Source: Mesorhizobium sp. M7A.F.Ca.US.008.03.1.1 (lineage in GTDB: Bacteria; Pseudomonadota; Alphaproteobacteria; Rhizobiales; Rhizobiaceae). Taken from it: DNA of 64,000 bases. The stretch's first letter is position 1. Every line of letters starts with the position of its first letter. The translations under genes and the position numbers were made by a program. This document shows positions 1 to 64,000 of this stretch, in pieces. The notes beneath the pieces were generated by a model. The model worked only from the letters and a program-made list of their open reading frames with translations. It ran no database searches and was not told the origin of the DNA. The stretch is from positions 62,001 to 126,000 of the forward strand of contig NZ_RZRU01000019.1 in assembly GCF_003997495.1 (NCBI RefSeq), written 5' to 3'.

Positions 1-634
1 TAATGATGGCGTGCTTGTACATGGTGTCGCCGCGCAGTGCGCCGTCATAAGGTTCGTTGTCGCCGACGACGAGGTTCTTGTCCTCCGCCAGCATGTCGAT
101 CAGCGGCCGCGCCACGCGGTCGTCGAGGTCCCACAGGATGCCGACGTGCCAAGGACGCTGGATTCCTTGCATGGCAGGAGTGAAGGAATGCACCGAGAAG
201 ATGAAGGGCGCCTGGGCGGAAGCCTGTGCGACCGAGGCGATCATGGCGCCGACGGCGTCGTGATAGGGCCGGTAGAACCTGTCGAGCCGCCTCTCGCGCT
301 CCTCGGCAGCGATGGGGTAGTTCCCAGGTACGACGGTGCCGTCATAAAGCTGGCGAATGAGCGTCGGGTCGTCTTCGCCGCGATTGGGATCGATCAGCAA
401 CCGCGAAAAATTGGCGAGCACCGCCGGCACGCCGAGCAGGGCAGCCAGTTCGCGCGTCACCGCCTCGACGCCGATGTCATAGGCGATGTGGCGGTCGAAC
501 TCGGCTGAGGGCAGGCCGAGGCTGCCGTAGTCGTCGGGCAGGTCGCGACGGGCGTGATCGCCCAACAGCACGATGCCTCGCCTGCGGTCGCCCTCGATGA
601 TGTCGAAAGGCGCGAAAACTGTGGATCGGGTCAT
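1..634 (-). CDS. N-formylglutamate amidohydrolase, C-terminus cut by window edge
   Basis: Reading leftward from the ATG the protein begins MTRSTVFAPFD and runs off the left edge with no stop, giving about 211 residues. It carries features of the N-formylglutamate amidohydrolase family (PF05013): a GDHARRDLP stretch near residue 27 and an HSFTPAMQG stretch near residue 148. These enzymes release formate and glutamate from N-formylglutamate, the last step of one histidine-degradation route, and distant members act on other formylated amino acids. It is divergent from the DUF1036-pyk pair, with about 200 bases between. The family call is fairly firm; the substrate is inferred from the family. 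Confidence 0.8.
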   Translation of the reverse strand, partial: MTRSTVFAPFDIIEGDRRRGIVLLGDHARRDLPDDYGSLGLPSAEFDRHIAYDIGVEAVTRELAALLGVPAVLANFSRLLIDPNRGEDDPTLIRQLYDGTVVPGNYPIAAEERERRLDRFYRPYHDAVGAMIASVAQASAQAPFIFSVHSFTPAMQGIQRPWHVGILWDLDDRVARPLIDMLAEDKNLVVGDNEPYDGALRGDTMYKHAII

Positions 635-849
635 TGGCGGGGAATGGTCTGTTCGCTGGCTTCCGGGGAGGGTGCTATCGTCATTCCACGAAGACGACGC
701 TTGCGCAATGCCGTTGTTTGGCCAAGGTTTCCCGGGAAATCTGGCACAAGTCGGCGAGTTGTGCGCCGGAGCCTTTCTAAATCGATTGGAATTGGACAAA
801 ACGGTGCGTTGACATGCGCCCGGACTTTTCCGAAAAGGGGCGCAGAGAG

Positions 850-1368
850 ATGCTGATGTGGTTTTTGAGGGGTTTTCGGATGAGTTCCGCCGGCGGGCAG
901 CGCATGCGCTCTGCCTTTGCCATGCCGCTCCTCACTCTTGCGATCGGCCTGTCGGCGATGGTCGTGGCTTCGCCGGCGCGCGCCGATTTCCGCGTCTGCA
1001 ACGCCACGCAGAACCTGGTCGGCGTCGGCATCGGCTATCGCGCCAAGGCCGGGTGGATCACCGAAGGCTGGTGGCACATCGAGGGATCGAGCTGCAAGAC
1101 GCTGATCGAAGGGCCGCTGTCATCAAGGTTTTACTATCTTTATGCAGAAGACGCCGAACGCGGTGGACGCTGGGACGGCCCGATCAACATGTGCGTGGCT
1201 GAAAAAGAGTTCAAGATCGCAGGCGTAACCGACTGCGTCGCCCGGGGCTTCCAGCGCGCCGGATTCCAGGAATATGACACGGGCGAACAGGCAAGCTGGA
1301 TGGTCCAGCTGACCGATGAGTCCACAACGGGAGGCGCTCCAGCCGCCCCGGGAACAAACAGTCAATGA
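850..1368 (+). CDS. DUF1036 family exported protein
   Basis: This is a 172-residue protein with an N-terminal hydrophobic signal (about residues 21-48, ending ASPARADF), then a compact domain starting FRVCNAT and containing GWWHIEGSSC, FYYLYAEDA and MCV. That is the DUF1036 pattern of a small Cys-containing secreted domain of unknown function found mainly in Alphaproteobacteria. An ATG 36 bases upstream is in frame, but the GAGAG just before the chosen ATG favours this start; internal ATGs at 880 and 904 are also possible. The stop overlaps the pyruvate kinase start (ATGA), so the two are probably translationally coupled. Confidence 0.75.
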   Translation: MLMWFLRGFRMSSAGGQRMRSAFAMPLLTLAIGLSAMVVASPARADFRVCNATQNLVGVGIGYRAKAGWITEGWWHIEGSSCKTLIEGPLSSRFYYLYAEDAERGGRWDGPINMCVAEKEFKIAGVTDCVARGFQRAGFQEYDTGEQASWMVQLTDESTTGGAPAAPGTNSQ

Positions 1369-2801
1369 GACGTAGCCGCAAGGTCAAGATCCTAGCCACC
1401 ATCGGTCCGGCCTCCTCCTCGGAGGAGATGCTGAAGAAACTGTTCGAAGCGGGCGCCGATGTGTTCCGCATCAACATGAGCCATACCGACCATGAACTGA
1501 TGCGCACGCTGGTCGGACGCATCCGCGCTGTCGAGGAAGCCGTTGGCCGGCCGATCGGCATCCTCGCCGATCTGCAAGGGCCAAAGCTCCGCGTCGGCAA
1601 GTTCGCCAACGGCAAGGAAGTGCTGACGCAAGGCCAGACCTTCACCCTCGACGACAATCCCGAGCCCGGCACCTCGACCAGGGTCTATCTGCCGCACCCG
1701 GAAATCCTGAGCTCGGTCGAAGCCGGCCATCGCCTGCTGATCGACGATGGCAAGCTCGAGTTGAAGGCGGTGAAGAGCGACGGCAAGTCGATCGTCTGCA
1801 CCGTCGTCGCCGGCACCACGATTTCCGACAAGAAAGGCGTCAGCCTGCCCGACACCGACCTGCCGGTCGGCGCGCTGACCGAGAAGGACCGCAAGGATCT
1901 CGATGCCGTGCTGGCCACAGGCGTCGACTGGGTGGCGCTGTCTTTCGTGCAACGGCCGGAGGATCTGGCCGAAGCGCGCAAGATCGCCCGCGGCCGGGCG
2001 CTGATCATGGCCAAGATCGAGAAGCCGCAGGCTGTCGCCCGGCTGGCCGAAATCATCGAACTGTCCGACGCGCTGATGGTCGCCCGCGGCGATCTCGGCG
2101 TCGAGATGCCGCTCGAGGCGGTGCCCGGCATCCAGAAGCAGATCACGCGCGCCGCACGCCGCGCCGGCAAGCCGGTGGTGGTTGCAACGCAGATGCTGGA
2201 ATCGATGATCACGGCACCGGTGCCGACCCGCGCCGAGGTCTCGGATGTTTCGATCGCCGTCTTCGAAGGTGCCGATGCCATCATGCTGTCGGCGGAATCG
2301 GCGGCGGGTGCCTATCCCGTCGAGGCCGTGGCAATGATGAACCGTATCGCCACCAAGGTCGAAACCGATCCGACCTATGCCGGCATCATCAACGCGCAGC
2401 GCTCCGAGCCGGAAGCGACCGGTGCCGACGCCATTTCGCTGGCCGCGCGCGAGATCGCCGAAACGCTGAAGCTGTCGGCGATCATCACCTACACCGCATC
2501 AGGCACCACAGGCCTGCGCGCCGCCCGCGAGCGGCCGCAAGTGCCGATCATCGCGCTGTCGCCGATCCTCAACACGGCGCGGCGGCTGTCGCTTTTGTGG
2601 GGCACGCATTGCGTCGTCTCACCCGACGCCGTCGACCTCGACGACATGGTCAATCGCGCCTGCCGCATCGCCTTCGACGAAGGCTTCGGCAAGCCGGGCG
2701 ACCGCGTCATCATCACTGCGGGCGTACCGCTGCGGACACCGGGTTCGACCAACATGCTGCGCATCGCCTATATCGGCTCGGACACACAAGTCAGCCGCTA
2801 G
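1365..2801 (+). CDS. pyk: Pyruvate kinase
   Basis: At 478 residues this is normal for bacterial pyruvate kinase, which turns phosphoenolpyruvate and ADP into pyruvate and ATP at the end of glycolysis in the cytosol. The N-terminal KILATIGPASSS, the INMSH loop, DLQGPKLRVG, the active-site IMAKIEKPQA lysine and glutamate, VARGDLGVEM and ATQMLESM are all in family order. A C-terminal regulatory domain with an SGTTG effector-site-like loop follows. It overlaps the DUF1036 gene by four bases, a layout that looks like a rhizobial core pair. No defect is visible. Confidence 0.97.
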   Translation: MRRSRKVKILATIGPASSSEEMLKKLFEAGADVFRINMSHTDHELMRTLVGRIRAVEEAVGRPIGILADLQGPKLRVGKFANGKEVLTQGQTFTLDDNPEPGTSTRVYLPHPEILSSVEAGHRLLIDDGKLELKAVKSDGKSIVCTVVAGTTISDKKGVSLPDTDLPVGALTEKDRKDLDAVLATGVDWVALSFVQRPEDLAEARKIARGRALIMAKIEKPQAVARLAEIIELSDALMVARGDLGVEMPLEAVPGIQKQITRAARRAGKPVVVATQMLESMITAPVPTRAEVSDVSIAVFEGADAIMLSAESAAGAYPVEAVAMMNRIATKVETDPTYAGIINAQRSEPEATGADAISLAAREIAETLKLSAIITYTASGTTGLRAARERPQVPIIALSPILNTARRLSLLWGTHCVVSPDAVDLDDMVNRACRIAFDEGFGKPGDRVIITAGVPLRTPGSTNMLRIAYIGSDTQVSR

Positions 2802-2809
2802 ATTCCAAA

Positions 2810-2845
2810 AGCGTGTCGCCTCTGAACGGATTCAGGCGACCCGCT
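2810..2845. terminator. Hairpin after pyk, possibly its terminator
   Basis: GTCGCCT pairs with AGGCGAC around a short loop, with an outer AGCG/CGCT extension broken by one mismatch. It lies eight bases after the pyk stop. There is no T-run, so it may equally be part of the dispersed repeat that follows immediately. Confidence 0.4.
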
Positions 2846-2846
2846 T

Positions 2847-2915
2847 TAGAGCAGTTCTAGGAAAAGTGTGAAGCGGTTTTCCGTCTAGAATTGCGTCTAA
2901 ACAAAGAGTTAGAGC
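2847..2915 (+). repeat. Dispersed intergenic repeat, family A copy 1
   Basis: The core GGAAAAGTGTGAAGCGGTTT plus TCC is identical to an inverted copy at 5635-5728. The similarity continues as GAATTGCGTC, ACAAAGAG and TAGAGC at the far end. In this copy the two blocks are separated by only a few bases, whereas copy 2 has about 20 more in the middle. It lies in the convergent gap between pyk and an alpha/beta hydrolase. Short mosaic repeats of this sort are common in rhizobial intergenic DNA; no coding function is apparent. Confidence 0.75.
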
Positions 2916-2945
2916 AGCTCGCCGTTTCCGTGAAACGGTGAAACT

Positions 2946-4010
2946 CTAGGTCGGCGCGAGTTCGGCCTGCGGCAGCTTGATATCGGCGCATCTGCCGGCG
3001 CCGTAGGCGTCGCCGGCGATGCGCGCCTCCACTGCCGTTGCCATCGCCTGCAGGTCTATACTCTTGCCGGCGACCTTCTCGATGGCGCCGACGGTCAGGT
3101 CGGGCGCGATCCAGTCTGGCTTGTGACCGAGATTGTGCACCCAGACGAGTTCGGCGCCGGCAATGTCGCGCGCTAGGCCGACCGAATGGATATGTGCGTA
3201 GACCACCTTGTCGCGATCGCCTGAAATGACCACGGTTGGCGCCTTGATCTCGTTGTAGCGCGGTGCGGCGCCGAGGGCATAGCGATAGAGCCCGGCGACA
3301 TCGGTGGCGTTGGCACGAAAGGCTGTTGGTCGCAGCACCAGCGGGATAGAGGCCATTCTGATATAATTGTCCGGCACCTTGTTGGGCGAGAAAACGCAGG
3401 TGGTGGCGTCGGCCATCTGCAGTGTACCGGCCGGATAGGTCAGCGTCTCGGAAAACAGCCGGCCGAGCACCGGCATGGTGGTCAGATCGTAGTACCAGGC
3501 GGTTGCGCCGCCCGGCCATGGGTGGGTCGCCGGTGCGAGGAAGACCAGTCCAAGTGTCTTGTCTGGATGCTCGCGGCCAAAGGCCGATGTCACCACGCCG
3601 CCGAAGGAATGGCCGACGATGACAGCCTTCCTGATGCCGAGATGGTCCATCAGCGCGGCAATGGTGTTGGCCTGCGCCAACGGGTTCTCGTTGTTGGCGC
3701 CGCGACCCGACCAGCCGTGGCCTGGCCGGTCGAAGAACAGCATTTCGGCGCGGCCTTCGAGCAAGGGACGCAGCGGCAGCATCTGGTCCTTGAGGTTGGC
3801 GCTGGCGCCGTGGATGAAGACGATCGGCGGCAGCTCGGCATTGGCGGGTGCCGGAACATGGACATAGTGGATGCGGGCGCCGTCGATGTCGGCGAACTCG
3901 CCGATCGGCGGATTGCGGCGCTCGATCAGCCATGAGCCGACGCGGGTGACGCCGACAAAGCCGAAAACAAGCGCCATCAGGAAGGCAAGGGCGGCGTAGA
4001 TCAGGTTCAT
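2946..4010 (-). CDS. Membrane-anchored alpha/beta hydrolase
   Basis: This 354-residue protein begins with one hydrophobic segment (about residues 4-25) that should anchor it in the inner membrane. The alpha/beta hydrolase fold follows: IVFIHGAS (oxyanion-hole region), FDRPGHGWS, the nucleophile elbow GHSFGG near residue 152, a candidate acid in VISGDRDKV and a candidate histidine in HNLGHKPDW. All three members of the triad can therefore be placed. Substrate is unknown; the family includes esterases, epoxide hydrolases and haloperoxidase-like enzymes. It is convergent with pyk and in the same direction as the next two genes. Confidence 0.8.
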   Translation of the reverse strand: MNLIYAALAFLMALVFGFVGVTRVGSWLIERRNPPIGEFADIDGARIHYVHVPAPANAELPPIVFIHGASANLKDQMLPLRPLLEGRAEMLFFDRPGHGWSGRGANNENPLAQANTIAALMDHLGIRKAVIVGHSFGGVVTSAFGREHPDKTLGLVFLAPATHPWPGGATAWYYDLTTMPVLGRLFSETLTYPAGTLQMADATTCVFSPNKVPDNYIRMASIPLVLRPTAFRANATDVAGLYRYALGAAPRYNEIKAPTVVISGDRDKVVYAHIHSVGLARDIAGAELVWVHNLGHKPDWIAPDLTVGAIEKVAGKSIDLQAMATAVEARIAGDAYGAGRCADIKLPQAELAPT

Positions 4011-4106
4011 GGGGGAGATACGGAGGTGGAGGGGATAAGTTGTAGGGGAGGAGGGGAGTGTTCCGCAGGTACAATCTGCCCCTACCGCCTTACTCCCCTG
4101 GAGTAA

Positions 4107-4712
4107 TCAAATGCCTTCACCGGCAAGCTCTTCCGAAATCGTGCCGACCTGGTCCTGAGCGCTGCGCATCATCGGATAGATGGCCAGCACCTTCTGCCAG
4201 GCCTCGAGCGCCGATTGCTTGTGGCCGGTCAGCGCCATGATCTGCGCCAGTCCGGACAGCGCACCGAAATGGCGCGGCTCGAGCTGCAGCGTATGGTCGA
4301 TGTCGGACATCGACTTGCCGTAGTTCTTCATCATGAAATGGACGGTGGCACGCCGGTTCCAGCCTTCGGCGTAAGTCGGCTGCAAAGTCACCACCTGGTC
4401 GAGGAAATCGAGCGCGACGTCGAACTTCTGGCCCTCGACGGCTTTTTGCGACCATTGCATCATCAGGTCGATCGAGGCGCTGCCGGATTGCGACCACTCG
4501 CTCCAGATGCTGCCGGCGATGCGCTCGGCAGCCTTTTCGTTGCGCTCGCGTTTCAGATCGCTGAACAACTGGTCGAGGCGGGCTTGTTTCGTCGTTGCGG
4601 CGGGCGGCGCGTCCTGAGTGGTCGGCGGCGCGACAGCATCATCCGCCCATGCCGGGTCATAAATGACGCCGGAAACAAGCAGAGATGTCAAAAATGCAAA
4701 AAGAATCCGCAT
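4107..4712 (-). CDS. Exported tetratricopeptide-repeat protein
   Basis: The 201-residue product starts with a signal peptide (MRILFAFLTSLLVSGV, likely cleaved near AWADD). A proline/alanine linker and two to three TPR-like helix pairs follow; the clearest is around residues 105-175, with patterns such as YAEGWNRRATVHFMMKNY and SALEAWQKVLAIYP. TPR proteins scaffold protein complexes, and this one should act in the periplasm. Homologous small periplasmic TPR proteins are widespread in rhizobia without a settled role. It ends about 100 bases before the hydrolase start. Confidence 0.75.
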   Translation of the reverse strand: MRILFAFLTSLLVSGVIYDPAWADDAVAPPTTQDAPPAATTKQARLDQLFSDLKRERNEKAAERIAGSIWSEWSQSGSASIDLMMQWSQKAVEGQKFDVALDFLDQVVTLQPTYAEGWNRRATVHFMMKNYGKSMSDIDHTLQLEPRHFGALSGLAQIMALTGHKQSALEAWQKVLAIYPMMRSAQDQVGTISEELAGEGI

Positions 4713-4824
4713 CGCCGGACTCTAGTCCCGGGCGGCGGAACGTCAAACTGAATTTGGCGTGAAAATGCCGGCAGGCGGCAACAAGCATCAAATGGGCGGA
4801 GGCAACAGCCTCCTGCCCGAAAAC

Positions 4825-4950
4825 TCAGCCCTGGCGTGCCTTGTAGCGCGGGGCGGTCTTGTTGATGATGTAGACGCGGCCCTTGCGGCGAACCAACTGG
4901 TTGTCGCGGTGACGCGCCTTCAGCGCCTTGAGCGAATTCTTGATCTTCAT
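4825..4950 (-). CDS. rpmJ: 50S ribosomal protein L36
   Basis: This 41-residue, strongly basic protein begins [16 protein letters not shown] and ends APRYKARQG, the alphaproteobacterial long form of L36. It is a structural protein of the large subunit. The form lacks the full zinc-binding Cys/His set of the short type (only His14 is obvious), typical of the C-minus L36 paralogues. It stands alone as a single gene, as is usual in rhizobia. The purine-rich CAGGCAAGACC before the ATG is a plausible ribosome binding site. Confidence 0.93.
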
Positions 4951-4991
4951 GGTCTTGCCTGTCGGTGTGGACCCGGTTGGGTCGAAATTTT

Positions 4992-5015
4992 AAGGCGCGC
5001 CAGAAGACGCGCCTT
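4992..5015. other. Hairpin in the rpmJ leader region
   Basis: AAGGCGCG and CGCGCCTT form a perfect 8-bp stem with an 8-base loop about 40 bases upstream of the L36 start. It may be a leader structure or a terminator for a transcript not identified here. No further support is visible. Confidence 0.35.
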
Positions 5016-5190
5016 TGAACTGTGGGTGGCTCATAAACGAGGAGCCTTGTCCCTGTCAACCGCAAGCGTGCTCCATAGCGGCTGTGAATCATCCCTGTCA
5101 TCAATTATCAGCCATGTCGGCCTTGCGGCATTGCGCGGCCCTGGGCCGGCTGGGATGATGCGGTCGCCGTGAAGTGATTTGGAGAAAACC

Positions 5191-5613
5191 ATGCGCCGAA
5201 TGTTCCTGTCCGCCTGCCTTGCCCTCCTGGCGGCAGCTTCGGTTGCTCGCGCGCAGGAATGCGACCGCTCCGACGACAGCCAGCAGATGATGAACATCTG
5301 TGCCGGCGAAGACTATCAGGCGGCCGACGCCAGGCTCAACAAGGCCTATCAGGACCTCACCAGCTCGGATGATGCCGACGGCAAGAGATTGTTACAAGTG
5401 GCGCAACGCGCCTGGATCACCTTTCGCGATGCCGAGTGCGCGCATTCCACCGCCGCCAGCGAAGGTGGATCGATCCATTCGATGGAAGTTTCGCAATGCC
5501 TGACCAGATTGACCAATGATCGCGTCAAGCAGCTTGCTGCCGCAGCCAATTGCGAGGAAGGCGATGTGGGTTGTGCCAATCCAGGCGAGGACGAGAGCGA
5601 TGACGTGCAGTAG
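5191..5613 (+). CDS. LprI-like lysozyme-inhibitor domain protein (DUF1311)
   Basis: This 140-residue exported protein has a signal peptide (MRRMFLSACLALLAAASVARAQ) followed by the LprI/DUF1311 pattern: ECDRS, QQMMNICAG, the helix DARLNKAYQDL, QRAWITFRDAEC and a late Cys in SQCLTRLT. The domain is named for LprI, a mycobacterial lipoprotein that inhibits lysozyme, though most members are uncharacterised. The ATG was chosen because GGAGAAAACC precedes it; an in-frame TTG 12 bases upstream is less likely. The acidic tail (EDESDD) is unusual for the domain. Confidence 0.8.
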   Translation: MRRMFLSACLALLAAASVARAQECDRSDDSQQMMNICAGEDYQAADARLNKAYQDLTSSDDADGKRLLQVAQRAWITFRDAECAHSTAASEGGSIHSMEVSQCLTRLTNDRVKQLAAAANCEEGDVGCANPGEDESDDVQ

Positions 5614-5634
5614 GCAACCTTATGAGGCGCGACG

Positions 5635-5728
5635 GCTCTATCTCTTTGTTGTCTGACGCAATTCCCCAGGGAAAGCGCTATGCGGCTTACCCGGGAAAAC
5701 CGCTTCACACTTTTCCTGGAATTGCTTT
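5635..5728 (-). repeat. Dispersed intergenic repeat, family A copy 2, running into purK
   Basis: On the minus strand this matches the repeat after pyk: GCAATTCCAGGAAAAGTGTG, then AAGCGGTTTTCC, an extra stretch of about 20 bases, GAATTGCGTC and ACAAAGAGATAGAGC. The element overlaps the end of purK: its first block encodes the last residues KAIPGKV and the TGA stop. Confidence 0.75.
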
Positions 5729-6790
5729 AATCCGGGTGAAATGGCCCATCTTGCGGCCGGGACGTGCTTCGGCCTTGCCGTAGAGATGCAGCATCAGATC
5801 GGGCTCAGTGAGCAGGGCCGGAACGCGCAGCACATCGTCGCCGATCAGGTTCTCCATCACGCAGTCGGAGTGGCGGTCCGGGCCGCCGAGCGGCAGGCCT
5901 GCGATGGCGCGGATATGCTGCTCGAACTGCGAAACGATACAGGCGGCTTCCGTCCAATGGCCGGAATTGTGCACGCGCGGCGCGATCTCGTTGGCCAGCA
6001 GCGAGCCGTCGGCAAGCACGAAGAACTCGACGCCGATGACACCGACATAATTCAGCGCCGACAGGATCTTCGATGCGGCCGTTCGGGCGGCTTGCGCTGT
6101 TTCGGGCCTTATGCCGGCCGGCAAGGTCGATGTGTGGAGAATGCCGTTGCGATGCACATTCTCGGCCGGATCGTAGGCGACGACCGCGCCGTCCAGCCCG
6201 CGCGCGGCAATCACCGAAATCTCGCGCTCGAACGGCACGAAGGATTCCAGGATCAGCGGCACATTGCCCATCGCCTCGCAGGTACCTGCAAACCCTCCGG
6301 TTTCCATGTTGCGGAAGACGCGTTGGCCCTTGCCGTCATAGCCCATGCGGCGCGTCTTCAGGATGCCGCTGCCGTCGAATGCTTTCAGCGCCGCCGTCAG
6401 CTCGTCATCATTGTCGACGGCATGGAAATCCGCGGTGGCAATGCTGATGCCATTGAGGAATGTTTTTTCGCTCACCCGGTCTTGAGCCACTTCCAACGCC
6501 CGTGCCGGTGGATAGACCGGAACCTTGGCGGCCAGCGCGCTGGCGGCCCCGACCGGAACGTTCTCGAATTCGTAGGTGATGACCGAACTGACCACTGCCA
6601 GTTCGGCAAGGGCGGCCGGCTCGTCATAGGCGGCTGTTATCTGCCGGTTGGCGACCTGTGCCGCCGGGCAATCCGCTTGCGGCTCCAGCACCACGGTGCG
6701 GTAGCCGAGGCGGGCGGCGGCCATCGCCAGCATGCGACCGAGCTGGCCGCCGCCAATGATGCCGATCGTCGATCCGGCGGGCAGGCTCAC
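5705..6790 (-). CDS. purK: 5-(carboxyamino)imidazole ribonucleotide synthase
   Basis: A 361-residue ATP-grasp enzyme that carboxylates aminoimidazole ribonucleotide with bicarbonate and ATP in purine synthesis. The start [13 protein letters not shown] is the classic PurK signature. [15 protein letters not shown] (ATP-grasp loop), [10 protein letters not shown] and [14 protein letters not shown] are all present, so it should be active. The stop overlaps a dispersed repeat that appears to supply the last seven or so codons. The start overlaps purE by four bases, so purE is translated first and the two form an operon. The product passes directly to PurE. Confidence 0.96.
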
Positions 6791-7284
6791 GGCGTATCCG
6801 TCGGTTCGGCCGCGACCTTGGCGGTCTGCGCGGCGCGCCAGCCATCGAGGCGGACGGCAAGTTCGTTATCGTTCAGGGCCAGCACGGCGGCGGCCAGAAG
6901 GGCTGCGTTGGCGGCGCCGGCCTTGCCGATGGCCAGCGTGCCCACGGGAATGCCGGCCGGCATCTGGACAATGGACAGCAGCGAATCCTGCCCGGACAGC
7001 GCCTTCGATTCCACCGGCACGCCGAACACCGGCAGCGGCGTCATCGCCGCCGTCATGCCGGGCAGATGCGCGGCACCGCCGGCGCCGGCGATGATCACCT
7101 TGTAGCCGGCCGCCTTGGCGCCCTTGGCGAAATCATAGAGCCGGTCCGGTGTGCGATGCGCGGAGATGATCAGCCGCTTGTGCGGAATGCCCAGTGCCTC
7201 CAGCGTTTCGGCTGCATGGCGCATCGTCGCCCAGTCGGACTGGCTGCCCATGATGATGGCGACATCGGCGCGTTGATCGTCCAA
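6787..7284 (-). CDS. purE: 5-(carboxyamino)imidazole ribonucleotide mutase
   Basis: This product shows [23 protein letters not shown] and [11 protein letters not shown], the conserved class I PurE active-site segments. It moves the carboxyl group of N5-CAIR to give CAIR, using the product of PurK encoded just downstream. There is no ATG ahead of the conserved core, so a non-ATG start is needed. The TTG chosen here is preceded by CCGGGGAACACAGAC, a good ribosome binding site, and gives [14 protein letters not shown] (165 residues). An in-frame TTG at 7305 would add seven residues but has a weaker site. Confidence 0.94.
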
Positions 7285-7385
7285 GTCTGTGTTCCCCGGC
7301 GACAAAGGCGCGCCTTAGCGGAATTCGCGCCAAGCCGCAAGGATAGGCGGCCGCGACTGCGGTTTGGCAAGACGGAATCAGGCCA

Positions 7386-8279
7386 TCAGATGCTGTCGCG
7401 CTCGGCCTCGGGTGTCGAGACCAGCAAGGCCGAGGCCGCGTTGGCGGTGGTGACGGCGGCCTTCATGCCCTCTCCACGCGCAAGCCCCGCGGCCAGCGCA
7501 CCGACGAATTCATCGCCGGCGCCATGCGTGCTGGCGACCTTGACCGGGATGGCCGGCAGCACGAAGGCTTCGCCGGTCCGGTCGCAACAGGCGACGCCCT
7601 CACCTCCTGCCGTGACGATCGCCGCCGGATAGAGATCGGCCAGCCGCCGCGCCGCTTGCGCGGCCCCGTTGAGCGTCTCGACCACGGCCATGCCGGCCAG
7701 GAACTCCGCCTCGATGGCGTTGACCACCAATATGTCGACCAGCGCGATCAACCTGTCGGAGAGTTTGCGCGCCGGGGCCGCGTTGAGCACGACGCGGCCG
7801 CCCTGTGCTTTGACCGCGCGTGCTGCGGCAATGTTGGCTGCTTCCGGCACTTCGTTCTGCAACAAGAGCACCGCCGTTTGTGCCATCACATCGGAAGCCG
7901 AGGCAATGTCAGCATCGCCCAGCGTCAGATTGCTGCTCGAGACGATCACCGCGCCATAGTCGCCGCCTGCGTCGAAGATCGCCACGCTCATGCCCGAGCC
8001 GGCGCCAGCGGCCACCCGCACGAAGCGGCGGTCGATCCCGGCGCGATCGAGATTGGCCAGCAACGCCCGCCCGAAATCATCGTCGCCGACGGCGCCGATC
8101 ATCGCCGCGCGCACGCCGGCCCGCGCCGCCGAGACAGCCTGGTTGCCGCCCTTGCCGCCGCATTTCGGCTGCCAGGCATGGCCGGTCACCGTCTCGCCCT
8201 TGCGCGGGCGGTCGGGTGCGTCGACCATGATGTCGTAATGCAGGCTGCCGAAGACGGTGACCAGCGGCGTTGTCGTCAT
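7386..8279 (-). CDS. PfkB/ribokinase-family sugar kinase
   Basis: This 297-residue kinase has the ribokinase-family signature near the N-terminus (GGKGGNQAVSAARAG, about residues 41-55) and the catalytic anion-hole motif THGAGDEFVGALAAGL near residue 255, with the base Asp in GAGD. It should phosphorylate a sugar or sugar-like alcohol. It is the last gene of the leftward sugar operon and its ATG overlaps the stop of the RpiR regulator (ATGA). The substrate cannot be read from sequence; ribokinase-like and nucleoside or sugar-acid kinases share these motifs. Confidence 0.85.
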   Translation of the reverse strand: MTTTPLVTVFGSLHYDIMVDAPDRPRKGETVTGHAWQPKCGGKGGNQAVSAARAGVRAAMIGAVGDDDFGRALLANLDRAGIDRRFVRVAAGAGSGMSVAIFDAGGDYGAVIVSSSNLTLGDADIASASDVMAQTAVLLLQNEVPEAANIAAARAVKAQGGRVVLNAAPARKLSDRLIALVDILVVNAIEAEFLAGMAVVETLNGAAQAARRLADLYPAAIVTAGGEGVACCDRTGEAFVLPAIPVKVASTHGAGDEFVGALAAGLARGEGMKAAVTTANAASALLVSTPEAERDSI

Positions 8280-9151
8280 GAGCCCCGGTCTTTTCGTTTC
8301 GATGTCACCGCCGACATGGTGCGGCCGAGATTGCGCTCCGCCGCCTGGTAGTCGCGCTGCGCCACCGCCACGAACAGCGCGTCGAGGATGTTGAGCTGGG
8401 CAATGCGCGCTGCCGCGTTCTCGCCCATCAGCGGTGAACCCTGCGCGGTCGAGCACAGCACGATGTCGGCGACCGTCGCCAGCGGCGAATTGTCGTAATT
8501 CGTGATGGCCAGCGTGCGGGCACCGTTCTTGCGGGCCAGCTGGATGGCGTCGATAACGGCCGACGTGTTGCCCGAATGCGAGAAGCCGACGGCGATGTCG
8601 TTTGAGCCAAGCAGCGAGGCCGACATCAGCATCATGTGCGAATCGTCATAAACCGACGCGCGGATGCCGATGCGCAGAAACTTGTGCGAAACGTCGCGCG
8701 CGATCTGCGCCGAGCCGCCGACGCCATAGAAATCCCGGTTCTTGGCCCGGAAGAGGAGTTCGGCGGCGCGGTCGAAATCCTCGATGTCGAGGATCGCCAG
8801 CGTCTCCTCCAGCGCCTGGATGGAGGTGCGGAACACTTTTTGCACGATCTCGGCCGAACTGTCGTCGGATGACAGTTCCTGGTGCATCTCGGCGGTCGGC
8901 AGGCGGCTGTACTCATAGACGGCGGTGCGAAAGTCGCGATAGCCGGAGAAGCCGAGCTTCTTGGCGATTTTGACCACCATCGCCTCGGACACGCCGGATT
9001 CCTCGGCGATCTGCTTCAGCGGAATGCTCTCGTCGAAGCCGCGCCGGCCGAAGACGGTTTCCACCACCTTCGCCTCCAAGGGAGTGAGATGCGGCATCAT
9101 CATGCGGATGCGCGGTCCTACCGCTTTCAGGTCCAGCCCGCTCAAGGTCAT
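8276..9151 (-). CDS. MurR/RpiR-family transcriptional regulator
   Basis: At 291 residues this has the two domains of the RpiR family: an N-terminal helix-turn-helix (about residues 15-90, with IAEESGVSEAMVVKIAKKLGFSGYRDF) and a C-terminal SIS sugar-phosphate-binding domain (about 130-260, with FYGVGGSAQIARDV, GFSHSGNTSAVIDA and ARTLAITN). Such proteins sense a phosphorylated sugar and usually repress the adjacent catabolic genes. It overlaps the permease before it and the kinase after it by four bases each. It is therefore expected to control its own operon, perhaps through the palindrome upstream of the isomerase gene. Confidence 0.9.
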   Translation of the reverse strand: MTLSGLDLKAVGPRIRMMMPHLTPLEAKVVETVFGRRGFDESIPLKQIAEESGVSEAMVVKIAKKLGFSGYRDFRTAVYEYSRLPTAEMHQELSSDDSSAEIVQKVFRTSIQALEETLAILDIEDFDRAAELLFRAKNRDFYGVGGSAQIARDVSHKFLRIGIRASVYDDSHMMLMSASLLGSNDIAVGFSHSGNTSAVIDAIQLARKNGARTLAITNYDNSPLATVADIVLCSTAQGSPLMGENAAARIAQLNILDALFVAVAQRDYQAAERNLGRTMSAVTSKRKDRGS

Positions 9152-10116
9152 CCACGCCCCCTCGTCACGCGATCGATAAGCATCGCGGCGAGGATTATAA
9201 GACCAGTTGCCAGAAGCTGATAGAAGGACTGGACGTTCATCAGCGTCAAACCGTTGCGCATGGCGCCGAGGATGACGGCGCCCAGGATGGTGCCGACGAC
9301 GCTGCCCTTGCCGCCCATCAGCGAGGCGCCGCCGATGGCGGCAGCCGCGATGGCGTCGAGCTCCCAGAGATTGCCGAGGATGGGCTCGGCGGCGCCGAGC
9401 CGGCCGATCAGGATCTGCGCGGCCAGTGCTGCCAGCAGGCCGGAGATCATGTAGGCGGCGATCTTGGTGCGGGCGATCGGAACGCCGGCGATGTAGGCCG
9501 CCTCCTCGTTGCCGCCGACGGCAAGCAGATATTCGCCGAAGGGCGTCTTCTTCAAAACGACCCAGGCGACGACAGCCACGCCGGCGACTATGACGACCGC
9601 CAGCGGCAGCCCGAACAGCGAGCCGTTGAAGATGGCGCGAAAGCCTGGCGGAAGGCCGAGGACCGGATTGCCGCCGGTGTAGATCAGCGCCAGCGCCCGA
9701 TAGGTGCTGAGCGTTCCCAGCGTGACGATGAAGGGCTGCAGGCCGACATAGGCGACGAGCACGCCGTTGACGAGGCCGCAGGCAAGGCCGATGGCGAAGC
9801 CGGCGGCGATGGCCAGCGGAAACGGCACGCCGGCGACCATCATCGAGGCCGAGATGACGGCCGAGAGTGCTGCCGTCGGCCCGACCGACAGGTCGATGCC
9901 GCCGGAGATGATGACCAGCGTCATGCCCAGCGCCAGACAGGCATTGATGCTCGACTGCTGCAGGATGTTGATCAGGTTGCGCTCGGCAAAGAAGCCGGGC
10001 ACCATCGCGCCGAACACGGCCAGGATCACGACGAGACCGATCAGCGTGCCGGCGTCGCGCATGGAAATCCCGCGCAGGAATTCGGCCCGTGGCCGCACCA
10101 GAGTGGTATCCGACAT
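9148..10116 (-). CDS. Sugar ABC transporter permease (RbsC type)
   Basis: A polytopic protein of 322 residues with about nine hydrophobic segments and the ISGGIDLSVGPTAALSA motif typical of RbsC/BPD_transp_2 permeases, plus GGNEEAAYIAGV, the cytoplasmic coupling region. It forms the membrane channel for the ATPase and binding protein encoded upstream. The ATG chosen here is preceded by AGGTGACGGAT; a GTG nine bases further out, abutting the ATPase stop, is the alternative. The stop overlaps the regulator gene. All are read leftward as one operon. Confidence 0.92.
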   Translation of the reverse strand: MSDTTLVRPRAEFLRGISMRDAGTLIGLVVILAVFGAMVPGFFAERNLINILQQSSINACLALGMTLVIISGGIDLSVGPTAALSAVISASMMVAGVPFPLAIAAGFAIGLACGLVNGVLVAYVGLQPFIVTLGTLSTYRALALIYTGGNPVLGLPPGFRAIFNGSLFGLPLAVVIVAGVAVVAWVVLKKTPFGEYLLAVGGNEEAAYIAGVPIARTKIAAYMISGLLAALAAQILIGRLGAAEPILGNLWELDAIAAAAIGGASLMGGKGSVVGTILGAVILGAMRNGLTLMNVQSFYQLLATGLIILAAMLIDRVTRGRG

Positions 10117-10125
10117 ATCCGTCAC

Positions 10126-11640
10126 CTACTGCCTTGCCGATTGCGCGGCCGGCGTTTGCGTTTGCGGGATGGCGTGCGCCGCGATCGCCTGTTCGCTGAT
10201 ATCGTCCCTGTGGAGTTCGGCCGCGATCGAGCCGTCGCGCATCACCAGCACGCGGTCGGCGAGCCGGATCACCTCGGGAAGCTCGGAGGAGACGACGATC
10301 ACGGCATGACCCTCGGCGGCGAGTTCCTCGATCAGATGATATATTTCCGCCTTGGCGCCGACATCGATGCCGCGCGTCGGCTCGTCGAACAAGAGGATGC
10401 GTGTTCCCGCGGCCAGCCAGCGGCCGATGATCGCCTTCTGCTGGTTGCCGCCGCTGAACAGGCGGATCGGCCGGTCGAGCAGAAACGGCCGCAGGTTGAC
10501 ACGCCCCATCTTGTCGACGGCCACTCGTTTCAGCCTGGCGTGATCGATGACGCCGCGCGGCGCGAACACGCCCATGGAGGCCAGCGCCATGTTGCTGCTG
10601 ATCGAGCGCAGCGGCACGATGCCTTCGCGTTTGCGCTCCTCCGGCACCAGGCCAATGCCGGCGGCAATGGCGTCACGCGGGCTGGAGAACCGCGCCGCTT
10701 TGCCATCGATTGCAATCGTCCCGGCCGTGGCGCGATCGGCGCCGGCCAAGAGCCGCAGCAGTTCAGTGCGGCCGGAACCGACCAGGCCGGCAATGCCCAG
10801 CACCTCGCCGCGATGCAGATCGAACGACACGTTGCGCACCTTCGTCGCCGAGGAGAGGCCACGCGCGCTCAGCGTCACCTTGTTCGTGGCATGGGAATTA
10901 TGGTGTTCCTGCGCCAGTTCGCGGCCGACCATCATCGCCACGACCGCTTTCTCCGACAGGTCGTTCAGATCGACGGAATCGACGACGACGCCATCGCGCA
11001 TGATGGTGGCGCGCCGGCAGATGCCGAACACCTCGTCCAGCTTGTGCGAGACATAGACGACAGCGACGCCGTCGCGGGCGAGGCCGGTGATGACTTGCGC
11101 CAGCCGTTCGAATTCGCTCGGCGTCAGGCTCGATGTCGGCTCGTCCATGGCGACGATGCGGGCGCGATCGAGCAGCGCGCGGGCGATCTCGACAATCTGC
11201 CGCTGCGCCACCTTCAGGGTACCAAGGGGTGCGGCTGGATCGATGGAGGGATCGATGGCCGCAAGAGCCTCCGCAGCACGGCGCTCCTGCTCGCGCCGGG
11301 CGACGAAGATGCCGCCGCGCGTCAGCGGATGGCCGAGGAACATGTTCTGGGCGACGCTGAGACGCGGTACCTGCTGCAATTCCTGATGGATCATGGCGAC
11401 GCCCGCAGCGCGTGCGGCGACCGGGTTGGCGAGTGTAACCGGCTTGCCGTCGATGAGGACGCTTCCCGCTGTCGGCCTGTAGACGCCAGAAAGGATGCGC
11501 AGCAGCGTCGACTTGCCGGCGCCGTTTTCGCCGAGAAGGCCGTGGATTTCACCGGCACCGACCGAGAACGACACGCCGTCAAGCGCCCGCACGGCCGGAA
11601 ACAGCTTGGAAATGCCCTGGAATTGCAGCCGGGGTGACAT
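10126..11640 (-). CDS. Sugar ABC transporter ATP-binding protein (RbsA type, duplicated)
   Basis: This 504-residue protein contains two fused nucleotide-binding domains, as in RbsA, MglA and XylG. The first has Walker A GENGAGKST (about residue 37) and Walker B IVAMDEPTSSLT. The second has a degenerate P-loop, LVGSGRTELL, but a good signature FSGGNQQKAIIGRW and Walker B ILLFDEPTRGID. That asymmetry is normal for the family. It powers uptake of the sugar delivered by the binding protein encoded 83 bases upstream. The C-terminal tail is rich in Ala and Gln. Confidence 0.94.
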   Translation of the reverse strand: MSPRLQFQGISKLFPAVRALDGVSFSVGAGEIHGLLGENGAGKSTLLRILSGVYRPTAGSVLIDGKPVTLANPVAARAAGVAMIHQELQQVPRLSVAQNMFLGHPLTRGGIFVARREQERRAAEALAAIDPSIDPAAPLGTLKVAQRQIVEIARALLDRARIVAMDEPTSSLTPSEFERLAQVITGLARDGVAVVYVSHKLDEVFGICRRATIMRDGVVVDSVDLNDLSEKAVVAMMVGRELAQEHHNSHATNKVTLSARGLSSATKVRNVSFDLHRGEVLGIAGLVGSGRTELLRLLAGADRATAGTIAIDGKAARFSSPRDAIAAGIGLVPEERKREGIVPLRSISSNMALASMGVFAPRGVIDHARLKRVAVDKMGRVNLRPFLLDRPIRLFSGGNQQKAIIGRWLAAGTRILLFDEPTRGIDVGAKAEIYHLIEELAAEGHAVIVVSSELPEVIRLADRVLVMRDGSIAAELHRDDISEQAIAAHAIPQTQTPAAQSARQ

Positions 11641-11723
11641 TGGGTTCGATCTCCGGGGGGTCTATCTCCGGGCAACGGTGCCGGACAGAAGCGAATTGCT
11701 CTGACCGGCATCCGCCGATTGGC

Positions 11724-12776
11724 TTACTGGCCCGCAGCCGCGTCCTCGAGCAGTGCCTTGCGCGCGCCGGCGCCGGAATAGCGATCGGCATTGTCCTTGG
11801 TGATCAGCGCCTGGGGCGTGGCGACGACGCGCGGCAGCTTCTGTCCCGCGACGAGACGCAGAGCTGTTTCCAACGCCACTTCGCCGGTCAGCACCGGGAA
11901 GCTGTCGACCGTGCCGGTCAGTTCGCCGGCCCGTATGGAGGCATAGGCATCGGAAATGCCGTCGGTACCGAAGACCGCAACCTTGTCCTGCAGGCCGGCG
12001 GCCTTGACTGCCTCGACGATGCCGAGCGCCATGCCGTCATTGTTGGCATAGAAGCCGATCAGGTCGGGGTGCTGCTGCAGGATGTTGGTGGCCGCGTCAT
12101 AGGAGGTCTGGCGGTCCCAGTTGCCGGGAACGCTGGCGACAACCTCGAACTTGCCTTCCTCGATGATGGTCGACTTGAAGCCGTCGGTGCGCTGCACGGC
12201 GGCATAGACGCCAGCCTGGCCTTCGACGATGGCGACCTTGCCGCCATTCGGACGGTTTTTGATGAACCATTTGGCGACGCGCACGCCATTGTCGCGTTGG
12301 ACATTGCCGACATAATGCTCGGCCTGCGGGATAACGGCGTCATTGACGTTGACCACTGGCACGTTGGCGGCCTTGGCCTGCTCCATGATCGGCTGCAGAT
12401 TGGCATCCGTCTGCGGCGAGACGAGCAGCACGTTGTAGCCCTGCGTCACCAAACCTTCGGCAATGGTGAGCTGGCCGAGCTGGTCGCCCTCGCTCTGCGC
12501 TGCCTGATAGACGACGGGCACGCCGACTTTGTCGCCGAACGCCTTGTAGCCCTCGCCAAGCGAACGCCAGTATTCATTGGTCAGCGTCTTGGAGACGGCG
12601 CCGGCCTTGGTGCCCTCGGGCAGCTTGGGGAACGCGCCGAACTTGGCCTCGACCTGCGACCAGTCGATGCGGTCCTTTTCCGTGTCGGAATTGAGCGGCG
12701 CGAGGTCGGCCGAAAAGGCAGAGCCGATCGACAGCGCCATCAGTGCGGCGGTAGCAGTGGCAAGCAGAAGTTTCAT
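11724..12776 (-). CDS. Sugar ABC transporter substrate-binding protein
   Basis: A 350-residue periplasmic protein with a signal peptide (MKLLLATATAALMALSIGSAFSA) and the type I periplasmic-binding fold of the ribose/galactose group: NEYWRSLGEGYKAFGDKVGV, LVSPQTDANLQPIMEQAK, VPVVNVND, NNDGMALGIVEAVKAAG and VFGTDG. It would capture the substrate for the RbsA/RbsC-type transporter that follows. A strong GGGAGGAAT site precedes the ATG. Being the most highly expressed component, it lies close to the promoter, second in the operon. The ligand is not deducible. Confidence 0.92.
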   Translation of the reverse strand: MKLLLATATAALMALSIGSAFSADLAPLNSDTEKDRIDWSQVEAKFGAFPKLPEGTKAGAVSKTLTNEYWRSLGEGYKAFGDKVGVPVVYQAAQSEGDQLGQLTIAEGLVTQGYNVLLVSPQTDANLQPIMEQAKAANVPVVNVNDAVIPQAEHYVGNVQRDNGVRVAKWFIKNRPNGGKVAIVEGQAGVYAAVQRTDGFKSTIIEEGKFEVVASVPGNWDRQTSYDAATNILQQHPDLIGFYANNDGMALGIVEAVKAAGLQDKVAVFGTDGISDAYASIRAGELTGTVDSFPVLTGEVALETALRLVAGQKLPRVVATPQALITKDNADRYSGAGARKALLEDAAAGQ

Positions 12777-12835
12777 TGTATTCCTCCCTTGTTAAAAGAT
12801 CTGGCCTTGTTGAAAACGGTGATGGCCCGGATGCC

Positions 12836-13825
12836 TCAGCTATCCGGCCCGAGCATGATTTCCTGGACGATGGCCTGCGACGTCACCGCATCCTGGCTGT
12901 CCATGGCGGCGGACAGGCGATTGTCCTGCTCCAGCCGGTCGACGACGCGCAGCATGCGCTTGACGGTGGCGATGTTGACTTCGCACTCGCGCACCGGATC
13001 GAGTCCGGTCATGTCGGGGAACGTGTCGAAATAGATGGCGCCGGCGTAACCGTCGCGGCGGGTCTGCCTGAGCAGCTCGATGGTCTGCAGCGTGTGCACC
13101 GCGCCGACCATCAGGCCGTCGTCGCGCTTGGCGTAGCCGTCGTTCAGGTGCACGCCGAGCAGCTTGCTGTGACGCGCCACCAAGGCGGCGGCGAAGGCCG
13201 GCTGTTCGTCGGCATAGAGCACATGAGCGAAATCGAGGGTGACGCCCAGATTGGGCAGGCCGACATCGCGGATCGCCAGCAAGGTCGTCGCCGCATCCGG
13301 CATCAGGCTGTAGGAGCGTGGTTCGTTCGGTTTGTATTCAAGGCTGATCTGACAGTCGGGGTCATGTGCCGCAACTTCACGAATTCCATCAATTTCGTGT
13401 TGCCAAAGCGTCGCGTAGTCGGCCTGGAAAGCGTAGTCGAAGCCATCCTGGCCGAGCCACAGGGTCATCAGGCTGGCGCCGGCTTCACGCACGGCGTCGA
13501 TGCCGGCTTTGGTCAGGTCGATGGCCTCACGGCGCACCGCAGGATCCGGATTGGTGAAGGCGCCGAGCTTGAAGGCGGGGTTGGAGTAGTAGCGCATGGC
13601 AAAGCCATTGATGGAAAGCCCAAGATCGCCCAGTTTGAGGGCGATTTCCGTGGGCTTTCCACTGACATGGTCAGGAAAGTTGAGGTCGAGATCGGTAAGC
13701 CCCTCGACCTTGGCTGCGCGCGCCGCCATCTGCAGCAGCGACGGCTTGCCGATGAGCTCAGGCCATTCGGCCTGCGGTCGCGAGGCAAAGGAATTCAGGC
13801 GCGTGGCGAAACGAGTAGCTGTCAT
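12836..13825 (-). CDS. Sugar-phosphate isomerase/epimerase-like TIM-barrel protein
   Basis: This 329-residue protein resembles the xylose-isomerase-like TIM-barrel family (AP_endonuc_2). It has LDLNFPDHV near the start, SLEYKPNEPRS with a likely metal-binding glutamate, LGVTLDFAHVLYADE, LGVHLNDGYAKRDDG with His and Asp ligands, and AIYFDTFPDM. These form the usual divalent-metal site. It is the first gene of the sugar operon. The start was chosen because GAAAGGTCGATC precedes this ATG; the frame stays open for 11 more codons upstream. It probably interconverts the imported sugar, but epimerase or isomerase cannot be decided. Confidence 0.8.
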   Translation of the reverse strand: MTATRFATRLNSFASRPQAEWPELIGKPSLLQMAARAAKVEGLTDLDLNFPDHVSGKPTEIALKLGDLGLSINGFAMRYYSNPAFKLGAFTNPDPAVRREAIDLTKAGIDAVREAGASLMTLWLGQDGFDYAFQADYATLWQHEIDGIREVAAHDPDCQISLEYKPNEPRSYSLMPDAATTLLAIRDVGLPNLGVTLDFAHVLYADEQPAFAAALVARHSKLLGVHLNDGYAKRDDGLMVGAVHTLQTIELLRQTRRDGYAGAIYFDTFPDMTGLDPVRECEVNIATVKRMLRVVDRLEQDNRLSAAMDSQDAVTSQAIVQEIMLGPDS

Positions 13826-13854
13826 GATCGACCTTTCAATCGTCATCACTTCAC

Positions 13855-13872
13855 ACAAATATAGATATTTGT
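13855..13872. promoter_or_regulatory. Perfect palindrome upstream of the sugar operon, candidate operator
   Basis: ACAAATATAGATATTTGT has two perfect 8-bp arms around AG and sits 29 bases upstream of the isomerase start. The AT-rich sequence stands out from its GC-rich surroundings. The position fits an operator for the RpiR regulator encoded in the operon; that link is inference. Confidence 0.55.
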
Positions 13873-14221
13873 AAAGTTATTGTTTTGAAGGCTGGGTGGT
13901 GAGCTGTGCAGAGGCCGGGCTGAGCCGCGCGAAGGCGCAGGTTTTCCGGTGGCGGCGTCGGACAATCCGTAAGAACGGGTGGGATCAATGCCCGGGCAGG
14001 ACCGTCCTCAGCCGCCGTTTTGCGGAAGCGTGCGACGAAGCCATCGAGTTCGAGGCGCTCCACGTGCGAGGTCGCCCGGTATGAGAAGCGCCGTCGCGGC
14101 TGGTGCACCAGCGAAAAAGAGCCCGACGATTGACCGGCCAAAAGGCACCGTCACACGACCGCGCAGGGAGATGGAGGTCGCCGCTGCCTGGCGCTCGAGC
14201 GGCGTCAGTACATCACATCGT
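13873..14221. other. Gene-poor stretch between the sugar operon and a YdcH gene
   Basis: It should hold the promoter region of the leftward sugar operon. Minus-strand frames are open here (for example 14008-14229, starting inside the YdcH gene), but they match no family I recognise and lack a convincing ribosome binding site. I see no RNA gene or terminator. Confidence 0.4.
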
Positions 14222-14425
14222 TCAAGCAATGATGTCGGGAATGATCTTGTCTTCCAGCGCCATCAGCCGGTCCTTGAGGAACAGCTTCTTCTTCTTCATG
14301 CGCTGGATCTGCAGCGGATCGCAGGCCATGGCGATCATCGCGTTGATGGCCGCATCGAAATCGGCGTGTTCCTGCTTCAGGCGGGAAAATTCGAGGCGAA
14401 TATCGGCCTGTTCCTGATCGGACAT
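14222..14425 (-). CDS. YdcH/DUF465 family small protein
   Basis: This 67-residue, largely helical protein begins MSDQEQADIRLEF and contains LKQEHADFDAAINAM, IQRMKKKKLFLKDRLMALED and a short tail. That is the DUF465 pattern of an antiparallel helical hairpin with a lysine cluster before the second helix. The family is common in Alphaproteobacteria and has no settled function. It lies divergent from a second, shorter YdcH gene, with about 240 bases between. Confidence 0.85.
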   Translation of the reverse strand: MSDQEQADIRLEFSRLKQEHADFDAAINAMIAMACDPLQIQRMKKKKLFLKDRLMALEDKIIPDIIA

Positions 14426-14663
14426 TCTCTACCGTCTGCACGTCTGCGGCGCCCAAAGCTGGGCCTGATTGGGCGGGACCGGTGTTTTGCCACCGGCGTG
14501 CAGGCCATATCACATTTCAAGGTGTCGTGGAATGCTACCACGGATCATTCGACATCGCCCCCGGAAGGTGGCACACTGTCACCGTGCCGTCACAGAAGCG
14601 AACCTGCGGTGGACGCGCCGTGACGGTTGCAATCGAGGAAAACCATGAAAGGGAGAACCAATC

Positions 14664-14843
14664 ATGTCTCTTGCATCCCATCTTGATGAGTTGCAGCGGA
14701 AACACGGCGACATCGAACGTGAAATCGATGACGCGATGAATCATCCATCGGTCGACGACCTCGAAATCGTGAATCTCAAGCGACGCAAGCTGGCACTCAA
14801 GGACGAGATTGAAAAACTAAGAGGAAAACCGACCACGCACTGA
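14664..14843 (+). CDS. YdcH/DUF465 family small protein (second copy)
   Basis: A 59-residue product, MSLASHLDELQRKHGDIERE continuing to LEIVNLKRRKLALKDEIEKL. It has the same helical-hairpin layout and basic turn (KRRK) as the divergent neighbour, but the sequences are clearly diverged, so this is not a recent duplicate. A GGGAGAACCAATC site precedes the ATG. Function is unknown. Pairs of YdcH genes are frequent in rhizobial genomes. Confidence 0.85.
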   Translation: MSLASHLDELQRKHGDIEREIDDAMNHPSVDDLEIVNLKRRKLALKDEIEKLRGKPTTH

Positions 14844-15175
14844 TGCCCTCCTGACATAGCCGCCCGGTATCCGCGGCCTGTTTTCCCGGCGGCCCCCCGC
14901 CGCCGGTGTGGAGGGTTTTGATTTTCCAGCACCGGTCTGTCAGCGGAAGCTGGACTAGCACCGGTTCAATTTCCGCTTCGGCCGTCGCCCGTTTGGCCAG
15001 ATCAGCGATTGTCTGGTCGCTGGCGGCGTGCCGATTCCGGCCAGTGGCGACCTGTCGCCATTGACAAGCCATCTTTGCTCCTCCACCTCATGCCCGGACC
15101 TCAGCGCATCGGCCCGGGGCGTCGTTGTGCGCCCATGCAGGACACAAGATGCTCCAGAGACAAAAGGCTGCCGGC
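14844..15175. other. Stretch before ispG, with a hairpin and an uncertain antisense frame
   Basis: A CCGGCGG/CCGCCGG hairpin near 14890-14910 may terminate the YdcH transcript. On the minus strand a 91-codon frame (14797-15072) begins [15 protein letters not shown] and is preceded by GGTGGAGGAGCAAAG, a strong ribosome-binding-like site. It overlaps the YdcH end and matches no family I know, so I do not call it a gene. The ispG promoter presumably lies near the right end. Confidence 0.4.
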
Positions 15176-16429
15176 ATGACCGGATATTTTTCCTCTCCTT
15201 TCCCCCGCCGCACCTCGGTCGGCGTCGATGTCGGCGGCGTGGTCGTCGGTGGTGGCGCGCCTGTTGTCGTCCAGTCGATGACCAACACCGACACGGCCGA
15301 TATCGACCAGACGGTTGCGCAGGTCGCAGCCCTCCACCGGGCCGGCTCCGAGATCGTGCGCATCACCGTTGATCGCGACGAGAGTGCCGCCGCCGTGCCG
15401 CGCATTCATGAGCGGCTTCTTCGGCTTGGCATCAACGTGCCGCTGGTCGGCGATTTCCACTATATCGGCCACAAGCTTTTGTCTGACCATCCGGCATGCG
15501 CCGAGGCGCTGGCCAAATACCGGATCAACCCCGGCAATGTCGGCTTCAAGGACAAGAAGGACCGGCAGTTCGCCGATATCGTCGAGATGGCGATCAGACA
15601 TGACAAGCCGGTGCGCATCGGTGTCAACTGGGGCTCGCTCGACCAGGAGCTTTTGACCCGGCTGATGGACGACAACCAGGACAAGGGTTTTCCGCTGACG
15701 GCGCAGGAGGTGATGCGCGAGGCGATCGTGCAGTCAGCCATTCTCTCAGCCGAGATGGCGGAGGAGATCGGCCTTGGCCGCGAGAAAATCATCCTGTCGG
15801 CCAAAGTCAGCGGCGTGCAGGACCTGATCGCCGTCTATACCGAGCTCGCCACCCGCTCCAATCATGCGCTGCATCTCGGCCTGACTGAAGCCGGCATGGG
15901 CTCGAAAGGCATCGTCGCTTCGTCGGCCGCCATGGGCATCCTGCTCCAGCAAGGCATCGGCGACACCATCCGGATCTCGCTGACGCCGGAGCCGAATGGC
16001 GACCGCACGCGCGAGGTGCAGGTGTCGCAGGAGTTGCTGCAGACGATGGGGTTCAGGCAGTTCGTGCCGATCGTTGCTGCTTGCCCCGGCTGCGGCCGCA
16101 CGACCTCGACCGTGTTCCAGGAACTTGCCCAGGACATCCAGGCGGATCTCAGGAAGAACATGCCCGTTTGGCGCGACAAATATCCCGGCGTCGAGAACCT
16201 CAAGGTCGCGGTGATGGGTTGCATCGTCAACGGCCCGGGCGAGTCCAAGCATGCCGACATCGGCATTTCGCTGCCCGGCACCGGCGAGACGCCGACCGCG
16301 CCTGTCTTCGTTGACGGCAAGAAGGCGGCGACGCTGCGCGGACCGTCAATCGCGGCGGATTTCGAGAAAATGGTCGCCGACTATATCGAACAGCGGTTCG
16401 GTCGCGGCGGCAAGGCCGCGGCAGAGTAG
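15176..16429 (+). CDS. ispG: 4-hydroxy-3-methylbut-2-enyl diphosphate synthase
   Basis: IspG (GcpE) reduces methylerythritol cyclodiphosphate to HMBPP in the non-mevalonate isoprenoid pathway, using a [4Fe-4S] cluster. The 417-residue product shows [14 protein letters not shown] near the N-terminus, [18 protein letters not shown], and the iron-sulfur ligands in ACPGCGRTT and [18 protein letters not shown]. Upstream in-frame codons allow a longer start, but the conserved part begins at this ATG. A lytic transglycosylase gene follows after five bases. Its product feeds the prenyl synthase encoded at about 22 kb. Confidence 0.96.
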
Positions 16430-16434
16430 GTCAA

Positions 16435-17289
16435 ATGCAGCGTTTCCTATGGGCGACGCTGATCCTGCTGTGTGGGCTGGTCTGGTCGACGCTGGCTCAG
16501 GCCGATCCGCCGCAATCCGCCAAGCAGCGGCTTATCGACAAGGTCTGCAATCTGATCCAGGCGCATGCCGACCAGAACGGCCTGCCCAGGGATTTCTTCG
16601 CCCGGCTGATCTGGAAGGAAAGCCGTTTCGATCCCAACGCCGTCAGCCCGGTCGGTGCCGAAGGCATTGCCCAGTTCATGCCGGGCACCGCCAAGATGCG
16701 CGGGCTCGCCAATTCTTTCGACATCAACCAGGCGATCCCGGCTTCGGCGAAATATCTTGCCGAAATGAAAACCGGCTACGGCAATCTCGGCCTGGCAGCC
16801 GCCGCCTACAATGCCGGCGAGAGCCGGGTGTCGCGCTGGCTCAGCTCCGGCGGTTTCCTGCCGATGGAAACCGAAAGCTATGTCTTCGACATCATGGGCG
16901 AACCTGCCGACAAGTTCACGGACCGGGCCTATGCCGGAAAGGTCGAGCCGCTCGACGCAAAGGCGGATTTTGCCGTCGCTTGCCGAAAGCTGCCGGTGAT
17001 CATGTCGCGGACCGTGGCGATGGCCTCGATCAACGTAAAGCCGTGGGGCATCCAGGTGGCTGGTAATTTTCGCCGCAGTGCCGCGATCAACCAGTGGCTC
17101 AGGGTAAGGAGCCGGTTCCCGGCCCTGCTCAACGGGCATGATCCGGTGGTCAGCCGGGTGCGCACGCCAATCGGCCGGCGGGGTATCTACGCGGTCCGGA
17201 TCGGTGTCGACCACCGCGCCGAGGCCAACGTCATCTGCCAGAAATTGCAAAGCATCGGTGGGGCATGCGTGGTGGTGCGCAACCGGTAA
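16435..17289 (+). CDS. Lytic transglycosylase, SLT domain
   Basis: The 284-residue exported enzyme has a signal peptide (ending LAQADPP) and an SLT domain at about residues 35-140. The catalytic glutamate is in WKESRFDPNAVSP; GAEGIAQFMPGTA and AAAYNAGESRVSRWL complete the lysozyme-like fold. It cleaves peptidoglycan glycan strands in the periplasm, forming 1,6-anhydro ends. A C-terminal part (about 190-284, with VRIGVDHRAEANVICQKLQ) resembles a SPOR-like peptidoglycan-binding repeat, which would target it to septal glycan; that part is less certain. It is probably cotranscribed with ispG. Confidence 0.88.
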   Translation: MQRFLWATLILLCGLVWSTLAQADPPQSAKQRLIDKVCNLIQAHADQNGLPRDFFARLIWKESRFDPNAVSPVGAEGIAQFMPGTAKMRGLANSFDINQAIPASAKYLAEMKTGYGNLGLAAAAYNAGESRVSRWLSSGGFLPMETESYVFDIMGEPADKFTDRAYAGKVEPLDAKADFAVACRKLPVIMSRTVAMASINVKPWGIQVAGNFRRSAAINQWLRVRSRFPALLNGHDPVVSRVRTPIGRRGIYAVRIGVDHRAEANVICQKLQSIGGACVVVRNR

Positions 17290-17436
17290 TTTGGCCGCTT
17301 CCGGCAGGATGTCTTGTCTGAGAGGCATTTAAAAGCGACAGCCGTGACGTCGCATCCAGCAAAGATTTCAGCTATAGCGGCGGCCATCTTACCAGGGGCA
17401 ACAGCCCCTGCCTTTGACAAGCTGCATGGGCACAAC

Positions 17437-18189
17437 ATGTTCGATGGATACATTATCTGCGGCACACCGAGGACCGGAAGCACGCTCCTGTGCAAGCTTC
17501 TGGCATCCACGAAGACGGCTGGCGATCCGCACTCATTCTATCGGCGGCAGGATGTTCTGGAATGGGCTGAAGAGTGGCAGCTGCCCGATCGCGACACGAT
17601 GAGTGAGCTCGACTTCAATGTCGCCTATCTCAACGCGGCGATCGCTGCCGGCAAGGGTGGGACCGGCCTCTTCGGCCTTCGCTTGATGCGCGAAAATCTG
17701 GATGAGCTCTCGGCGATCCTCGACCGGATTTTCCCAAAACTGCCATCCGACAGAGCCCGTCTCGAAAAGGCCTTTGGCCGCATTCTCTACATACACCTCT
17801 CGCGGGAGGACAAGCTTGCGCAGGCTGTCTCCCTGGTCAAGGCAGAGCAGACCGGTCTTTGGCATATCGCTCCCGACGGCACCGAGATCGAAAGGGTCGC
17901 GCCGCCGAAAGAGCCCCAATATGATTTCGAGCGGATCAGGCGTGAGGTCGCGGAACTCGAGACCTATGATGCGGCCTGGAACATTTGGTTCGCAGCGCAA
18001 GACATATTCCCGCTGCGGGTCGACTATGAGCGTCTTGCCGCGAACCCGGCTGCGACATTGCTAGACATCTGCAAAGCCCTGGGGATCCGAGCGCCTGACG
18101 CCAAGGACGTGAGCCCCGGCGTTGCAAAGCTCTCCGACGACACGAGCCTCGACTGGATGCGCCGCTATCATCTGGATGCAACCGTCTGA
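17437..18189 (+). CDS. Stf0-family sulfotransferase
   Basis: The 250-residue protein opens MFDGYIICGTPRTGSTLLCK, the 5-prime phosphosulfate-binding loop of PAPS-dependent sulfotransferases, with the Stf0 arrangement. GDPHSFYRRQDV and HLSREDKLAQAVSLVKAEQTGLWH, including the conserved RxDKxxQAxS-type helix, follow. In mycobacteria Stf0 sulfates trehalose to begin sulfolipid synthesis; in other bacteria acceptors are mostly unknown. The ATG is chosen because the upstream in-frame stretch starts only with TTG and is not conserved-looking. It stands alone between a cell-wall gene and a histidine kinase. Confidence 0.85.
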   Translation: MFDGYIICGTPRTGSTLLCKLLASTKTAGDPHSFYRRQDVLEWAEEWQLPDRDTMSELDFNVAYLNAAIAAGKGGTGLFGLRLMRENLDELSAILDRIFPKLPSDRARLEKAFGRILYIHLSREDKLAQAVSLVKAEQTGLWHIAPDGTEIERVAPPKEPQYDFERIRREVAELETYDAAWNIWFAAQDIFPLRVDYERLAANPAATLLDICKALGIRAPDAKDVSPGVAKLSDDTSLDWMRRYHLDATV

Positions 18190-18205
18190 GGTTTCGAGGA
18201 GGTGG

Positions 18206-20545
<2,340 letters not shown>

Positions 20546-20658
20546 GCGCAACCCCAACACATACGCACCATTTAATGGCCGGGATTACGCTTCATTTACA
20601 TTAAAATTTCGTTCGTGCGCGTAGGCAGGCCATGCGAGCCGCCGGATGGACAGCACGC

Positions 20659-21465
20659 CTAGGCCGCTTCCACGACGAGGGCGCGGATGCGGCCACTCAC
20701 CGGGCCTTCCCCGAACCGTTTCCCAAGGGCATTCGCCACGTGTCGCGTCGCCTCCTCCAGCGAGCCGCCGCGTGCCTCGATCTCGGCCCGCAGGGGTGTG
20801 CCCTGGCAATAGGCCGTGGCCGCCTCATATGGCGAGGAAGCGGCGCTGACAGCATCCAGCGGCTCTATGGTGATGTCACGGAAGCCGGCGGCATGCAGGT
20901 CGGCGCGGATGACGTCCGCGTCGTGATAGCCATGCGGCGTCCTCGCCATGAAGCGCGGCGGATCGGCCGGGAAGAAATGGCCGAGTGCCCGCGTCGCCTC
21001 CTCGGCGAACTCGTTCTCTTCGATGGCACTCCACACGTTGAACAGGAAATGCCCGCCCGGCCGCATCACCCGCCGCGCTTGCCCGTAGGCGCCCACCCGA
21101 TCGGGGAAGAACATCGCACCAAACTGGCAGACCACGGCGTCGAACTGTGCGTCCTCGAAGGGAAGCGCCTGGGCATCGGCCTGCTGCCAGGTGATGCGAG
21201 GATCGTCCGCCATCCGCGTGCGTGCGTGGTCGAGCATGGGCCGGTTGAGGTCGGTGACCACGATGCGCGCTTGCGCCGGCAGCTTTGCTGCCATCGCACG
21301 TGTCACCACGCCGGTGCCCGCCGCCACTTCGAGCACCGATTGCGGCCCGAGCTTCGACACCCGCTCCGCCAGATCCCGCGCATATGGCTCGAAGATCAGC
21401 GGCACCATCGCCCGGTCGTAGACCTCGGCAATGGAACCGCTGAACAGTTTGTCGGTGGTCGACAT
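20659..21465 (-). CDS. Class I SAM-dependent methyltransferase
   Basis: At 268 residues this has the Rossmann-like methyltransferase core: motif I VLEVAAGTGVVTRAM (about residue 46), the acidic VVTDLNRPML, and ADAQALPFEDAQFDAVVCQFGAMFF. That pattern is of the UbiE/Methyltransf_11 type, acting on small molecules or lipids. The ATG is preceded by GGAGGGTGCC. It is a single leftward gene. Substrate unknown; general similarity to ubiquinone/menaquinone methyltransferases does not make it UbiE. Confidence 0.85.
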   Translation of the reverse strand: MSTTDKLFSGSIAEVYDRAMVPLIFEPYARDLAERVSKLGPQSVLEVAAGTGVVTRAMAAKLPAQARIVVTDLNRPMLDHARTRMADDPRITWQQADAQALPFEDAQFDAVVCQFGAMFFPDRVGAYGQARRVMRPGGHFLFNVWSAIEENEFAEEATRALGHFFPADPPRFMARTPHGYHDADVIRADLHAAGFRDITIEPLDAVSAASSPYEAATAYCQGTPLRAEIEARGGSLEEATRHVANALGKRFGEGPVSGRIRALVVEAA

Positions 21466-21625
21466 GGCACCCTCCAAATCTATCCGCACCGCGTGCTTGC
21501 CGTGCGGATGGCAAAGCGATGTCGATCCTCTGCCTAGGCAGGCTTCCGCTCAAGTTCTATTTCTGAATTGGCCGGCGGAGGACGAGCGAGCTTTAGTCAG
21601 CTCGATATCTGGGTTGGCGCCAACC

Positions 21626-22543
21626 TCAACTGGTGCGGGTCGCCACGAACGTCGCCGCTTCTTTCAGCAACTGGGCATCGTCGCCATAGGGCTTAAGCAG
21701 CGTATGCGCCTGTTGGACGAGGCCGTGAAGCTGGCCGCGTGCCCAATTCGCACCATGCAAGGCCACCAGCGTCGCCTTGCCGGCGGCGGCGTCCTTGCGG
21801 GTCGCCTTGCCCATCTGGCTGGCATCGGCGGTCAAATCGAGCAGGTCGTCGGCAAGCTGGAAGGCAAGACCGATCGCCGAGCCGAATTCGGCCAGCCGCT
21901 CGCGGTCATCGGCCGGGGCGCCGGCGATGAGGGCACCTGCCTCGCAGGCGAAACGGATCAGAGCGCCGGTCTTCATCGCCTGCAGCCGGATGATGCCGGC
22001 CTCGTCCGGCGGCGTCTGTTCGGCTTCGAGGTCGAGCTTCTGGCCGCCGACCATGCCGCCGGGTCCGGCGGCGCGGGCCAGCGCCAGCACCAGGGCCGCC
22101 CGCCGCTCCGCCGGCAGGCCGGTCGCCTCGCCAGCGATGATGTCGAAGGCCAGTGTCAGCAAGGCATCGCCAGCCAGGATAGCGGTCGCCTCGTCGAAGG
22201 CTCTGTGCACGGTCGGCTGGCCACGGCGCAGATCATCGTCGTCCATGGCGGGCAGATCATCGTGTATCAGCGAATAGCAATGCACGCATTCAAGTGCGGC
22301 GGCGACACGCAGTGCCGCCTCGCCATCGGCAGAGAAAAGGGCCGCACTTTCCATGACCAGGAAGGGCCGCAGGCGCTTGCCGCCGTTCAGCACGCCGTGG
22401 CGCATGGCTGCCATCAGCCGCTCGGGCCGCGCGATCTCGCCCGAAAGTGCACGGTCGTCGAGTAGCCGCCGCAGCAGCACCTCGACGGCGGCCGCCCGCC
22501 TGATGAGCGCCATTTCGAACGCCATTTGGTCGTGATTCGTCAT
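21626..22543 (-). CDS. ispA: Polyprenyl synthetase (farnesyl-diphosphate synthase type)
   Basis: A 305-residue trans-prenyltransferase with both aspartate-rich motifs: HDDLPAMDDDDLRRG (first) and FQLADDLLDLTAD (second), plus GGKRLRPFL for substrate binding. It condenses isopentenyl diphosphate with allylic diphosphates, most likely giving farnesyl diphosphate (C15), though chain length (C15 or C20) cannot be fixed by eye. It uses precursors made by the IspG pathway. An ATG 45 bases upstream is possible, but the family normally begins near this one. Confidence 0.88.
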   Translation of the reverse strand: MTNHDQMAFEMALIRRAAAVEVLLRRLLDDRALSGEIARPERLMAAMRHGVLNGGKRLRPFLVMESAALFSADGEAALRVAAALECVHCYSLIHDDLPAMDDDDLRRGQPTVHRAFDEATAILAGDALLTLAFDIIAGEATGLPAERRAALVLALARAAGPGGMVGGQKLDLEAEQTPPDEAGIIRLQAMKTGALIRFACEAGALIAGAPADDRERLAEFGSAIGLAFQLADDLLDLTADASQMGKATRKDAAAGKATLVALHGANWARGQLHGLVQQAHTLLKPYGDDAQLLKEAATFVATRTS

Positions 22544-22616
22544 GGCCGGGACCGGTAGCCGACACTCAGACGTTGCGCAAGAAGGCAAGCGCCATTATGC
22601 CGGAGCAGTAAGAGCC

Positions 22617-22748
22617 CGTTTGGAAACTCACCTCCTGCGGTCATCTGAGGGCGTTTTCTGCGCTCCGGTGCTTGCGTACTCCAATGTATGCTCCGCTCCG
22701 GTTCTCGAAAACACCGTCACATGACTCACAGGAGCGCGTTTCAAAACG
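22617..22748. repeat. Long imperfect inverted repeat, MITE-like intergenic element
   Basis: The two halves pair over most of their length: the left reads CGTTTGGAAAC, CTCCTG, TCAT, GTTTTC, CTCCGG, and the reverse complement of the right reads CGTTTTGAAAC, CTCCTG, TCAT, GTTTTC, ACCGGAGC. The centre lies near AATGTA. No reading frame of note is inside. It could fold into a large hairpin and separates divergent ispA and mtgA. Confidence 0.65.
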
Positions 22749-22815
22749 AGCTCTCTGGCACGGGTTGGGCGGCTTGGCGGAACCGATCGTCGATCATGAA
22801 ACCGAAAAGCTGGAC

Positions 22816-23526
22816 ATGGCGACGAGATCGCGGGGCGTAAACCGCCGTGGTCTCAAGCGCTGGGTCCGGCGCGGCATCGTCGTGGCCGCGGTGCTGGCTT
22901 TGATTCCGGTCGTGCTGACGTTTCTGTACCTGCCGTTCTTCGTGCATCCTGTCTCGACGCTGATGCTGAAGGACCTGGCGACGTTCTCCGGTTACGACCG
23001 CCGCTGGGTGTCGATCGACGACGTGTCGCCGGTGCTGGCCAATTCCGTCATCATGTCGGAGGACGGGCAGTTCTGCTTTCATCGTGGTGTCGATCTCGGC
23101 GAGCTGAGAGGCGTCGTCGACGACGCGTTGGCCGGCGAAGCGACGCGCGGCGCCTCGACCATTACCATGCAGACGGTCAAGAACCTGTTTCTCTGGTCGC
23201 GGCCGCTGGGCTCGGTGCGCAAGGTGGTCGAACTGCCGCTGGCCGTCTATTTCGATGCGGTGATGTCGAAACGGCGCATTATGGAAATCTATCTCAACAT
23301 CGCCGAGTGGGGGCCGGGCATCTATGGCATCGAGGCCGCGGCACAGCACCATTTCGGCGTTTCGGCAAAACAGCTGTCGCGACGGCAGGCCGCCCTGCTT
23401 GCGGTCTCTTTGCCAAATCCGATCGCCCGCAATCCGGCCAAGCCCGGACCTGGCCTGAGGCGGCTTGCCAATCTGATCGAGCGGCGAGCCGGCCGCTCAG
23501 GTGCCTATGTCGCCTGTCTCCGCTAG
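22816..23526 (+). CDS. mtgA: Monofunctional biosynthetic peptidoglycan transglycosylase
   Basis: MtgA polymerises lipid II into glycan strands at the inner membrane. The 236-residue product has a basic N-terminus, one transmembrane segment (about residues 20-44), and the GT51 motifs: [12 protein letters not shown] with catalytic glutamate, [17 protein letters not shown], and [21 protein letters not shown]. It lacks a transpeptidase domain, as expected for this type. The start is uncertain because no strong ribosome binding site precedes this ATG, but upstream in-frame codons fall in the repeat. Confidence 0.93.
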
Positions 23527-23666
23527 CCGATCCAAAAAAATTCGCGCCAGTGCTGGCCAAAACGGCACAGGGCGTGTATAGGCACCCGACTTTCTCAGAT
23601 TTAGGCCCCGACATGGCCCTTTCACGAGGGCGGGCGGGGCTTTTGACCATGTAATGGAGCATATCC

Positions 23667-23849
23667 ATGGCCGTTCCGAAACGCAAAACCTCTCCGTCCA
23701 AGCGCGGCATGCGCCGCTCGGCCGACGCCCTCAAGGCCCCGACTTATGTCGAGGACAAGAATTCCGGCGAAATGCGCCGTCCGCACCATATCGACCTGAA
23801 GACCGGCATGTATCGCGGTCGCCAGGTGTTGACGCCCAAGGAAAGCTGA
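23667..23849 (+). CDS. rpmF: 50S ribosomal protein L32
   Basis: A 60-residue basic protein starting [20 protein letters not shown], the invariant beginning of L32, and ending [10 protein letters not shown]. It is a structural component of the large ribosomal subunit. The alphaproteobacterial form lacks the C-terminal zinc cysteines seen in some bacteria. It is a single-gene unit followed closely by a strong terminator. Confidence 0.97.
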
Positions 23850-23877
23850 GACCAGCCTTTCCAAAGGTTTGAATTCC

Positions 23878-23912
23878 AAAAGGACCGGCCGGTGGCCGGT
23901 CCTTTTGCGTTT
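23878..23912 (+). terminator. Rho-independent terminator of rpmF
   Basis: AAAAGGACCGGCC, a short GGT loop region and GGCCGGTCCTTTT form a long GC stem flanked by an A-run and a T-run, 28 bases after the L32 stop. Confidence 0.9.
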
Positions 23913-24082
23913 GAGGGCCGGGTCGCGCGCATGCTCGAAGCATGGGCGACAACCGTTGCAGGCAGCCGGCTGACATGGTTGTTGCGTACGGTCTTCGACC
24001 GTGTTCAGCGCTGCCGCCGAAAAATCTTGACTGGGTGCCTGTGGCGCATTCTACAAAGGATTGCCCCACATGGAGACGCCAG

Positions 24083-24484
24083 ATGTTCGGTGCCATTCCG
24101 CTGCTGATCGTGCCTTTCGTGCTCTACAACCTCGGACTGCTTGGAATATTCGGCAGCGGCGACGATCCGTGGGCGAGCGAGGTCTTCTCCTTCAGCATGA
24201 TGTCGGGCGGGGTGTTCTCGATGACGCTGGGCGACCTGATGATACTGATCGGGCTGGTCTTCCTGTTCCTCGAAATGGCGAAGTCGGTGCGCACGACCAA
24301 TGCCTCGATCATGGACCATCTTCTGTCGACGCTGGTGTTCGTGGCCTTCCTGGTCGAGTTCCTGCTGGTGAAGGGCGCCGCCCATTCCGTCTTCTTCACG
24401 CTGATGGTCATCGCCCTGTTCGACGTGCTGGCCGGATTCGCTGTGTCGATGCGGTCAGCCAGCCGGGACATCAATTTGAATTAG
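24083..24484 (+). CDS. Small integral membrane protein of unknown function
   Basis: At 133 residues with four hydrophobic segments (about 3-24, 45-70, 80-108 and 105-125, the last two close together), this looks wholly embedded in the inner membrane. It starts MFGAIPLLIVPFVLYNLG and contains GDLMILIGLVFLFLEMAKSVR. I recognise no named family. Conserved small membrane proteins like this are frequent in Hyphomicrobiales. The codon use matches its neighbours. The longer upstream frame passes through sequence near the rpmF terminator and is unlikely to be translated. Confidence 0.65.
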   Translation: MFGAIPLLIVPFVLYNLGLLGIFGSGDDPWASEVFSFSMMSGGVFSMTLGDLMILIGLVFLFLEMAKSVRTTNASIMDHLLSTLVFVAFLVEFLLVKGAAHSVFFTLMVIALFDVLAGFAVSMRSASRDINLN

Positions 24485-24503
24485 TTAGAGCCGGCGCCGA
24501 CGC

Positions 24504-24935
24504 TCAGCCCGGATCGGCGGTGAAGCCGGCGGCCTCGATGCCGGCGATTGCCGCGGCTTCGTCATTGTCCGACGTGTCGCCTGAAATTCCGACGGCGCCG
24601 ATGATGGCCCCGGCCTTGTCGCGGATCAGCACGCCGCCGACGACCGGCAGCACGCGTCCGCCGGAGACGTCCGAAATGCCGGCGACGAGGTGCGGGCGCT
24701 CCTTGGCGAAGGCCTCGACCTTGCGTGAGCCCATGCCGATGGCGAGCGCACCATAGGCCTTGCCGGCCGACATTTGCGGGCGCAGGAACGAGGCGCCGTC
24801 CTGGCGCTGGAAGGCGACCAGATGCCCGCCGGCGTCGAGCACCGAGACGCCGAGCGGCTTGAGCTTGAGATCGACGCCCCTGGCAAAGGCGGCATCGATG
24901 ATTTGCCTGGCTTTTTCGAGCGGCAGTGCGGTCAT
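24504..24935 (-). CDS. HbpS/GlcG-like heme-binding family protein (DUF336)
   Basis: This 143-residue protein matches the GlcG/HbpS group: ARQIIDAAFARG, the VSVLDAGGHLVAFQRQDGAS strand-turn, KAYGALAIGMGSR, GGRVLPVVGGVLIRD and GAVGISGDTSDNDEAAA. HbpS of Streptomyces binds heme and senses redox stress; most family members are unstudied and often sit with oxidoreductases. It is convergent with the small membrane protein gene. Family confident, role uncertain. Confidence 0.8.
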   Translation of the reverse strand: MTALPLEKARQIIDAAFARGVDLKLKPLGVSVLDAGGHLVAFQRQDGASFLRPQMSAGKAYGALAIGMGSRKVEAFAKERPHLVAGISDVSGGRVLPVVGGVLIRDKAGAIIGAVGISGDTSDNDEAAAIAGIEAAGFTADPG

Positions 24936-25091
24936 GGCAGTCTCCTGTCTGAAAACGCGTCGATCATCGACCGTCGGCGGGCGAGATAACATCCCGGTTT
25001 CGGTTGAAATTGCTTCGCGTGAAGAAGTGGGATGGAAAGCGACCTTCACAGCCACCATCCGGATAGGGTTTGGTGCCTGTGCGGCTTCAGG

Positions 25092-25406
25092 TCATTTTTT
25101 CTTGGCGCGGGCCGGCTTCTTGGCAGGTTCCGCCGGCGCGTTGGCGAGGTCTTCGGCTTCCTTGGCGAGACGCAGCGCCCGCAGCTTGTTGGTCTTGGCC
25201 TGGCGGGCATCGCTCTCGGCGACGTATTCGGCCATCGCCTTCTGGCGGACGGATGCCGCCTCTTCCTGCTTCTTGAAGCGCAGGTCGGCGCGTGCGCGGG
25301 CAGCATCCCGAGAGTTCTCAACCAAGACCTTATCCAATCCCGTGAATTGTGATTTTCCGCCTCTTCTAGCAGAGCCGGCCCCAAAACGGGAAAATAAGTT
25401 GGTCAA
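25092..25406 (-). CDS. Small Ala/Lys-rich hypothetical protein
   Basis: The frame gives up to 104 residues. The convincing part starts around ENSRDAARARADLRFKKQEE and runs to KKPARAKKK, strongly charged and probably helical. It resembles small rhizobial proteins such as DUF6481, but I cannot assign it. There is no ATG: the listed start is a TTG overlapping the HxlR stop, and internal TTG codons near 25325 are plausible. It may be cotranslated with the HxlR regulator. Confidence 0.45.
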   Translation of the reverse strand: MTNLFSRFGAGSARRGGKSQFTGLDKVLVENSRDAARARADLRFKKQEEAASVRQKAMAEYVAESDARQAKTNKLRALRLAKEAEDLANAPAEPAKKPARAKKK

Positions 25407-25924
25407 GCGGCAGAGTCGGCGGCGAGAGCTTTGCTGGCAACCAACGTCTCATAGGCGGCCTGCAAGGTCGCGCGGACCGAAGGGCCAGACATTGTATCGA
25501 GCGGCATGCCGAGATGTTCATGGCGCAACTCGTCCATGAATTTGTCCCACATCGGCTGTCCGCCCTTTTCCAGAAGTTCGGCCCGGATCGACAATTCGTC
25601 GCTGACCGGTAGCCAGACGCGGCCCCAGGCGCCGAGATGTGCCAGGATCGGCACCAGCGTGATCGCCATCTCGGTCAGGCTGTAGATCGCCTTCTGCTTG
25701 TGTGAGGGGTCGTCGGCCTTGGTCAGCATGCCCAGTTCCATCAGCCGCTTCAGCCGGTCGGCGAGGATGTTGGAGGCGATGCCTTCCATCGATCCGTTGA
25801 GCAGCTCGCGAAAATGACGCCTGCCGCCGAAGATCATGTCGCGAAGGATGATCAGGCTCCAGCGATCGCCGAACACTTCCAGCGACAGGTTGATCGGGCA
25901 CCCGGACCGGCGATCCATGCTCAT
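25403..25924 (-). CDS. HxlR-family transcriptional regulator
   Basis: The product is 173 residues. After MSMDRRSGCPINLSLE comes the HxlR winged helix: FGDRWSLIILRDMIFGG, HFRELL, IASNILADRLKRLMELGML and YSLTEMAITLVPIL. HxlR proteins often sense electrophiles or aldehydes through an N-terminal cysteine, here the Cys in SGCPIN. GGAGAAGAATCTT precedes the ATG. It is divergent from an alpha/beta hydrolase gene, with a perfect palindrome between them, the usual layout of a regulator and its target. Confidence 0.88.
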   Translation of the reverse strand: MSMDRRSGCPINLSLEVFGDRWSLIILRDMIFGGRRHFRELLNGSMEGIASNILADRLKRLMELGMLTKADDPSHKQKAIYSLTEMAITLVPILAHLGAWGRVWLPVSDELSIRAELLEKGGQPMWDKFMDELRHEHLGMPLDTMSGPSVRATLQAAYETLVASKALAADSAA

Positions 25925-25980
25925 AAGATTCTTCTCCAAAACCAGTTGCATTATCGTATCGGTTTTATTATCGTGCAACC

Positions 25981-25997
25981 GATTGCAAAATGCAATC
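25981..25997. promoter_or_regulatory. Perfect palindrome in the hxlR-hydrolase divergent gap
   Basis: GATTGCA, a three-base A spacer and TGCAATC, 25 bases before the hydrolase ATG and 57 bases from the HxlR start. A related outer pair TTGCA/TGCAA lies just to its left (25946-25977). A plausible operator for the HxlR protein. Confidence 0.5.
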
Positions 25998-26021
25998 AGT
26001 TATGTGATGGGAGACAGTGCC

Positions 26022-26858
26022 ATGACGACCACCGAACGCCCCAAGATCATATCCGAAGCCGTTGGCGATCCGGCGAACCCGCCGCTGTTGCTGATCATGG
26101 GAGCGATGGCCTCGATGCTGTGGTGGCCGGAGGCGTTTTGCCGGAAACTGGCCGGTGCCGGCCTGTTCGTGATCCGCTACGACAACCGCGATACCGGCCG
26201 TTCGACCAAATATCCGCCGGGAGCACCGCCCTACACGTTCGATGATATGGCCGACGATGCAATGCATGTTCTCGACGACCACGGCATCAGCAAGGCGCAT
26301 GTCGTCGGCATGTCGATGGGCGGCATGATCGCGCAGCTTGTGGCGTTGAAACATCCCTCGCGTGTCATTTCTTTGACTGTGATCAGCAGTTCGCCGGTGG
26401 GAATCGACACATCCGACCTTCCCGGGACGACCGAAGCCTACATGGAACAATCGGCCGAGGGCGCCAAAGTCGATTGGTCGGACCGTGGCCAGGTGGTCGA
26501 TTTCATGGTCAGGGATGCGCGGGCGATCGCCAGCACCGCGCATCCATTCGACGAGGCCCGGATGCGGGCCTTTGTCGAGCAGGATTACGACCGCTCCGGC
26601 GGCTTGCTGAGCGCGACCAACCATTTCGTGCTCAACGGCGGCGACGCCTGGAAGGGCCGCCTGCACGAGATCGCGGCGCCGTTGCTGGTCATCCATGGCA
26701 CGGCTGATCCGATCTTTCCGGTCGAACATGGCGAGGCGCTGGCCGAGGCGGTCACCGGCGCGAAAATCATCCGGATCGAAGGCGGCGGCCACGAGCTGCA
26801 CCCGGAAGACTGGGATGTGATTGTCGCAGGCATCGTCGCTCACGCCCACGCCGTTTGA
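26022..26858 (+). CDS. Alpha/beta hydrolase
   Basis: This 278-residue hydrolase shows LLIMGAMAS (oxyanion region), IRYDNRDTGRS, the nucleophile GMSMGGMIAQ near residue 100, HGTADPIFP with the acid, and GGGHELHPEDW with the histidine. The style is that of 3-oxoadipate enol-lactonase or aclacinomycin-methylesterase-like hydrolases. GGGAGACAGTGCC precedes the ATG, which decides against the longer frame that overlaps hxlR. It is the probable target of the divergent HxlR regulator. Substrate unknown. Confidence 0.82.
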   Translation: MTTTERPKIISEAVGDPANPPLLLIMGAMASMLWWPEAFCRKLAGAGLFVIRYDNRDTGRSTKYPPGAPPYTFDDMADDAMHVLDDHGISKAHVVGMSMGGMIAQLVALKHPSRVISLTVISSSPVGIDTSDLPGTTEAYMEQSAEGAKVDWSDRGQVVDFMVRDARAIASTAHPFDEARMRAFVEQDYDRSGGLLSATNHFVLNGGDAWKGRLHEIAAPLLVIHGTADPIFPVEHGEALAEAVTGAKIIRIEGGGHELHPEDWDVIVAGIVAHAHAV

Positions 26859-26958
26859 AGCGGCAAAAGCGGGCTTTGACGGGCTATGCTTGCCGCATTG
26901 ACCTTGATGAGCAGCACGGCACCGGCCCTTGATGAACCACGAAACAGATGAGCAAAAA

Positions 26959-27615
26959 ATGTCCCTGACGCTTCATTTCCATCCGTTGGCCTCTTTCTGC
27001 TGGAAGCCGTTGATCGCGCTGTATGAGAACGCGACGCCGTTCACGTCTGTCATCGTCGATCTTGGCGATGCTGAATCGCGCGGGGCCTTCCTGAAGATTT
27101 CGCCGGCCGGCAAGATGCCGGCGCTGCGCGACGACGTGCGCGACCGCACGGTGCTGGAATCGACCATCGTCGTCGAATATCTGGCCGCGCATTATCCAGG
27201 GCCGCTCGACCTTGTGCCCGCCGACATCGACCTGGCGCTGGCAGTTCGCCAGGGCGACCGCTTCTATGACTTCTACGTGCAGGAGCCGATGCAGAAGATC
27301 GTCGGCGACCGGTTGCGCCCCGACGACAAGACCGACCCGTTCGGCGTCGAGCAGGCTCGCGACCAGTTGCGCAATTCCTACGCCATCATCGAACAAGACA
27401 TGCAGTCGAAGATCTGGGCGATGGGCGACGCTTTCACCATGGCCGATTGCGCAGCGTCCCCCGCGCTGTTCTATGCCAACAAGGTCGAGCCGTTCGGCGA
27501 CAAGTATCCGGCTGTGAAGCGCTATCACGACCGCCTGCTGCAGCGGCCTTCCTTCGCCCGGGTTGTCGAGGAAGCGCAGCCCTACTTCAAGTTCTTTCCC
27601 TACAATGATGGCTGA
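26959..27615 (+). CDS. Glutathione S-transferase family protein
   Basis: A protein of 218 residues with the GST layout: an N-terminal thioredoxin-like part (LHFHPLASFCWKPLIALYEN, a PAGKMPALRDD cis-proline region and LESTIVVEYLAAHYPG) and an all-helical C-terminal part with the N-capping motif FTMADCAASPALFYA. FCWK supplies a possible active-site residue at the helix start. It presumably conjugates or reduces with glutathione in the cytosol. An ATG 27 bases upstream is the alternative start. It is convergent with an ArsR regulator. Confidence 0.82.
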   Translation: MSLTLHFHPLASFCWKPLIALYENATPFTSVIVDLGDAESRGAFLKISPAGKMPALRDDVRDRTVLESTIVVEYLAAHYPGPLDLVPADIDLALAVRQGDRFYDFYVQEPMQKIVGDRLRPDDKTDPFGVEQARDQLRNSYAIIEQDMQSKIWAMGDAFTMADCAASPALFYANKVEPFGDKYPAVKRYHDRLLQRPSFARVVEEAQPYFKFFPYNDG

Positions 27616-27713
27616 TCGGGATGATGCACGACCCTGCCCCAGGCGCTGGTCGATTCGGTCGGTCAACTGGCCGAACCGCTGGCGCCGAACCGCTGGCAAT
27701 GACACTGAGAAGC

Positions 27714-27977
27714 TCAGGCTTCCCAGAATTGATCGAGCCAGATGTTGAGTTTGAGGAAGCCGGTGCCGCTCACCGTATAGACGCGCCTTGTGCCTTCCGG
27801 CTTGGCGTGGACCAGGCCGGCATCGAGCAGCACTTTCAGATGTTGCGACACAGCTGGGCGCGACACCGGCAAACCGGCGGCCAGTTCGGTGACGGTTTTC
27901 GGGCCGCGGCGAAGTTCTTCCAGAAGATGGCGCCGGTTGGGATCGGCAATCGCCATGAAGGCGTCGGAAAACATCAT
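27714..27977 (-). CDS. ArsR-family transcriptional regulator
   Basis: This 87-residue winged-helix protein contains FMAIADPNRRHLLEELRRGPKTVTELAAGL, SRPAVSQHLKVLLDAGLV, and the wing AKPEGTRRVYTV. There are no metal-binding cysteines in the usual alpha3 or alpha5 positions, so it probably senses something other than arsenic or zinc. It follows the MFS gene by 32 bases in the same direction and is likely cotranscribed with it, perhaps repressing the pair. Confidence 0.85.
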   Translation of the reverse strand: MMFSDAFMAIADPNRRHLLEELRRGPKTVTELAAGLPVSRPAVSQHLKVLLDAGLVHAKPEGTRRVYTVSGTGFLKLNIWLDQFWEA

Positions 27978-28009
27978 GCCTGTATTAGTGAGGCAAAGCC
28001 TTTCGAATC

Positions 28010-29257
28010 TCAACCGTCTGCTTCTGCTTTTCTTCTGGGATCAAGCCGCAATGCTTCAGGGGTCACCGACCGATCGGCCGGCTGCGTCTTGAAGGCGTCA
28101 CGATCGCCGATCGGCACCGGCGCGCGGCGGCTGATGCGCAGCAGCGTGTAGCTCGCCAGGCAGAGATGCGCGAAGGCGGTCGCCAGGAACAGACCTTCCG
28201 GGCGCATCCAGCCCATCAGGGCAGCGGCAAGCAAAGGTCCGATCATCGTGCCGAAGCCGTAGAGCAGCAACAGCCCGCCAGATACCTTGACGAAATCCTC
28301 CGAGCGCGCGTGGTCGTTGGCATGCGCCACGGCGATCGAATAGAGCGTGTAGGCGAAGGCGCCATAGGCTGCGGTGAAGACGATGACGAAGACGCCGGAG
28401 CGTGGCTCGAACAGGAAGATCAAGAGCGCGAACAAAGCCCCGCCGAAAGCCGCCCCGGCCAGCACGAAACGCCGGTCGGTCTTGTCGGACAGACGTCCGG
28501 CCGGAAGCTGCATGGCGGCACCGGCAACGACCACAAGGCTCATCATCAGGGCGATCTCGGCCGTGGAAATGCCGATGCGGGCGCCATAGACGGCGCCAAG
28601 CGTGCCCCAGGCGCCGTTGGCGATGCCGATCAACACGCAAGCGACCGCCGATACCGGCGAATTGGCATAAAGGCCTTTGACGTCGAGCGAGACGTCCTGC
28701 AACGGTTTGGGGTGCGAAGCGCTTGAGACCGCCGTCGGAATGAGTGACAGGCAAAACAGGATGCCGGTGATCATGAACAGCGACGCGGACTTCACGTCGC
28801 CGCCGGCGACGATCATCTGCCCGCCCATGATCGAGGCATAAGTCACCATCATGTAGAGGCCGAAGACGGTGCCGCGGTTCTCGTTGGTGGCCTTCTCGTT
28901 CAGCCAGCTTTCGATGACCATGAAGGCGCCGGCCATGGTGAAGCCGGTGAAGGCGCGCAGCAGGATCCAGACATATTCGTCGATGATCAGCCCGGTCAGC
29001 AGCGCCACGATGGCGCCGGATGCGGCAAAGGCGCCAAAGGCGCGCACGTGGCCGGCGCGGCGCACGATGCGCGGTGCGAAGAAGCAGCCGGTGACGAAGC
29101 CGCCGGCCCAGGCCGTGCCCATCAAGCCGAGCGATGCGGTCGAGAAGCCTTCGAGTTGACCGCGCAGGGGCAAGAGCAGCCCATGCAATCCAGACGCCGC
29201 GAGCAGGAAAGCGGTGCCGCGAAGCAGCGAGAGGATCGGTCGGTAGGTTGCGAACAT
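28010..29257 (-). CDS. MFS transporter (YcaD-like)
   Basis: The 415-residue polytopic protein has about twelve hydrophobic segments. The first half contains GLMGTAWAGGFVTGCFFAPRIVRRAGHVR and GFTMAGAFMVIESWLNEKAT, the pattern of YcaD-type major facilitator proteins. The second half has PAGRLSDKTDRRFVL, the MFS loop motif, and GFGTMIGPLLAAALMGWM. Transport substrate is unknown; relatives are proton-coupled exporters or importers. The ArsR gene follows. An upstream in-frame start at 29311 would add 18 residues with no membrane segment. Confidence 0.85.
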   Translation of the reverse strand: MFATYRPILSLLRGTAFLLAASGLHGLLLPLRGQLEGFSTASLGLMGTAWAGGFVTGCFFAPRIVRRAGHVRAFGAFAASGAIVALLTGLIIDEYVWILLRAFTGFTMAGAFMVIESWLNEKATNENRGTVFGLYMMVTYASIMGGQMIVAGGDVKSASLFMITGILFCLSLIPTAVSSASHPKPLQDVSLDVKGLYANSPVSAVACVLIGIANGAWGTLGAVYGARIGISTAEIALMMSLVVVAGAAMQLPAGRLSDKTDRRFVLAGAAFGGALFALLIFLFEPRSGVFVIVFTAAYGAFAYTLYSIAVAHANDHARSEDFVKVSGGLLLLYGFGTMIGPLLAAALMGWMRPEGLFLATAFAHLCLASYTLLRISRRAPVPIGDRDAFKTQPADRSVTPEALRLDPRRKAEADG

Positions 29258-29347
29258 TGGTTGATCCGGCTCAAGGTTTGGCGGGGACGCTGGGTCTGAA
29301 GACAGTCGCATTCGGGCTTTTCGGCGGCGGGCTCTAGGGCCGAGCGT

Positions 29348-29542
29348 CTATCCGCGGCGGAACAGTGCTTCGGCCGCCGATTTAGTGGTGTCCTTGGCCT
29401 TGAGCTCTGCCTCCAGCCTGGCAATCTCGTCGCGCAGGATGCCGATCCGTTCGGTCAAGTCACTGACGGAAAGCAATGACAGGTCCTGCCCGATCTCGTG
29501 CGGGCGCGCCTTCTTCTTGGGTTCGTCGTCGAAGATCGCCAT
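29348..29542 (-). CDS. DUF1192 domain protein
   Basis: This 64-residue protein starts MAIFDDEPKKKARPHEIGQD and contains LSLLSVSDLTERI and the helix LRDEIARLEAELKAK, the DUF1192 pattern of a short coiled coil. The family is conserved in Alphaproteobacteria without known function. GGAGGAGCGAC precedes the ATG. It is divergent from the quinone oxidoreductase gene, 122 bases apart. Confidence 0.85.
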   Translation of the reverse strand: MAIFDDEPKKKARPHEIGQDLSLLSVSDLTERIGILRDEIARLEAELKAKDTTKSAAEALFRRG

Positions 29543-29664
29543 GTCGCTCCTCCTCCGCCAAGACCAGATTGGCCATTTGCCTGATTTGGCAATCAGCATA
29601 CATAGGGCAGGGGCGTCGATGCAAACAGCCGATCGGGCAACGGCAAGGAAAGACGGGAAATCTC

Positions 29665-30675
29665 ATGGCGAGCGGACAGAAAATTCCGGCAAGAATGACG
29701 GCCATCGCGATCTCGGAGCCGGGTGGGCCCCGGGTTTTGAAACCCGAAACGCGCGACGTGCCGCAGCCCGGTCCCGGCGAGATCCTGATCAAGGTGCATG
29801 CCGCCGGCGTCAACCGGCCCGACGTCCAGCAGCGCATGGGCGCTTATCCGCCGCCGTCCGGCGCGTCGGACCTGCCGGGCCTGGAAGCCTCGGGTGAAGT
29901 GGCCGCCCTTGGCGACGACATATCACGCTGGCGCATCGGCGACCGCGTCTGCGCGCTGACGCCCGGCGGCGGCTATGCCGAATATGTCAAGGTCCATGCC
30001 GGTAGCGTGCTGCCGTTGCCGGCGGGCTTCACCCATACCGAAGCCGCGGCGGTGCCGGAAAACTACTTCACCGTCTGGCACAATGTGTTCGAGCGTGGCG
30101 GCCTCAAGAAAGGCGAGACGCTGCTCGTCCATGGCGGCTCGTCCGGCATCGGCACGACGGCGATCCAGCTTGCCTCCGCATTCGGCGCCTATGTCATCAC
30201 CACCGCCGGCAGCAAGGAGAAATGCGACGCCTGCCTGAAACTCGGCGCAGACCGCGCGATCAATTATCGCGAGGCGGATTTCGTCGCCGCGGTCAAGGAG
30301 GCAACGGGCGGCAAGGGCGCCAATGTCATCCTCGACATGGTCGGCGGCGACTATGTGGGGCGCAACTACGAAGCCGCGGCGGTCGAGGGGCGAATCGTCC
30401 AGATCGCCGTGCAGGCCGGTGCTGTCGCAAGCGCGGACTTTTCGAAGATCATGGTCAAGCGGCTTACCCACACCGGGTCGACGCTGAGGCCGCGCACCGT
30501 CGAGTTCAAGGCGGCGATCGCGGCGGCTCTGGAAGCCCAGGTGTGGCCGTTGCTCGGCACGCGCAAGGTTGCTCCTGTGATGGACATGATCTTCCCGCTC
30601 GGCGAGGCCTGGCGGGCGCATGAGCGGATGGAAGACGGCGAACATATCGGCAAGATCGTGCTCGACGTCGGCTAG
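29665..30675 (+). CDS. NAD(P)H quinone oxidoreductase, PIG3 family
   Basis: A 336-residue medium-chain dehydrogenase/reductase. It shows GEILIKVHAAGVNRPDVQQR, YPPPSGASDLPGLEASGEV (typical of the PIG3 branch), the nucleotide-binding loop LLVHGGSSGIGTTAIQLA and GGDYVGRNYEAAAVEGR. Zinc ligands of alcohol dehydrogenases are absent, as expected for quinone oxidoreductases. It likely reduces quinones or other carbonyls using NADPH in the cytosol. The start is set at MASGQK because the upstream part overlaps the divergent gene. Confidence 0.9.
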   Translation: MASGQKIPARMTAIAISEPGGPRVLKPETRDVPQPGPGEILIKVHAAGVNRPDVQQRMGAYPPPSGASDLPGLEASGEVAALGDDISRWRIGDRVCALTPGGGYAEYVKVHAGSVLPLPAGFTHTEAAAVPENYFTVWHNVFERGGLKKGETLLVHGGSSGIGTTAIQLASAFGAYVITTAGSKEKCDACLKLGADRAINYREADFVAAVKEATGGKGANVILDMVGGDYVGRNYEAAAVEGRIVQIAVQAGAVASADFSKIMVKRLTHTGSTLRPRTVEFKAAIAAALEAQVWPLLGTRKVAPVMDMIFPLGEAWRAHERMEDGEHIGKIVLDVG

Positions 30676-30764
30676 GACGTATCGATATTCAGGTGAGCCC
30701 GCCTGACCAGTCTCGATACGCCCCGGGCGTCCGCCTCACTGCCTACAAGATGAACAGAAGCTTA

Positions 30765-30801
30765 ATGCTGCAATGCAGCATTTGCATCATTGCTATGCAA
30801 A
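30765..30801. promoter_or_regulatory. Two abutting palindromes upstream of a DUF1127 gene
   Basis: ATGCTGCA-A-TGCAGCAT is a perfect 8-bp-arm palindrome. It shares one base with TTTGCAT-N7-ATGCAAA, a perfect 7-bp-arm inverted repeat. They end 74 bases before the DUF1127 ATG. The second has the T-N11-A spacing often seen at LysR-type sites. In Brucella the LysR regulator VtlR activates DUF1127 genes, so a VtlR-like site is a reasonable guess. Confidence 0.5.
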
Positions 30802-30875
30802 ATCAGCCATTCAAGTCCTCCTCGATGACGCCTATTTGAGCAGCATCGAAACGAACATCGTTCTGGAGGACTACC

Positions 30876-31016
30876 ATGAACCCGATCCGCGCTTTCCGTA
30901 ACTGGCGTATGTACACCGAGACCGTCCGCGAACTGAACCGTCTCAACGCACGTCAGCTCAGCGATCTCGGCATCAACCGCGCCGACATCGAGAAGATCGC
31001 CCGCAGGGCTATCTGA
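30876..31016 (+). CDS. DUF1127 (YjiS-like) small protein
   Basis: At 46 residues, MNPIRAFRNWRMYTETVREL then LNRLNARQLSDLGINRADI and a short basic end, this is a textbook DUF1127 domain: an arginine-rich helical protein. Relatives in Agrobacterium and Rhodobacter act in phosphate or sRNA-linked regulation and some bind RNA. GGAGGA five bases before the ATG is a strong ribosome binding site. Two palindromes lie upstream and a hairpin just downstream. Confidence 0.92.
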   Translation: MNPIRAFRNWRMYTETVRELNRLNARQLSDLGINRADIEKIARRAI

Positions 31017-31023
31017 ATTCGAG

Positions 31024-31053
31024 CATGGTCCGGCCCAAAAATGCCGGACCATG
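31024..31053 (+). terminator. Hairpin after the DUF1127 gene
   Basis: CATGGTCCGGC and GCCGGACCATG make a perfect 11-bp stem with an 8-base A-rich loop, eight bases after the stop. There is no T-run, so it may protect a 3-prime end rather than terminate on its own. Confidence 0.55.
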
Positions 31054-31100
31054 CCATAGAAGCCAGAGCCGCATCAGACGGATTTCCGTCGCGGTTCCAA

Positions 31101-31135
31101 GCCCGCTGGACCCCGTCCGGCGGGTTTTGTCTTTT
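31101..31135 (+). terminator. Second terminator-like hairpin
   Basis: GCCCGCTGGA and TCCGGCGGGT pair with two weak positions and are followed by TTTTGTCTTTT. It could be the true end of the DUF1127 transcript. Confidence 0.55.
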
Positions 31136-31435
31136 GGGGCGGCAACCCCGTGCGGCTCGACAACAATCTGAGGTTGACCGACATCTCGCTCCCAACGCCA
31201 CGCTCGGTGTGTCCGATTCCGGCAGTTCGGCGGAGGCAGTGCCGCCGACCAAGGGTGCCAAGGTCGATCTCGGCATCAAGTTCTGATCGCCACTAGCCAC
31301 CTCAACAAAGTTCGACGCGCTCTTGGCGATCTGATGGTCGCCGGGTGTGCGCAACCTTTTCGGCGATCACCATGTCAGTTTGAATCCGCTACGCTCAACG
31401 GCGCGAGCGCTATCCGATCGCCGCTTCCAAAAACG
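31136..31435. other. Gene-poor stretch between the DUF1127 and TrcR genes
   Basis: A plus-strand frame here ends in PTKGAKVDLGIKF at 31286, a terminal-phenylalanine end like that of outer-membrane barrel proteins. The frame has no credible start and reads through the hairpins, so at most it is a decayed gene end. The remainder shows nothing I can name. Confidence 0.35.
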
Positions 31436-31464
31436 TTGCGAAACGACCCGAGAGCGGTTATACA
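31436..31464 (+). promoter_or_regulatory. Housekeeping-type promoter for the TrcR gene
   Basis: TTGCGA and TATACA are separated by exactly 17 bases and lie about 78 bases before the ATG. This is a good sigma-70 type promoter for this GC-rich context. Confidence 0.6.
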
Positions 31465-31541
31465 GACCGCGAATTTCCCATTTTGGTGGCTCTAAACCAC
31501 CGCCCGCGCGGGAACGCGGGCGAACGAGAAGGATTTGTAAA

Positions 31542-32237
31542 ATGGCCAATACGCTGCTGATGCCCAAGGCGACCGCCGTCTGGCTGGTCGACAATACCGC
31601 ACTTTCCTTCGAGCAGATCGCGCAGTTCTGCGGGCTGCATCCGCTCGAGGTCAAGGCAATCGCCGACGGCGAAGCGGCGCAAGGCATCAAGGGCATGGAC
31701 CCGATCATGACCGGACAGCTCACCCGCGACGAGATCGCGCGCGCCGAGAAGGACCCGAACCAGCGCCTGAAGCTTTCGGACCCCAAGGTGCGGGTGCCCG
31801 AATCCAAGCGCAAGGGTCCGCGCTACACGCCGCTGTCGAAGCGCCAGGACCGGCCGAATGCCATTCTCTGGCTGGTGCGCAACCATCCCGAGCTCAAGGA
31901 CGCGCAGATCTCGCGCCTCGTCGGCACCACCAAGTCGACGATCGAACAGATCCGCGAGCGTAAGCACTGGAACTCAGCCAATCTGCAGCCGATGGACCCG
32001 GTGACGCTGGGCCTTGCCTCGCAGATCGACCTCGACATGGAAGTCAACCGCGCCTCGCGCGGCCGCGAACAGGCGCAGCCGGTCGGCGACACGCTGCTGC
32101 CTGCGGCCCTGACCGAGCGGCTGGTGCCGGCTCCCGAAAAGCCGAAGGACGAGGACGCCGAACTCGACGCCAACGCTGTGTTCGCCAAGCTCTCGGCCCT
32201 GAAGTCGAAGAACACCGACAATGACGATGACGATTGA
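31542..32237 (+). CDS. trcR: DUF1013 cell-cycle regulator (TrcR)
   Basis: The 231-residue protein starts MANTLLMPKATAVWLVDNTA and shows the DUF1013 features: FEQIAQFCGLHPLEVKAIADGE, GIKGMDPIMTGQLTRDEI, PLSKRQDRPNAILWLVRNHP and a second HTH-like part DAQISRLVGTTKSTIEQIRER. In Caulobacter and relatives this family is the cell-cycle transcriptional regulator TrcR, associated with RNA polymerase in Alphaproteobacteria. The C-terminus is acidic (DNDDDD). GAAGGATTTGTAAA precedes the ATG. It has its own promoter and terminator. Confidence 0.9.
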   Translation: MANTLLMPKATAVWLVDNTALSFEQIAQFCGLHPLEVKAIADGEAAQGIKGMDPIMTGQLTRDEIARAEKDPNQRLKLSDPKVRVPESKRKGPRYTPLSKRQDRPNAILWLVRNHPELKDAQISRLVGTTKSTIEQIRERKHWNSANLQPMDPVTLGLASQIDLDMEVNRASRGREQAQPVGDTLLPAALTERLVPAPEKPKDEDAELDANAVFAKLSALKSKNTDNDDDD

Positions 32238-32256
32238 GGTTGTCTGACATTCCGCG

Positions 32257-32285
32257 AAAAAAGCCCGCTTCGAGCGGGCTTTTTT
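32257..32285. terminator. Bidirectional Rho-independent terminator
   Basis: A-run, AGCCCGCTT, CGAGCGGGCT, T-run. The symmetric structure can serve both trcR on the plus strand and the WYL regulator gene on the minus strand, which converge here. Confidence 0.92.
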
Positions 32286-32301
32286 GTGGCTGCGTCAGGT
32301 C

Positions 32302-33021
32302 TCAGCTGCGCGCCGCGCGATCCGGCGCCATGCCATAGTCCTCGCTGCGCTCCACCGCGCGGTAGAAGTCGGCCAGCTGCTTGCCGCGCTCCGGCTTGAA
32401 GATGCGGCCGGCGATGACCACAGAGGCGATGCGATCGATGCGGAAGGCGCGGAAATCGTCGCGCATCTCGCACCAGGCGACCAGCGTCCACACCTTGCCC
32501 CAGAACCACAGGCCAAGCGGACGGATATCGCGGGCGGTGCCGCGGCCGGCCTCGTCGGAATAGTCGATGGTCAGCACCTGGCGCTTTTCGACCGCGCGCT
32601 CGATCAGGTCGATCGCCTCGCGGGCGGCGTCGCTGACCACCCACATCGGCGTGTGGATCTCGGTGCGCGCGATGCGGTCCTTTTCGGCATCGGGCAGGAC
32701 GGCGCCGATCTTGACCAGCGCCTCGTCGGCAGCACGCGCCATGGCAGCACCGCCAAAGGCGCGCACCATACGGGCGCCGGCAACCAGCGCGACGATCTCG
32801 TCACGCGTGAACATCAGCGGCGGAAGATCGAAACCCTCCCTCATCATGTAGCCAACGCCGGCCTCGCCGTCGATCGGCACCCCGGTCGACTGCAAATCGG
32901 CAATGTCGCGATAGATGGTTCGCTCGGAAACCTCGAGCCACGTGCCGAGCTTCTGGGCGGTGACCAGTCGGCCACCGCGCAGATGCTGCACGATCTGAAA
33001 GAGCCTGTCGGCGCGGCGCAT
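32302..33021 (-). CDS. YafY-type WYL-domain transcriptional regulator
   Basis: This 239-residue regulator has an N-terminal HTH_11 winged helix (MRRADRLFQIVQHLRGG, LEVSERTIYRDIADLQSTGVPI, GEAGVGYMM). Its C-terminal WYL domain is at about 135-235, with LTIDYSDEAG, PLGLWFWGKVWTLVAWCEMRDDFRAFRIDRI. WYL domains bind nucleic acids or small ligands. It lies at the downstream end of a leftward cluster in which two genes carry the same inverted-repeat operator; it is the nearest candidate to bind them. Confidence 0.92.
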   Translation of the reverse strand: MRRADRLFQIVQHLRGGRLVTAQKLGTWLEVSERTIYRDIADLQSTGVPIDGEAGVGYMMREGFDLPPLMFTRDEIVALVAGARMVRAFGGAAMARAADEALVKIGAVLPDAEKDRIARTEIHTPMWVVSDAAREAIDLIERAVEKRQVLTIDYSDEAGRGTARDIRPLGLWFWGKVWTLVAWCEMRDDFRAFRIDRIASVVIAGRIFKPERGKQLADFYRAVERSEDYGMAPDRAARS

Positions 33022-33047
33022 CGTATGGTCCCTCGGCGTTGTCTCTA

Positions 33048-33090
33048 TGCATGTCGCCCAAAACTGGCGTCCACCTTTGGGCAACATGCA
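33048..33090. repeat. Palindromic repeat family B, copy 1
   Basis: TGCATGTCGCCCAAAA pairs with CTTTGGGCAACATGCA around a variable loop. It is adjacent to a second copy 11 bases on, making a double palindrome of about 100 bases. The pair recalls the rhizobial intergenic mosaic elements (RIME), which contain two large palindromes. Confidence 0.7.
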
Positions 33091-33101
33091 TCGTGTTTTC
33101 G

Positions 33102-33147
33102 CGCATGCCGTTATCCCAAGACCGCAGAATACCTTTGGGCGGCATGC
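33102..33147. repeat. Palindromic repeat family B, copy 2
   Basis: CGCATGCCGTTATCCCAAGA and CCTTTGGGCGGCATGCC form the arms. It matches the copy between gap and tkt (43503-43549) more closely than its neighbour. The stop of the downstream MGMT-like gene lies just beyond its right edge. Confidence 0.7.
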
Positions 33148-33148
33148 C

Positions 33149-33556
33149 TCATGGTTTCAGCCCTTCGCGCTTGCGCTGCGCGGCGACGAACTCCGCGCCG
33201 AAGGACAGTTTCTTCGTCGTCGGCGTTTTCGCATCGAGCACGCGCCAGAACGGTGCCACGTCACTCAGCGTCATGCCGCGCTGGAGGTCCTCGTTGGCGG
33301 CTTCGGCAACAGTGCGCAGATGATAGCCTATGGTGACCGGGCATGTCACTTCGGCGCCATGCTCGACGGCAAGTGCTGTACGCAGCGCACGCACATCCAT
33401 CTCGACGCCTTCGGGAATCGAGCGGATGAAATCATCGACCTGGCGCGCTGTCGGCACCAGCATAGACTGGCCTTCGACGACATCGGCCATCGTGCGCGGC
33501 GTCGGCTTCACGCCATTGATGCCTGGTGTGCTCAGTCTGTCGTTCCAGCTCTCCAT
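33149..33556 (-). CDS. MGMT/ATL-like conserved hypothetical protein
   Basis: At 135 residues this includes MLVPTARQVDDFIRSIPEG, VRALRTALAVEHGAEVTCPVTIGYHLRTVAEAANEDL, VAPFWRVLDAK and LSFGAEFVAAQRKREG. The arrangement resembles the DNA-binding part of O6-alkylguanine methyltransferases, seen in small proteins often labelled MGMT-like. The canonical PCHRV active site is missing; TCPVT takes a comparable position. So either an alkyltransferase-like DNA-binding protein or an unrelated hypothetical. The start is preceded by AAAGGACGATCG. An inverted-repeat operator lies 58 bases upstream. Confidence 0.55.
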   Translation of the reverse strand: MESWNDRLSTPGINGVKPTPRTMADVVEGQSMLVPTARQVDDFIRSIPEGVEMDVRALRTALAVEHGAEVTCPVTIGYHLRTVAEAANEDLQRGMTLSDVAPFWRVLDAKTPTTKKLSFGAEFVAAQRKREGLKP

Positions 33557-33613
33557 CGATCGTCCTTTCGACTGCCGATGCACGGGTGTCTGAAGTTCGC
33601 ACCATTGCATGCC

Positions 33614-33639
33614 CCTCCTGACAGCATACTGTCAGGAGG
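33614..33639. promoter_or_regulatory. Inverted-repeat operator D1 upstream of the MGMT-like gene
   Basis: Perfect 11-bp arms CCTCCTGACAG and CTGTCAGGAGG flank CATA. On the minus strand TGACAG and CATGCA lie 17 bases apart, as -35 and -10 would, with the right half-site between them. The TGA stop of the DJ-1 gene falls within the palindrome. An almost identical site lies at 34514-34539. Confidence 0.7.
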
Positions 33640-34222
33640 CTTCAGCATACTCCTTGGCGAACAGCGTTCGCATCTGCGCGAGATCGCTGCCTCTTTCGGG
33701 GTAGAGCGTCTTCAGAAAGGCGAGCGCGAAGGTGCCCGGCGCCGAGCTTGGCGCGGAAACAATTTTGCCGTCGGCCAAGGCATGCGGCACATCCTGATAA
33801 AGGCTGTCGCCGGCATAGCCGGCCTCATGACCATTGATCCAGTCGCGACCATTGCTGGTATGCTTGGCCTTCTCGAACAGGCCGGCGCGGGCTAGCGCCA
33901 GCGTGCCGGCGCAGATACCGCCGACCACGCCGCCGCGCGATGCAATGGCGGCAAGAAGGTTGCCGACATCAGGCGGTGCCTTGCCGGTCCACTGGTCGGA
34001 GCCAATGACGGCAATGGCATCGAGGTCGGCATTCTCGCCGGCGCCTGTCGACCGATCGGGCGTCAGCCGAAAGCCGCTGATCCCGGTCACTGGGTTGCCA
34101 TCAGGCGTCAGCGACACGGCACGGGCGCCGAACCATTCGACCGCCGAGGCCGCTAGCAGCCCATACTCCCAGTCGGCAAAACCTTCGATGAAAAGGAAAC
34201 CGATCGTCTTCTGTTCGGGCAT
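33632..34222 (-). CDS. DJ-1/PfpI family protein
   Basis: This 196-residue glutamine-amidotransferase-like protein begins MPEQKTIGFLFIEGFADWEYG with the conserved glutamate, and has the nucleophile cysteine in VVGGICAGTLALARAGLFE. NGRDWINGHEAGYAGDSLY and IVSAPSSAPGTFALAF complete the fold. Relatives include glyoxalase III, deglycase-like and stress proteins; many are annotated only by fold. It shares a leftward direction with the MGMT-like and WYL genes. Its stop codon lies inside operator D1. Confidence 0.85.
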   Translation of the reverse strand: MPEQKTIGFLFIEGFADWEYGLLAASAVEWFGARAVSLTPDGNPVTGISGFRLTPDRSTGAGENADLDAIAVIGSDQWTGKAPPDVGNLLAAIASRGGVVGGICAGTLALARAGLFEKAKHTSNGRDWINGHEAGYAGDSLYQDVPHALADGKIVSAPSSAPGTFALAFLKTLYPERGSDLAQMRTLFAKEYAEAS

Positions 34223-34303
34223 AAGCTCGCTCCCATCCTCACGCACCGGACCTGTTATCTGGGCGTTGACGCGCCCACATCCAACCGGGTCGAAAAATTG
34301 GCT

Positions 34304-34471
34304 TCAATTGCCGCGAGGGCCACGGTCCGCATACATGTCCGGCCAGCCGATATCCTTGCGAATGTCCGCCGGCAGCGAGTTCATGAACCGCTGGGTGCGG
34401 ATCTCATTGCGTATCGTGCGGATCTTGCCGACATAGTGCTGCATGCCGCGCAGAATGGTGTAACCGTTCAT
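34304..34471 (-). CDS. DUF1127-like small protein
   Basis: A 55-residue product, MNGYTILRGMQHYVGKIRTI, then RTQRFMNSLPADIRKDIGWPD and a short tail. The LPADIRKDIGWPD end matches the DUF1127 consensus, with basic helices ahead. It is controlled by operator D2, which overlaps a promoter-like sequence about 43 bases upstream, so this is probably the first gene of a leftward group. RNA-binding or regulatory roles are known for DUF1127 relatives; none is shown for this one. Confidence 0.75.
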   Translation of the reverse strand: MNGYTILRGMQHYVGKIRTIRNEIRTQRFMNSLPADIRKDIGWPDMYADRGPRGN

Positions 34472-34513
34472 GGCTAGGTCTCCTCTCTCTGTGTAGGGGC
34501 ACTATCGCATACC

Positions 34514-34539
34514 CCTCCTGACAGCAGTCTGTCAGGAGG
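34514..34539. promoter_or_regulatory. Inverted-repeat operator D2 upstream of the DUF1127-like gene
   Basis: Same perfect 11-bp arms as D1, with CAGT as spacer. On the minus strand it reads TGACAG, 17 bases, TATGCG, then ATAGTGC. Sequence beyond the palindrome (GGGG-Y-ATGC-R-AT-R-GTGC) is shared with D1, so operator and core promoter are conserved together. Confidence 0.72.
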
Positions 34540-34783
34540 ATGTCAGGGCGTCAGACAATAGTTGCGGCCGGTGCGCGCGCCGCAGGCAAGGCATCGCTTT
34601 CGCCGCATCGAACGGTGCCTCAAGGCAGGTTTGCGACTTCCGATTGTTCATGGCGACGACGTTGTTTTCGGCGCCGCTGTTCAGCTTCCGGCGACGGACT
34701 GTCGGAATACGCGGCCTTCAGCGAGGTGACCGCAGGTCTGATATGAAGGGAGAAAATTCTTCCCCAACAGCAGGGAGACGACG
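34540..34783. other. Gap before the ring-cleaving dioxygenase gene
   Basis: No recognisable gene or structure. A short plus-strand frame here is arginine/serine-rich and looks like chance. The last 30 bases hold AGCAGGGAGACGACG, the ribosome binding site of the next gene. Confidence 0.4.
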
Positions 34784-35731
34784 ATGAGCTTGCAACTGAC
34801 AGGTATCCACCATCTGACCGCCATCACCGCCAATGCGCCGGGCAATCTTCATTTCTACACCAAGGTGCTGGGTCTGCGGCTGGTCAAGAAGACCGTAAAC
34901 CAGGACGACACCTCGGCCTACCACCTCTTTTATGCCGACGGCGAAGCGACACCGGGCACCGACCTTACCTTCTTCGACTGGCCGGTCGGCCGCGAGCGGC
35001 GCGGCACCCACAGCATCGTGCGGACCAGCCTCAGGGTCGGCAGCCGGGAGAGCCTTGCCTGGTGGAAGCAACACTTGACCGACGAAGGCCTGGCAACAGG
35101 AGAGATCGCCGATATCGGCGGTTATGCGTCGTTGGACTTCGAAGATCCCGAGGGCCAGCGTCTGCGCCTGGTCAGCGATGGCGGCAAGGTCGGCAGCCAT
35201 CCCTGGGCGCAAAGCCCGGTACCGGTCGAGCACCAGATTCGCGGGCTCGGGCCGATCGTCATCAGCGTTCCCGACATCACCAACACCGAGGCGGTGGTGA
35301 CCAAGGTGATGAACATGCGCAAGGCACGCGACTATGTCTCGCCGGAGGGGCAGGTTCACGTCTTCGAAATGGGAGAGGGCGGGCCGGCGGCGGAGTTGCA
35401 TGTCCTGGTGCAACCGGGACTGGCGCCGGCGAGGCAAGGCGCGGGTGCGGTTCACCATGTCGCCTTCAGGGCGCCGGACCAGGAGACGCTGCATCAATGG
35501 ACGGCGCGGCTGGCGGAGTTCCGGTTGCCGTCGAGCGGCGAGGTCGAGCGCTATTATTTCCGCTCGCTCTACTTCCGCGAGCCGAACGGCATCCTGTTCG
35601 AGATCGCAACCGACGGGCCGGGGTTCACCGCCGACGAGCCGATGGAAACGCTGGGGGAAAGCCTGGCCCTGCCGCCATTCCTCGAGCCGAAGCGGGCCTC
35701 GATCGAGGCTGGCCTCAAGCCGCTGAAGTAG
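34784..35731 (+). CDS. VOC-family ring-cleaving dioxygenase (MhqO/PcpA-like)
   Basis: The 315-residue protein contains two pairs of vicinal-oxygen-chelate modules: LTGIHHLTAITANAPGNLHFYTKVLGLRLVKKTVNQDD at the start and AVHHVAFRAPDQETLHQW in the second half, with a metal-ligand candidate in LYFREPNGILFEIATD. The long form and the KKTVNQDD stretch are typical of MhqA/MhqO hydroquinone dioxygenase-like proteins, which help with quinone stress. A GGGAGACGACG site precedes the ATG. It is transcribed away from the operator-controlled leftward group. Confidence 0.87.
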   Translation: MSLQLTGIHHLTAITANAPGNLHFYTKVLGLRLVKKTVNQDDTSAYHLFYADGEATPGTDLTFFDWPVGRERRGTHSIVRTSLRVGSRESLAWWKQHLTDEGLATGEIADIGGYASLDFEDPEGQRLRLVSDGGKVGSHPWAQSPVPVEHQIRGLGPIVISVPDITNTEAVVTKVMNMRKARDYVSPEGQVHVFEMGEGGPAAELHVLVQPGLAPARQGAGAVHHVAFRAPDQETLHQWTARLAEFRLPSSGEVERYYFRSLYFREPNGILFEIATDGPGFTADEPMETLGESLALPPFLEPKRASIEAGLKPLK

Positions 35732-35847
35732 ATCGTTTCCCAGTCGCAGGCGGGCGCCGCGTTCCGACCTAGGATCGCGGCGTCGTTCTTTCTCAGGCAA
35801 TGAGCGACGTGCTTTGACAGCCGGGCGCGTTGCTGGTCAAAGGCGGC

Positions 35848-36009
35848 ATGACGAAATTCCTCGCCCTTGTCATCGTCGGTTTCATGGTCATTCAACTGAT
35901 CAAGCCGCTTGGCTGGCCAGGCCTCAAGCGACGCGGTGATTTCTGGAAGCTGGCACTGCTCGCCATGGCCGCGATTTCACTGGCGGCCGTGCTCGGGCAT
36001 TTGACGTAG
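35848..36009 (+). CDS. Small two-helix membrane protein
   Basis: The 53-residue product begins MTKFLALVIVGFMVIQLIKP, continues LGWPGLKRRGDFWKLA and ends in a second hydrophobic helix closing with AAVLGHLT. The basic turn between the helices should face the cytoplasm. AAAGGCGGC precedes the ATG. Similar tiny membrane proteins with GWPGLKRRxDFWKLA are common in Hyphomicrobiales with no assigned role, as far as I recall. Confidence 0.65.
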   Translation: MTKFLALVIVGFMVIQLIKPLGWPGLKRRGDFWKLALLAMAAISLAAVLGHLT

Positions 36010-36040
36010 AATCTGGCAGAACGGCACCTGCCCTTGGTGC

Positions 36041-36754
36041 TCAATTGCCCAGCACCGGGCCAACCAGATGCTCGGCCCAGGCCCGGTAGCCTGCTTCCGA
36101 TGCGTGAAAGCCGTCCGAGGCAAAGCCGGCTTCCGGATTGGTGATCGGCAGGCGCGGCGCCGGCACCGCGCCGCGCTCCAGGCAAAGGCGTTCGCCCATC
36201 CGGTTCATGTCGGTGGCGCGGATCTCAAGGATTTTTCCGAGCAGCGGCGGCATGGCGGGCGCCCGCGTGAATTCCAGCACCGGCGACCACACCACGCGCG
36301 CTTCCGGCCATTTGGCGCGCAGGCCGTAGAGCAGGCCACCAAACTCCTTCTTGAAGCGCGGCACGGAGTGAAAATTCTTGGTGTCGTTGGTGCCGATGGC
36401 CAGCACGATATGCGTCCACGGATCGGCCGACAGATTGGGCAGGACATGGTCGCGTATCTGGCCCGACGTTGCCGAATTGAAGCCGGCCGCCCGCCAGCGC
36501 ACGGCGCGGCCGGTATTTTGTGAAATCAGCACAGCGAGCTGCGCGGCGAGCCCATCTTCCGAATTGCCGATGCCGACCGAAGCGGCGGAAGAATCGCCCA
36601 GCACCAGAAGCGAGATATCAGGCGTCTTGCCTGATATCTCGTGCATGACCGGTCCTTGCGCCGGCAGCATGCGCGTGGTGCGGCGTCGCACGCCGAGGCC
36701 TTGCCAGATATAGACCGGGAAGGCGAGCCAGGTGAGCAGGGCCGGGAAGCGCAT
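36041..36754 (-). CDS. SGNH/GDSL hydrolase
   Basis: A 237-residue esterase-fold protein. A hydrophobic N-terminus (MRFPALLTWLAFPVYIWQ) suggests a membrane anchor. The SGNH blocks are clear: LLVLGDSSAASVG with the serine, AAGFNSATSG, AIGTNDTKNF with the asparagine, and SDGFHASEAGY with the Asp-His pair. Such enzymes hydrolyse esters, acetyl groups or thioesters, often at the cell envelope. It converges with the small membrane protein gene. Confidence 0.85.
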   Translation of the reverse strand: MRFPALLTWLAFPVYIWQGLGVRRRTTRMLPAQGPVMHEISGKTPDISLLVLGDSSAASVGIGNSEDGLAAQLAVLISQNTGRAVRWRAAGFNSATSGQIRDHVLPNLSADPWTHIVLAIGTNDTKNFHSVPRFKKEFGGLLYGLRAKWPEARVVWSPVLEFTRAPAMPPLLGKILEIRATDMNRMGERLCLERGAVPAPRLPITNPEAGFASDGFHASEAGYRAWAEHLVGPVLGN

Positions 36755-36816
36755 GGGAACACCGTTAAACGATCAGCTGCAGCCTTAGCCCATGTTTTGG
36801 CCGACGGGAACGATCT

Positions 36817-37557
36817 TCAATCGCAGCAACTCGCCTGCCTCGCTTGCTTGTCCTGATATTCATCGTGCAGCCGCACCCAATCCATCAGTCCGTGATAGGG
36901 GCCGTTCTCGTTGCGGCCCTTCGGGGTCATGTCGAGATAGTCGTAGGCGCCGATCTGCGCCTCGCCGCCGCGGGCGCGCGACATGAAGGTGAGGAAGATG
37001 TCGCTGTTCTCGTCCCGGTAGAAAACGCTGGTGCCGGGAAGCTCCTTCGATGTCCGTGGACGGGTCTCGAAATTGTAGGTGGTGTCACCGGCGGCGATCT
37101 GCTTGCCGGTGAAGGAGACCTGCATGTCGAAGTTGAAATCCGAGGCATAGGACGACACCCAGTCGAACTTCCAGCCCATGCGCTGCTTGTAAGGCAGAAG
37201 TTCCGCCAGTGGAGCGCGCGAAACGACGACCAGCGACACGTCGTGATGCCGCAGATGTTGATTGGCGCCGTCGATATGGTCGGCAAGGAACGAGCAGCCC
37301 TCGCAATGATGGGTGCAGCCCGGCCCGAACATGAAGTGATAGACGATCAGCTGGCTGTTACCGGCAAACAGGTCGGCCAGTCTCTTCGGCCCTTGCCCGG
37401 TCTCGAAGACATAGTCCTTCCGGATCTTCAGCCAGGGCAGTTCACGTCGCTCAGCCGCGATCCGCTCGCGAAGCCGCGTCAGTTCCTTCTCGCGGGCCAG
37501 ATGCGTCTTGTGCGCCTGGAACCAGTCTTCGCGCGAAACGACCTTGTTGCGATGCAT
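36817..37557 (-). CDS. DUF899 thioredoxin-like family protein
   Basis: At 246 residues this matches DUF899: MHRNKVVSREDWFQAHKTHL, the REKELTRLRERIAAERRELPW helix, LADLFAGNSQLIVYHFMFGPGC, CEGCSFLADHIDGANQHL, RMGWKFDWVSS and DIFLTFMSRARGGE. The fold is thioredoxin-like with Cys residues in GPGCTHHCEGCS, but the family is uncharacterised and often sits near glyoxalase and WYL-regulated genes. AGGGAGAGGTTC precedes the ATG. The C-terminal CC is unusual. Confidence 0.85.
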   Translation of the reverse strand: MHRNKVVSREDWFQAHKTHLAREKELTRLRERIAAERRELPWLKIRKDYVFETGQGPKRLADLFAGNSQLIVYHFMFGPGCTHHCEGCSFLADHIDGANQHLRHHDVSLVVVSRAPLAELLPYKQRMGWKFDWVSSYASDFNFDMQVSFTGKQIAAGDTTYNFETRPRTSKELPGTSVFYRDENSDIFLTFMSRARGGEAQIGAYDYLDMTPKGRNENGPYHGLMDWVRLHDEYQDKQARQASCCD

Positions 37558-37670
37558 GAACCTCTCCCTGAAGTGTCATTCCAAGGACGTTCGGGATGAG
37601 CACAACCCGACATCGCCCGAGAGGAAATAAGGACGGAGAGGCTCCGCCCCAAGCCCGGCAAGTCACAAAC

Positions 37671-37701
37671 AAAAAAAACCCGGGCGCATCGGCCCGGGTT
37701 C
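37671..37701 (-). terminator. Rho-independent terminator of fba
   Basis: On the minus strand GAACCCGGGCC, GATGC, GCCCGGGTT and a T-run, 23 bases after the aldolase stop. Confidence 0.92.
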
Positions 37702-37723
37702 GAAGGAGGAAGAAAGAACGTGA

Positions 37724-38749
37724 TCAGGCGGCCTGTTCCAGGCTCGCCTTCCATTTTCCGAGCGCTGCCAGATGGTTCATGTGGGCGCGATGGGTGAAGG
37801 CGGCCTGGCCGGCGGCGACGTTCGAGGCCTTGCCGCTCCAGGCTTTCTGCGGCGCCGCCTGCAGCGCGCGGCCGTAGGAGAAGGTCAGCTTCCACGGGTG
37901 CGGGCCGATGGCGTTGATGGCGTTGAGGTTGGCGGTCGCCTCTTCGTCCTCCTGGCCGCCGGACAGGAAGGCGATACCCGGCACCGCTGCCGGCACTGTC
38001 TCGCGGAACAGCTTTATAGTCTTTTCCGCGACTTCTTCAGGGCGGCTCACCTTGCCCGATTTCCTGCCGGCCAGCACCATGTTCGGTTTCAGGATGGTGC
38101 CTTCCAGCACGACGCGCGCCGCGTAGAGTTCGCTATAGAGCTTGAGCAAAATCACCTTGCTGATCTCGTAGCATGTGTCGATGTCGTGGGCGCCATCCAT
38201 CAGGACTTCCGGTTCGACGATCGGCACGATGCCGGCTTCCTGGCAAAGGGCGGCATAGCGAGCGAGCGCATGGGCGTTGGAGCCGATCGAGGTCGCAGAA
38301 GGCACGCCTTTGGCGATATCGATGTCGATCACCGCGCGCCATTTGGCGAAGCGGGCGCCGAGCTTGTAATAGTCGGCAAGGCGCTCGCGCAGGCCATCGA
38401 GCCCCTCGGTGATAGTGTCGCCGGGAAAACCGGCCAGCGGCTTGGCGCCGGCGTCGACTTTGATACCGGGGATGGCGCCGGCCGCCTTGATGATGTCGAC
38501 CAGCGGCGTGCCGTCGGCGGCCTTCTGGCGGATCGTCTCGTCATAGAGGATGACGCCGGAGATGTAGCGGGTCATCGCCTCCCTGGTGCGGAACATCATC
38601 TCGCGGTAGTCGCGGCGGCTGTCGGCGGTCGATTCGACGCCGATGACGTCGAAGCGCTTCTTGATGGTGCCGGAACTTTCGTCGGCGGCCAGCAGGCCCT
38701 TGCCATCGGCGACGATCGCAGCGGCAATGTCTTCGAGACGTTCGCTCAT
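37724..38749 (-). CDS. Class I fructose-bisphosphate aldolase
   Basis: This 341-residue enzyme is of the eukaryote-like class I type. KGLLAADESSGTIKKRF near the N-terminus, GVILYDET, KVDAGAKPL, ARFAKWRAVI, IVEPEVLMDG and LEGTILKPNMV with the Schiff-base lysine are all present, as are FLSGGQ and FSYGRALQ. It splits fructose 1,6-bisphosphate into two triose phosphates and needs no metal. It is the last gene of a leftward block after tkt, gap and pgk, so it is placed for Entner-Doudoroff/gluconeogenic carbon flow. The terminator follows at once. Confidence 0.96.
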   Translation of the reverse strand: MSERLEDIAAAIVADGKGLLAADESSGTIKKRFDVIGVESTADSRRDYREMMFRTREAMTRYISGVILYDETIRQKAADGTPLVDIIKAAGAIPGIKVDAGAKPLAGFPGDTITEGLDGLRERLADYYKLGARFAKWRAVIDIDIAKGVPSATSIGSNAHALARYAALCQEAGIVPIVEPEVLMDGAHDIDTCYEISKVILLKLYSELYAARVVLEGTILKPNMVLAGRKSGKVSRPEEVAEKTIKLFRETVPAAVPGIAFLSGGQEDEEATANLNAINAIGPHPWKLTFSYGRALQAAPQKAWSGKASNVAAGQAAFTHRAHMNHLAALGKWKASLEQAA

Positions 38750-38883
38750 TGTTGCTTCTCCTGAAACGGTTGTTCCGCGCTTAACGGAAGTCTACCGCCA
38801 AAGGAATGGCATCGGAAAGCTCGAATCGATTTGAAAGCCTCGGGCGCCTTGTTCGCTCTCCGAGTGTTGATCGCCTCGGAGCC

Positions 38884-40080
38884 TCAGCGCTTCAACACAT
38901 CGACGCCGGGCAGCGGCTTGCCTTCCATCCATTCCAGGAAAGCGCCGCCGGCGGTCGAGACATAGGTGAAGTCGTCGGCGACGCCGGCATGGTTGAGCGC
39001 CGCCACCGTATCGCCGCCGCCGGCAACCGAGACCAGCTTGCCTTCCTTGGTGCGCGCCGCCGCATGCTTGGCCGCCGCCACCGTCGCATGGTCGAAGGGC
39101 GCGATCTCGAAGGCGCCGAGCGGGCCGTTCCAGACCAGTGTCGCGGCACGGTCGATCCATTCGCCGATGGTCGTCACGGTTTTGGCACCGACATCGAGGA
39201 TCATGCCGTCGGCCGGCACATCGGAGATGGCGACGGTCTCGCAGGTTGCGCCCGCCTTGAACTCCGTGGCGACGACGCCGTCGACCGGCAGGATGATGGC
39301 GCAGCCGGCCTCGGCCGCTTCGATCATGATCTGCTTGGCGGTCGCGGCGAGATCATGCTCGCACAGCGATTTGCCGACATTGGTGCCACGCGCGGCAAGA
39401 AAGGTGTTGGCCATCCCGCCACCGATGACGAGGGCATCGACCTTCTTCACCAGGTTCATCAACAGGTCGATCTTGGTCGAGACCTTGGCGCCACCGACGA
39501 TGGCCACGACCGGACGGACCGGTTTTCCCAGGCCCTTCTCGAGTGCCTCAAGCTCAGCCTGCATGGTGCGGCCAGCAAAGGCTGGCAACAGATGCGCCAG
39601 GCCTTCCGTCGAAGAATGCGCGCGGTGCGCGGCCGAGAAGGCGTCGTTGACGAAGATATCGCCATTGGCGGCGAGTTTTTCCGTGAAGGCCGGATCATTC
39701 TTCTCCTCGGCCTTGTAAAAGCGGGTGTTTTCGAGCAGCAGCACGTCGCCCTTGTCCATGGCGGCGACAGCGCTTCCGGCCGTGTCGCCGACGCAATCCG
39801 AGGCGAAACCGACGGGGCGGCCGAGCACGTCGGCTGTCGCCCTGGCGATGGGTTCCAGCGAGAATTCGGGCGAGGGGCCATCCTTGGGCCGTCCGAAATG
39901 GGCGAGCAGGATGACCTTGGCACCCTTACCGGACAGTTCGGCGATGGTCGGCGCGATGCGTTCGATGCGGGTAGTGTCGGTGACTTTGCCCTCAGTGACA
40001 GGCACGTTGAGGTCGACGCGCACCAGCACACGCTTGCCGCTGATGTTGCCGATATCGTCGAGTGTCTTGAAGGCGGCCAT
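38884..40080 (-). CDS. pgk: Phosphoglycerate kinase
   Basis: A 398-residue product with [81 protein letters not shown] and the C-terminal nucleotide site [13 protein letters not shown]. It exchanges phosphate between 1,3-bisphosphoglycerate and ATP. It lies 134 bases upstream of the aldolase in the same direction. The ATG begins [10 protein letters not shown], normal for rhizobial Pgk. Confidence 0.97.
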
Positions 40081-40224
40081 GCGGGTTCCTTTCGCGAAAA
40101 ACCGGGGGACCATACCCCGCATCGGTGACGATGCAAGGCTTAGGGCGTGCTCGAACCGAAATTTCGAAGGGGGCACGGTCTTGCGCCGGCGGGCGGATGG
40201 ATGGCAGCGCTCAATGCAGGTCTG

Positions 40225-42114
40225 TTAGCTCTCGGTTGCTGCCTTTTCCGCGGCTGGCTCCGGGGCCGGTTTCCCGTCCGCCCGCGCCTCGGCCTCCTGC
40301 GTCTCGGTCGGCTTGCGCCAGTTGCGGATGAAGGCGGAGACGCGGTCGCCGATTTCGCCGGCGCTGAGGAAGACCGGCACCCGCGCCACCGGCGCGGTCG
40401 GCTCGAACGACAAGCCGAGGCCTATAATCTTGCCCTTGTCGTCGACGTCGCGGACGATCAGTTCTATCGGGCCGAGCAGGACGCGGTCGGCATATTCGGC
40501 GTGGCCGCCGAGCCGCGCCGTGACCAGCGCTCCAACGGTGAGCTTTTGCTCAGCTTCGGTCAGGCCCGGCGTATAGGCCGCTTCCAGTTCGGCGGCGGAG
40601 CGCGCGGGATCGACGGCGAAGGCGCCGAAGAAATCGGCATCCTCGGGATCGACCACGGCACGGCTGGCGAACAGCTTGTCGAGCAGGCGCGGATAGCGGT
40701 CCGGGACGAAAATGTAGACCTGGTCGCCGGCGGCGAGCCGGCCCATGTCCTGGAAGCGCATCGAGCGGCCGTCGCGCAGCACCAGCGAGGGCCGCGCCCA
40801 GCGTGGGATGCGCTCGCCGCGCGCCACCGGGCTGCCGGGTGCGACGCGATAGGCAAGAAGCTCGTGATGGGCGGAGCCCGGCAATTCAAGCTCGACCTTG
40901 TCCAGCGGTCCGAGCCGCGCCGGCACGATCAAACCGAGGCGGCGCGCCAGCGGTCCGACCGTCCAGCCCTGGATGACCAGCGATACCAGAACGATGATGA
41001 AGGCGGTGTTGAAGATGACACGGCCATTTTCCAGGCCGCCGAGCAGCGGGGTGATGGCGAGCAGGATCGACACCGCGCCGCGCAGGCCGACCCAGGAGAC
41101 GAAGGCGACTTCGGGGCGCGGCATGCGGAACGGGATCAGGCAGAGCCAGACGGCGACCGGCCGCGCCACGAACATCAGGAACAGGCCGAGCAGCACCGCC
41201 GGCACCATGATCGCCGGGAACTGCGACGGCGTCGCGAACAGGCCGAGAATGAGGAACATGATGATCTGGGCCAGCCACGACATGCCGTCCTGGAAGCGCT
41301 TGAGGATGGTGACGGCGCGGATGTCGGAATTGCCTGATATGAGGCCGGCGATATAGACCGCCAGGAAGCCCGAGCCGCCAATGGCGCCGGCGGCGGCAAA
41401 CACCATCAGCGACAAGGTCAGCACGAAGATCGGCAGCAGGCCATGGTCGAGATTGAGCCGATCGACGAGGCGCACGATGCCAAGGCCGCCGAGCACGCCG
41501 ACAACCGCGCCGAGGCCCATGTTGAGGAGGAAGCCGAGGAACAGGCTGGTGACCAGGACGTTGGTCTCGGGATTGGCATGCGCGGCGATGATCTCGACCA
41601 GCGTGATGGTCAGGAAGATGGCGATCGGGTCATTGGTGCCGGATTCCACCTCGAGCGTCGAGCGCACGCGTTCGCGCAGATTGATCTCGCCGGCGCGCAG
41701 CAGGAAGAACACGGCGGCCGCATCGGTGGAGGCGACGGCAGCGCCGAGCAGGAAGGATTCCAGCCAGGTGAGGTCGAGCAGATAGTGGGCGGCGGCGCCG
41801 AACAGGCCGGTGGTCAGAATTACGCCGAAGGTCGCCAGCGACAACGCCGGGCCGGCTGCCTGCCGCAAGGCGTTGAGCGGCGTGCCGAAACCGGAATCGA
41901 ACAGGATGACGGCCAACGCCAGTGAGCCGGCAAAATAGGCGATGCGGGCGTTGTCGAACTGGATGCCGAGACCGTCGGTGCCGGTGGCGAGGCCAATGCA
42001 GAGAAACAGGAGCAGAAGAGGGGCGCCGAAGCGGAAGGCGATCAGGCTCGAAAACGCGGCGGCGACGACAAGCGCTGTGCCGACCAGCGTGACGAGATAG
42101 ATCGCATGCTCCAT
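40225..42114 (-). CDS. Potassium/proton antiporter, CvrA/NhaP2 type
   Basis: The 629-residue protein has about twelve hydrophobic segments in the first 390 residues, with CPA1 exchanger features: GTPLNALRQAAGPALSLATFGVILT, GAAVASTDAAAVFFLLRAG with the transport aspartates, EVESGTNDPIAIFLTI and SWVGLRGAVSILLAITPLL. A soluble C-terminal half (about 400-610) has an RCK_C-like part (AYRVAPGSPVARG, LAAGDQVYIFVP) and a CorC-like end. Such antiporters exchange K+ or Na+ for H+ and adjust turgor or pH. It interrupts the pgk/gap run but shares its direction. Confidence 0.9.
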   Translation of the reverse strand: MEHAIYLVTLVGTALVVAAAFSSLIAFRFGAPLLLLFLCIGLATGTDGLGIQFDNARIAYFAGSLALAVILFDSGFGTPLNALRQAAGPALSLATFGVILTTGLFGAAAHYLLDLTWLESFLLGAAVASTDAAAVFFLLRAGEINLRERVRSTLEVESGTNDPIAIFLTITLVEIIAAHANPETNVLVTSLFLGFLLNMGLGAVVGVLGGLGIVRLVDRLNLDHGLLPIFVLTLSLMVFAAAGAIGGSGFLAVYIAGLISGNSDIRAVTILKRFQDGMSWLAQIIMFLILGLFATPSQFPAIMVPAVLLGLFLMFVARPVAVWLCLIPFRMPRPEVAFVSWVGLRGAVSILLAITPLLGGLENGRVIFNTAFIIVLVSLVIQGWTVGPLARRLGLIVPARLGPLDKVELELPGSAHHELLAYRVAPGSPVARGERIPRWARPSLVLRDGRSMRFQDMGRLAAGDQVYIFVPDRYPRLLDKLFASRAVVDPEDADFFGAFAVDPARSAAELEAAYTPGLTEAEQKLTVGALVTARLGGHAEYADRVLLGPIELIVRDVDDKGKIIGLGLSFEPTAPVARVPVFLSAGEIGDRVSAFIRNWRKPTETQEAEARADGKPAPEPAAEKAATES

Positions 42115-42278
42115 CCTGAAATCAGCCCCTCAAATTCGTCTGTCTCCTGCTTTGCGAGAGAGTGGGGCGAAGACGTGACCAGTGCAAGGCGGCAGGGTGG
42201 CTTTTTGGCCTATGCCGCTGATTTTTGGATGTTTTGGCGCCCGGGACACACTTTGGGAAGGCGCAAGCTGCGCTCATG

Positions 42279-42305
42279 AAAAACGCCCGGGCAAAGCCGG
42301 GCGTT
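42279..42305 (-). terminator. Rho-independent terminator of gap
   Basis: On the minus strand AACGCCCGGC, TTTG, CCGGGCGTT and a five-T run, 28 bases after the gap stop. Confidence 0.9.
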
Positions 42306-42332
42306 CCAAGTCTCGAAAAGAGAGCTTTGTGA

Positions 42333-43343
42333 TCAGGCGATGGTCTTGCCGAAGGCGACCGATGTGTCGCCCATGCGGTTGGAGAAACCCCATTCATTGT
42401 CGTACCAGGACAGCACCGATACGAAGTTGCCGTCCATCACCTTGGTCTGGTCGAGCGCCATGATCGAGGAGCGCGGATCGTGGTTGAAGTCGATCGACAC
42501 GTTCGGGTGATGGGTGACGCCGAGAATGCCCTTGAGCTTGCCGTTGGAGGCGGCGATCACCGCTTCGTTGATCTCCTGCACCGTGGTCGACCGCTTGGCG
42601 ATGAATTTGAAATCGACGACCGAGACGTTCGGGGTCGGCACGCGGATCGAGATGCCGTCGAGCTTGCCCTTGAGGTCGGGCAGCACCAGCCCGATCGCCT
42701 TGGCGGCACCGGTCGAGGTCGGGATCTGCGACAGCGCGGCGGCGCGGGCGCGGTAGAGATCCTTGTGCATAGTGTCCAGCGTCGGCTGGTCGCCGGTGTA
42801 GGAGTGGATCGTCGTCATCATGCCTTTTTCGATGCCGACCGTTTCGTGCAGCACGGCTGCCAGCGGCGCCAGGCAGTTGGTGGTGCACGAGGCATTCGAG
42901 ATGACGATATGATCCTTGGTCAACTGGTCGTGGTTGATGCCGTAGACCACGGTGAGGTCGGCGCCTTCGGCAGGGGCCGAAACGATGACGCGCTTGGCGC
43001 CGGCGGTCAGGTGTGCCGCTGCCTTGTCGCGAGCGGTGAAGATGCCGGTGCATTCGAGCGCGATGTCGATGCCGAGTTCCTTCCACGGCAACTGCGTCGG
43101 ATCCTTGATCGCGGTGACCTTGAACGTCTCCTTGCCGACGGTGATCTGGTCGCCGGATACCGAGACTTCATGCGGGAAGCGGCCGTGCACGCTGTCATAG
43201 CGCAAGAGGTGCGCATTGGTCTCGACTGGGCCGAGGTCGTTGACGGCGACGACGTCGATGTCCCTGCGGCCGGATTCATGGATAGCGCGCAGGATGTTGC
43301 GGCCGATGCGGCCAAATCCGTTGATGGCAACTCTGACGGTCAT
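42333..43343 (-). CDS. gap: Glyceraldehyde-3-phosphate dehydrogenase, type I
   Basis: This 336-residue enzyme has VAINGFGRIGRNILRA (NAD-binding), SAPAEGADLTVVYG, the catalytic cysteine in SNASCTTNCLAPL, and SVLSWYDNEWGFSNRM. It oxidises glyceraldehyde 3-phosphate with NAD or NADP and phosphate. The cofactor preference cannot be told reliably. It lies between tkt and the antiporter, all leftward, and has its own terminator. Confidence 0.97.
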   Translation of the reverse strand: MTVRVAINGFGRIGRNILRAIHESGRRDIDVVAVNDLGPVETNAHLLRYDSVHGRFPHEVSVSGDQITVGKETFKVTAIKDPTQLPWKELGIDIALECTGIFTARDKAAAHLTAGAKRVIVSAPAEGADLTVVYGINHDQLTKDHIVISNASCTTNCLAPLAAVLHETVGIEKGMMTTIHSYTGDQPTLDTMHKDLYRARAAALSQIPTSTGAAKAIGLVLPDLKGKLDGISIRVPTPNVSVVDFKFIAKRSTTVQEINEAVIAASNGKLKGILGVTHHPNVSIDFNHDPRSSIMALDQTKVMDGNFVSVLSWYDNEWGFSNRMGDTSVAFGKTIA

Positions 43344-43502
43344 AATTCTCTCCCTGGGAGTTGGAGGGCGGACGAGGGGTCCGCAGTTTCATAGCGGCGG
43401 AAGCAAAAAGAATCCAGCCGCAGTGGCATGGATTTAAATCGATTAAGTTAGGCCAGACCGGCGAAGCCGCATGCGCGGTTCCGCCGGACTGATTTTGGTT
43501 TG

Positions 43503-43549
43503 TGCATGCCGTTGTCCCAAAACCGCGACGCAATTTTGGGCGGCATGCA
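43503..43549. repeat. Palindromic repeat family B, copy 3
   Basis: TGCATGCCGTTGTCCCAAAA and ATTTTGGGCGGCATGCA form the arms of a near-perfect palindrome, only six bases after the tkt stop. It matches the copies near 33.1 kb, though here it is single. Confidence 0.75.
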
Positions 43550-43555
43550 CAGGCC

Positions 43556-45547
43556 CTACTTGGTATGCAGGCGGGCTTCCGCCGCCGTGGCCGCGGCCTC
43601 GGCGGTAATGCCGAAATGCGGATAGAGTTGCTCGATCGTGCCCGAGGCGCCGAAGCCGGTCATGCCGACGAAGATGCCGTCGGAACCGATCAGATGATCC
43701 CAGCCCTGGCGGATGCCGGCTTCGATCGCCATTTTGATCGGCGCATTGCCGATCGTCTTTTTGCGGTAGTCGTCGCTCTGCTGGTCGAACAGTTCGAAGC
43801 AGGGAACCGAGACGACGCGGGTCGGATGGCCGTGCTTTTCCAACAGCTCGCGCGCGCCAAGCGCGATCTCGACCTCGGAGCCGGTGGCGAAAATCGTTAC
43901 CGCCGCCTCGCCGCTGGCGGCGGCCAGCTCATAGGCGCCCTGGCTGCTGAGGTTCTTGGCCGAGAACTCGGTGCGCACCGTCGGCAGGTTCTGGCGGGTC
44001 AGCGCCAAGGTCGACGGCGTCTTTTCCGACTCGAGGGCGATCTGCCAGCATTCCGCGGTTTCGACCGCGTCGGCCGGGCGGAAGACATTGTGGTTGGGGA
44101 TCGCGCGCAATGCGGCCAGATGCTCGACCGGCTGGTGGGTCGGGCCGTCTTCGCCCAGACCGATGGAATCATGGGTCATGACGAAAATCGAGCGGATGCC
44201 CATCAGCGATGCAAGCCGCATCGACGGACGGGCGTAGTCGGAAAAGCACATGAAGGTGCCGCCATAGGCGATGAGGCCGCCATGCAGCGTCAGGCCGTTA
44301 AGCGCGGCGGCCATGCCGTGCTCGCGGATGCCGTAGTGGACATAGCGCTGGCCGTAGTCGTCTGGCGTGATGTTCTTGGTCTGGCTGGTCTTGGTGTTGT
44401 TGGAGCCGGTCAGGTCGGCGGAACCGCCGATGGTCTCTGGCACCGCGCCGTTGATGACCTCCAGCGCCATCTCGGACGATTTGCGGGTGGCGACCTTCGG
44501 CTTGTCGGCGACAAGCTTCTTCTTGTAGTCGGCAATGACGGCGTCGAAATTGGACGGCAGCTTGCCACTGAGGCGGCGTTCGAACTCGGCTTTCAACTTG
44601 GCGTCGGCCTTGGCCAGGCGGCCTTCCCAGTCGGTACGCGGCTTGGCGCCGGCCTTGCCGGCGGTGCGCCAGGCGTCCAGGATGTCGGCCGGAATCTCGA
44701 AGGGCGGCGAATCCCAGTTGAAGAACTTGCGCGCGCCGGCGATCTCGTCGGCCCCGAGCGGCGAACCGTGCGCCTTGTTGGTGCCGGCCTTGGTCGGCGC
44801 GCCGAAGCCGATGGTCGTCTTGCAGGCGATCATGGTCGGCTTGTCGGAATGGCGGGCAGCTTCGATGGCATAGGCGATGGCTTCCGGATCGGTGCCGTCG
44901 ATATGGCTGGCGTTCCAGCCGGAGGCCTGGAAGCGGGCGACCTGATCGGTGTTGTCGGACAGCGAGACCGGGCCGTCGATCGAGATGTTGTTGTTGTCCC
45001 AGAAGACGATCAGCTTGTTGAGCTTGAGGTGGCCGGCAAGCGCGATGGCTTCCTGGGAAACACCTTCCATCAGGCAGCCGTCGCCGGCCAGTACGTAGGT
45101 GTAATGGTCGACGAGGTCGTTGCCGAAGGCGGCGTTCATGATGCGCTCGCCGAGCGCGAAGCCGACCGAATTGGCGAGACCCTGGCCGAGCGGACCGGTC
45201 GTCGTCTCTATGCCTGTGGCATGGCCGTATTCGGGATGGCCGGCGGTCTTCGAGCCCAACTGACGGAAGTGCTTGATCTGGTCGAGGGTCATGTCCTCGT
45301 AGCCGGTCAGATGCAGCAGCGAATAGAGCAGCATCGAGCCATGGCCGGCCGACAGGATGAAACGGTCTCGGTCGGCCCAGTGCGGGGCCTTGGGATCATA
45401 TTTCAGGAAGCGCGTGAACAGCACCGTGGCAATGTCGGCGCAGCCCATGGGCAGGCCGGGATGGCCGGAATTTGCCTTCTCGACGGCGTCCATGGAGAGA
45501 AAGCGGATCGCATTGGCCATCCGGTCATGTTGTTCACGCGACGTCAT
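43556..45547 (-). CDS. tkt: Transketolase
   Basis: At 663 residues this is normal for bacterial transketolase. It shows [31 protein letters not shown], the thiamine-diphosphate motif [18 protein letters not shown] ending in a WDNNNIS stretch, [19 protein letters not shown], and the C-terminal [22 protein letters not shown]. It moves two-carbon units in the pentose phosphate pathway and in the Calvin cycle where present. It is the first gene of the leftward sugar-phosphate block. The chosen ATG starts [15 protein letters not shown]. Confidence 0.97.
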
Positions 45548-45810
45548 GGTTCCTCCAGAAATGGGGGTTTGGGGGCTTGGGAGAGCCCTTGAAAAGGGTG
45601 CGCGACACATAGCAGGCGCGGGCTTTTAGTCAACAAATCGGGTGCACATTTGCCGGTCTTGTGATGCCGGCGGCGGACCTACATTAGCGTTAGCGGGGGA
45701 CAGTCGCGAGAGCTTTGTTGACGTTGCCTTCACCCGGTGCCTAATGTTTCAGGGATAACGCGTTCTGAACGTGAATGATTCGGTGATGGGCAGGGCACAG
45801 GACGAAGGCC

Positions 45811-46083
45811 ATGACCGGGGAAGCCACACTCAAGGAAGTCATCGCGAGGCTGGGCAAAGCCATCGAGGGGCTGGAAAACGCCGTCGCGGCCAAGCTCGAG
45901 CATGAACGCGACTACTCCGAAGCCGAGGCCGAGGTGCAGCGGATGAACGCCGATCGCTCGCGGCTGGCGCAGGAACTCGACAATTCCGAAGCGCGTGCCG
46001 AACGGCTGGAAGATGCCAACAAGGAAGTCTCGCGACGTTTGGTGACCGCCATGGAAACCATCCGCGCCGTGTTGGACAGATAG
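45811..46083 (+). CDS. DUF4164 coiled-coil protein
   Basis: This 90-residue, wholly helical protein (MTGEATLKEVIARLGKAIEG then a heptad-rich region to RAVLDR) matches DUF4164, a short coiled-coil family found next to zapA in rhizobia. It probably acts with ZapA at the division site, by context only. The zapA ATG follows 11 bases after its stop. Confidence 0.85.
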   Translation: MTGEATLKEVIARLGKAIEGLENAVAAKLEHERDYSEAEAEVQRMNADRSRLAQELDNSEARAERLEDANKEVSRRLVTAMETIRAVLDR

Positions 46084-46094
46084 GAGCTGGCCCG

Positions 46095-46460
46095 ATGGCA
46101 CAGGTCACGGTTTCAATCGACGGCAAGCAGTACCGCATGGCCTGCGACGAGGGCCAGGAAGAGCATCTGATCGACCTTGCCGAGCGCTTCGACCGCTATG
46201 TTTCGCACCTGAAGGACTCGTTCGGCGAGATCGGCGATCAGCGGCTGACCGTGATGGCCGGCATCATGGTGATGGATGAGCTCTCGGAATTGCAGAAACG
46301 CGTCAAGGGCATGGAAAGCGAAGTGCTGACCTTGCGCAAGACCCGCGACGAGGCTCTGACCAAGGCCGACAAGAGCGATAGCGTGCTCACCAACGCGCTC
46401 GGCGCGCTGGCACAGCGCATGGAAGACCTGACTGTGACAATGGCAGTCAACAAGACCTGA
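46095..46460 (+). CDS. zapA: Cell division protein ZapA
   Basis: ZapA bundles FtsZ filaments and stabilises the Z-ring. The 121-residue product has VTVSIDGKQYRMACDEGQEEHL, LAERFDRYVSHLKDSFGEIGDQRLTVMAGIMVMDEL, and a C-terminal coiled coil (KRVKGMESEVLTLRKTRDEA). Length and layout are typical. It is cotranscribed with the DUF4164 gene. In many bacteria a 6S RNA follows zapA; here a peroxiredoxin gene follows instead and I could not recognise 6S RNA between them. Confidence 0.92.
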   Translation: MAQVTVSIDGKQYRMACDEGQEEHLIDLAERFDRYVSHLKDSFGEIGDQRLTVMAGIMVMDELSELQKRVKGMESEVLTLRKTRDEALTKADKSDSVLTNALGALAQRMEDLTVTMAVNKT

Positions 46461-46682
46461 GGCAGAATCTCTCCTGTCCAGCCCAACAGCCTCTCATCCG
46501 CGCGCCGCGCATTCGGCAGCATAAAAATGCTCGCCTGCCGCCGACAAGAGTTTCATACTATCTTGCAGTCACGATTTTTGCGCTAAGATGCAACGATGCC
46601 GGGGCAGGAGCTTGATGGCGGCATCGGTTGCCGCTTGCCGTTCCTCGCTGCCGACGGGTTCCGTTTACAGGGGAGATGTACC

Positions 46683-47342
46683 ATGAGCCTTCGTATCAAC
46701 GACATTGCGCCGGATTTTACCGCCGAGACCACGCAAGGGACGATCAAATTCCACGACTGGATCGGTGACGGATGGGCGATCCTGTTCAGCCACCCGAAGA
46801 ATTTCACGCCGGTTTGCACGACCGAACTTGGCACGATGGCCGGGCTCGAAGGCGAGTTCAAGAAGCGCAACGTCAAGATCATCGGCATTTCGGTCGATCC
46901 GGTCGAAAGCCACGGCAAGTGGCAGGACGACATCAAGACGGCGACCGGTCACTCGGTGAACTACCCGCTGATCGGCGACAAGGACCTCAAGGTCGCCAAG
47001 CTCTACGACATGCTGCCGGGCGGTGCCGGCGAAACGTCGGAAGGCCGCACGCCGGCCGACAATGCCACAGTGCGCTCGGTCTACGTCATCGGACCGGACA
47101 AGAAGATCAAGCTGGTGCTGACCTACCCGATGACCACGGGCCGCAACTTCGATGAGATCCTGCGTGCGGTTGATTCCATGCAGCTGACCGCCAAACATCA
47201 GGTGGCGACGCCGGCAAACTGGAAGCAGGGCGAGGACGTCATCATCACCGCCGCCGTCTCCAACGAGGACGCGATCAAGCGCTTCGGCGCCTACGAGACC
47301 ATTTTGCCCTATCTGCGGAAGACCAAGCAGCCATCCGCCTGA
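46683..47342 (+). CDS. 1-Cys peroxiredoxin (Prx6 type)
   Basis: The 219-residue peroxiredoxin has its peroxidatic cysteine in FTPVCTTELGTM (about residue 47) and the long Prx6-type C-terminal part (GRNFDEILRAVDSMQLT, ANWKQGEDVIITAAVSNEDA). No second resolving cysteine is seen, which fits the 1-Cys group. It reduces hydrogen peroxide and organic peroxides. AGGGGAGATGTACC before the ATG sets the start. The 222-base gap upstream contains promoter-like TTGCAG and TAAGAT elements with a short spacer. Confidence 0.93.
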   Translation: MSLRINDIAPDFTAETTQGTIKFHDWIGDGWAILFSHPKNFTPVCTTELGTMAGLEGEFKKRNVKIIGISVDPVESHGKWQDDIKTATGHSVNYPLIGDKDLKVAKLYDMLPGGAGETSEGRTPADNATVRSVYVIGPDKKIKLVLTYPMTTGRNFDEILRAVDSMQLTAKHQVATPANWKQGEDVIITAAVSNEDAIKRFGAYETILPYLRKTKQPSA

Positions 47343-47490
47343 TCCCAGGCGCTTCGGAACGATTTTTGGCGTTCTCGCCCTTGCGGGCCAAGTGATGCTT
47401 GACGGAGGCGTCCGAGTGGAGAAACATGCTCCTTTCGGATGCCGTCAGAGAAAATCATTCCTGCCGGCTAAGGTGGTGGGGAAGCCGGAA

Positions 47491-48363
47491 TTGGACGTAA
47501 CTTTGGCCAGGCCGCAGGTCAGCGGCTTCTACGACAAGCCGACCGGGGCCATCCAGTATGTCGTCGCCGACCAGACGACGAAACGCTGCGCCATCATCGA
47601 TCCGATCCTCGATTTCGATGAGAAATCCGGTGCTACGGCAACGACGAATGCCGATGTCCTGCTCGACTTCGTCAGCGAGCAGGGGCTGAGCGTCGAATGG
47701 ATCCTCGACACCCATCCGCACGCCGATCATTTCTCGGCGGCGCATTATTTGAGAGAGAAGACCGGAGCGCCGACAGCGATCGGCGACAGGGTCGTCGACG
47801 TCCAGAATTTGTGGAAGGCGATCTACAACTGGCCGGATTTTCCCGCCGACGGTTCGCAGTGGGATAGGCTGTTTGGTGAAGGCGAAACCTTCAAGGTCGG
47901 CACGCTTCCGGTCAAGGTGCTGTTCTCGCCCGGGCACACACTGGCCTCGATCACCTATGTGATCGGCGATGCCGCCTTCATCCACGACACGCTGTTCATG
48001 CCCGACAGCGGCACAGCGAGGACGGACTTTCCCGGCGGCAGTGCCGCGCGGCTCTGGCGCTCGATCCAGGACATACTGGCGTTGCCGGACGAGACGCGGG
48101 TGTTCGTCGGCCATGACTATCAGGCCGGCGGCCGTGAACCTTTGTGGGAAAGCACGGTCGCCATACAGAAGGCGACCAACGCCCATCTTGCCGCCGCCCG
48201 CAGCGAGGCCGAGTTCGTCGCCCTGCGCGAGGCGCGCGACAGAACGCTGCCGATGCCGAGGCTGATCCTGCATGCGCTGCAGGTCAACATGAATGGCGGG
48301 AGGCTGCCCGAACCCGAAGCGAATGGCCGGCGGTACCTGAAATTTCCACTGGACGGGCTGTGA
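47491..48363 (+). CDS. MBL-fold hydrolase (ETHE1/Blh-like)
   Basis: This 290-residue metallo-beta-lactamase-fold protein has AIIDPILDFDEKSG, the metal motif DTHPHADHFSAAHYL, FSPGHTLASITYVIGD, HDTLFMPDSGTARTDFPGG and VGHDYQAGG. That is the pattern of ETHE1-type persulfide dioxygenases and the rhizobial Blh proteins for sulfide detoxification. There is no ATG close to the conserved part. The TTG chosen is preceded by GGTGGGGAAGCC, a strong site; a GTG-ATG at 47392-47395 would add 33 unconserved-looking residues. Confidence 0.85.
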   Translation: MDVTLARPQVSGFYDKPTGAIQYVVADQTTKRCAIIDPILDFDEKSGATATTNADVLLDFVSEQGLSVEWILDTHPHADHFSAAHYLREKTGAPTAIGDRVVDVQNLWKAIYNWPDFPADGSQWDRLFGEGETFKVGTLPVKVLFSPGHTLASITYVIGDAAFIHDTLFMPDSGTARTDFPGGSAARLWRSIQDILALPDETRVFVGHDYQAGGREPLWESTVAIQKATNAHLAAARSEAEFVALREARDRTLPMPRLILHALQVNMNGGRLPEPEANGRRYLKFPLDGL

Positions 48364-48391
48364 GGTAAGGTGCGCGGCGTTGCGCTCAAGT

Positions 48392-48565
48392 CTCTTTCTC
48401 CCCGCCACTATACGGGGAGAAGGTGGCGGCAGCCGGATGAGGGGCGGCGGCGACGTTTTGTCATGATCACGCCGCTAATTGCTGCGCCGGCAAACTCGCA
48501 ATCTCGGCGCTGCCCCTCATTGTCCTGCCGGACATTTCTCCCCGTAGAGTGACGGGGAGAAAGAG
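48392..48565. repeat. MITE-like inverted repeat element, family C
   Basis: The ends are imperfect inverted repeats of about 55 bases: CTCTTTCTCCCCG, ACGGGGAGAA, GGCAG, ATGAGGGGC on the left, and the reverse complement of nearly the same on the right. Each end also contains a smaller hairpin (TTCTCCCCG/CGGGGAGAA). The 174-bp element has no gene inside. It fills most of the gap between the MBL gene and the rpoH terminator. Confidence 0.75.
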
Positions 48566-48600
48566 GCTGTCTCTTCGGTTTCGCCAGTTTCCGGCGTCAC

Positions 48601-48636
48601 AAAAAAAAGGCGGCGCCAGTTTCCTGACGCCGCCTT
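48601..48636 (-). terminator. Rho-independent terminator of rpoH
   Basis: On the minus strand AAGGCGGCG, a TCAGGAAACTGG loop region, CGCCGCCTT and an eight-T run, 24 bases after the rpoH stop. Confidence 0.92.
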
Positions 48637-48660
48637 GTATCTTATCGCCGAACCCTGCCT

Positions 48661-49572
48661 TTAAGCCGCGGGTTGCGCCTCAATCGTACGCAGCGCCTGG
48701 GTCTGGCGCTTGGCGGCGGCCTTGACCGCATCCTGCACCTTCTCGAAGGCGCGCACCTCGATCTGGCGCACGCGCTCGCGGCTGATGTCGAACTCGGACG
48801 ACAGCTCTTCCAGCGTCAGCGGCTCCTCGGCGAGGCGACGGGCCTCGAAGATGCGCCGCTCGCGCTCGTTGAGCACGGCAAGAGCGCCCGACAGCATGCC
48901 GCGCCGGTTTTCCAGCTCGTCCTGCTCGATCAGCATGTCTTCCTGGCTTTCGTGGTCGTCGACCAGCCAGTCCTGCCACTCGCCGGACTCACCTTCGCTC
49001 GCCCGGATCGGGGCATTGAGCGAGGCATCGCCCGACAGGCGCCGGTTCATCGACACCACTTCGGCTTCGGAAACGTTCAGCCTGGTGGCGATCTCGGTGA
49101 TCTGGTCGGGCTTCAAGTCGCCGTCGTCGAGCGCCTGGATCTTGCCCTTCACCTTGCGCAGGTTGAAGAACAGGCGCTTCTGATTGGCGGTCGTGCCCAT
49201 CTTGACCAGGCTCCACGAGCGCAGGATGTACTCCTGGATCGAGGCCTTGATCCACCACATGGCATAGGTCGCGAGGCGGAAGCCACGCTCGGGTTCGAAT
49301 TTCTTGACGGCCTGCATCAGGCCGACATTGCCTTCCGAGATCACTTCGCCGATCGGCAGGCCATAGCCACGATAGCCCATGGCGATCTTGGCGACGAGCC
49401 TGAGGTGGCTGGTGACGAGCTTGTGCGCAGCGGAGGTGTCTTCGTGCTCGGCGTAACGCTTGGCGAGCATGTACTCTTCCTGCGGCTGCAGCATGGGAAA
49501 GCGGCGGATTTCTTCCAGATAGCGGCTGAGGCCGCCTTCGCCGGAAACGATACTGGGTAATGACTGGGCCAT
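48661..49572 (-). CDS. rpoH: Heat-shock sigma factor RpoH
   Basis: This 303-residue sigma factor has LSRYLEEIRRFPMLQPQEEYMLAKRY (region 1.2), HLRLVAKIAMGYRGYGLPIGEVISEGNVGLMQAV (2.1-2.2), RLATYAMWWIKASIQEYILRSW (2.3-2.4), then the RpoH-box-like QKRLFFNLRK, and a region 4 helix-turn-helix EELSSEFDISRERVRQIEVRA. It directs RNA polymerase to heat-shock promoters. The rluD gene lies upstream in the same direction, as in other Alphaproteobacteria. Rhizobia often have two RpoH copies; which one this is cannot be told here. Confidence 0.96.
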   Translation of the reverse strand: MAQSLPSIVSGEGGLSRYLEEIRRFPMLQPQEEYMLAKRYAEHEDTSAAHKLVTSHLRLVAKIAMGYRGYGLPIGEVISEGNVGLMQAVKKFEPERGFRLATYAMWWIKASIQEYILRSWSLVKMGTTANQKRLFFNLRKVKGKIQALDDGDLKPDQITEIATRLNVSEAEVVSMNRRLSGDASLNAPIRASEGESGEWQDWLVDDHESQEDMLIEQDELENRRGMLSGALAVLNERERRIFEARRLAEEPLTLEELSSEFDISRERVRQIEVRAFEKVQDAVKAAAKRQTQALRTIEAQPAA

Positions 49573-49777
49573 GATAGCGCCCCCTCTCTATTGGATGGAG
49601 TGATGCCCCCGAAACGCGGCGGGCATGTGACGCGGGCACCAAAAGGCTCGCCCGCGACATCAGATCTTATACAGGAACAAAACCAGAAAAGACAGGCATT
49701 TGTTCAACACGAAACAGTGTGTCACGGTGAAGTGAACAATGTCAGTCAGGTTTTTTGATGGCTTGTTGGTGACGGGT
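49573..49777. promoter_or_regulatory. rpoH upstream region with a candidate promoter
   Basis: On the minus strand TATAAGATC (about 49663-49671) is a good -10. TGTCTT lies 17 bases before it, a weak -35. Further out TTGTTCA and TGAACAA form a spaced inverted repeat (about 49699-49740). I see no thermometer-like fold with confidence. Confidence 0.35.
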
Positions 49778-50818
49778 TCAGAGTTTGCGGAAGCCGCCGA
49801 CGAGTTCCTCCATGTCCCTCGGTAACGGCGCCTCGAACCTCATCGTTAGATGGGTAGTGGGGTGGCGAAATGCAAGAAGCCAGGCATGCAAAGCTTGCCG
49901 GGGAAATGCCTTGACCTGACTTTTCAACGGTTCGGGCAGCCGGTTGGCCTTGGTGCGGAAGGCCTGGCCATAATCGGGGTCGCCGATCACCGGATGGCTG
50001 ATATGCGCCATGTGGACACGGATCTGGTGGGTGCGGCCGGTCTCCAGCCGGCATTCGATAAGGCTGGCCGTGGCGAACTCCTGTTGGCTCTCGCCGAAGC
50101 CCTCCTGCACGGCGAAGTGGGTGACCGCATGGCGGGCGTCGTCGCGTCCTTCCGGCACCACGGCGCGGCGCACGCGGTCGGCGGCGCGGCCGAGCGGCGC
50201 GTCGACCCTTCCGGTCGGCCTCTGCGGTATGCCCCAGACCAGCGCCAGATAGGCACGTTCGAGATCGCCGGTCAGGCCGTGATCGGCGAAAGCCTCGGAC
50301 AGCGACTTGTGGGCGCGGTCGGTCTTGGCGACCACCATGACGCCGCTGGTCTCCTTGTCGAGGCGGTGGACGATGCCTGGCCGCCGCACGCCGCCAATGC
50401 CCGAAAGGCTGTCACCGCAGTGATGGATCAGGGCATTGACCAGCGTGCCGGTCCAGTTGCCGGCGCCGGGGTGAACGACAAGCCCGGCCGGCTTGTTGAT
50501 GACGATCAACTCGTCGTCCTCATAGAGCACTTCGAGCGCGATGTTCTCGCCCTGCGGTTCCGCCGGCTCCGGTTCCGGCATGGTAACCGACACGCTTTCG
50601 CCTGGCGCCATCTTGCGCTTGGTCTCATTGACAGGCTTGCCGTCGACCGAGACCGCGCCCTGCCTGATCAGCATCTGCACGCGGCTGCGTGACATGTCCG
50701 GAGCAAGCCTTGCCGCCAGCCACTGGTCGAGGCGCTGACCGGCCGCATCCGCATCTGCCACCAGCACGGTCGGTACCGCCTCTATCAATTCAGGGGCCTC
50801 TTCGCTATGAGCGCTCAT
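49778..50818 (-). CDS. rluD: RluA-family 23S rRNA pseudouridine synthase (RluD-like)
   Basis: A 346-residue enzyme with an N-terminal S4 RNA-binding domain (GQRLDQWLAARLAPDMSRSRVQMLIRQGAVSVDG) and a RluA-type catalytic domain: LVVHPGAGNWTGTLVNAL, RPGIVHRLDKETSGVMVVAKT with the catalytic aspartate in HRLD, and RTHQIRVHMAHISHPVIGD. It modifies uridines of the large ribosomal RNA. Synteny with rpoH supports RluD. The chosen ATG lies in the divergent gap with a membrane protein gene, 28 bases from its start. Confidence 0.92.
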   Translation of the reverse strand: MSAHSEEAPELIEAVPTVLVADADAAGQRLDQWLAARLAPDMSRSRVQMLIRQGAVSVDGKPVNETKRKMAPGESVSVTMPEPEPAEPQGENIALEVLYEDDELIVINKPAGLVVHPGAGNWTGTLVNALIHHCGDSLSGIGGVRRPGIVHRLDKETSGVMVVAKTDRAHKSLSEAFADHGLTGDLERAYLALVWGIPQRPTGRVDAPLGRAADRVRRAVVPEGRDDARHAVTHFAVQEGFGESQQEFATASLIECRLETGRTHQIRVHMAHISHPVIGDPDYGQAFRTKANRLPEPLKSQVKAFPRQALHAWLLAFRHPTTHLTMRFEAPLPRDMEELVGGFRKL

Positions 50819-50846
50819 TGAAAAACCGTTCCGGAACTGTTTTGCC

Positions 50847-51230
50847 ATGGCCAGCCCGATCGCCGAAGAAGACCAGGATAAGCCGCTCGACCCCGAGGTC
50901 GAAAAGGTGCGCAGGAAACTCGTCCGCTTCGTCGGGATCAATCTCGGCCTGCTGTTCCTCGCCCTTATGGTGGTGATCGGCGCCCTTGTCTACAAAGCGC
51001 GCAATGCACCGCCGGCGAACCCGCCGCTGGCCGGGGATATCCAGACACCCGCCGGCGAACCGGTCAGCGGCGACATCGTGCTGCCGGTCGGGACCAAGGT
51101 GGTCAGCCAGTCGCTGTCCGGCAATCGTGTCTCGATCGATGCCGAGCTTGCCGACGGCAGCCGCACGATCTTCGTCTACGACATCACTGAGCGACGCCTG
51201 ATCGGCCGCTTTGCGATCCGCAACAAATGA
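50847..51230 (+). CDS. DUF6476-like single-pass membrane protein
   Basis: At 127 residues with one transmembrane segment (about 27-50), this begins MASPIAEEDQDKPLDPEVEK; the part after the membrane contains VLPVGTKVVSQSLSGNRVSIDAEL and RTIFVYDITERRLIGRF. It resembles the DUF6476 family, small proteins found divergent from rluD in rhizobia. Function unknown. The C-terminal part should face the periplasm. Confidence 0.75.
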   Translation: MASPIAEEDQDKPLDPEVEKVRRKLVRFVGINLGLLFLALMVVIGALVYKARNAPPANPPLAGDIQTPAGEPVSGDIVLPVGTKVVSQSLSGNRVSIDAELADGSRTIFVYDITERRLIGRFAIRNK

Positions 51231-51261
51231 GCGGCCGGCAACCTATGAACAAGCGTCAGGC

Positions 51262-51669
51262 ATGACCGGGTTCGCCGACCATCGCCGTGTCGCGACCGTG
51301 GCCCTTGTCGTCGCCAACTATGACGAGGCGATTGCCTGGTATGTCGAGCGGCTGGGTTTCCTGCTTGTCGAAAATGTCGATCTCGGCGGCGGCAAGCGCT
51401 GGATCACAGTGGCGCCGGCCAACGGGCAGGGCGCCAGGCTGCTTCTGGCCGAGGCTTCCGACGAGGCACAGAGCAAAAGCATCGGCAACCAGACCGGCGG
51501 GCGTGTCTTCCTGTTCCTGGAAACCGACGACTTCGCCCGCGACCATGCGGCGATGCTGGAAAAGGGCGTCGAATTCCGCGAGGCGCCACGCTTCGAGCCC
51601 TATGGCACGGTGGCGGTTTTCGCCGATCTGCACGGCAATCTCTGGGATCTGATCGAACCGAAACGATAG
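51262..51669 (+). CDS. VOC-family (glyoxalase-like) protein
   Basis: This 135-residue single VOC domain shows VATVALVVANYDEAIAWYVERLGFLLVENVDLG, RWITVAPANGQGARLLLA and VAVFADLHGNLWDLIEPKR. Metal-ligand positions are only partly conserved, with the late glutamate in DLIEP present. It could be a dioxygenase, lyase or binding protein. It begins 31 bases after the DUF6476-like gene and may be cotranscribed. Confidence 0.82.
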   Translation: MTGFADHRRVATVALVVANYDEAIAWYVERLGFLLVENVDLGGGKRWITVAPANGQGARLLLAEASDEAQSKSIGNQTGGRVFLFLETDDFARDHAAMLEKGVEFREAPRFEPYGTVAVFADLHGNLWDLIEPKR

Positions 51670-51716
51670 GCTGACGGCCGGCTTTTCCTTGGCAAGGGAA
51701 AGCGGCCTAACCCCAG

Positions 51717-51745
51717 TTGCTTTTTCCCAGCGCTCAGCCTATATC
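51717..51745 (+). promoter_or_regulatory. Promoter of the tRNA-Glu gene
   Basis: TTGCTT and TATATC with a 17-base spacer; the -10 ends 14 bases before the tRNA 5-prime end, which fits a short leader. Confidence 0.65.
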
Positions 51746-51759
51746 GCCGGTTCTTGAAC

Positions 51760-51834
51760 GCGCCCATCGTCTAGCGGTCAGGACACCGCCCTCTCACGGC
51801 GGGAACAGGGGTTCGATTCCCCTTGGGCGTACCA
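51760..51834 (+). tRNA. tRNA-Glu (CTC anticodon)
   Basis: A full cloverleaf can be drawn: acceptor GCGCCCA with TGGGCGT, D arm with AGCGGTCAGGA, anticodon stem CCGCC/GGCGG around the loop CTCTCAC (anticodon CTC, reading GAG), and T arm AGGGG-TTCGATT-CCCCT. The 3-prime CCA is encoded. The first pair is G-U. Confidence 0.95.
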
Positions 51835-52086
51835 GAGTTTTTCGACAAATTTGCAGGATGCCGTCGATTTCGTTTCTGAAGTCGTGGACCCTCGATACTG
51901 CGGCGTTCGGGAAATCCGCTCTGAACCACGATGGCACCAGCCTTGAAAATCCCAGTGGCACCAACCACGCCAGCCTTCATTTCATTCGTCTGGCAAATGT
52001 TAACGGACCTGAAACCGAGAAGCTTAACGTCCCCGCAACTCACGGCGATATATTAGTTATCGCTTTAGTAGCTGCGGGAGGTTGAA
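51835..52086. other. Gap between tRNA-Glu and the Flp pilin gene
   Basis: No integrase gene or attachment-type duplication of the tRNA end is visible. The last 60 bases are relatively AT-rich (GATATATTAGTTATCGC) and may hold the pilin promoter; GGGAGGTTGAA is its ribosome binding site. Confidence 0.4.
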
Positions 52087-52263
52087 ATGCGGAAAATAGC
52101 CTATCGTTTCGCTTGGGACGAGTCTGGCGCGACCGCGATCGAGTATGGCTTGATCGCGGCTCTTATCGCGCTGGCGATCATCACCGGCGCCGGGGCGCTT
52201 GGCAATTCGCTCAACGGGATGTTTACGAACGTCGGCACTACGATCAACAGCAGCGGCTCGTAA
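52087..52263 (+). CDS. Flp/Fap-type pilin
   Basis: The 58-residue prepilin starts MRKIAYRFAWDESGATAIEY, with a class III leader cleaved after DESG, a glutamate at position 5 of the mature protein, and the hydrophobic helix GLIAALIALAIITGAGAL followed by a short polar tail. Flp pilins form tight-adherence (Tad) pili. None of the cpaA-F/tad assembly genes are nearby, so this is an orphan pilin whose assembly machinery must be elsewhere. The ribosome binding site GGGAGG is strong. Confidence 0.92.
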   Translation: MRKIAYRFAWDESGATAIEYGLIAALIALAIITGAGALGNSLNGMFTNVGTTINSSGS

Positions 52264-52536
52264 GTCGGTACATCAATTCGGTCGGCCATCGACCGGATTC
52301 GTCGGCCTCAGCCTCCAAGAGCGTAGCGTGTACGTCCTTCCGATGCGGGCATCGGAAGTGCGGACGGCGCACTCTCAATCAGTCGGCTTTATCCGTTGCG
52401 TCGCTGCGTTCGTCGCTTCTGGCGCCGCAGGGCTGTTTGCATTAGCATCACGTCACGGACCTGAGGTGCGGCTCCAGCGGCGCGCAGAACGCCGCGCTGT
52501 CCGGACGGCCAGTTGAGCCGTGGGGGAGGAAGGCCA

Positions 52537-53118
52537 ATGCAGAAGCTGCAATCGCAGGGCGTCCATCACATCACGCTGGTCGGCGCCGGGCGCCAGACCT
52601 CTATCGATTTCTGGGAAGGCCTGCTCGGCATGCCGTTCATCTTCGAACAGCCCAATCTCGACAAGCCGAGGGAAAGCCACCTCTATTTCGATCCCGGCGA
52701 CGGCCGGCTGATCACCATCTTCACCGACGAGAGCCGCACACCGGAGAGACGGCGCACGCCGACCGATCCGGGTTGTGTTCACCACATCGCCTTTTCGGTG
52801 TCGCGCGTCACCTTCCTGCAGGCGGTCGCCCGGCTCGACGAGCGCGGTATCAAGCACAGCGGCGCCAAGGATCGCGGTTTCATGGATTCGATCTATTTCG
52901 AGGATCCGCTCGGCCTGCTGATCGAGTTGGCGTCCTACCGCTTCGAGCCGCCGGCGGGCTTCACCCATGCCGATGTGCTGATGGAAGCGCACAAGATCCG
53001 GGTCGCGCGCGGCGACTACAACATCGCGGAAGTGCATCTCGCCGATGCGATCCAGGCGCTCGTCGAGCGTTCCCGCGCCACCTTGTCGGACGACCGGGCA
53101 GCGAAGAACCCATACTGA
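52537..53118 (+). CDS. VOC-family protein, type I ring-cleavage dioxygenase-like
   Basis: A 193-residue product with VHHITLVGAGRQTSIDFWEGLLGMPFIFEQPN, LYFDPGDGRLITIFTDE, CVHHIAFSVSRVTFLQAVARL and FMDSIYFEDPLGLLIELASYRFEPP. Both histidines and the late glutamate of a VOC metal site are in place. A GTGGGGGAGGAAGGCC site precedes the ATG. The GST gene with the basic tail begins 22 bases after its stop, suggesting a joint role in electrophile or aldehyde removal. Substrate unknown. Confidence 0.83.
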   Translation: MQKLQSQGVHHITLVGAGRQTSIDFWEGLLGMPFIFEQPNLDKPRESHLYFDPGDGRLITIFTDESRTPERRRTPTDPGCVHHIAFSVSRVTFLQAVARLDERGIKHSGAKDRGFMDSIYFEDPLGLLIELASYRFEPPAGFTHADVLMEAHKIRVARGDYNIAEVHLADAIQALVERSRATLSDDRAAKNPY

Positions 53119-53140
53119 ACAGACCAGAGGGAGGAATAAT

Positions 53141-53998
53141 ATGGCCAAGACAGCGACGAAGACTGCCGGGAAATCCGCGGCCAAAGCTGCCGCCAAGCCG
53201 GCGGCGAAAGCTGCGGCAAAGCCAAAAGCCAAGACGGCCGCCAAGCCTGCCGTGAAGGCGACGGCAAAAGCCGCGCCCAGGGCCAAGGCCAAGCCGGCCA
53301 AGAAGCCGGCGCTGAAGCTCAGCATGCTGAAGCCCAGCGTCAACAACATGACCGTGCGGGTGTTTGCGCGCGCGGCCGGTTTCGACCATGCCGAGACCGA
53401 TGCCTGGGGCCACACCCGCTCGCCGGAATTCATGGCGCGAAATCCCGCCCATTTGACACCGATGATCGAGGACAAGGGCCTCCCCAGAGGCGTGTTGTGG
53501 GAAAGCTGCGCCATCATGCAGTATCTCGCCAACAAGCACGGACTGGAGAAATTCTATCCGAAGGCGCCGGCCAAGCGGGCGATGGTCGACAGTGCCATGT
53601 TCTACCTGATCGGTACGCTCTACCCCTATGTCGCGCGCGCCACCTATCCGGCGCTCGGCTTCCCGCACTATGCCGGCGAGGTCGGCCACAGCGACGCCCA
53701 CCCCGACAAGAAGTCCGAAGCCCAGATGGCGGCGATGGCGGCGATCGCCGAGCCGCTGGAGGTCTTCCATAGCTTCTTCAGGGACGGCAAGCCGTTCATC
53801 GGCGGGAAGAACCCGTCGATCGCCGATATCCGCCTGGCGGCGACGCTCGAATTCCTGGCCGTCATCGACTATGCCTTGCCCGAATGGGCGAAGGACTATG
53901 TGGCGGCGATCGAGAAGAAGCTCGGCAAGGCCTATAGCGAGCCGGCCGGCGATGTGCGCGGCTACATCGCCCATGTGAAATCGCAGGCCAAGGCCTGA
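53141..53998 (+). CDS. Glutathione S-transferase with histone-H1-like Lys/Ala N-terminal tail
   Basis: The 285-residue protein starts MAKTATKTAGKSAAKAAAKP and continues for nearly 60 residues almost wholly in Ala, Lys, Pro and Thr, with repeated AAKPA-type units like bacterial histone-H1-like tails. A GST fold follows: an N-terminal part with NMTVRVFARAAG, FMARNPAHLTPMIED and WESCAIMQYLANKHGLE, and a helical part with GKNPSIADIRLAATLEFL. GAGGGAGGAATAAT before the ATG makes the start firm, so the tail is translated. Such tails bind DNA non-specifically in other proteins; whether this one does is unknown. Confidence 0.85.
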   Translation: MAKTATKTAGKSAAKAAAKPAAKAAAKPKAKTAAKPAVKATAKAAPRAKAKPAKKPALKLSMLKPSVNNMTVRVFARAAGFDHAETDAWGHTRSPEFMARNPAHLTPMIEDKGLPRGVLWESCAIMQYLANKHGLEKFYPKAPAKRAMVDSAMFYLIGTLYPYVARATYPALGFPHYAGEVGHSDAHPDKKSEAQMAAMAAIAEPLEVFHSFFRDGKPFIGGKNPSIADIRLAATLEFLAVIDYALPEWAKDYVAAIEKKLGKAYSEPAGDVRGYIAHVKSQAKA

Positions 53999-54027
53999 GG
54001 TTAGGGATTCGTTAACCAAAGCCCTGT

Positions 54028-54162
54028 CTACTGCAGGCAATTCGCTTTCGGCCCGCGACCACGGATGTACTGGCGCAGAACGTCGTAGCGATAGGAAAGG
54101 TCGGCGCAATGCCGGCCTTTTTGCTTTTCGAACGCCGTCTCTTTGTTCGACGCAGTTTCCAT
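54028..54162 (-). CDS. Possible small protein, 44 residues
   Basis: METASNKETAFEKQKGRHCA followed by DLSYRYDVLRQYIRGRGPKA and a short end. Codon choice is GC-ending in most positions, as in real genes here, and CADLSYRYDVLRQYIRGRG looks like a folded helix-rich segment. The upstream GGGAAAAGCGC is a modest ribosome binding site and seems to derive from a fragment of repeat family A. I know no named family; it could be chance. Confidence 0.4.
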   Translation of the reverse strand: METASNKETAFEKQKGRHCADLSYRYDVLRQYIRGRGPKANCLQ

Positions 54163-54170
54163 GCGCTTTT

Positions 54171-54199
54171 CCCGGGAAAACTTTCCTGGCATTACTCTA
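54171..54199 (-). repeat. Diverged, internally deleted fragment of repeat family A
   Basis: CCCGGGAAAA, then CTTTCCTGG, CATTACTCTA lines up with CCCGGGAAAA and TTTTCCTGGAATTGCTTTA of copy 2, missing the 11 or so bases between. The match is short, so the call is tentative. Confidence 0.4.
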
Positions 54200-54365
54200 T
54201 CGCCGGGCATGATCGAGCAGCGATCAGGCCACGCAAGCCTCGGCCGCTGTCGCTTTTTTGGCGTCAACTTTTGCGGAGAGATATTGTCATCGCCGGCGTT
54301 GGCCCTACCATCCATTTCGGCAGTCCGGCATGGATTGTCGGTAGGCGCGAGATGAGGGCCGGGCG

Positions 54366-54734
54366 ATGAAAAGCGTTGCGAGGCGGGTTGCGGTTGCGGG
54401 CGTGATGCTGGCGAGCGCCGTTCATCCTTCAAATGCGGCTGAACTGAACACCATGGACGATGTCGGGACCGCCATTCAGGCATGCTGGACACCGCCGGCG
54501 GATGCCGGAACCGCCAGCGTCACCTTGAGCTTCAGCTTCAAGCGGGACGGCACGCTGATCGGCCCGCCGAGGCCGACAGCCATCAAGGTGGATGGCGATG
54601 CCAAGGCGAAAAAGTCATTTGTCGATGCCGCAACAACGGCCTTACAGAATTGCCTGCCCCTGACCTTCTCAGCGAAGCTGGCGCAAGGGATCGCCGGCAA
54701 CGTGTTCACGTTGCAATTCGCTTCTCCCAAGTAA
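54366..54734 (+). CDS. Exported TolA/TonB C-terminal-like protein
   Basis: This 122-residue protein has a signal peptide (MKSVARRVAVAGVMLASAVHPSNAAE). A small domain follows, with AIQACWTPPADAGTASVTLSFSFKRDGTLIGPPRP, AATTALQNCLPLTFSAKLAQG and NVFTLQFASPK. The strand-helix-strand layout with two cysteines resembles the C-terminal domain of TolA/TonB-like proteins as found in short rhizobial secreted proteins. Role unknown. It converges with the next small gene. Confidence 0.65.
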   Translation: MKSVARRVAVAGVMLASAVHPSNAAELNTMDDVGTAIQACWTPPADAGTASVTLSFSFKRDGTLIGPPRPTAIKVDGDAKAKKSFVDAATTALQNCLPLTFSAKLAQGIAGNVFTLQFASPK

Positions 54735-54748
54735 GCCTCATCGTCGGC

Positions 54749-54961
54749 TCAGTGGTGACTGCGCCTTGCCTCGGCATGCCGGGCAAGATCGGGTGTCTCG
54801 AAGACGTAGTCGCTCCAGGCTGATTCCGGAACCTGGCCGGCCAGATAGCATTCCAGCAACAGGCTTTGCTCAGGATCGAGGGGCCTTGGCGCGCGCTGGT
54901 CCAGCCCCAGCGAGTGAAACAGGTTTCTTGTCAGGTCCGAGACGGTGAAGTGGATCGACAT
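54749..54961 (-). CDS. Small hypothetical protein
   Basis: The 70-residue product starts MSIHFTVSDLTRNLFHSLGLD and continues PRPLDPEQSLLLECYLAGQVPESAW. AAAGGGAGAACGCTG before the ATG is a good ribosome binding site and the frame has normal codon use. I recognise no family. It is acidic to neutral with a His-rich end. The stretch upstream is unusually AT-rich. Confidence 0.55.
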   Translation of the reverse strand: MSIHFTVSDLTRNLFHSLGLDQRAPRPLDPEQSLLLECYLAGQVPESAWSDYVFETPDLARHAEARRSHH

Positions 54962-55100
54962 CAGCGTTCTCCCTTTGGTCCTTCAACGCGGAAGGCCGGG
55001 CAAAGGTTTCGCGCGCCTGGCGATGTCGGCGCATCGATCTCGGCCCGTTACAGGTCCATCGGCGATGGTCGGGCTTGCGCTTTCTTTCGAGGTTCGTCTC

Positions 55101-55205
55101 AATCTTGAAATAAAAATGTAATATCGAATTTACACGAGGTGACATAATACAATAGATAAAAGGTTATTAAGGTTGAAGCTCTTGATATCATTAGAATTTA
55201 CTCAT
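55101..55205. other. AT-rich island
   Basis: In the first 100 bases I count 25 G or C, far below the surrounding DNA. It contains runs such as GAAATAAAAATGTAATATCG and no gene. It lies between the divergent small hypothetical and DUF2865 genes and may hold promoters, a nucleoid-protein site or foreign DNA. Confidence 0.6.
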
Positions 55206-55273
55206 GTAGCTGAAGCTTGGCGAATTGATGGACTGTAATTCCAGGTCTCGACAAGAATGACCGAGTTGTCCCG

Positions 55274-56188
55274 ATGATCCGTTTCTGGCCTTCCATGATG
55301 GTCGCATTGATTTCGCTGGCGTCGGTTTTGTTCGGTACGCTTTCGTCCTATGCGGACAGCTGCGGCGCGATCAGAAGCCAGTTGCTTTCGGCTGGGCGCA
55401 GCAACGGGGCGAGCCCGGAGCTTGCTCAACTGCGCCGGCAACTTGCAGCCATCCAGACTATCGAGAGACAGCGCCAGTGCACGGCGAAAAGTTCTCTTGG
55501 TGGTCTCTTCAACGCTTGCGCCGATCTCGCCAGGAGCCGCTCGGATGTGCAGCGCCGGATCGCTGTCGCCGGGAATTCAGGCCGCGACACGGCGGGCCTG
55601 CAGGCGCGCCTCGTGGCGCTTGGCTGCGCGCCTTCGGCAAAGCGACAGCCTGTGCGTGCCGCGCCCGGCACCCAATCGGCGAGCACCACGTTCGCCGGCA
55701 ATGCGATGCTGTTTTGCGTGCGTCTGTCGGACGGGTATTTCTTCCCGGCGCCAAGGTCGCAATTCGCCGCCAGCGGCGATCTGAAGGAGACGGCCGATCA
55801 ATGCCGTTACATCTGCGATGACCCCAGCGTCGACCTCTACACGTTGAGCGACGCCAGCCTCGAAACCGACCAGATGATCGCGCTCGACACGCGCAAACCC
55901 TATACCGAGCTGCCGGCAGCCTTCAGATATCGCGATGATGCGAATTTCAAGGCATGCGACGTCAAGCAATACTACCAGCGGGTCACCGAACTGCGAGCCA
56001 GGACCGTGACGCCCGCCAACATGCGCAATGCCATTATTCCGCTGCCGACGGCAAAGCCGGATCTCGGTACGGTTGCAGCTGTTCCTGGGATCGATGCCGA
56101 AGCCCCAGGTGCCGCCCAGCATCTTTCGATCGAGGCTGGCGAGCGGCCGGTGCGCGTGGTCGGCCCGGCGTTTTTCCCAGCCGAATAA
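55274..56188 (+). CDS. DUF2865 exported protein
   Basis: At 304 residues this has an N-terminal signal (MIRFWPSMMVALISLASVLFGT), a helical part with LAQLRRQLAAIQTIERQRQC, and the DUF2865 core: AMLFCVRLSDGYFFPAPRSQF, DLKETADQCRYICDDPSVDLYTL and PYTELPAAFRYRDD. The cysteines are conserved in the family. DUF2865 proteins are alphaproteobacterial, exported and uncharacterised. There is no clear ribosome binding site at the first ATG; the ATG pair at 55295-55300 is an alternative. Confidence 0.8.
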   Translation: MIRFWPSMMVALISLASVLFGTLSSYADSCGAIRSQLLSAGRSNGASPELAQLRRQLAAIQTIERQRQCTAKSSLGGLFNACADLARSRSDVQRRIAVAGNSGRDTAGLQARLVALGCAPSAKRQPVRAAPGTQSASTTFAGNAMLFCVRLSDGYFFPAPRSQFAASGDLKETADQCRYICDDPSVDLYTLSDASLETDQMIALDTRKPYTELPAAFRYRDDANFKACDVKQYYQRVTELRARTVTPANMRNAIIPLPTAKPDLGTVAAVPGIDAEAPGAAQHLSIEAGERPVRVVGPAFFPAE

Positions 56189-56311
56189 TCGCCGGCCTTG
56201 CTCGTTGGCGATCATCGGTTACGGCGTGCCTGCTGCGGTGCGGTTGCGTGATCCGTCTGGAACAGAGGGGCGCTCACGGCGTTGTGATCGACATCAGCCG
56301 GGAGAAACGCC

Positions 56312-56548
56312 GTGGCTACGTTCAGGGAAATGCGGGTGCTGGAGATCGTCGAAGACGACTCGCTGACCACCGAACAGAAAATCGCCGAACTACGCGAGAT
56401 CGAATCCGAGGCGCGTGGGCTGCAGCGGGCTGCCTCGGAGGGTCCGATGGACGACGATGACGGCTGGCAGGAAGATCTGCGTCAGGTTCGTCTCGCACTC
56501 GACAAGCTCGGTGCGAAGGAGCCGAAAAAGGGCGCTGCTTCACTGTGA
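56312..56548 (+). CDS. Small acidic hypothetical protein
   Basis: This 78-residue protein starts at GTG, preceded by GGGAGAAACGCC. It reads MATFREMRVLEIVEDDSLTT then IAELREIESEARGLQRAASEG, a run of aspartates (DDDD) and VRLALDKLGAKEP. Largely helical and acidic; no family recognised. The good start signal and codon use support it being real. Confidence 0.55.
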   Translation: MATFREMRVLEIVEDDSLTTEQKIAELREIESEARGLQRAASEGPMDDDDGWQEDLRQVRLALDKLGAKEPKKGAASL

Positions 56549-56601
56549 TGGCAGGTTCATCGAGCTATCCGCGGATCGCGTCTTGTTTGATCGAATCCCA
56601 T

Positions 56602-56626
56602 CCTAAAAGCGGGTCCCGCTTTTAGG
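56602..56626. repeat. Perfect palindrome, possible terminator
   Basis: CCTAAAAGCGGG, T, CCCGCTTTTAGG: twelve-base arms around one base. It sits in the convergent gap between the acidic hypothetical and the lipoprotein gene and has no T-run. The AAAGCGGG core recurs loosely in other intergenic hairpins here. Confidence 0.6.
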
Positions 56627-56639
56627 ACCAAGCTCCAAT

Positions 56640-56996
56640 CTAATCGCAGACCATGCGAGCTCTCTTGCCGGGCTCGCTGACGTTCCTGCAGGTCAGCGGT
56701 TTCGCCGGCGCCGATAGGGACGCAGACGCAGGCAACCTCGTCTGGTGCCGTCTCGGTGCGGCATGGCTGAGCTTGCGCTCGGAAAACCGCCGGGGTGGCT
56801 GCGGCGCCACCGGAAAAGCACCGTTTTCGACCTCGGCTTGCCCATAGTCGACATTCGGTGGCGGCCGATCCCAGAAGCGCCGGACATCGAGCGGCCTCGG
56901 GATGACGACCGTGCCGTCATAACTGCGCGAGCAACCGCCGCTGAAAAGCAGCGCCAGCCCCATGAAAAAAGGCACAATCCGTCCAAGCATCAGCAA
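56640..56996 (-). CDS. Small lipoprotein of unknown function
   Basis: A 118-residue product whose N-terminus ends in a lipobox: MLMLGRIVPFFMGLALLFSG then GCSRSYDG, with Cys22 the lipidation site. The mature part is proline- and arginine-rich (RFWDRPPPNVDYGQAEVENG) with two later cysteines near the end (LTCRNVSE, ARMVCD). No family recognised. It is divergent from the five-PAS kinase gene. Confidence 0.65.
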   Translation of the reverse strand: MLMLGRIVPFFMGLALLFSGGCSRSYDGTVVIPRPLDVRRFWDRPPPNVDYGQAEVENGAFPVAPQPPRRFSERKLSHAAPRRHQTRLPASASLSAPAKPLTCRNVSEPGKRARMVCD

Positions 56997-57181
56997 TACC
57001 CCTGCCGTTGCTTATATAGCGGGTTCGACCCCGCCGACAACCGGGCGGAATGAAGCAGACCGCGCCGCGCAATCCTGGCTAACCGACCGTTAAGGTTAGC
57101 GGATCCTTAATGCTTCTCGGGCACATTCCGCCGACGAACCGCGGAGGAGGGTTCGGCCTTGGTTTTCGGGGTGGGGACGGC

Positions 57182-60100
57182 ATGGCGGAAGCGGACGAAA
57201 CAATCGGCGCGCGCGGCAAGCGCGGGCCTCGCAGATCCACAGCGCATGGCGATGATGCATCATCGTCCGCCGCTTGCATGGATTCGAACGATGCGCTTCG
57301 CCAACTCGTCGAAGCCGGTTCCGACTGGGTCTGGGAGACGGATGCCGAACTGCGCTTCTCCTGGCTTTCGCAAAATTACCAGGCAGCCACCGGCATCGAT
57401 CCGGCAAACGTGCTTGGCCGGTTCCGCTTCGACTTCCTCAATCAGGTCCTGAACGGCGATCGCAGTGGCGCCGCGCATCTGGAGGATCTGCAGGCGCACC
57501 GGCCTTTTCGCGACTTCGTCTACGAGCTCAAGGGCGGCAACGCCGACTGCCGCTGGGTCTTCACGTCAGGCTTTCCGAAGTTCGACGACGAAGGAAGATT
57601 TGCCGGTTATCGCGGCATCGGCCGCAACGTCACGGCATTGGCCGGCGCCTTCACCGGCGCCTTCAAAGGTCCGGGGCCGGACCGGGAGGCCGAACTTGCC
57701 GACGCGCTGGAGAAAGCGCGGCTGGCGGAAGCGGTGATCAACGCCGTCAAGGATCCGATCTTCGTCAAGGACGACCATTTGCGTTTCGTCTTCGTCAACG
57801 AGGCGTTCGCGGCTCTGTTTGGCCAGACGCCGCAAGCCATGCTCGGCAAGCCCGGCGGCGATTTCCTTACCACAAAGGACACCGCGCTTTTCGAGCAGAG
57901 CGAACGTGACGTCCTTGCCACCGGGCGGCCGTACGAAGTGGAAGAGAATTTCGAGGCCGATGGCGCCAGCCGCTCGCGCATCGTCAGGAAGAGCCGCGTC
58001 GGCATGGCCAGCGGCCGCAACTACGTTGCCGGTTTCCTGTTCGACATTTCCAACATGAAGCGCCGCGAGACCGAGGCCGAGGACGCGCGCAAGCATCTCG
58101 CCAGCGTGCTGGAATCCTTGCCGGCCGCCGTGATCATCTACGATCGCGACGACAGGTTCGTTTTCGCCAACCGCAAGATCCAGGATACGCTGCCGGCCTT
58201 GAAGCCGGCATGGCAGCCCGGCTGTACATTCCGCGAAGCGCTCGTGCTGGGCCATGCGAACGGCTATTTCCGCAACAGCGGCGATCCGCAAATCGATCAG
58301 CTCTACGACAGCGACCATGACCGCTGGCTGGACGCGATCCTCGCCCGCTACCGCTTGCCCAATTCCTGCTACGAGCGTCATAACCCCGACGGCCGCTGGT
58401 ACCAGGTCTACGACATGCGGACCGACGACGGCACCTTCATCGGTGTTCGCGTCGACATCTCCGAGATCAAGAGCCGCGAGGCGGCATTGCGCGATTCCAT
58501 GCGCCAGATCGACCTGTTCCGGCACGTGATGGACGAGTTGCCGGTGGCCGCCTTCATCAAGGCGCAGGACCTGAGCATCGAATTCGTCAACAAGGCCTGG
58601 TGCGCGATCACCGGCTTGGCCAAGGAGGATGTCATCGGCCGCACCGACCGGCAGTTGTTCGGTGCGCAGGACGCCGATGGCTACAGCCATGACGACACAC
58701 AAGTCGCCGTGACGGGGATCGTCAAGGAGGTCGAGGAACCCGTCACCCATCGCGACGGCACGGTTCGGCAATTGATGACCCGCAAGAGCCGCCTGGTGGC
58801 ATTGGACGGCTCGGTGCATCTGGTCGGTTCGAGCACCGACATCACCGACGTCAAGGCGCGCGAGCGTGCGCTGGAAGAAAGCATGCGCGAGAACGAGGTG
58901 TTCCGCAGCCTGATCGACAACGTGCCGGTATCGATCTACGCCAAGCGCTCCGATCTCAGGCAGTTCTATGTCAACAAGGGCTGGTGCGATCTCACCGGCT
59001 TCAGCAAGGAAGAGGCTATCGGCAAGACCGACATCGAGATTTTCGGGCCGGATGGCGAGGCCTTCGTCAATGGCGATCTCGCCGTGCTGCGCACCGGCGA
59101 AACCCAGGAGGTCGAGGAGACGGTGACGCTGGCCGACGGCAGCGTCAGGCATCAATTCGCCCGCAAGGGGGCGATGATCGCCTCCGACGGTTCGCTCTAC
59201 CTGATTGGCTCGACCACCGACATCACCGAGCTGAAGATGCGAGAGGCCGAACTGCGTGAGGCGCGTCAGCGCGCCGTGCTCGCCGACCGCGCCAAGTCGG
59301 AATTCCTCGCCAATATGAGCCATGAGATACGCACGCCGATGAACGGCGTGCTCGGCATGGCCGAACTGCTGGCCAAATCGGACCTCGACCCGAAGCAGAA
59401 GACGTTCACCGACATCATCGTGAAATCGGGCAATGCGCTGCTCACCATCATCAACGACATACTGGACTTCTCAAAGATCGATGCCGGTCAGCTGGTGCTG
59501 GATCCGGCGCCCTTCAATCTTGCCGAGGCGATCGAGGACGTGGCGACGCTGGTGTCGACGCGCGCCAAGGAGAAGGACCTTGAGCTCATCGTGCGCGTCG
59601 AGCCTCGTCTCGAGAGCCTGTTCATAGGCGATGTCGGCCGCATCAGGCAGATCGTCACCAACCTGCTCGGCAATGCGGTGAAATTCACCGATGAGGGCCA
59701 TGTGCTGGTCGACGTCACCGGCGAGAGGGTTCCAACCGGAACGAAGCTCACCATCTCGGTCACCGATACCGGCATCGGTATCCCCGAGGAGAAACTGAAA
59801 CTGGTGTTCGAGAAATTCAGCCAGGTCGACACCTCATCGACGCGGCGGCACGAGGGAACCGGCCTCGGTCTTGCCATCACCTCGCGGCTCGTCGAGCTGA
59901 TGGGCGGGGACATCGGGGTCGAAAGCGCCGAAGGCAAGGGTTCGACGTTCTGGTTCTCGGTGACGCTGCCGAGAGCCGGACAGCAGAACGGACAACGCAT
60001 CATGCCAATCGACGTGACCGGCGCGCGTGTGCTGATCGTCGACGACAATTCCGTCAACAGGGCGATCCTGACCGAGCAGATGACATCGTGGACGTTCGAT

Positions 60101-60955
60101 TCCTGCGCGGCCGAAAGCGGCGCTGAGGGTCTCAAGGTGCTGATCGCCGCCGCCGCCTATGGCGTGCCGGTCGACTGCGTCGTACTCGACTACCAGATGC
60201 CTGAAATGAGCGGCGCCGAAATGGCGCGGATCGTGCGCAACACAGCCGGTCTTGCCGGCACGCCGATCATCATGCTGACCTCGGTCGACCAGTCGCTCGC
60301 CAACACCAGCTATCGCGATCTTGGCATCGATGCCCAGCTGATCAAGCCGGCGCGCTCTTCGGTGCTGCTGGAAACGCTGGTCGCCACCATCCAGCGGCAT
60401 CGCCACAACACTGGCGGCAGCGACGCACAGCCGCTCGCTGCCGATACCGCTCCAGGCAATGTTGCGCGGCCGCAGCCCTCGGCACCGTCCGAACAGCGTG
60501 CGCTGCTGCAGCCGCCTTCGATTCGCCCCCGGCCACCGGTGGCGGCTGGCGGCGACAGGCTGGACATCCTGGTGGCCGAGGACAATGAGGTGAACCAGAT
60601 GGTGTTCACCCAGATCCTCGGCGAGACCGGTTATGGGTTCGAGATCGTCGGCAATGGCCGCAAGGCGCTCGACGCCTTCGGCCGGCTCAACCCGTGCATG
60701 ATCCTGATGGATGTCTCGATGCCGGAGATGAACGGTCTCGAAGCGACCGCCGCCATTCGCCGGCTGGAGGAAGAAACCGGCACGCATGTGCCGATCGTCG
60801 GCGTCACCGCGCATGCGCTGAAGGGCGACCGCGAGCGCTGCCTGGAGGCAGGGATGGACGACTATCTGCCCAAGCCGATCAGCCCCCGGGCGTTGCTCGA
60901 GAAGGTCGAGCGCTGGGTCGGCGCCAGCCGGCAGGCTCAGCGCAACGCCGGGTAA
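57182..60955 (+). CDS. Five-PAS soluble hybrid histidine kinase with two receivers
   Basis: The 1257-residue sensor (from this ATG) has no membrane segment. Roughly five PAS-type domains occupy the first 700 residues: around WVWETDAELRFSWLSQNY, DPIFVKDDHLRFVFVNEAF, AAVIIYDRDDRFVFANRKI, AAFIKAQDLSIEFVNKAW and VSIYAKRSDLRQFYVNKGW. The kinase histidine is in [12 protein letters not shown] (His714), followed by [22 protein letters not shown] and GTGLGLAIT. Receivers carry VVLDYQMPEMSG and [13 protein letters not shown]. An ATG 72 bases upstream is possible. The core is paralogous to the membrane kinase at 18.2-20.5 kb. The pst genes lie downstream, but 500 bases and a separate promoter intervene. 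Confidence 0.94.
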   Translation: MAEADETIGARGKRGPRRSTAHGDDASSSAACMDSNDALRQLVEAGSDWVWETDAELRFSWLSQNYQAATGIDPANVLGRFRFDFLNQVLNGDRSGAAHLEDLQAHRPFRDFVYELKGGNADCRWVFTSGFPKFDDEGRFAGYRGIGRNVTALAGAFTGAFKGPGPDREAELADALEKARLAEAVINAVKDPIFVKDDHLRFVFVNEAFAALFGQTPQAMLGKPGGDFLTTKDTALFEQSERDVLATGRPYEVEENFEADGASRSRIVRKSRVGMASGRNYVAGFLFDISNMKRRETEAEDARKHLASVLESLPAAVIIYDRDDRFVFANRKIQDTLPALKPAWQPGCTFREALVLGHANGYFRNSGDPQIDQLYDSDHDRWLDAILARYRLPNSCYERHNPDGRWYQVYDMRTDDGTFIGVRVDISEIKSREAALRDSMRQIDLFRHVMDELPVAAFIKAQDLSIEFVNKAWCAITGLAKEDVIGRTDRQLFGAQDADGYSHDDTQVAVTGIVKEVEEPVTHRDGTVRQLMTRKSRLVALDGSVHLVGSSTDITDVKARERALEESMRENEVFRSLIDNVPVSIYAKRSDLRQFYVNKGWCDLTGFSKEEAIGKTDIEIFGPDGEAFVNGDLAVLRTGETQEVEETVTLADGSVRHQFARKGAMIASDGSLYLIGSTTDITELKMREAELREARQRAVLADRAKSEFLANMSHEIRTPMNGVLGMAELLAKSDLDPKQKTFTDIIVKSGNALLTIINDILDFSKIDAGQLVLDPAPFNLAEAIEDVATLVSTRAKEKDLELIVRVEPRLESLFIGDVGRIRQIVTNLLGNAVKFTDEGHVLVDVTGERVPTGTKLTISVTDTGIGIPEEKLKLVFEKFSQVDTSSTRRHEGTGLGLAITSRLVELMGGDIGVESAEGKGSTFWFSVTLPRAGQQNGQRIMPIDVTGARVLIVDDNSVNRAILTEQMTSWTFDSCAAESGAEGLKVLIAAAAYGVPVDCVVLDYQMPEMSGAEMARIVRNTAGLAGTPIIMLTSVDQSLANTSYRDLGIDAQLIKPARSSVLLETLVATIQRHRHNTGGSDAQPLAADTAPGNVARPQPSAPSEQRALLQPPSIRPRPPVAAGGDRLDILVAEDNEVNQMVFTQILGETGYGFEIVGNGRKALDAFGRLNPCMILMDVSMPEMNGLEATAAIRRLEEETGTHVPIVGVTAHALKGDRERCLEAGMDDYLPKPISPRALLEKVERWVGASRQAQRNAG

Positions 60956-61368
60956 GGCCGGCTCTGCCCGAGTGCGGGGACGCGGCGAGATTCGCGCGCC
61001 CCGCCAGCGCCAAGACTATGGCGCGATCGCACCATATCAAAGGCGGCATCCAGCCGAGACAATGGCCACATTCGAATTCCGCTCTTCCCAGTTACGGGCG
61101 GGAGCAGCGACCGCCGGCATGAGACAGCGTCAACCTACCCCAACGGACCTGTTTTCGGCGATGGCCCGGCCACGACACCGTCTGGCTGAGAGCAACGCGC
61201 TCCCGTCCGGCTTTTCTTCATAGAGGCCGGCTGATCCCCAAATCGCCGGCCAGCCTCGGCCGAATAGAGCAAGTCCCTGATTCCGGTGACAAAGCCGGGC
61301 TGCGTCGGGAGTGCCGGCCAGGCGGCATTCCGCTCATCCCGATGACGCGTTACCGGGGTGACATCAAA
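60956..61368. other. Gap between the hybrid kinase and the pst operon
   Basis: I see no gene. A short plus-strand frame (60972-61223) is arginine-rich and looks like chance. GGCCGGC and GCCGGCC (61225-61251) form a stem without a T-run. Confidence 0.45.
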
Positions 61369-61386
61369 CTGTCATGCGACTGTTAT
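61369..61386 (+). promoter_or_regulatory. Pho box upstream of pstS
   Basis: CTGTCATGCGACTGTTAT consists of two CTGTYAT direct repeats 11 bases apart, the PhoB-binding pattern. It is about 77 bases before the pstS ATG, so the operon should be induced by phosphate starvation. Confidence 0.8.
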
Positions 61387-61462
61387 AATCGAAGGCTATT
61401 GGCCTCAGCGGGCGCCGACTGACGAGCGCCGAGAGACCATCTTCCGAACAGGAGCAGGCCAC

Positions 61463-62491
61463 ATGAAGAAATTCCTCTATACGGCGTCGGCCGCTGCGCT
61501 TGCGCTCGCCGCGTCGTCCGGCTTCGCCGCCGCGCGGGACCAGATCCAGGTCGCCGGATCATCGACCGTGTTACCTTATGCCAAGATCGTTGCCGAGCAG
61601 TTCGGCGAAACATTCACCAACTTCAAGACGCCAGTCGTCGAATCCGGCGGCAGCGGCGCCGGCATCAAGGAATTCTGCAAGGGTGTCGGCGAAGACACGA
61701 TCGACATCGCCAACTCGTCGCGTCCGATCAAGGCGGACGAACTCAAGTCCTGCGCCGACGCCGGCGTGAAGGAAGTCCAGGAAGTCCGGATCGGCTATGA
61801 CGGCATCGTCTTCGCCACCGACATCAAGGGCCCGGACTGGGCGCTGGTACCCGCCGACATCTACAAGGCGCTCGCGGCCAAGCTGGTCGTCGACGGCAAG
61901 CTGGTCGACAATCCGAACACCAAGTGGAGCCAGGTCAATCCGAAGCTGCCCGACTGGGACATCGCCGCCTACATTCCGGGCGAAAAGCACGGCACGCGCG
62001 AAGTGTTCGAGACCAAGCTCCTCGATGCGGGCTGTGACAAGGCTGCTCTCAAGGCCGCCGGCATTGCCGACGACAAGGAAATCGGCAAAACCTGTATCGC
62101 CATCCGCAAGGACGGCAAGGCCGTCGACATCGATGGCGACTATACCGAGACGCTCGCCCGCATCGACTCCAACAAGACCGGCGTCGGCGTGTTCGGCCTC
62201 GCCTTCTATGAGAACAATGCCGACAAGCTGAAGGTCGCCACCGTGGAAGGCATCGTGCCTTCGACCGAGACGATTGCCAGCGGCAAGTATCCCGTCTCGC
62301 GCCCGCTGTTCTTCTACGTCAAGAAGGCGCATCTGGGCGTCGTTCCCGGCCTTAAGGAATACGTCGAGTTCTTCCTCGACGACCAGATGGTTGGCCCGGA
62401 AAGCCCGCTCGCCGAATACGGCCTCGTTGCTGCCCCGGATGCCGAACGTCAGGCCCAGCGTGACGCTTTCGCGACCGGAAAGTCGATGTAA
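61463..62491 (+). CDS. pstS: Phosphate ABC transporter substrate-binding protein
   Basis: The 342-residue periplasmic protein has a signal peptide (MKKFLYTASAAALALAASSGFAAA) and the PstS phosphate-binding segments: VAGSSTVLPYAKIVAEQFGE, ESGGSGAGIKEFCKG, DIANSSRPIKADE, and GTREVFETKLL. It captures phosphate for the PstCAB transporter. CAGGAGCAGGCCAC precedes the ATG, fixing the start. The Pho box upstream and pstC downstream complete the expected context. Confidence 0.95.
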   Translation: MKKFLYTASAAALALAASSGFAAARDQIQVAGSSTVLPYAKIVAEQFGETFTNFKTPVVESGGSGAGIKEFCKGVGEDTIDIANSSRPIKADELKSCADAGVKEVQEVRIGYDGIVFATDIKGPDWALVPADIYKALAAKLVVDGKLVDNPNTKWSQVNPKLPDWDIAAYIPGEKHGTREVFETKLLDAGCDKAALKAAGIADDKEIGKTCIAIRKDGKAVDIDGDYTETLARIDSNKTGVGVFGLAFYENNADKLKVATVEGIVPSTETIASGKYPVSRPLFFYVKKAHLGVVPGLKEYVEFFLDDQMVGPESPLAEYGLVAAPDAERQAQRDAFATGKSM

Positions 62492-62586
62492 TCAAGTTGC
62501 CGAACCGGGGTGCGGGCCAAATCCGCGCCCCGGTTTCACCGCAGGCCGCAATGGCGCTGGGTTAGAATTTCTCTTGGGGTGGGTCC

Positions 62587-64000
62587 ATGTCGTCCTTGCT
62601 CGTACTGGCCATCGTCGGTGCCGTCGGCCTGGTTGCCTTTTTCATCGGCCGGCAGCGTGCCGCGGCCCAGGACAATGGCAAGGTCAAGCCGCATTCGCGC
62701 GCTCACTATCATGGCTGGTGGGCCTTCCTGCTCGCCGTCCTGCCTGCTCTTTTGCTGCTTGCCGTCTGGGCCGTCGGTTCTTCGGTCTATCTTGACCGAC
62801 ACATCCACGCTGCCTTGCCCGAGCGCACCGTCGACAGCAAGGTTGCCAGCGAGGCACTGGATGTCAGCCTGGTAAAGAGCCTCGCCAGAGGCCTGCGCAA
62901 ACTCGATGCTGGCACACTGGCCGCAATGCCTGCCAGCTTTGCCGAGTTGCAGCCGCTGCTCGCCGCCAAGGGCGTGGCACTGGCGAGCGACACACAGGAT
63001 TACATGATCCCGATCGCCGTCGAGGCAAACAAGGTCCAGGACCGGCTCGGCCTGTTCGGCGCTATTGTCATTCTCGCTTGCTCGCTCGCCGGCGCCTTCT
63101 ATGCACTCAGGCAGATAGCGCCGCGCGCCAGGGCGCGCAACAATGTCGAGAGGTTGATGCTGTGGGGGCTGCTTGCCGCCTCCACCATCGCCATCCTGAC
63201 CACCGTCGGCATCGTGCTTTCGATGCTGTTCCAGACGATCACCTTCTTCGAGAGCGTCTCGCCGATGAGTTTCTTCTTCGGCACCGTCTGGGATCCGCGT
63301 TTCGCCGCTGCCGGTTCGGGCGGCAGCCAGGGTCAGTTCGGCCTGATTCCGCTTCTTTCCGGCACGCTCTACATCGCCGCCGTCGCACTGCTGGTTGCGG
63401 TGCCGGTAGGGCTGATGTCGGCTGTCTACATGGCCGAATACGCAACGCGCAGGGTGCGCTCGGTGGTCAAGCCGGCGCTTGAACTGCTGGCCGGCATACC
63501 GACCATCGTCTACGGCATCTTCGCCGTCGTCACGCTTGGGCCGTTCCTGCGCGACCTGTCCGCGGCGCTGACCGGCGGCTCGCCCTTCATCCAGGGCCAG
63601 AGCATCTTCACCGCCGGCTTGGTCATGGGCGTCATGCTGATCCCGGTCGTGTCCTCTCTCTCAGACGACATCATAACCGCAGTGCCGCGCGCCATGCGCG
63701 ATGGGTCGCTCGGCCTCGGCGCGACCCGCTCCGAGACGATCAAGCGGGTGATCCTGCCGGCTGCACTGCCCGGCATCGTCGGCGCAATCCTGCTGACTGC
63801 CTCGCGCGCCATCGGCGAAACGATGATTGTCGTGCTGGCGGCGGGCGTCGCCGCCAACCTAACCATCAACCCATTCGAGGCGATGACGACCATCACCGTC
63901 AAGATCGTCAACCAGCTCACCGGCGACCTCGAATTCAATTCGCCGCAGACGCTGGTCGCCTTCGCGCTCGGCCTGACGCTGTTCGCGCTGACGCTGGTGA
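62587..64000 (+). CDS. pstC: Phosphate ABC transporter permease PstC, C-terminus cut by window edge
   Basis: The visible 471 residues start MSSLLVLAIVGAVGLVAFFI. This is the long rhizobial form: two N-terminal membrane segments flank a soluble part (about 75-150, VYLDRHIHAALPERTVDSKV onwards). A hydrophobic linker and then the permease domain follow, with YMAEYATRRVRSVVKPALELLAGIPTIVYGIFA and the coupling loop GATRSETIKRVILPAALPGIVGAILL. It forms the channel with PstA, presumably encoded beyond the edge. No stop is reached. Confidence 0.93.
   Translation, partial: MSSLLVLAIVGAVGLVAFFIGRQRAAAQDNGKVKPHSRAHYHGWWAFLLAVLPALLLLAVWAVGSSVYLDRHIHAALPERTVDSKVASEALDVSLVKSLARGLRKLDAGTLAAMPASFAELQPLLAAKGVALASDTQDYMIPIAVEANKVQDRLGLFGAIVILACSLAGAFYALRQIAPRARARNNVERLMLWGLLAASTIAILTTVGIVLSMLFQTITFFESVSPMSFFFGTVWDPRFAAAGSGGSQGQFGLIPLLSGTLYIAAVALLVAVPVGLMSAVYMAEYATRRVRSVVKPALELLAGIPTIVYGIFAVVTLGPFLRDLSAALTGGSPFIQGQSIFTAGLVMGVMLIPVVSSLSDDIITAVPRAMRDGSLGLGATRSETIKRVILPAALPGIVGAILLTASRAIGETMIVVLAAGVAANLTINPFEAMTTITVKIVNQLTGDLEFNSPQTLVAFALGLTLFALTLV

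Follow-up and report, generated by a model that had tools for sequence, protein, structure and literature searches.

Genes and palindromes of the locus

The window, a 64,000-nucleotide stretch of a Mesorhizobium genome, contains a cluster of four minus-strand genes with two palindromic elements, here called operators. Read leftward, the order is operator 2, a gene for a 55-amino-acid DUF1127-like protein (34304–34471), a DJ-1/PfpI family gene (33632–34222, Pfam DJ-1_PfpI 2.2e-15), operator 1, a gene for an MGMT-like protein of 135 residues (33149–33556) and the gene of a 239-residue WYL regulator (32302–33021).

The operators are perfect palindromes of the form CCTCCTGACAG-N4-CTGTCAGGAGG, placed on the minus strand at 33614–33639 (operator 1) and 34514–34539 (operator 2), and none arose in 100 dinucleotide shuffles. 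Their core 24-mers (33615–33638 and 34515–34538) end 58 bp before the ATG of the MGMT-like gene (33556) and 43 bp before that of the DUF1127-like gene (34471), respectively. On the minus strand each palindrome is followed by GGGYATGCRATRGT. The DJ-1 gene (open reading frame 33632–34246, ATG at 34222) has a stop that overlaps operator 1. The first-pass annotation had described two near-identical operators, their placement some 43–58 bases before leftward genes, the identity extending beyond the palindrome and the overlap with the DJ-1 stop, and all of this holds.

The WYL regulator, likewise recognized at the outset as a neighbor of the operators, shows the helix-turn-helix plus WYL make-up in Pfam (HTH_11, 4.9e-16; WYL, 7.5e-18). 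The WYL match stops 38 residues short of the C-terminus and no later Pfam domain is found, so that, judged by length, a C-terminal WCX domain would hardly fit. The closest relatives of known structure are PafBC (6.9e-10), CapW (4.9e-4) and DriD (0.018). The arginine-containing segment RxFRxxR is present, with FRAFRIDR aligning with RTFRLSR of chain AY in entry 7p5x, which also contains PafC, and with RNFRLDR of PafBC (6sj9).

The gene of the cell-cycle regulator TrcR (31347–32237; PF06242, 2.8e-67) lies tail to tail with the WYL gene, and most of the Mesorhizobium loci retrieved, as well as L078 and L079, show this pairing. A true DUF1127 gene (30876–31016; PF06568, 2.8e-14) is located 1.3 kb past the WYL gene and has no palindrome nearby. 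Between the MGMT-like and WYL genes (33040–33150) there are two TTTGGGC/GCCCAAA-type inverted repeats with GCATGC-like ends, which by eye look like intergenic repeat elements.

The 55-residue protein does not match the PF06568 model, and the name DUF1127-like is kept from the first reading on account of a weak profile match to DUF1127 (hhalign P 0.0032) and synteny. In Agrobacterium and E. coli, PhoR is an interaction partner of DUF1127 proteins (PMC12501420).

For the MGMT-like protein, the earlier identification stands as a remote match. PF01035 is found below the cut-off in three of ten distinct family members scanned (0.083, 0.0012 and 0.022, the last two from close relatives of each other), and hhalign against MGMT gives P 0.0054 with the family alignment (A3); with the Mesorhizobium alignment (A2) P is 0.19, and the window's own protein has no PF01035 match. 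Its PFWR aligns with the catalytic PCHR of MGMT, a motif that has a Cys-less variant in the alkyltransferase-like proteins (ATL). The predicted structure has a mean pLDDT of 46, and a PDB sequence search returned matches solely at E 0.71 and 1.6. Homologues occur in 8 of 289 genomes of the class, this one included; in the 3.3–3.4 kb read around the homologues of the other seven, a search allowing up to four mismatches found no palindrome.

Occurrence of the palindrome and its link to WYL genes

The 6.5-Mb genome contains five exact copies of the 18-base pattern CTCCTGACA-N6-TGTCAGGAG, and none of its reversed control. Two are those of the window, and the others are located 71 bp before the ATG of uvrB, before a VOC gene and beside a fatty acid desaturase gene, the last having no phased −10 element in either direction. 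Scattering over the genome had been set beforehand as the mark of a repetitive element, and this count speaks against it. A role as transcription terminators or RNA hairpins, or an origin as a mobile repeat, to which the overlap of operator 1 with the DJ-1 stop and the position of the uvrB copy between two genes might point, is highly improbable for the palindromes: a T-run follows neither palindrome of the window, exact copies number just five, and copies are found before gene starts, together with a phased −10. The terminator or repeat-element reading was rejected on the missing T-run and the five exact copies.

Two weaker sites were found in the same genome. One has a single mismatch in the 24-mer and a phased TAAAAA, and precedes a gene that we take to be NIF3-like, the protein having no Pfam match. 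This gene is a credible target, because in locus L080 its homologue (53% identity) is divergent from the WYL gene across the palindrome pair found in the WYL-DUF1127 loci described below. The other, with three mismatches and a phased TATTTT, precedes a gene named MFS-like by eye and is only a lead.

Within the genus, the stricter form CTCCTGACAG-N4-CTGTCAGGAG is present in 103 of 146 genomes, and its reversed control in none. Twenty further Mesorhizobium WYL loci, 19 from genomes lacking the strict exact form and one (G130) from a genome with a single copy, all have two sites that deviate by one to three mismatches. In nine of 20 Mesorhizobium loci (L099, L100, L104, L107 and L109–L113), which have no intact MGMT-like match, operator 1 stands directly before the WYL gene, and in L103 the MGMT-like gene is left as fragments. 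The DJ-1/PfpI gene is absent from part of the genus. Across L097–L116 the DJ-1 and MGMT-like genes are variably present, while the operators, the DUF1127-like gene and the WYL gene are kept in all 20 loci.

The association with WYL genes was approached from two sides, by tests that share six loci (L077, L078, L079, L081, L082 and L084) and are not independent. In other families of the order, 129,870 bases surrounding 20 WYL homologues (about 41–67% identity) were searched with up to five mismatches allowed. This gave 25 palindrome-like sites, of which 21, in 15 of the 20 loci, lie upstream, that is, within 550 bp of the WYL gene, and four elsewhere. The upstream zone makes up 9% of the bases (p 7e-19), and the reversed pattern occurs there not at all and once outside it. 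No such site is found upstream of the WYL gene in the remaining five loci (L086, L089, L091, L095 and L096), one of which, L091, has a related palindrome, CACCCTGACA-N5-TGTCAGGGTG, just upstream of that gene.

Conversely, the exact site is present in 34 of 297 genomes of the order, and the 27 outside the genus contain 32 sites, 23 of which adjoin a WYL gene (L082, L084, L233, L234, L236, L230 and L232 included). Next to the other nine the stretch read contains no WYL gene; these sites precede genes for uvrB (L227, L228), PNPOx-type (L200, L206, L208), YciI-type (L205, L209), VOC (L235) and LysE (L231) proteins; Pfam was run for the PNPOx-type genes of L200 and L206 and for the YciI-type gene of L205, which is just below the cut-off. 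Among the 58 genomes of the order covered by both searches, the exact site is present in nine, each of which also has a WYL homologue (Fisher p 0.0019); 22 have a WYL homologue and no exact site, and 27 have neither, so that 22 of the 31 WYL-bearing genomes lack the exact site.

In seven loci from families f39, f19, f11 and, four times, f14 (L081, L082, L083, L084, L233, L234 and L236), a pair of palindromes separates divergent WYL and DUF1127 genes. The palindromes of a pair are 33–34 bp apart, or 44 bp in L083, and the DUF1127 partner reaches the PF06568 cut-off in all seven loci, barely so in L082. On the DUF1127 side, CATAGT is found at offset 8 from the palindrome in L233, L234 and L236 and at offset 7 in L084, and the offset-8 hexamers of L081, L082 and L083 are TACAAG, AACAGT and CATGAT, respectively. 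Five loci (L077–L079, L230 and L232) have a VOC gene (Pfam Glyoxalase for L077) between the site and the WYL gene. The sites thus stay with the WYL gene while its neighbors change from locus to locus.

Another regulator might bind the palindromes, with the WYL gene a mere passenger. The genome has two more WYL genes, one palindrome copy (L007) lies beside an XRE-type gene, and for nine of the 32 exact sites outside the genus the stretch read shows no WYL gene. Such a binder is nonetheless improbable, since the site stays with the WYL gene while other neighbors vary by family, and the two paralogues are without a CTC-armed site, L118 having none and L119 a version with CAACTGACA and TGTCAGTTG. 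From sequence comparison, then, the WYL regulator is the likely binder of both operators, and its earlier nomination as the nearest candidate is supported by the clustering of sites at WYL genes in other families.

The paralogue in L119 is divergent from a LysE-like gene (named by eye) across CAACTGACA-N6-TGTCAGTTG (1044–1067 of that locus). The layout is the same with other outer arms, and a phased TATAGG is found at offset 8 on the LysE-like side only; the arrangement may extend to another WYL clade. In L118 (1057–2710), the third WYL gene is followed by VOC-like and EVE-like reading frames, also named by eye.

Geometry of the predicted promoters

Sites were oriented by the downstream gene and reduced by flank identity from 256 to 94, from which eight uvrB sites and eight distal members of close pairs were removed to give 78. 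Similarity to a −10 element is maximal eight bases after the palindrome in all six groups, one of which, the VOC-WYL group of 12, includes loci with an unchecked gene in a 450-bp gap. The offset-8 score is 5.18 overall, where 2000 shuffles reach 2.65 at most, and 5.00 for the 33 non-Mesorhizobium sites alone (shuffle maximum 3.09). A-11 is present in 27 of these 33 and in 43 of the other 45 sites, and G-14 in 24 and 39, respectively. Among four sites held out from the set, A-11 is found in three, and L235 is off by one. The −35 position (−35 to −30) coincides with the unconserved N6 of the palindrome and has on average 0.63 of six matches to TTGACA.

In the window the predicted −10 elements, both on the minus strand and preceded by TGC (T-15, G-14, C-13 in promoter 1), are AATGGT at 33601–33606 for promoter 1, in front of the MGMT-like and WYL genes, and GATAGT at 34501–34506 for promoter 2. 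From these elements, transcript starts are predicted at about 33594 and 34494, and operator 1 would span −44 to −21 of its promoter.

The first-pass annotation had paired TGACAG in one half-site with a −10-like element 17 bases away, and had read this placement as tight repression. Neither point is borne out. The conserved −10 sits 5 bp further downstream, and TGACA is consequently not a properly spaced −35; across families the −10 is phased at offset 8 with no properly spaced −35. The earlier −10, at offset 3, is second best in three of the six groups and was set aside as weaker than offset 8, although not absent (3.85 versus 5.00 in the 33 non-Mesorhizobium sites). The broader proposal of operators built into promoters and serving a small regulon appears to hold, judging from the phased −10 elements and the five exact copies in the genome.

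A fixed distance from site to −10 and the lack of a properly spaced −35, the hallmarks of DriD- and PafBC-type promoters, characterize the 78 sites and not those of uvrB, where none of 19 distinct sites has the phased −10. The Mesorhizobium uvrB sites lie 71 bp before the ATG (82 bp in G028), and we read CATATT, between palindrome and ATG, as a −10-like element. The LexA box is GTTC-N7-GTTC; exact GTTC-N7-GTTC or GAAC-N7-GAAC is absent near the uvrB site in all eight loci examined. Membership of uvrB in the regulon is plausible from the conservation of the site in two families (f1 and f41).

Proposed activation by the WYL regulator and comparison with known systems

The sequences establish the sites themselves, the phasing of the −10 and the association with WYL genes, and from these we infer a model for binding, activation, operon structure, transcript starts and signal. 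Both palindromes are probably the sites of the adjacent WYL regulator, which would activate the nearby units from promoters without a −35; the genes so controlled would form a small set concerned with stress or DNA repair. In a WYL dimer, each winged helix would contact its own half-site, so that the two flank the −35 position (N6, −35 to −30); the bound dimer would help the housekeeping sigma factor to use extended −10 promoters (G-14, A-11, T-7) in spite of the missing −35. The first unit activated would comprise the DUF1127-like gene and then DJ-1, and the second the MGMT-like gene and then the WYL gene itself, which would create a positive loop. A few distant genes might be activated as well, probably the VOC and NIF3-like genes and perhaps uvrB. 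Single-stranded or damaged nucleic acid may be the signal, as it is for DriD, PafBC and SiwR, and relatives of the regulator respond to single-stranded DNA; the uvrB, DJ-1 and MGMT-like targets hint at nucleic-acid damage or reactive electrophiles.

DriD of Caulobacter crescentus, as described in excerpts of a preprint (PMC12340889), binds sites centered on a poor −35 at a fixed distance from the −10, with G-14 conserved. It resembles the present system in its winged-helix and WYL domains, in a pseudo-palindrome with GAC...GTC half-sites on a poor −35, in the equal distance to the −10 and in G-14 (PMC12340889), and differs in the site itself, ATACGAC-N7-GTCGTAT as opposed to CTCCTGACA-N6-TGTCAGGAG. 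The DriD targets didA, bapE, recJ and dnaG are not among the targets found here.

Mycobacterial PafBC, the closest solved relative of the window's WYL protein, has the promoter consensus tTGTCRgtg-8 nt-TannnT (excerpts of PMC5656591), which resembles cTGTCAGGAG-8 nt-TAnnnT of the present sites, and works by sigma adaptation at a −26 motif (excerpts of PMC11804915). Unlike the regulator described here, with its full palindrome, PafBC is a heterodimer that uses a single −26 motif, in which TGTC is one base closer to the −10. SiwR of Mycobacterium smegmatis (PMC10693628) is a WYL activator of neighboring genes and relies on the −26 region as well as on an imperfect palindrome of 19 bp; the use of a palindrome and a glyoxalase-like gene in some actinobacterial loci are shared features, while SiwR has a WCX domain and controls DinB/YfiT-like genes.

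In length and in the HTH_11 plus WYL make-up, the protein also resembles the short regulators that we take to form the YafY-type group, for which a literature search found no operator of this type.

By analogy with DriD, which has this geometry, PafBC, which has it shifted by one base, and SiwR, which uses a palindrome and the −26 region, activation by the WYL regulator is favored over repression with fair confidence. The fixed phase between palindrome and −10 is an argument for activation and not a proof of it. Should the regulator instead repress, it would bind both operators, cover −44 to −21 of the extended −10 promoters, be released by an inducer and regulate itself negatively. In favor of this reading, both operators overlap the core of the promoter, and a dimer covering −44 to −21 could keep RNA polymerase off an extended −10 promoter. 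Two WYL proteins, BrxR and CapW (the latter among the closest solved relatives), are repressors whose operators lie in their own promoters, and repressors often have perfect palindromes close to a gene that they autoregulate. The regulator also has little room for the WCX domain carried by DriD and PafBC and, like them an activator, SiwR. Nevertheless, repression seems rather unlikely, because steric repression needs no set spacing, whereas the distance to the −10 is identical to the base across families and targets; it presupposes basal activity without any −35, and the uvrB palindrome, 71 bp before the ATG with CATATT in between, occupies the position of an upstream activator.

The type of mechanism, activation by a WYL regulator at a phased site, is already known. 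What appears new is the operator together with its regulon and the connection to DUF1127. A literature search, with most subscription journals outside its coverage, found no prior description of the operator or of a WYL-DUF1127 link. A wider and more speculative proposal, which as a whole is doubtful, is that a short WYL activator without WCX, found widely in Hyphomicrobiales, responds to nucleic-acid damage without the involvement of LexA and uses phased palindromes in place of a −35 to induce DUF1127 as its conserved core target, along with genes for detoxification and repair (uvrB, MGMT-like, DJ-1 and glyoxalase-type). If this were true, DUF1127 proteins would belong to the DNA-damage response.

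With this locus, the large and mostly uncharacterized WYL group acquires a defined DNA site together with a promoter geometry and a regulon that can be tested. The DUF1127 small proteins would be tied to a dedicated regulator, and uvrB would be under a possible second control. If activation is the correct reading, other Alphaproteobacteria would share the activator architecture of Caulobacter DriD and mycobacterial PafBC.
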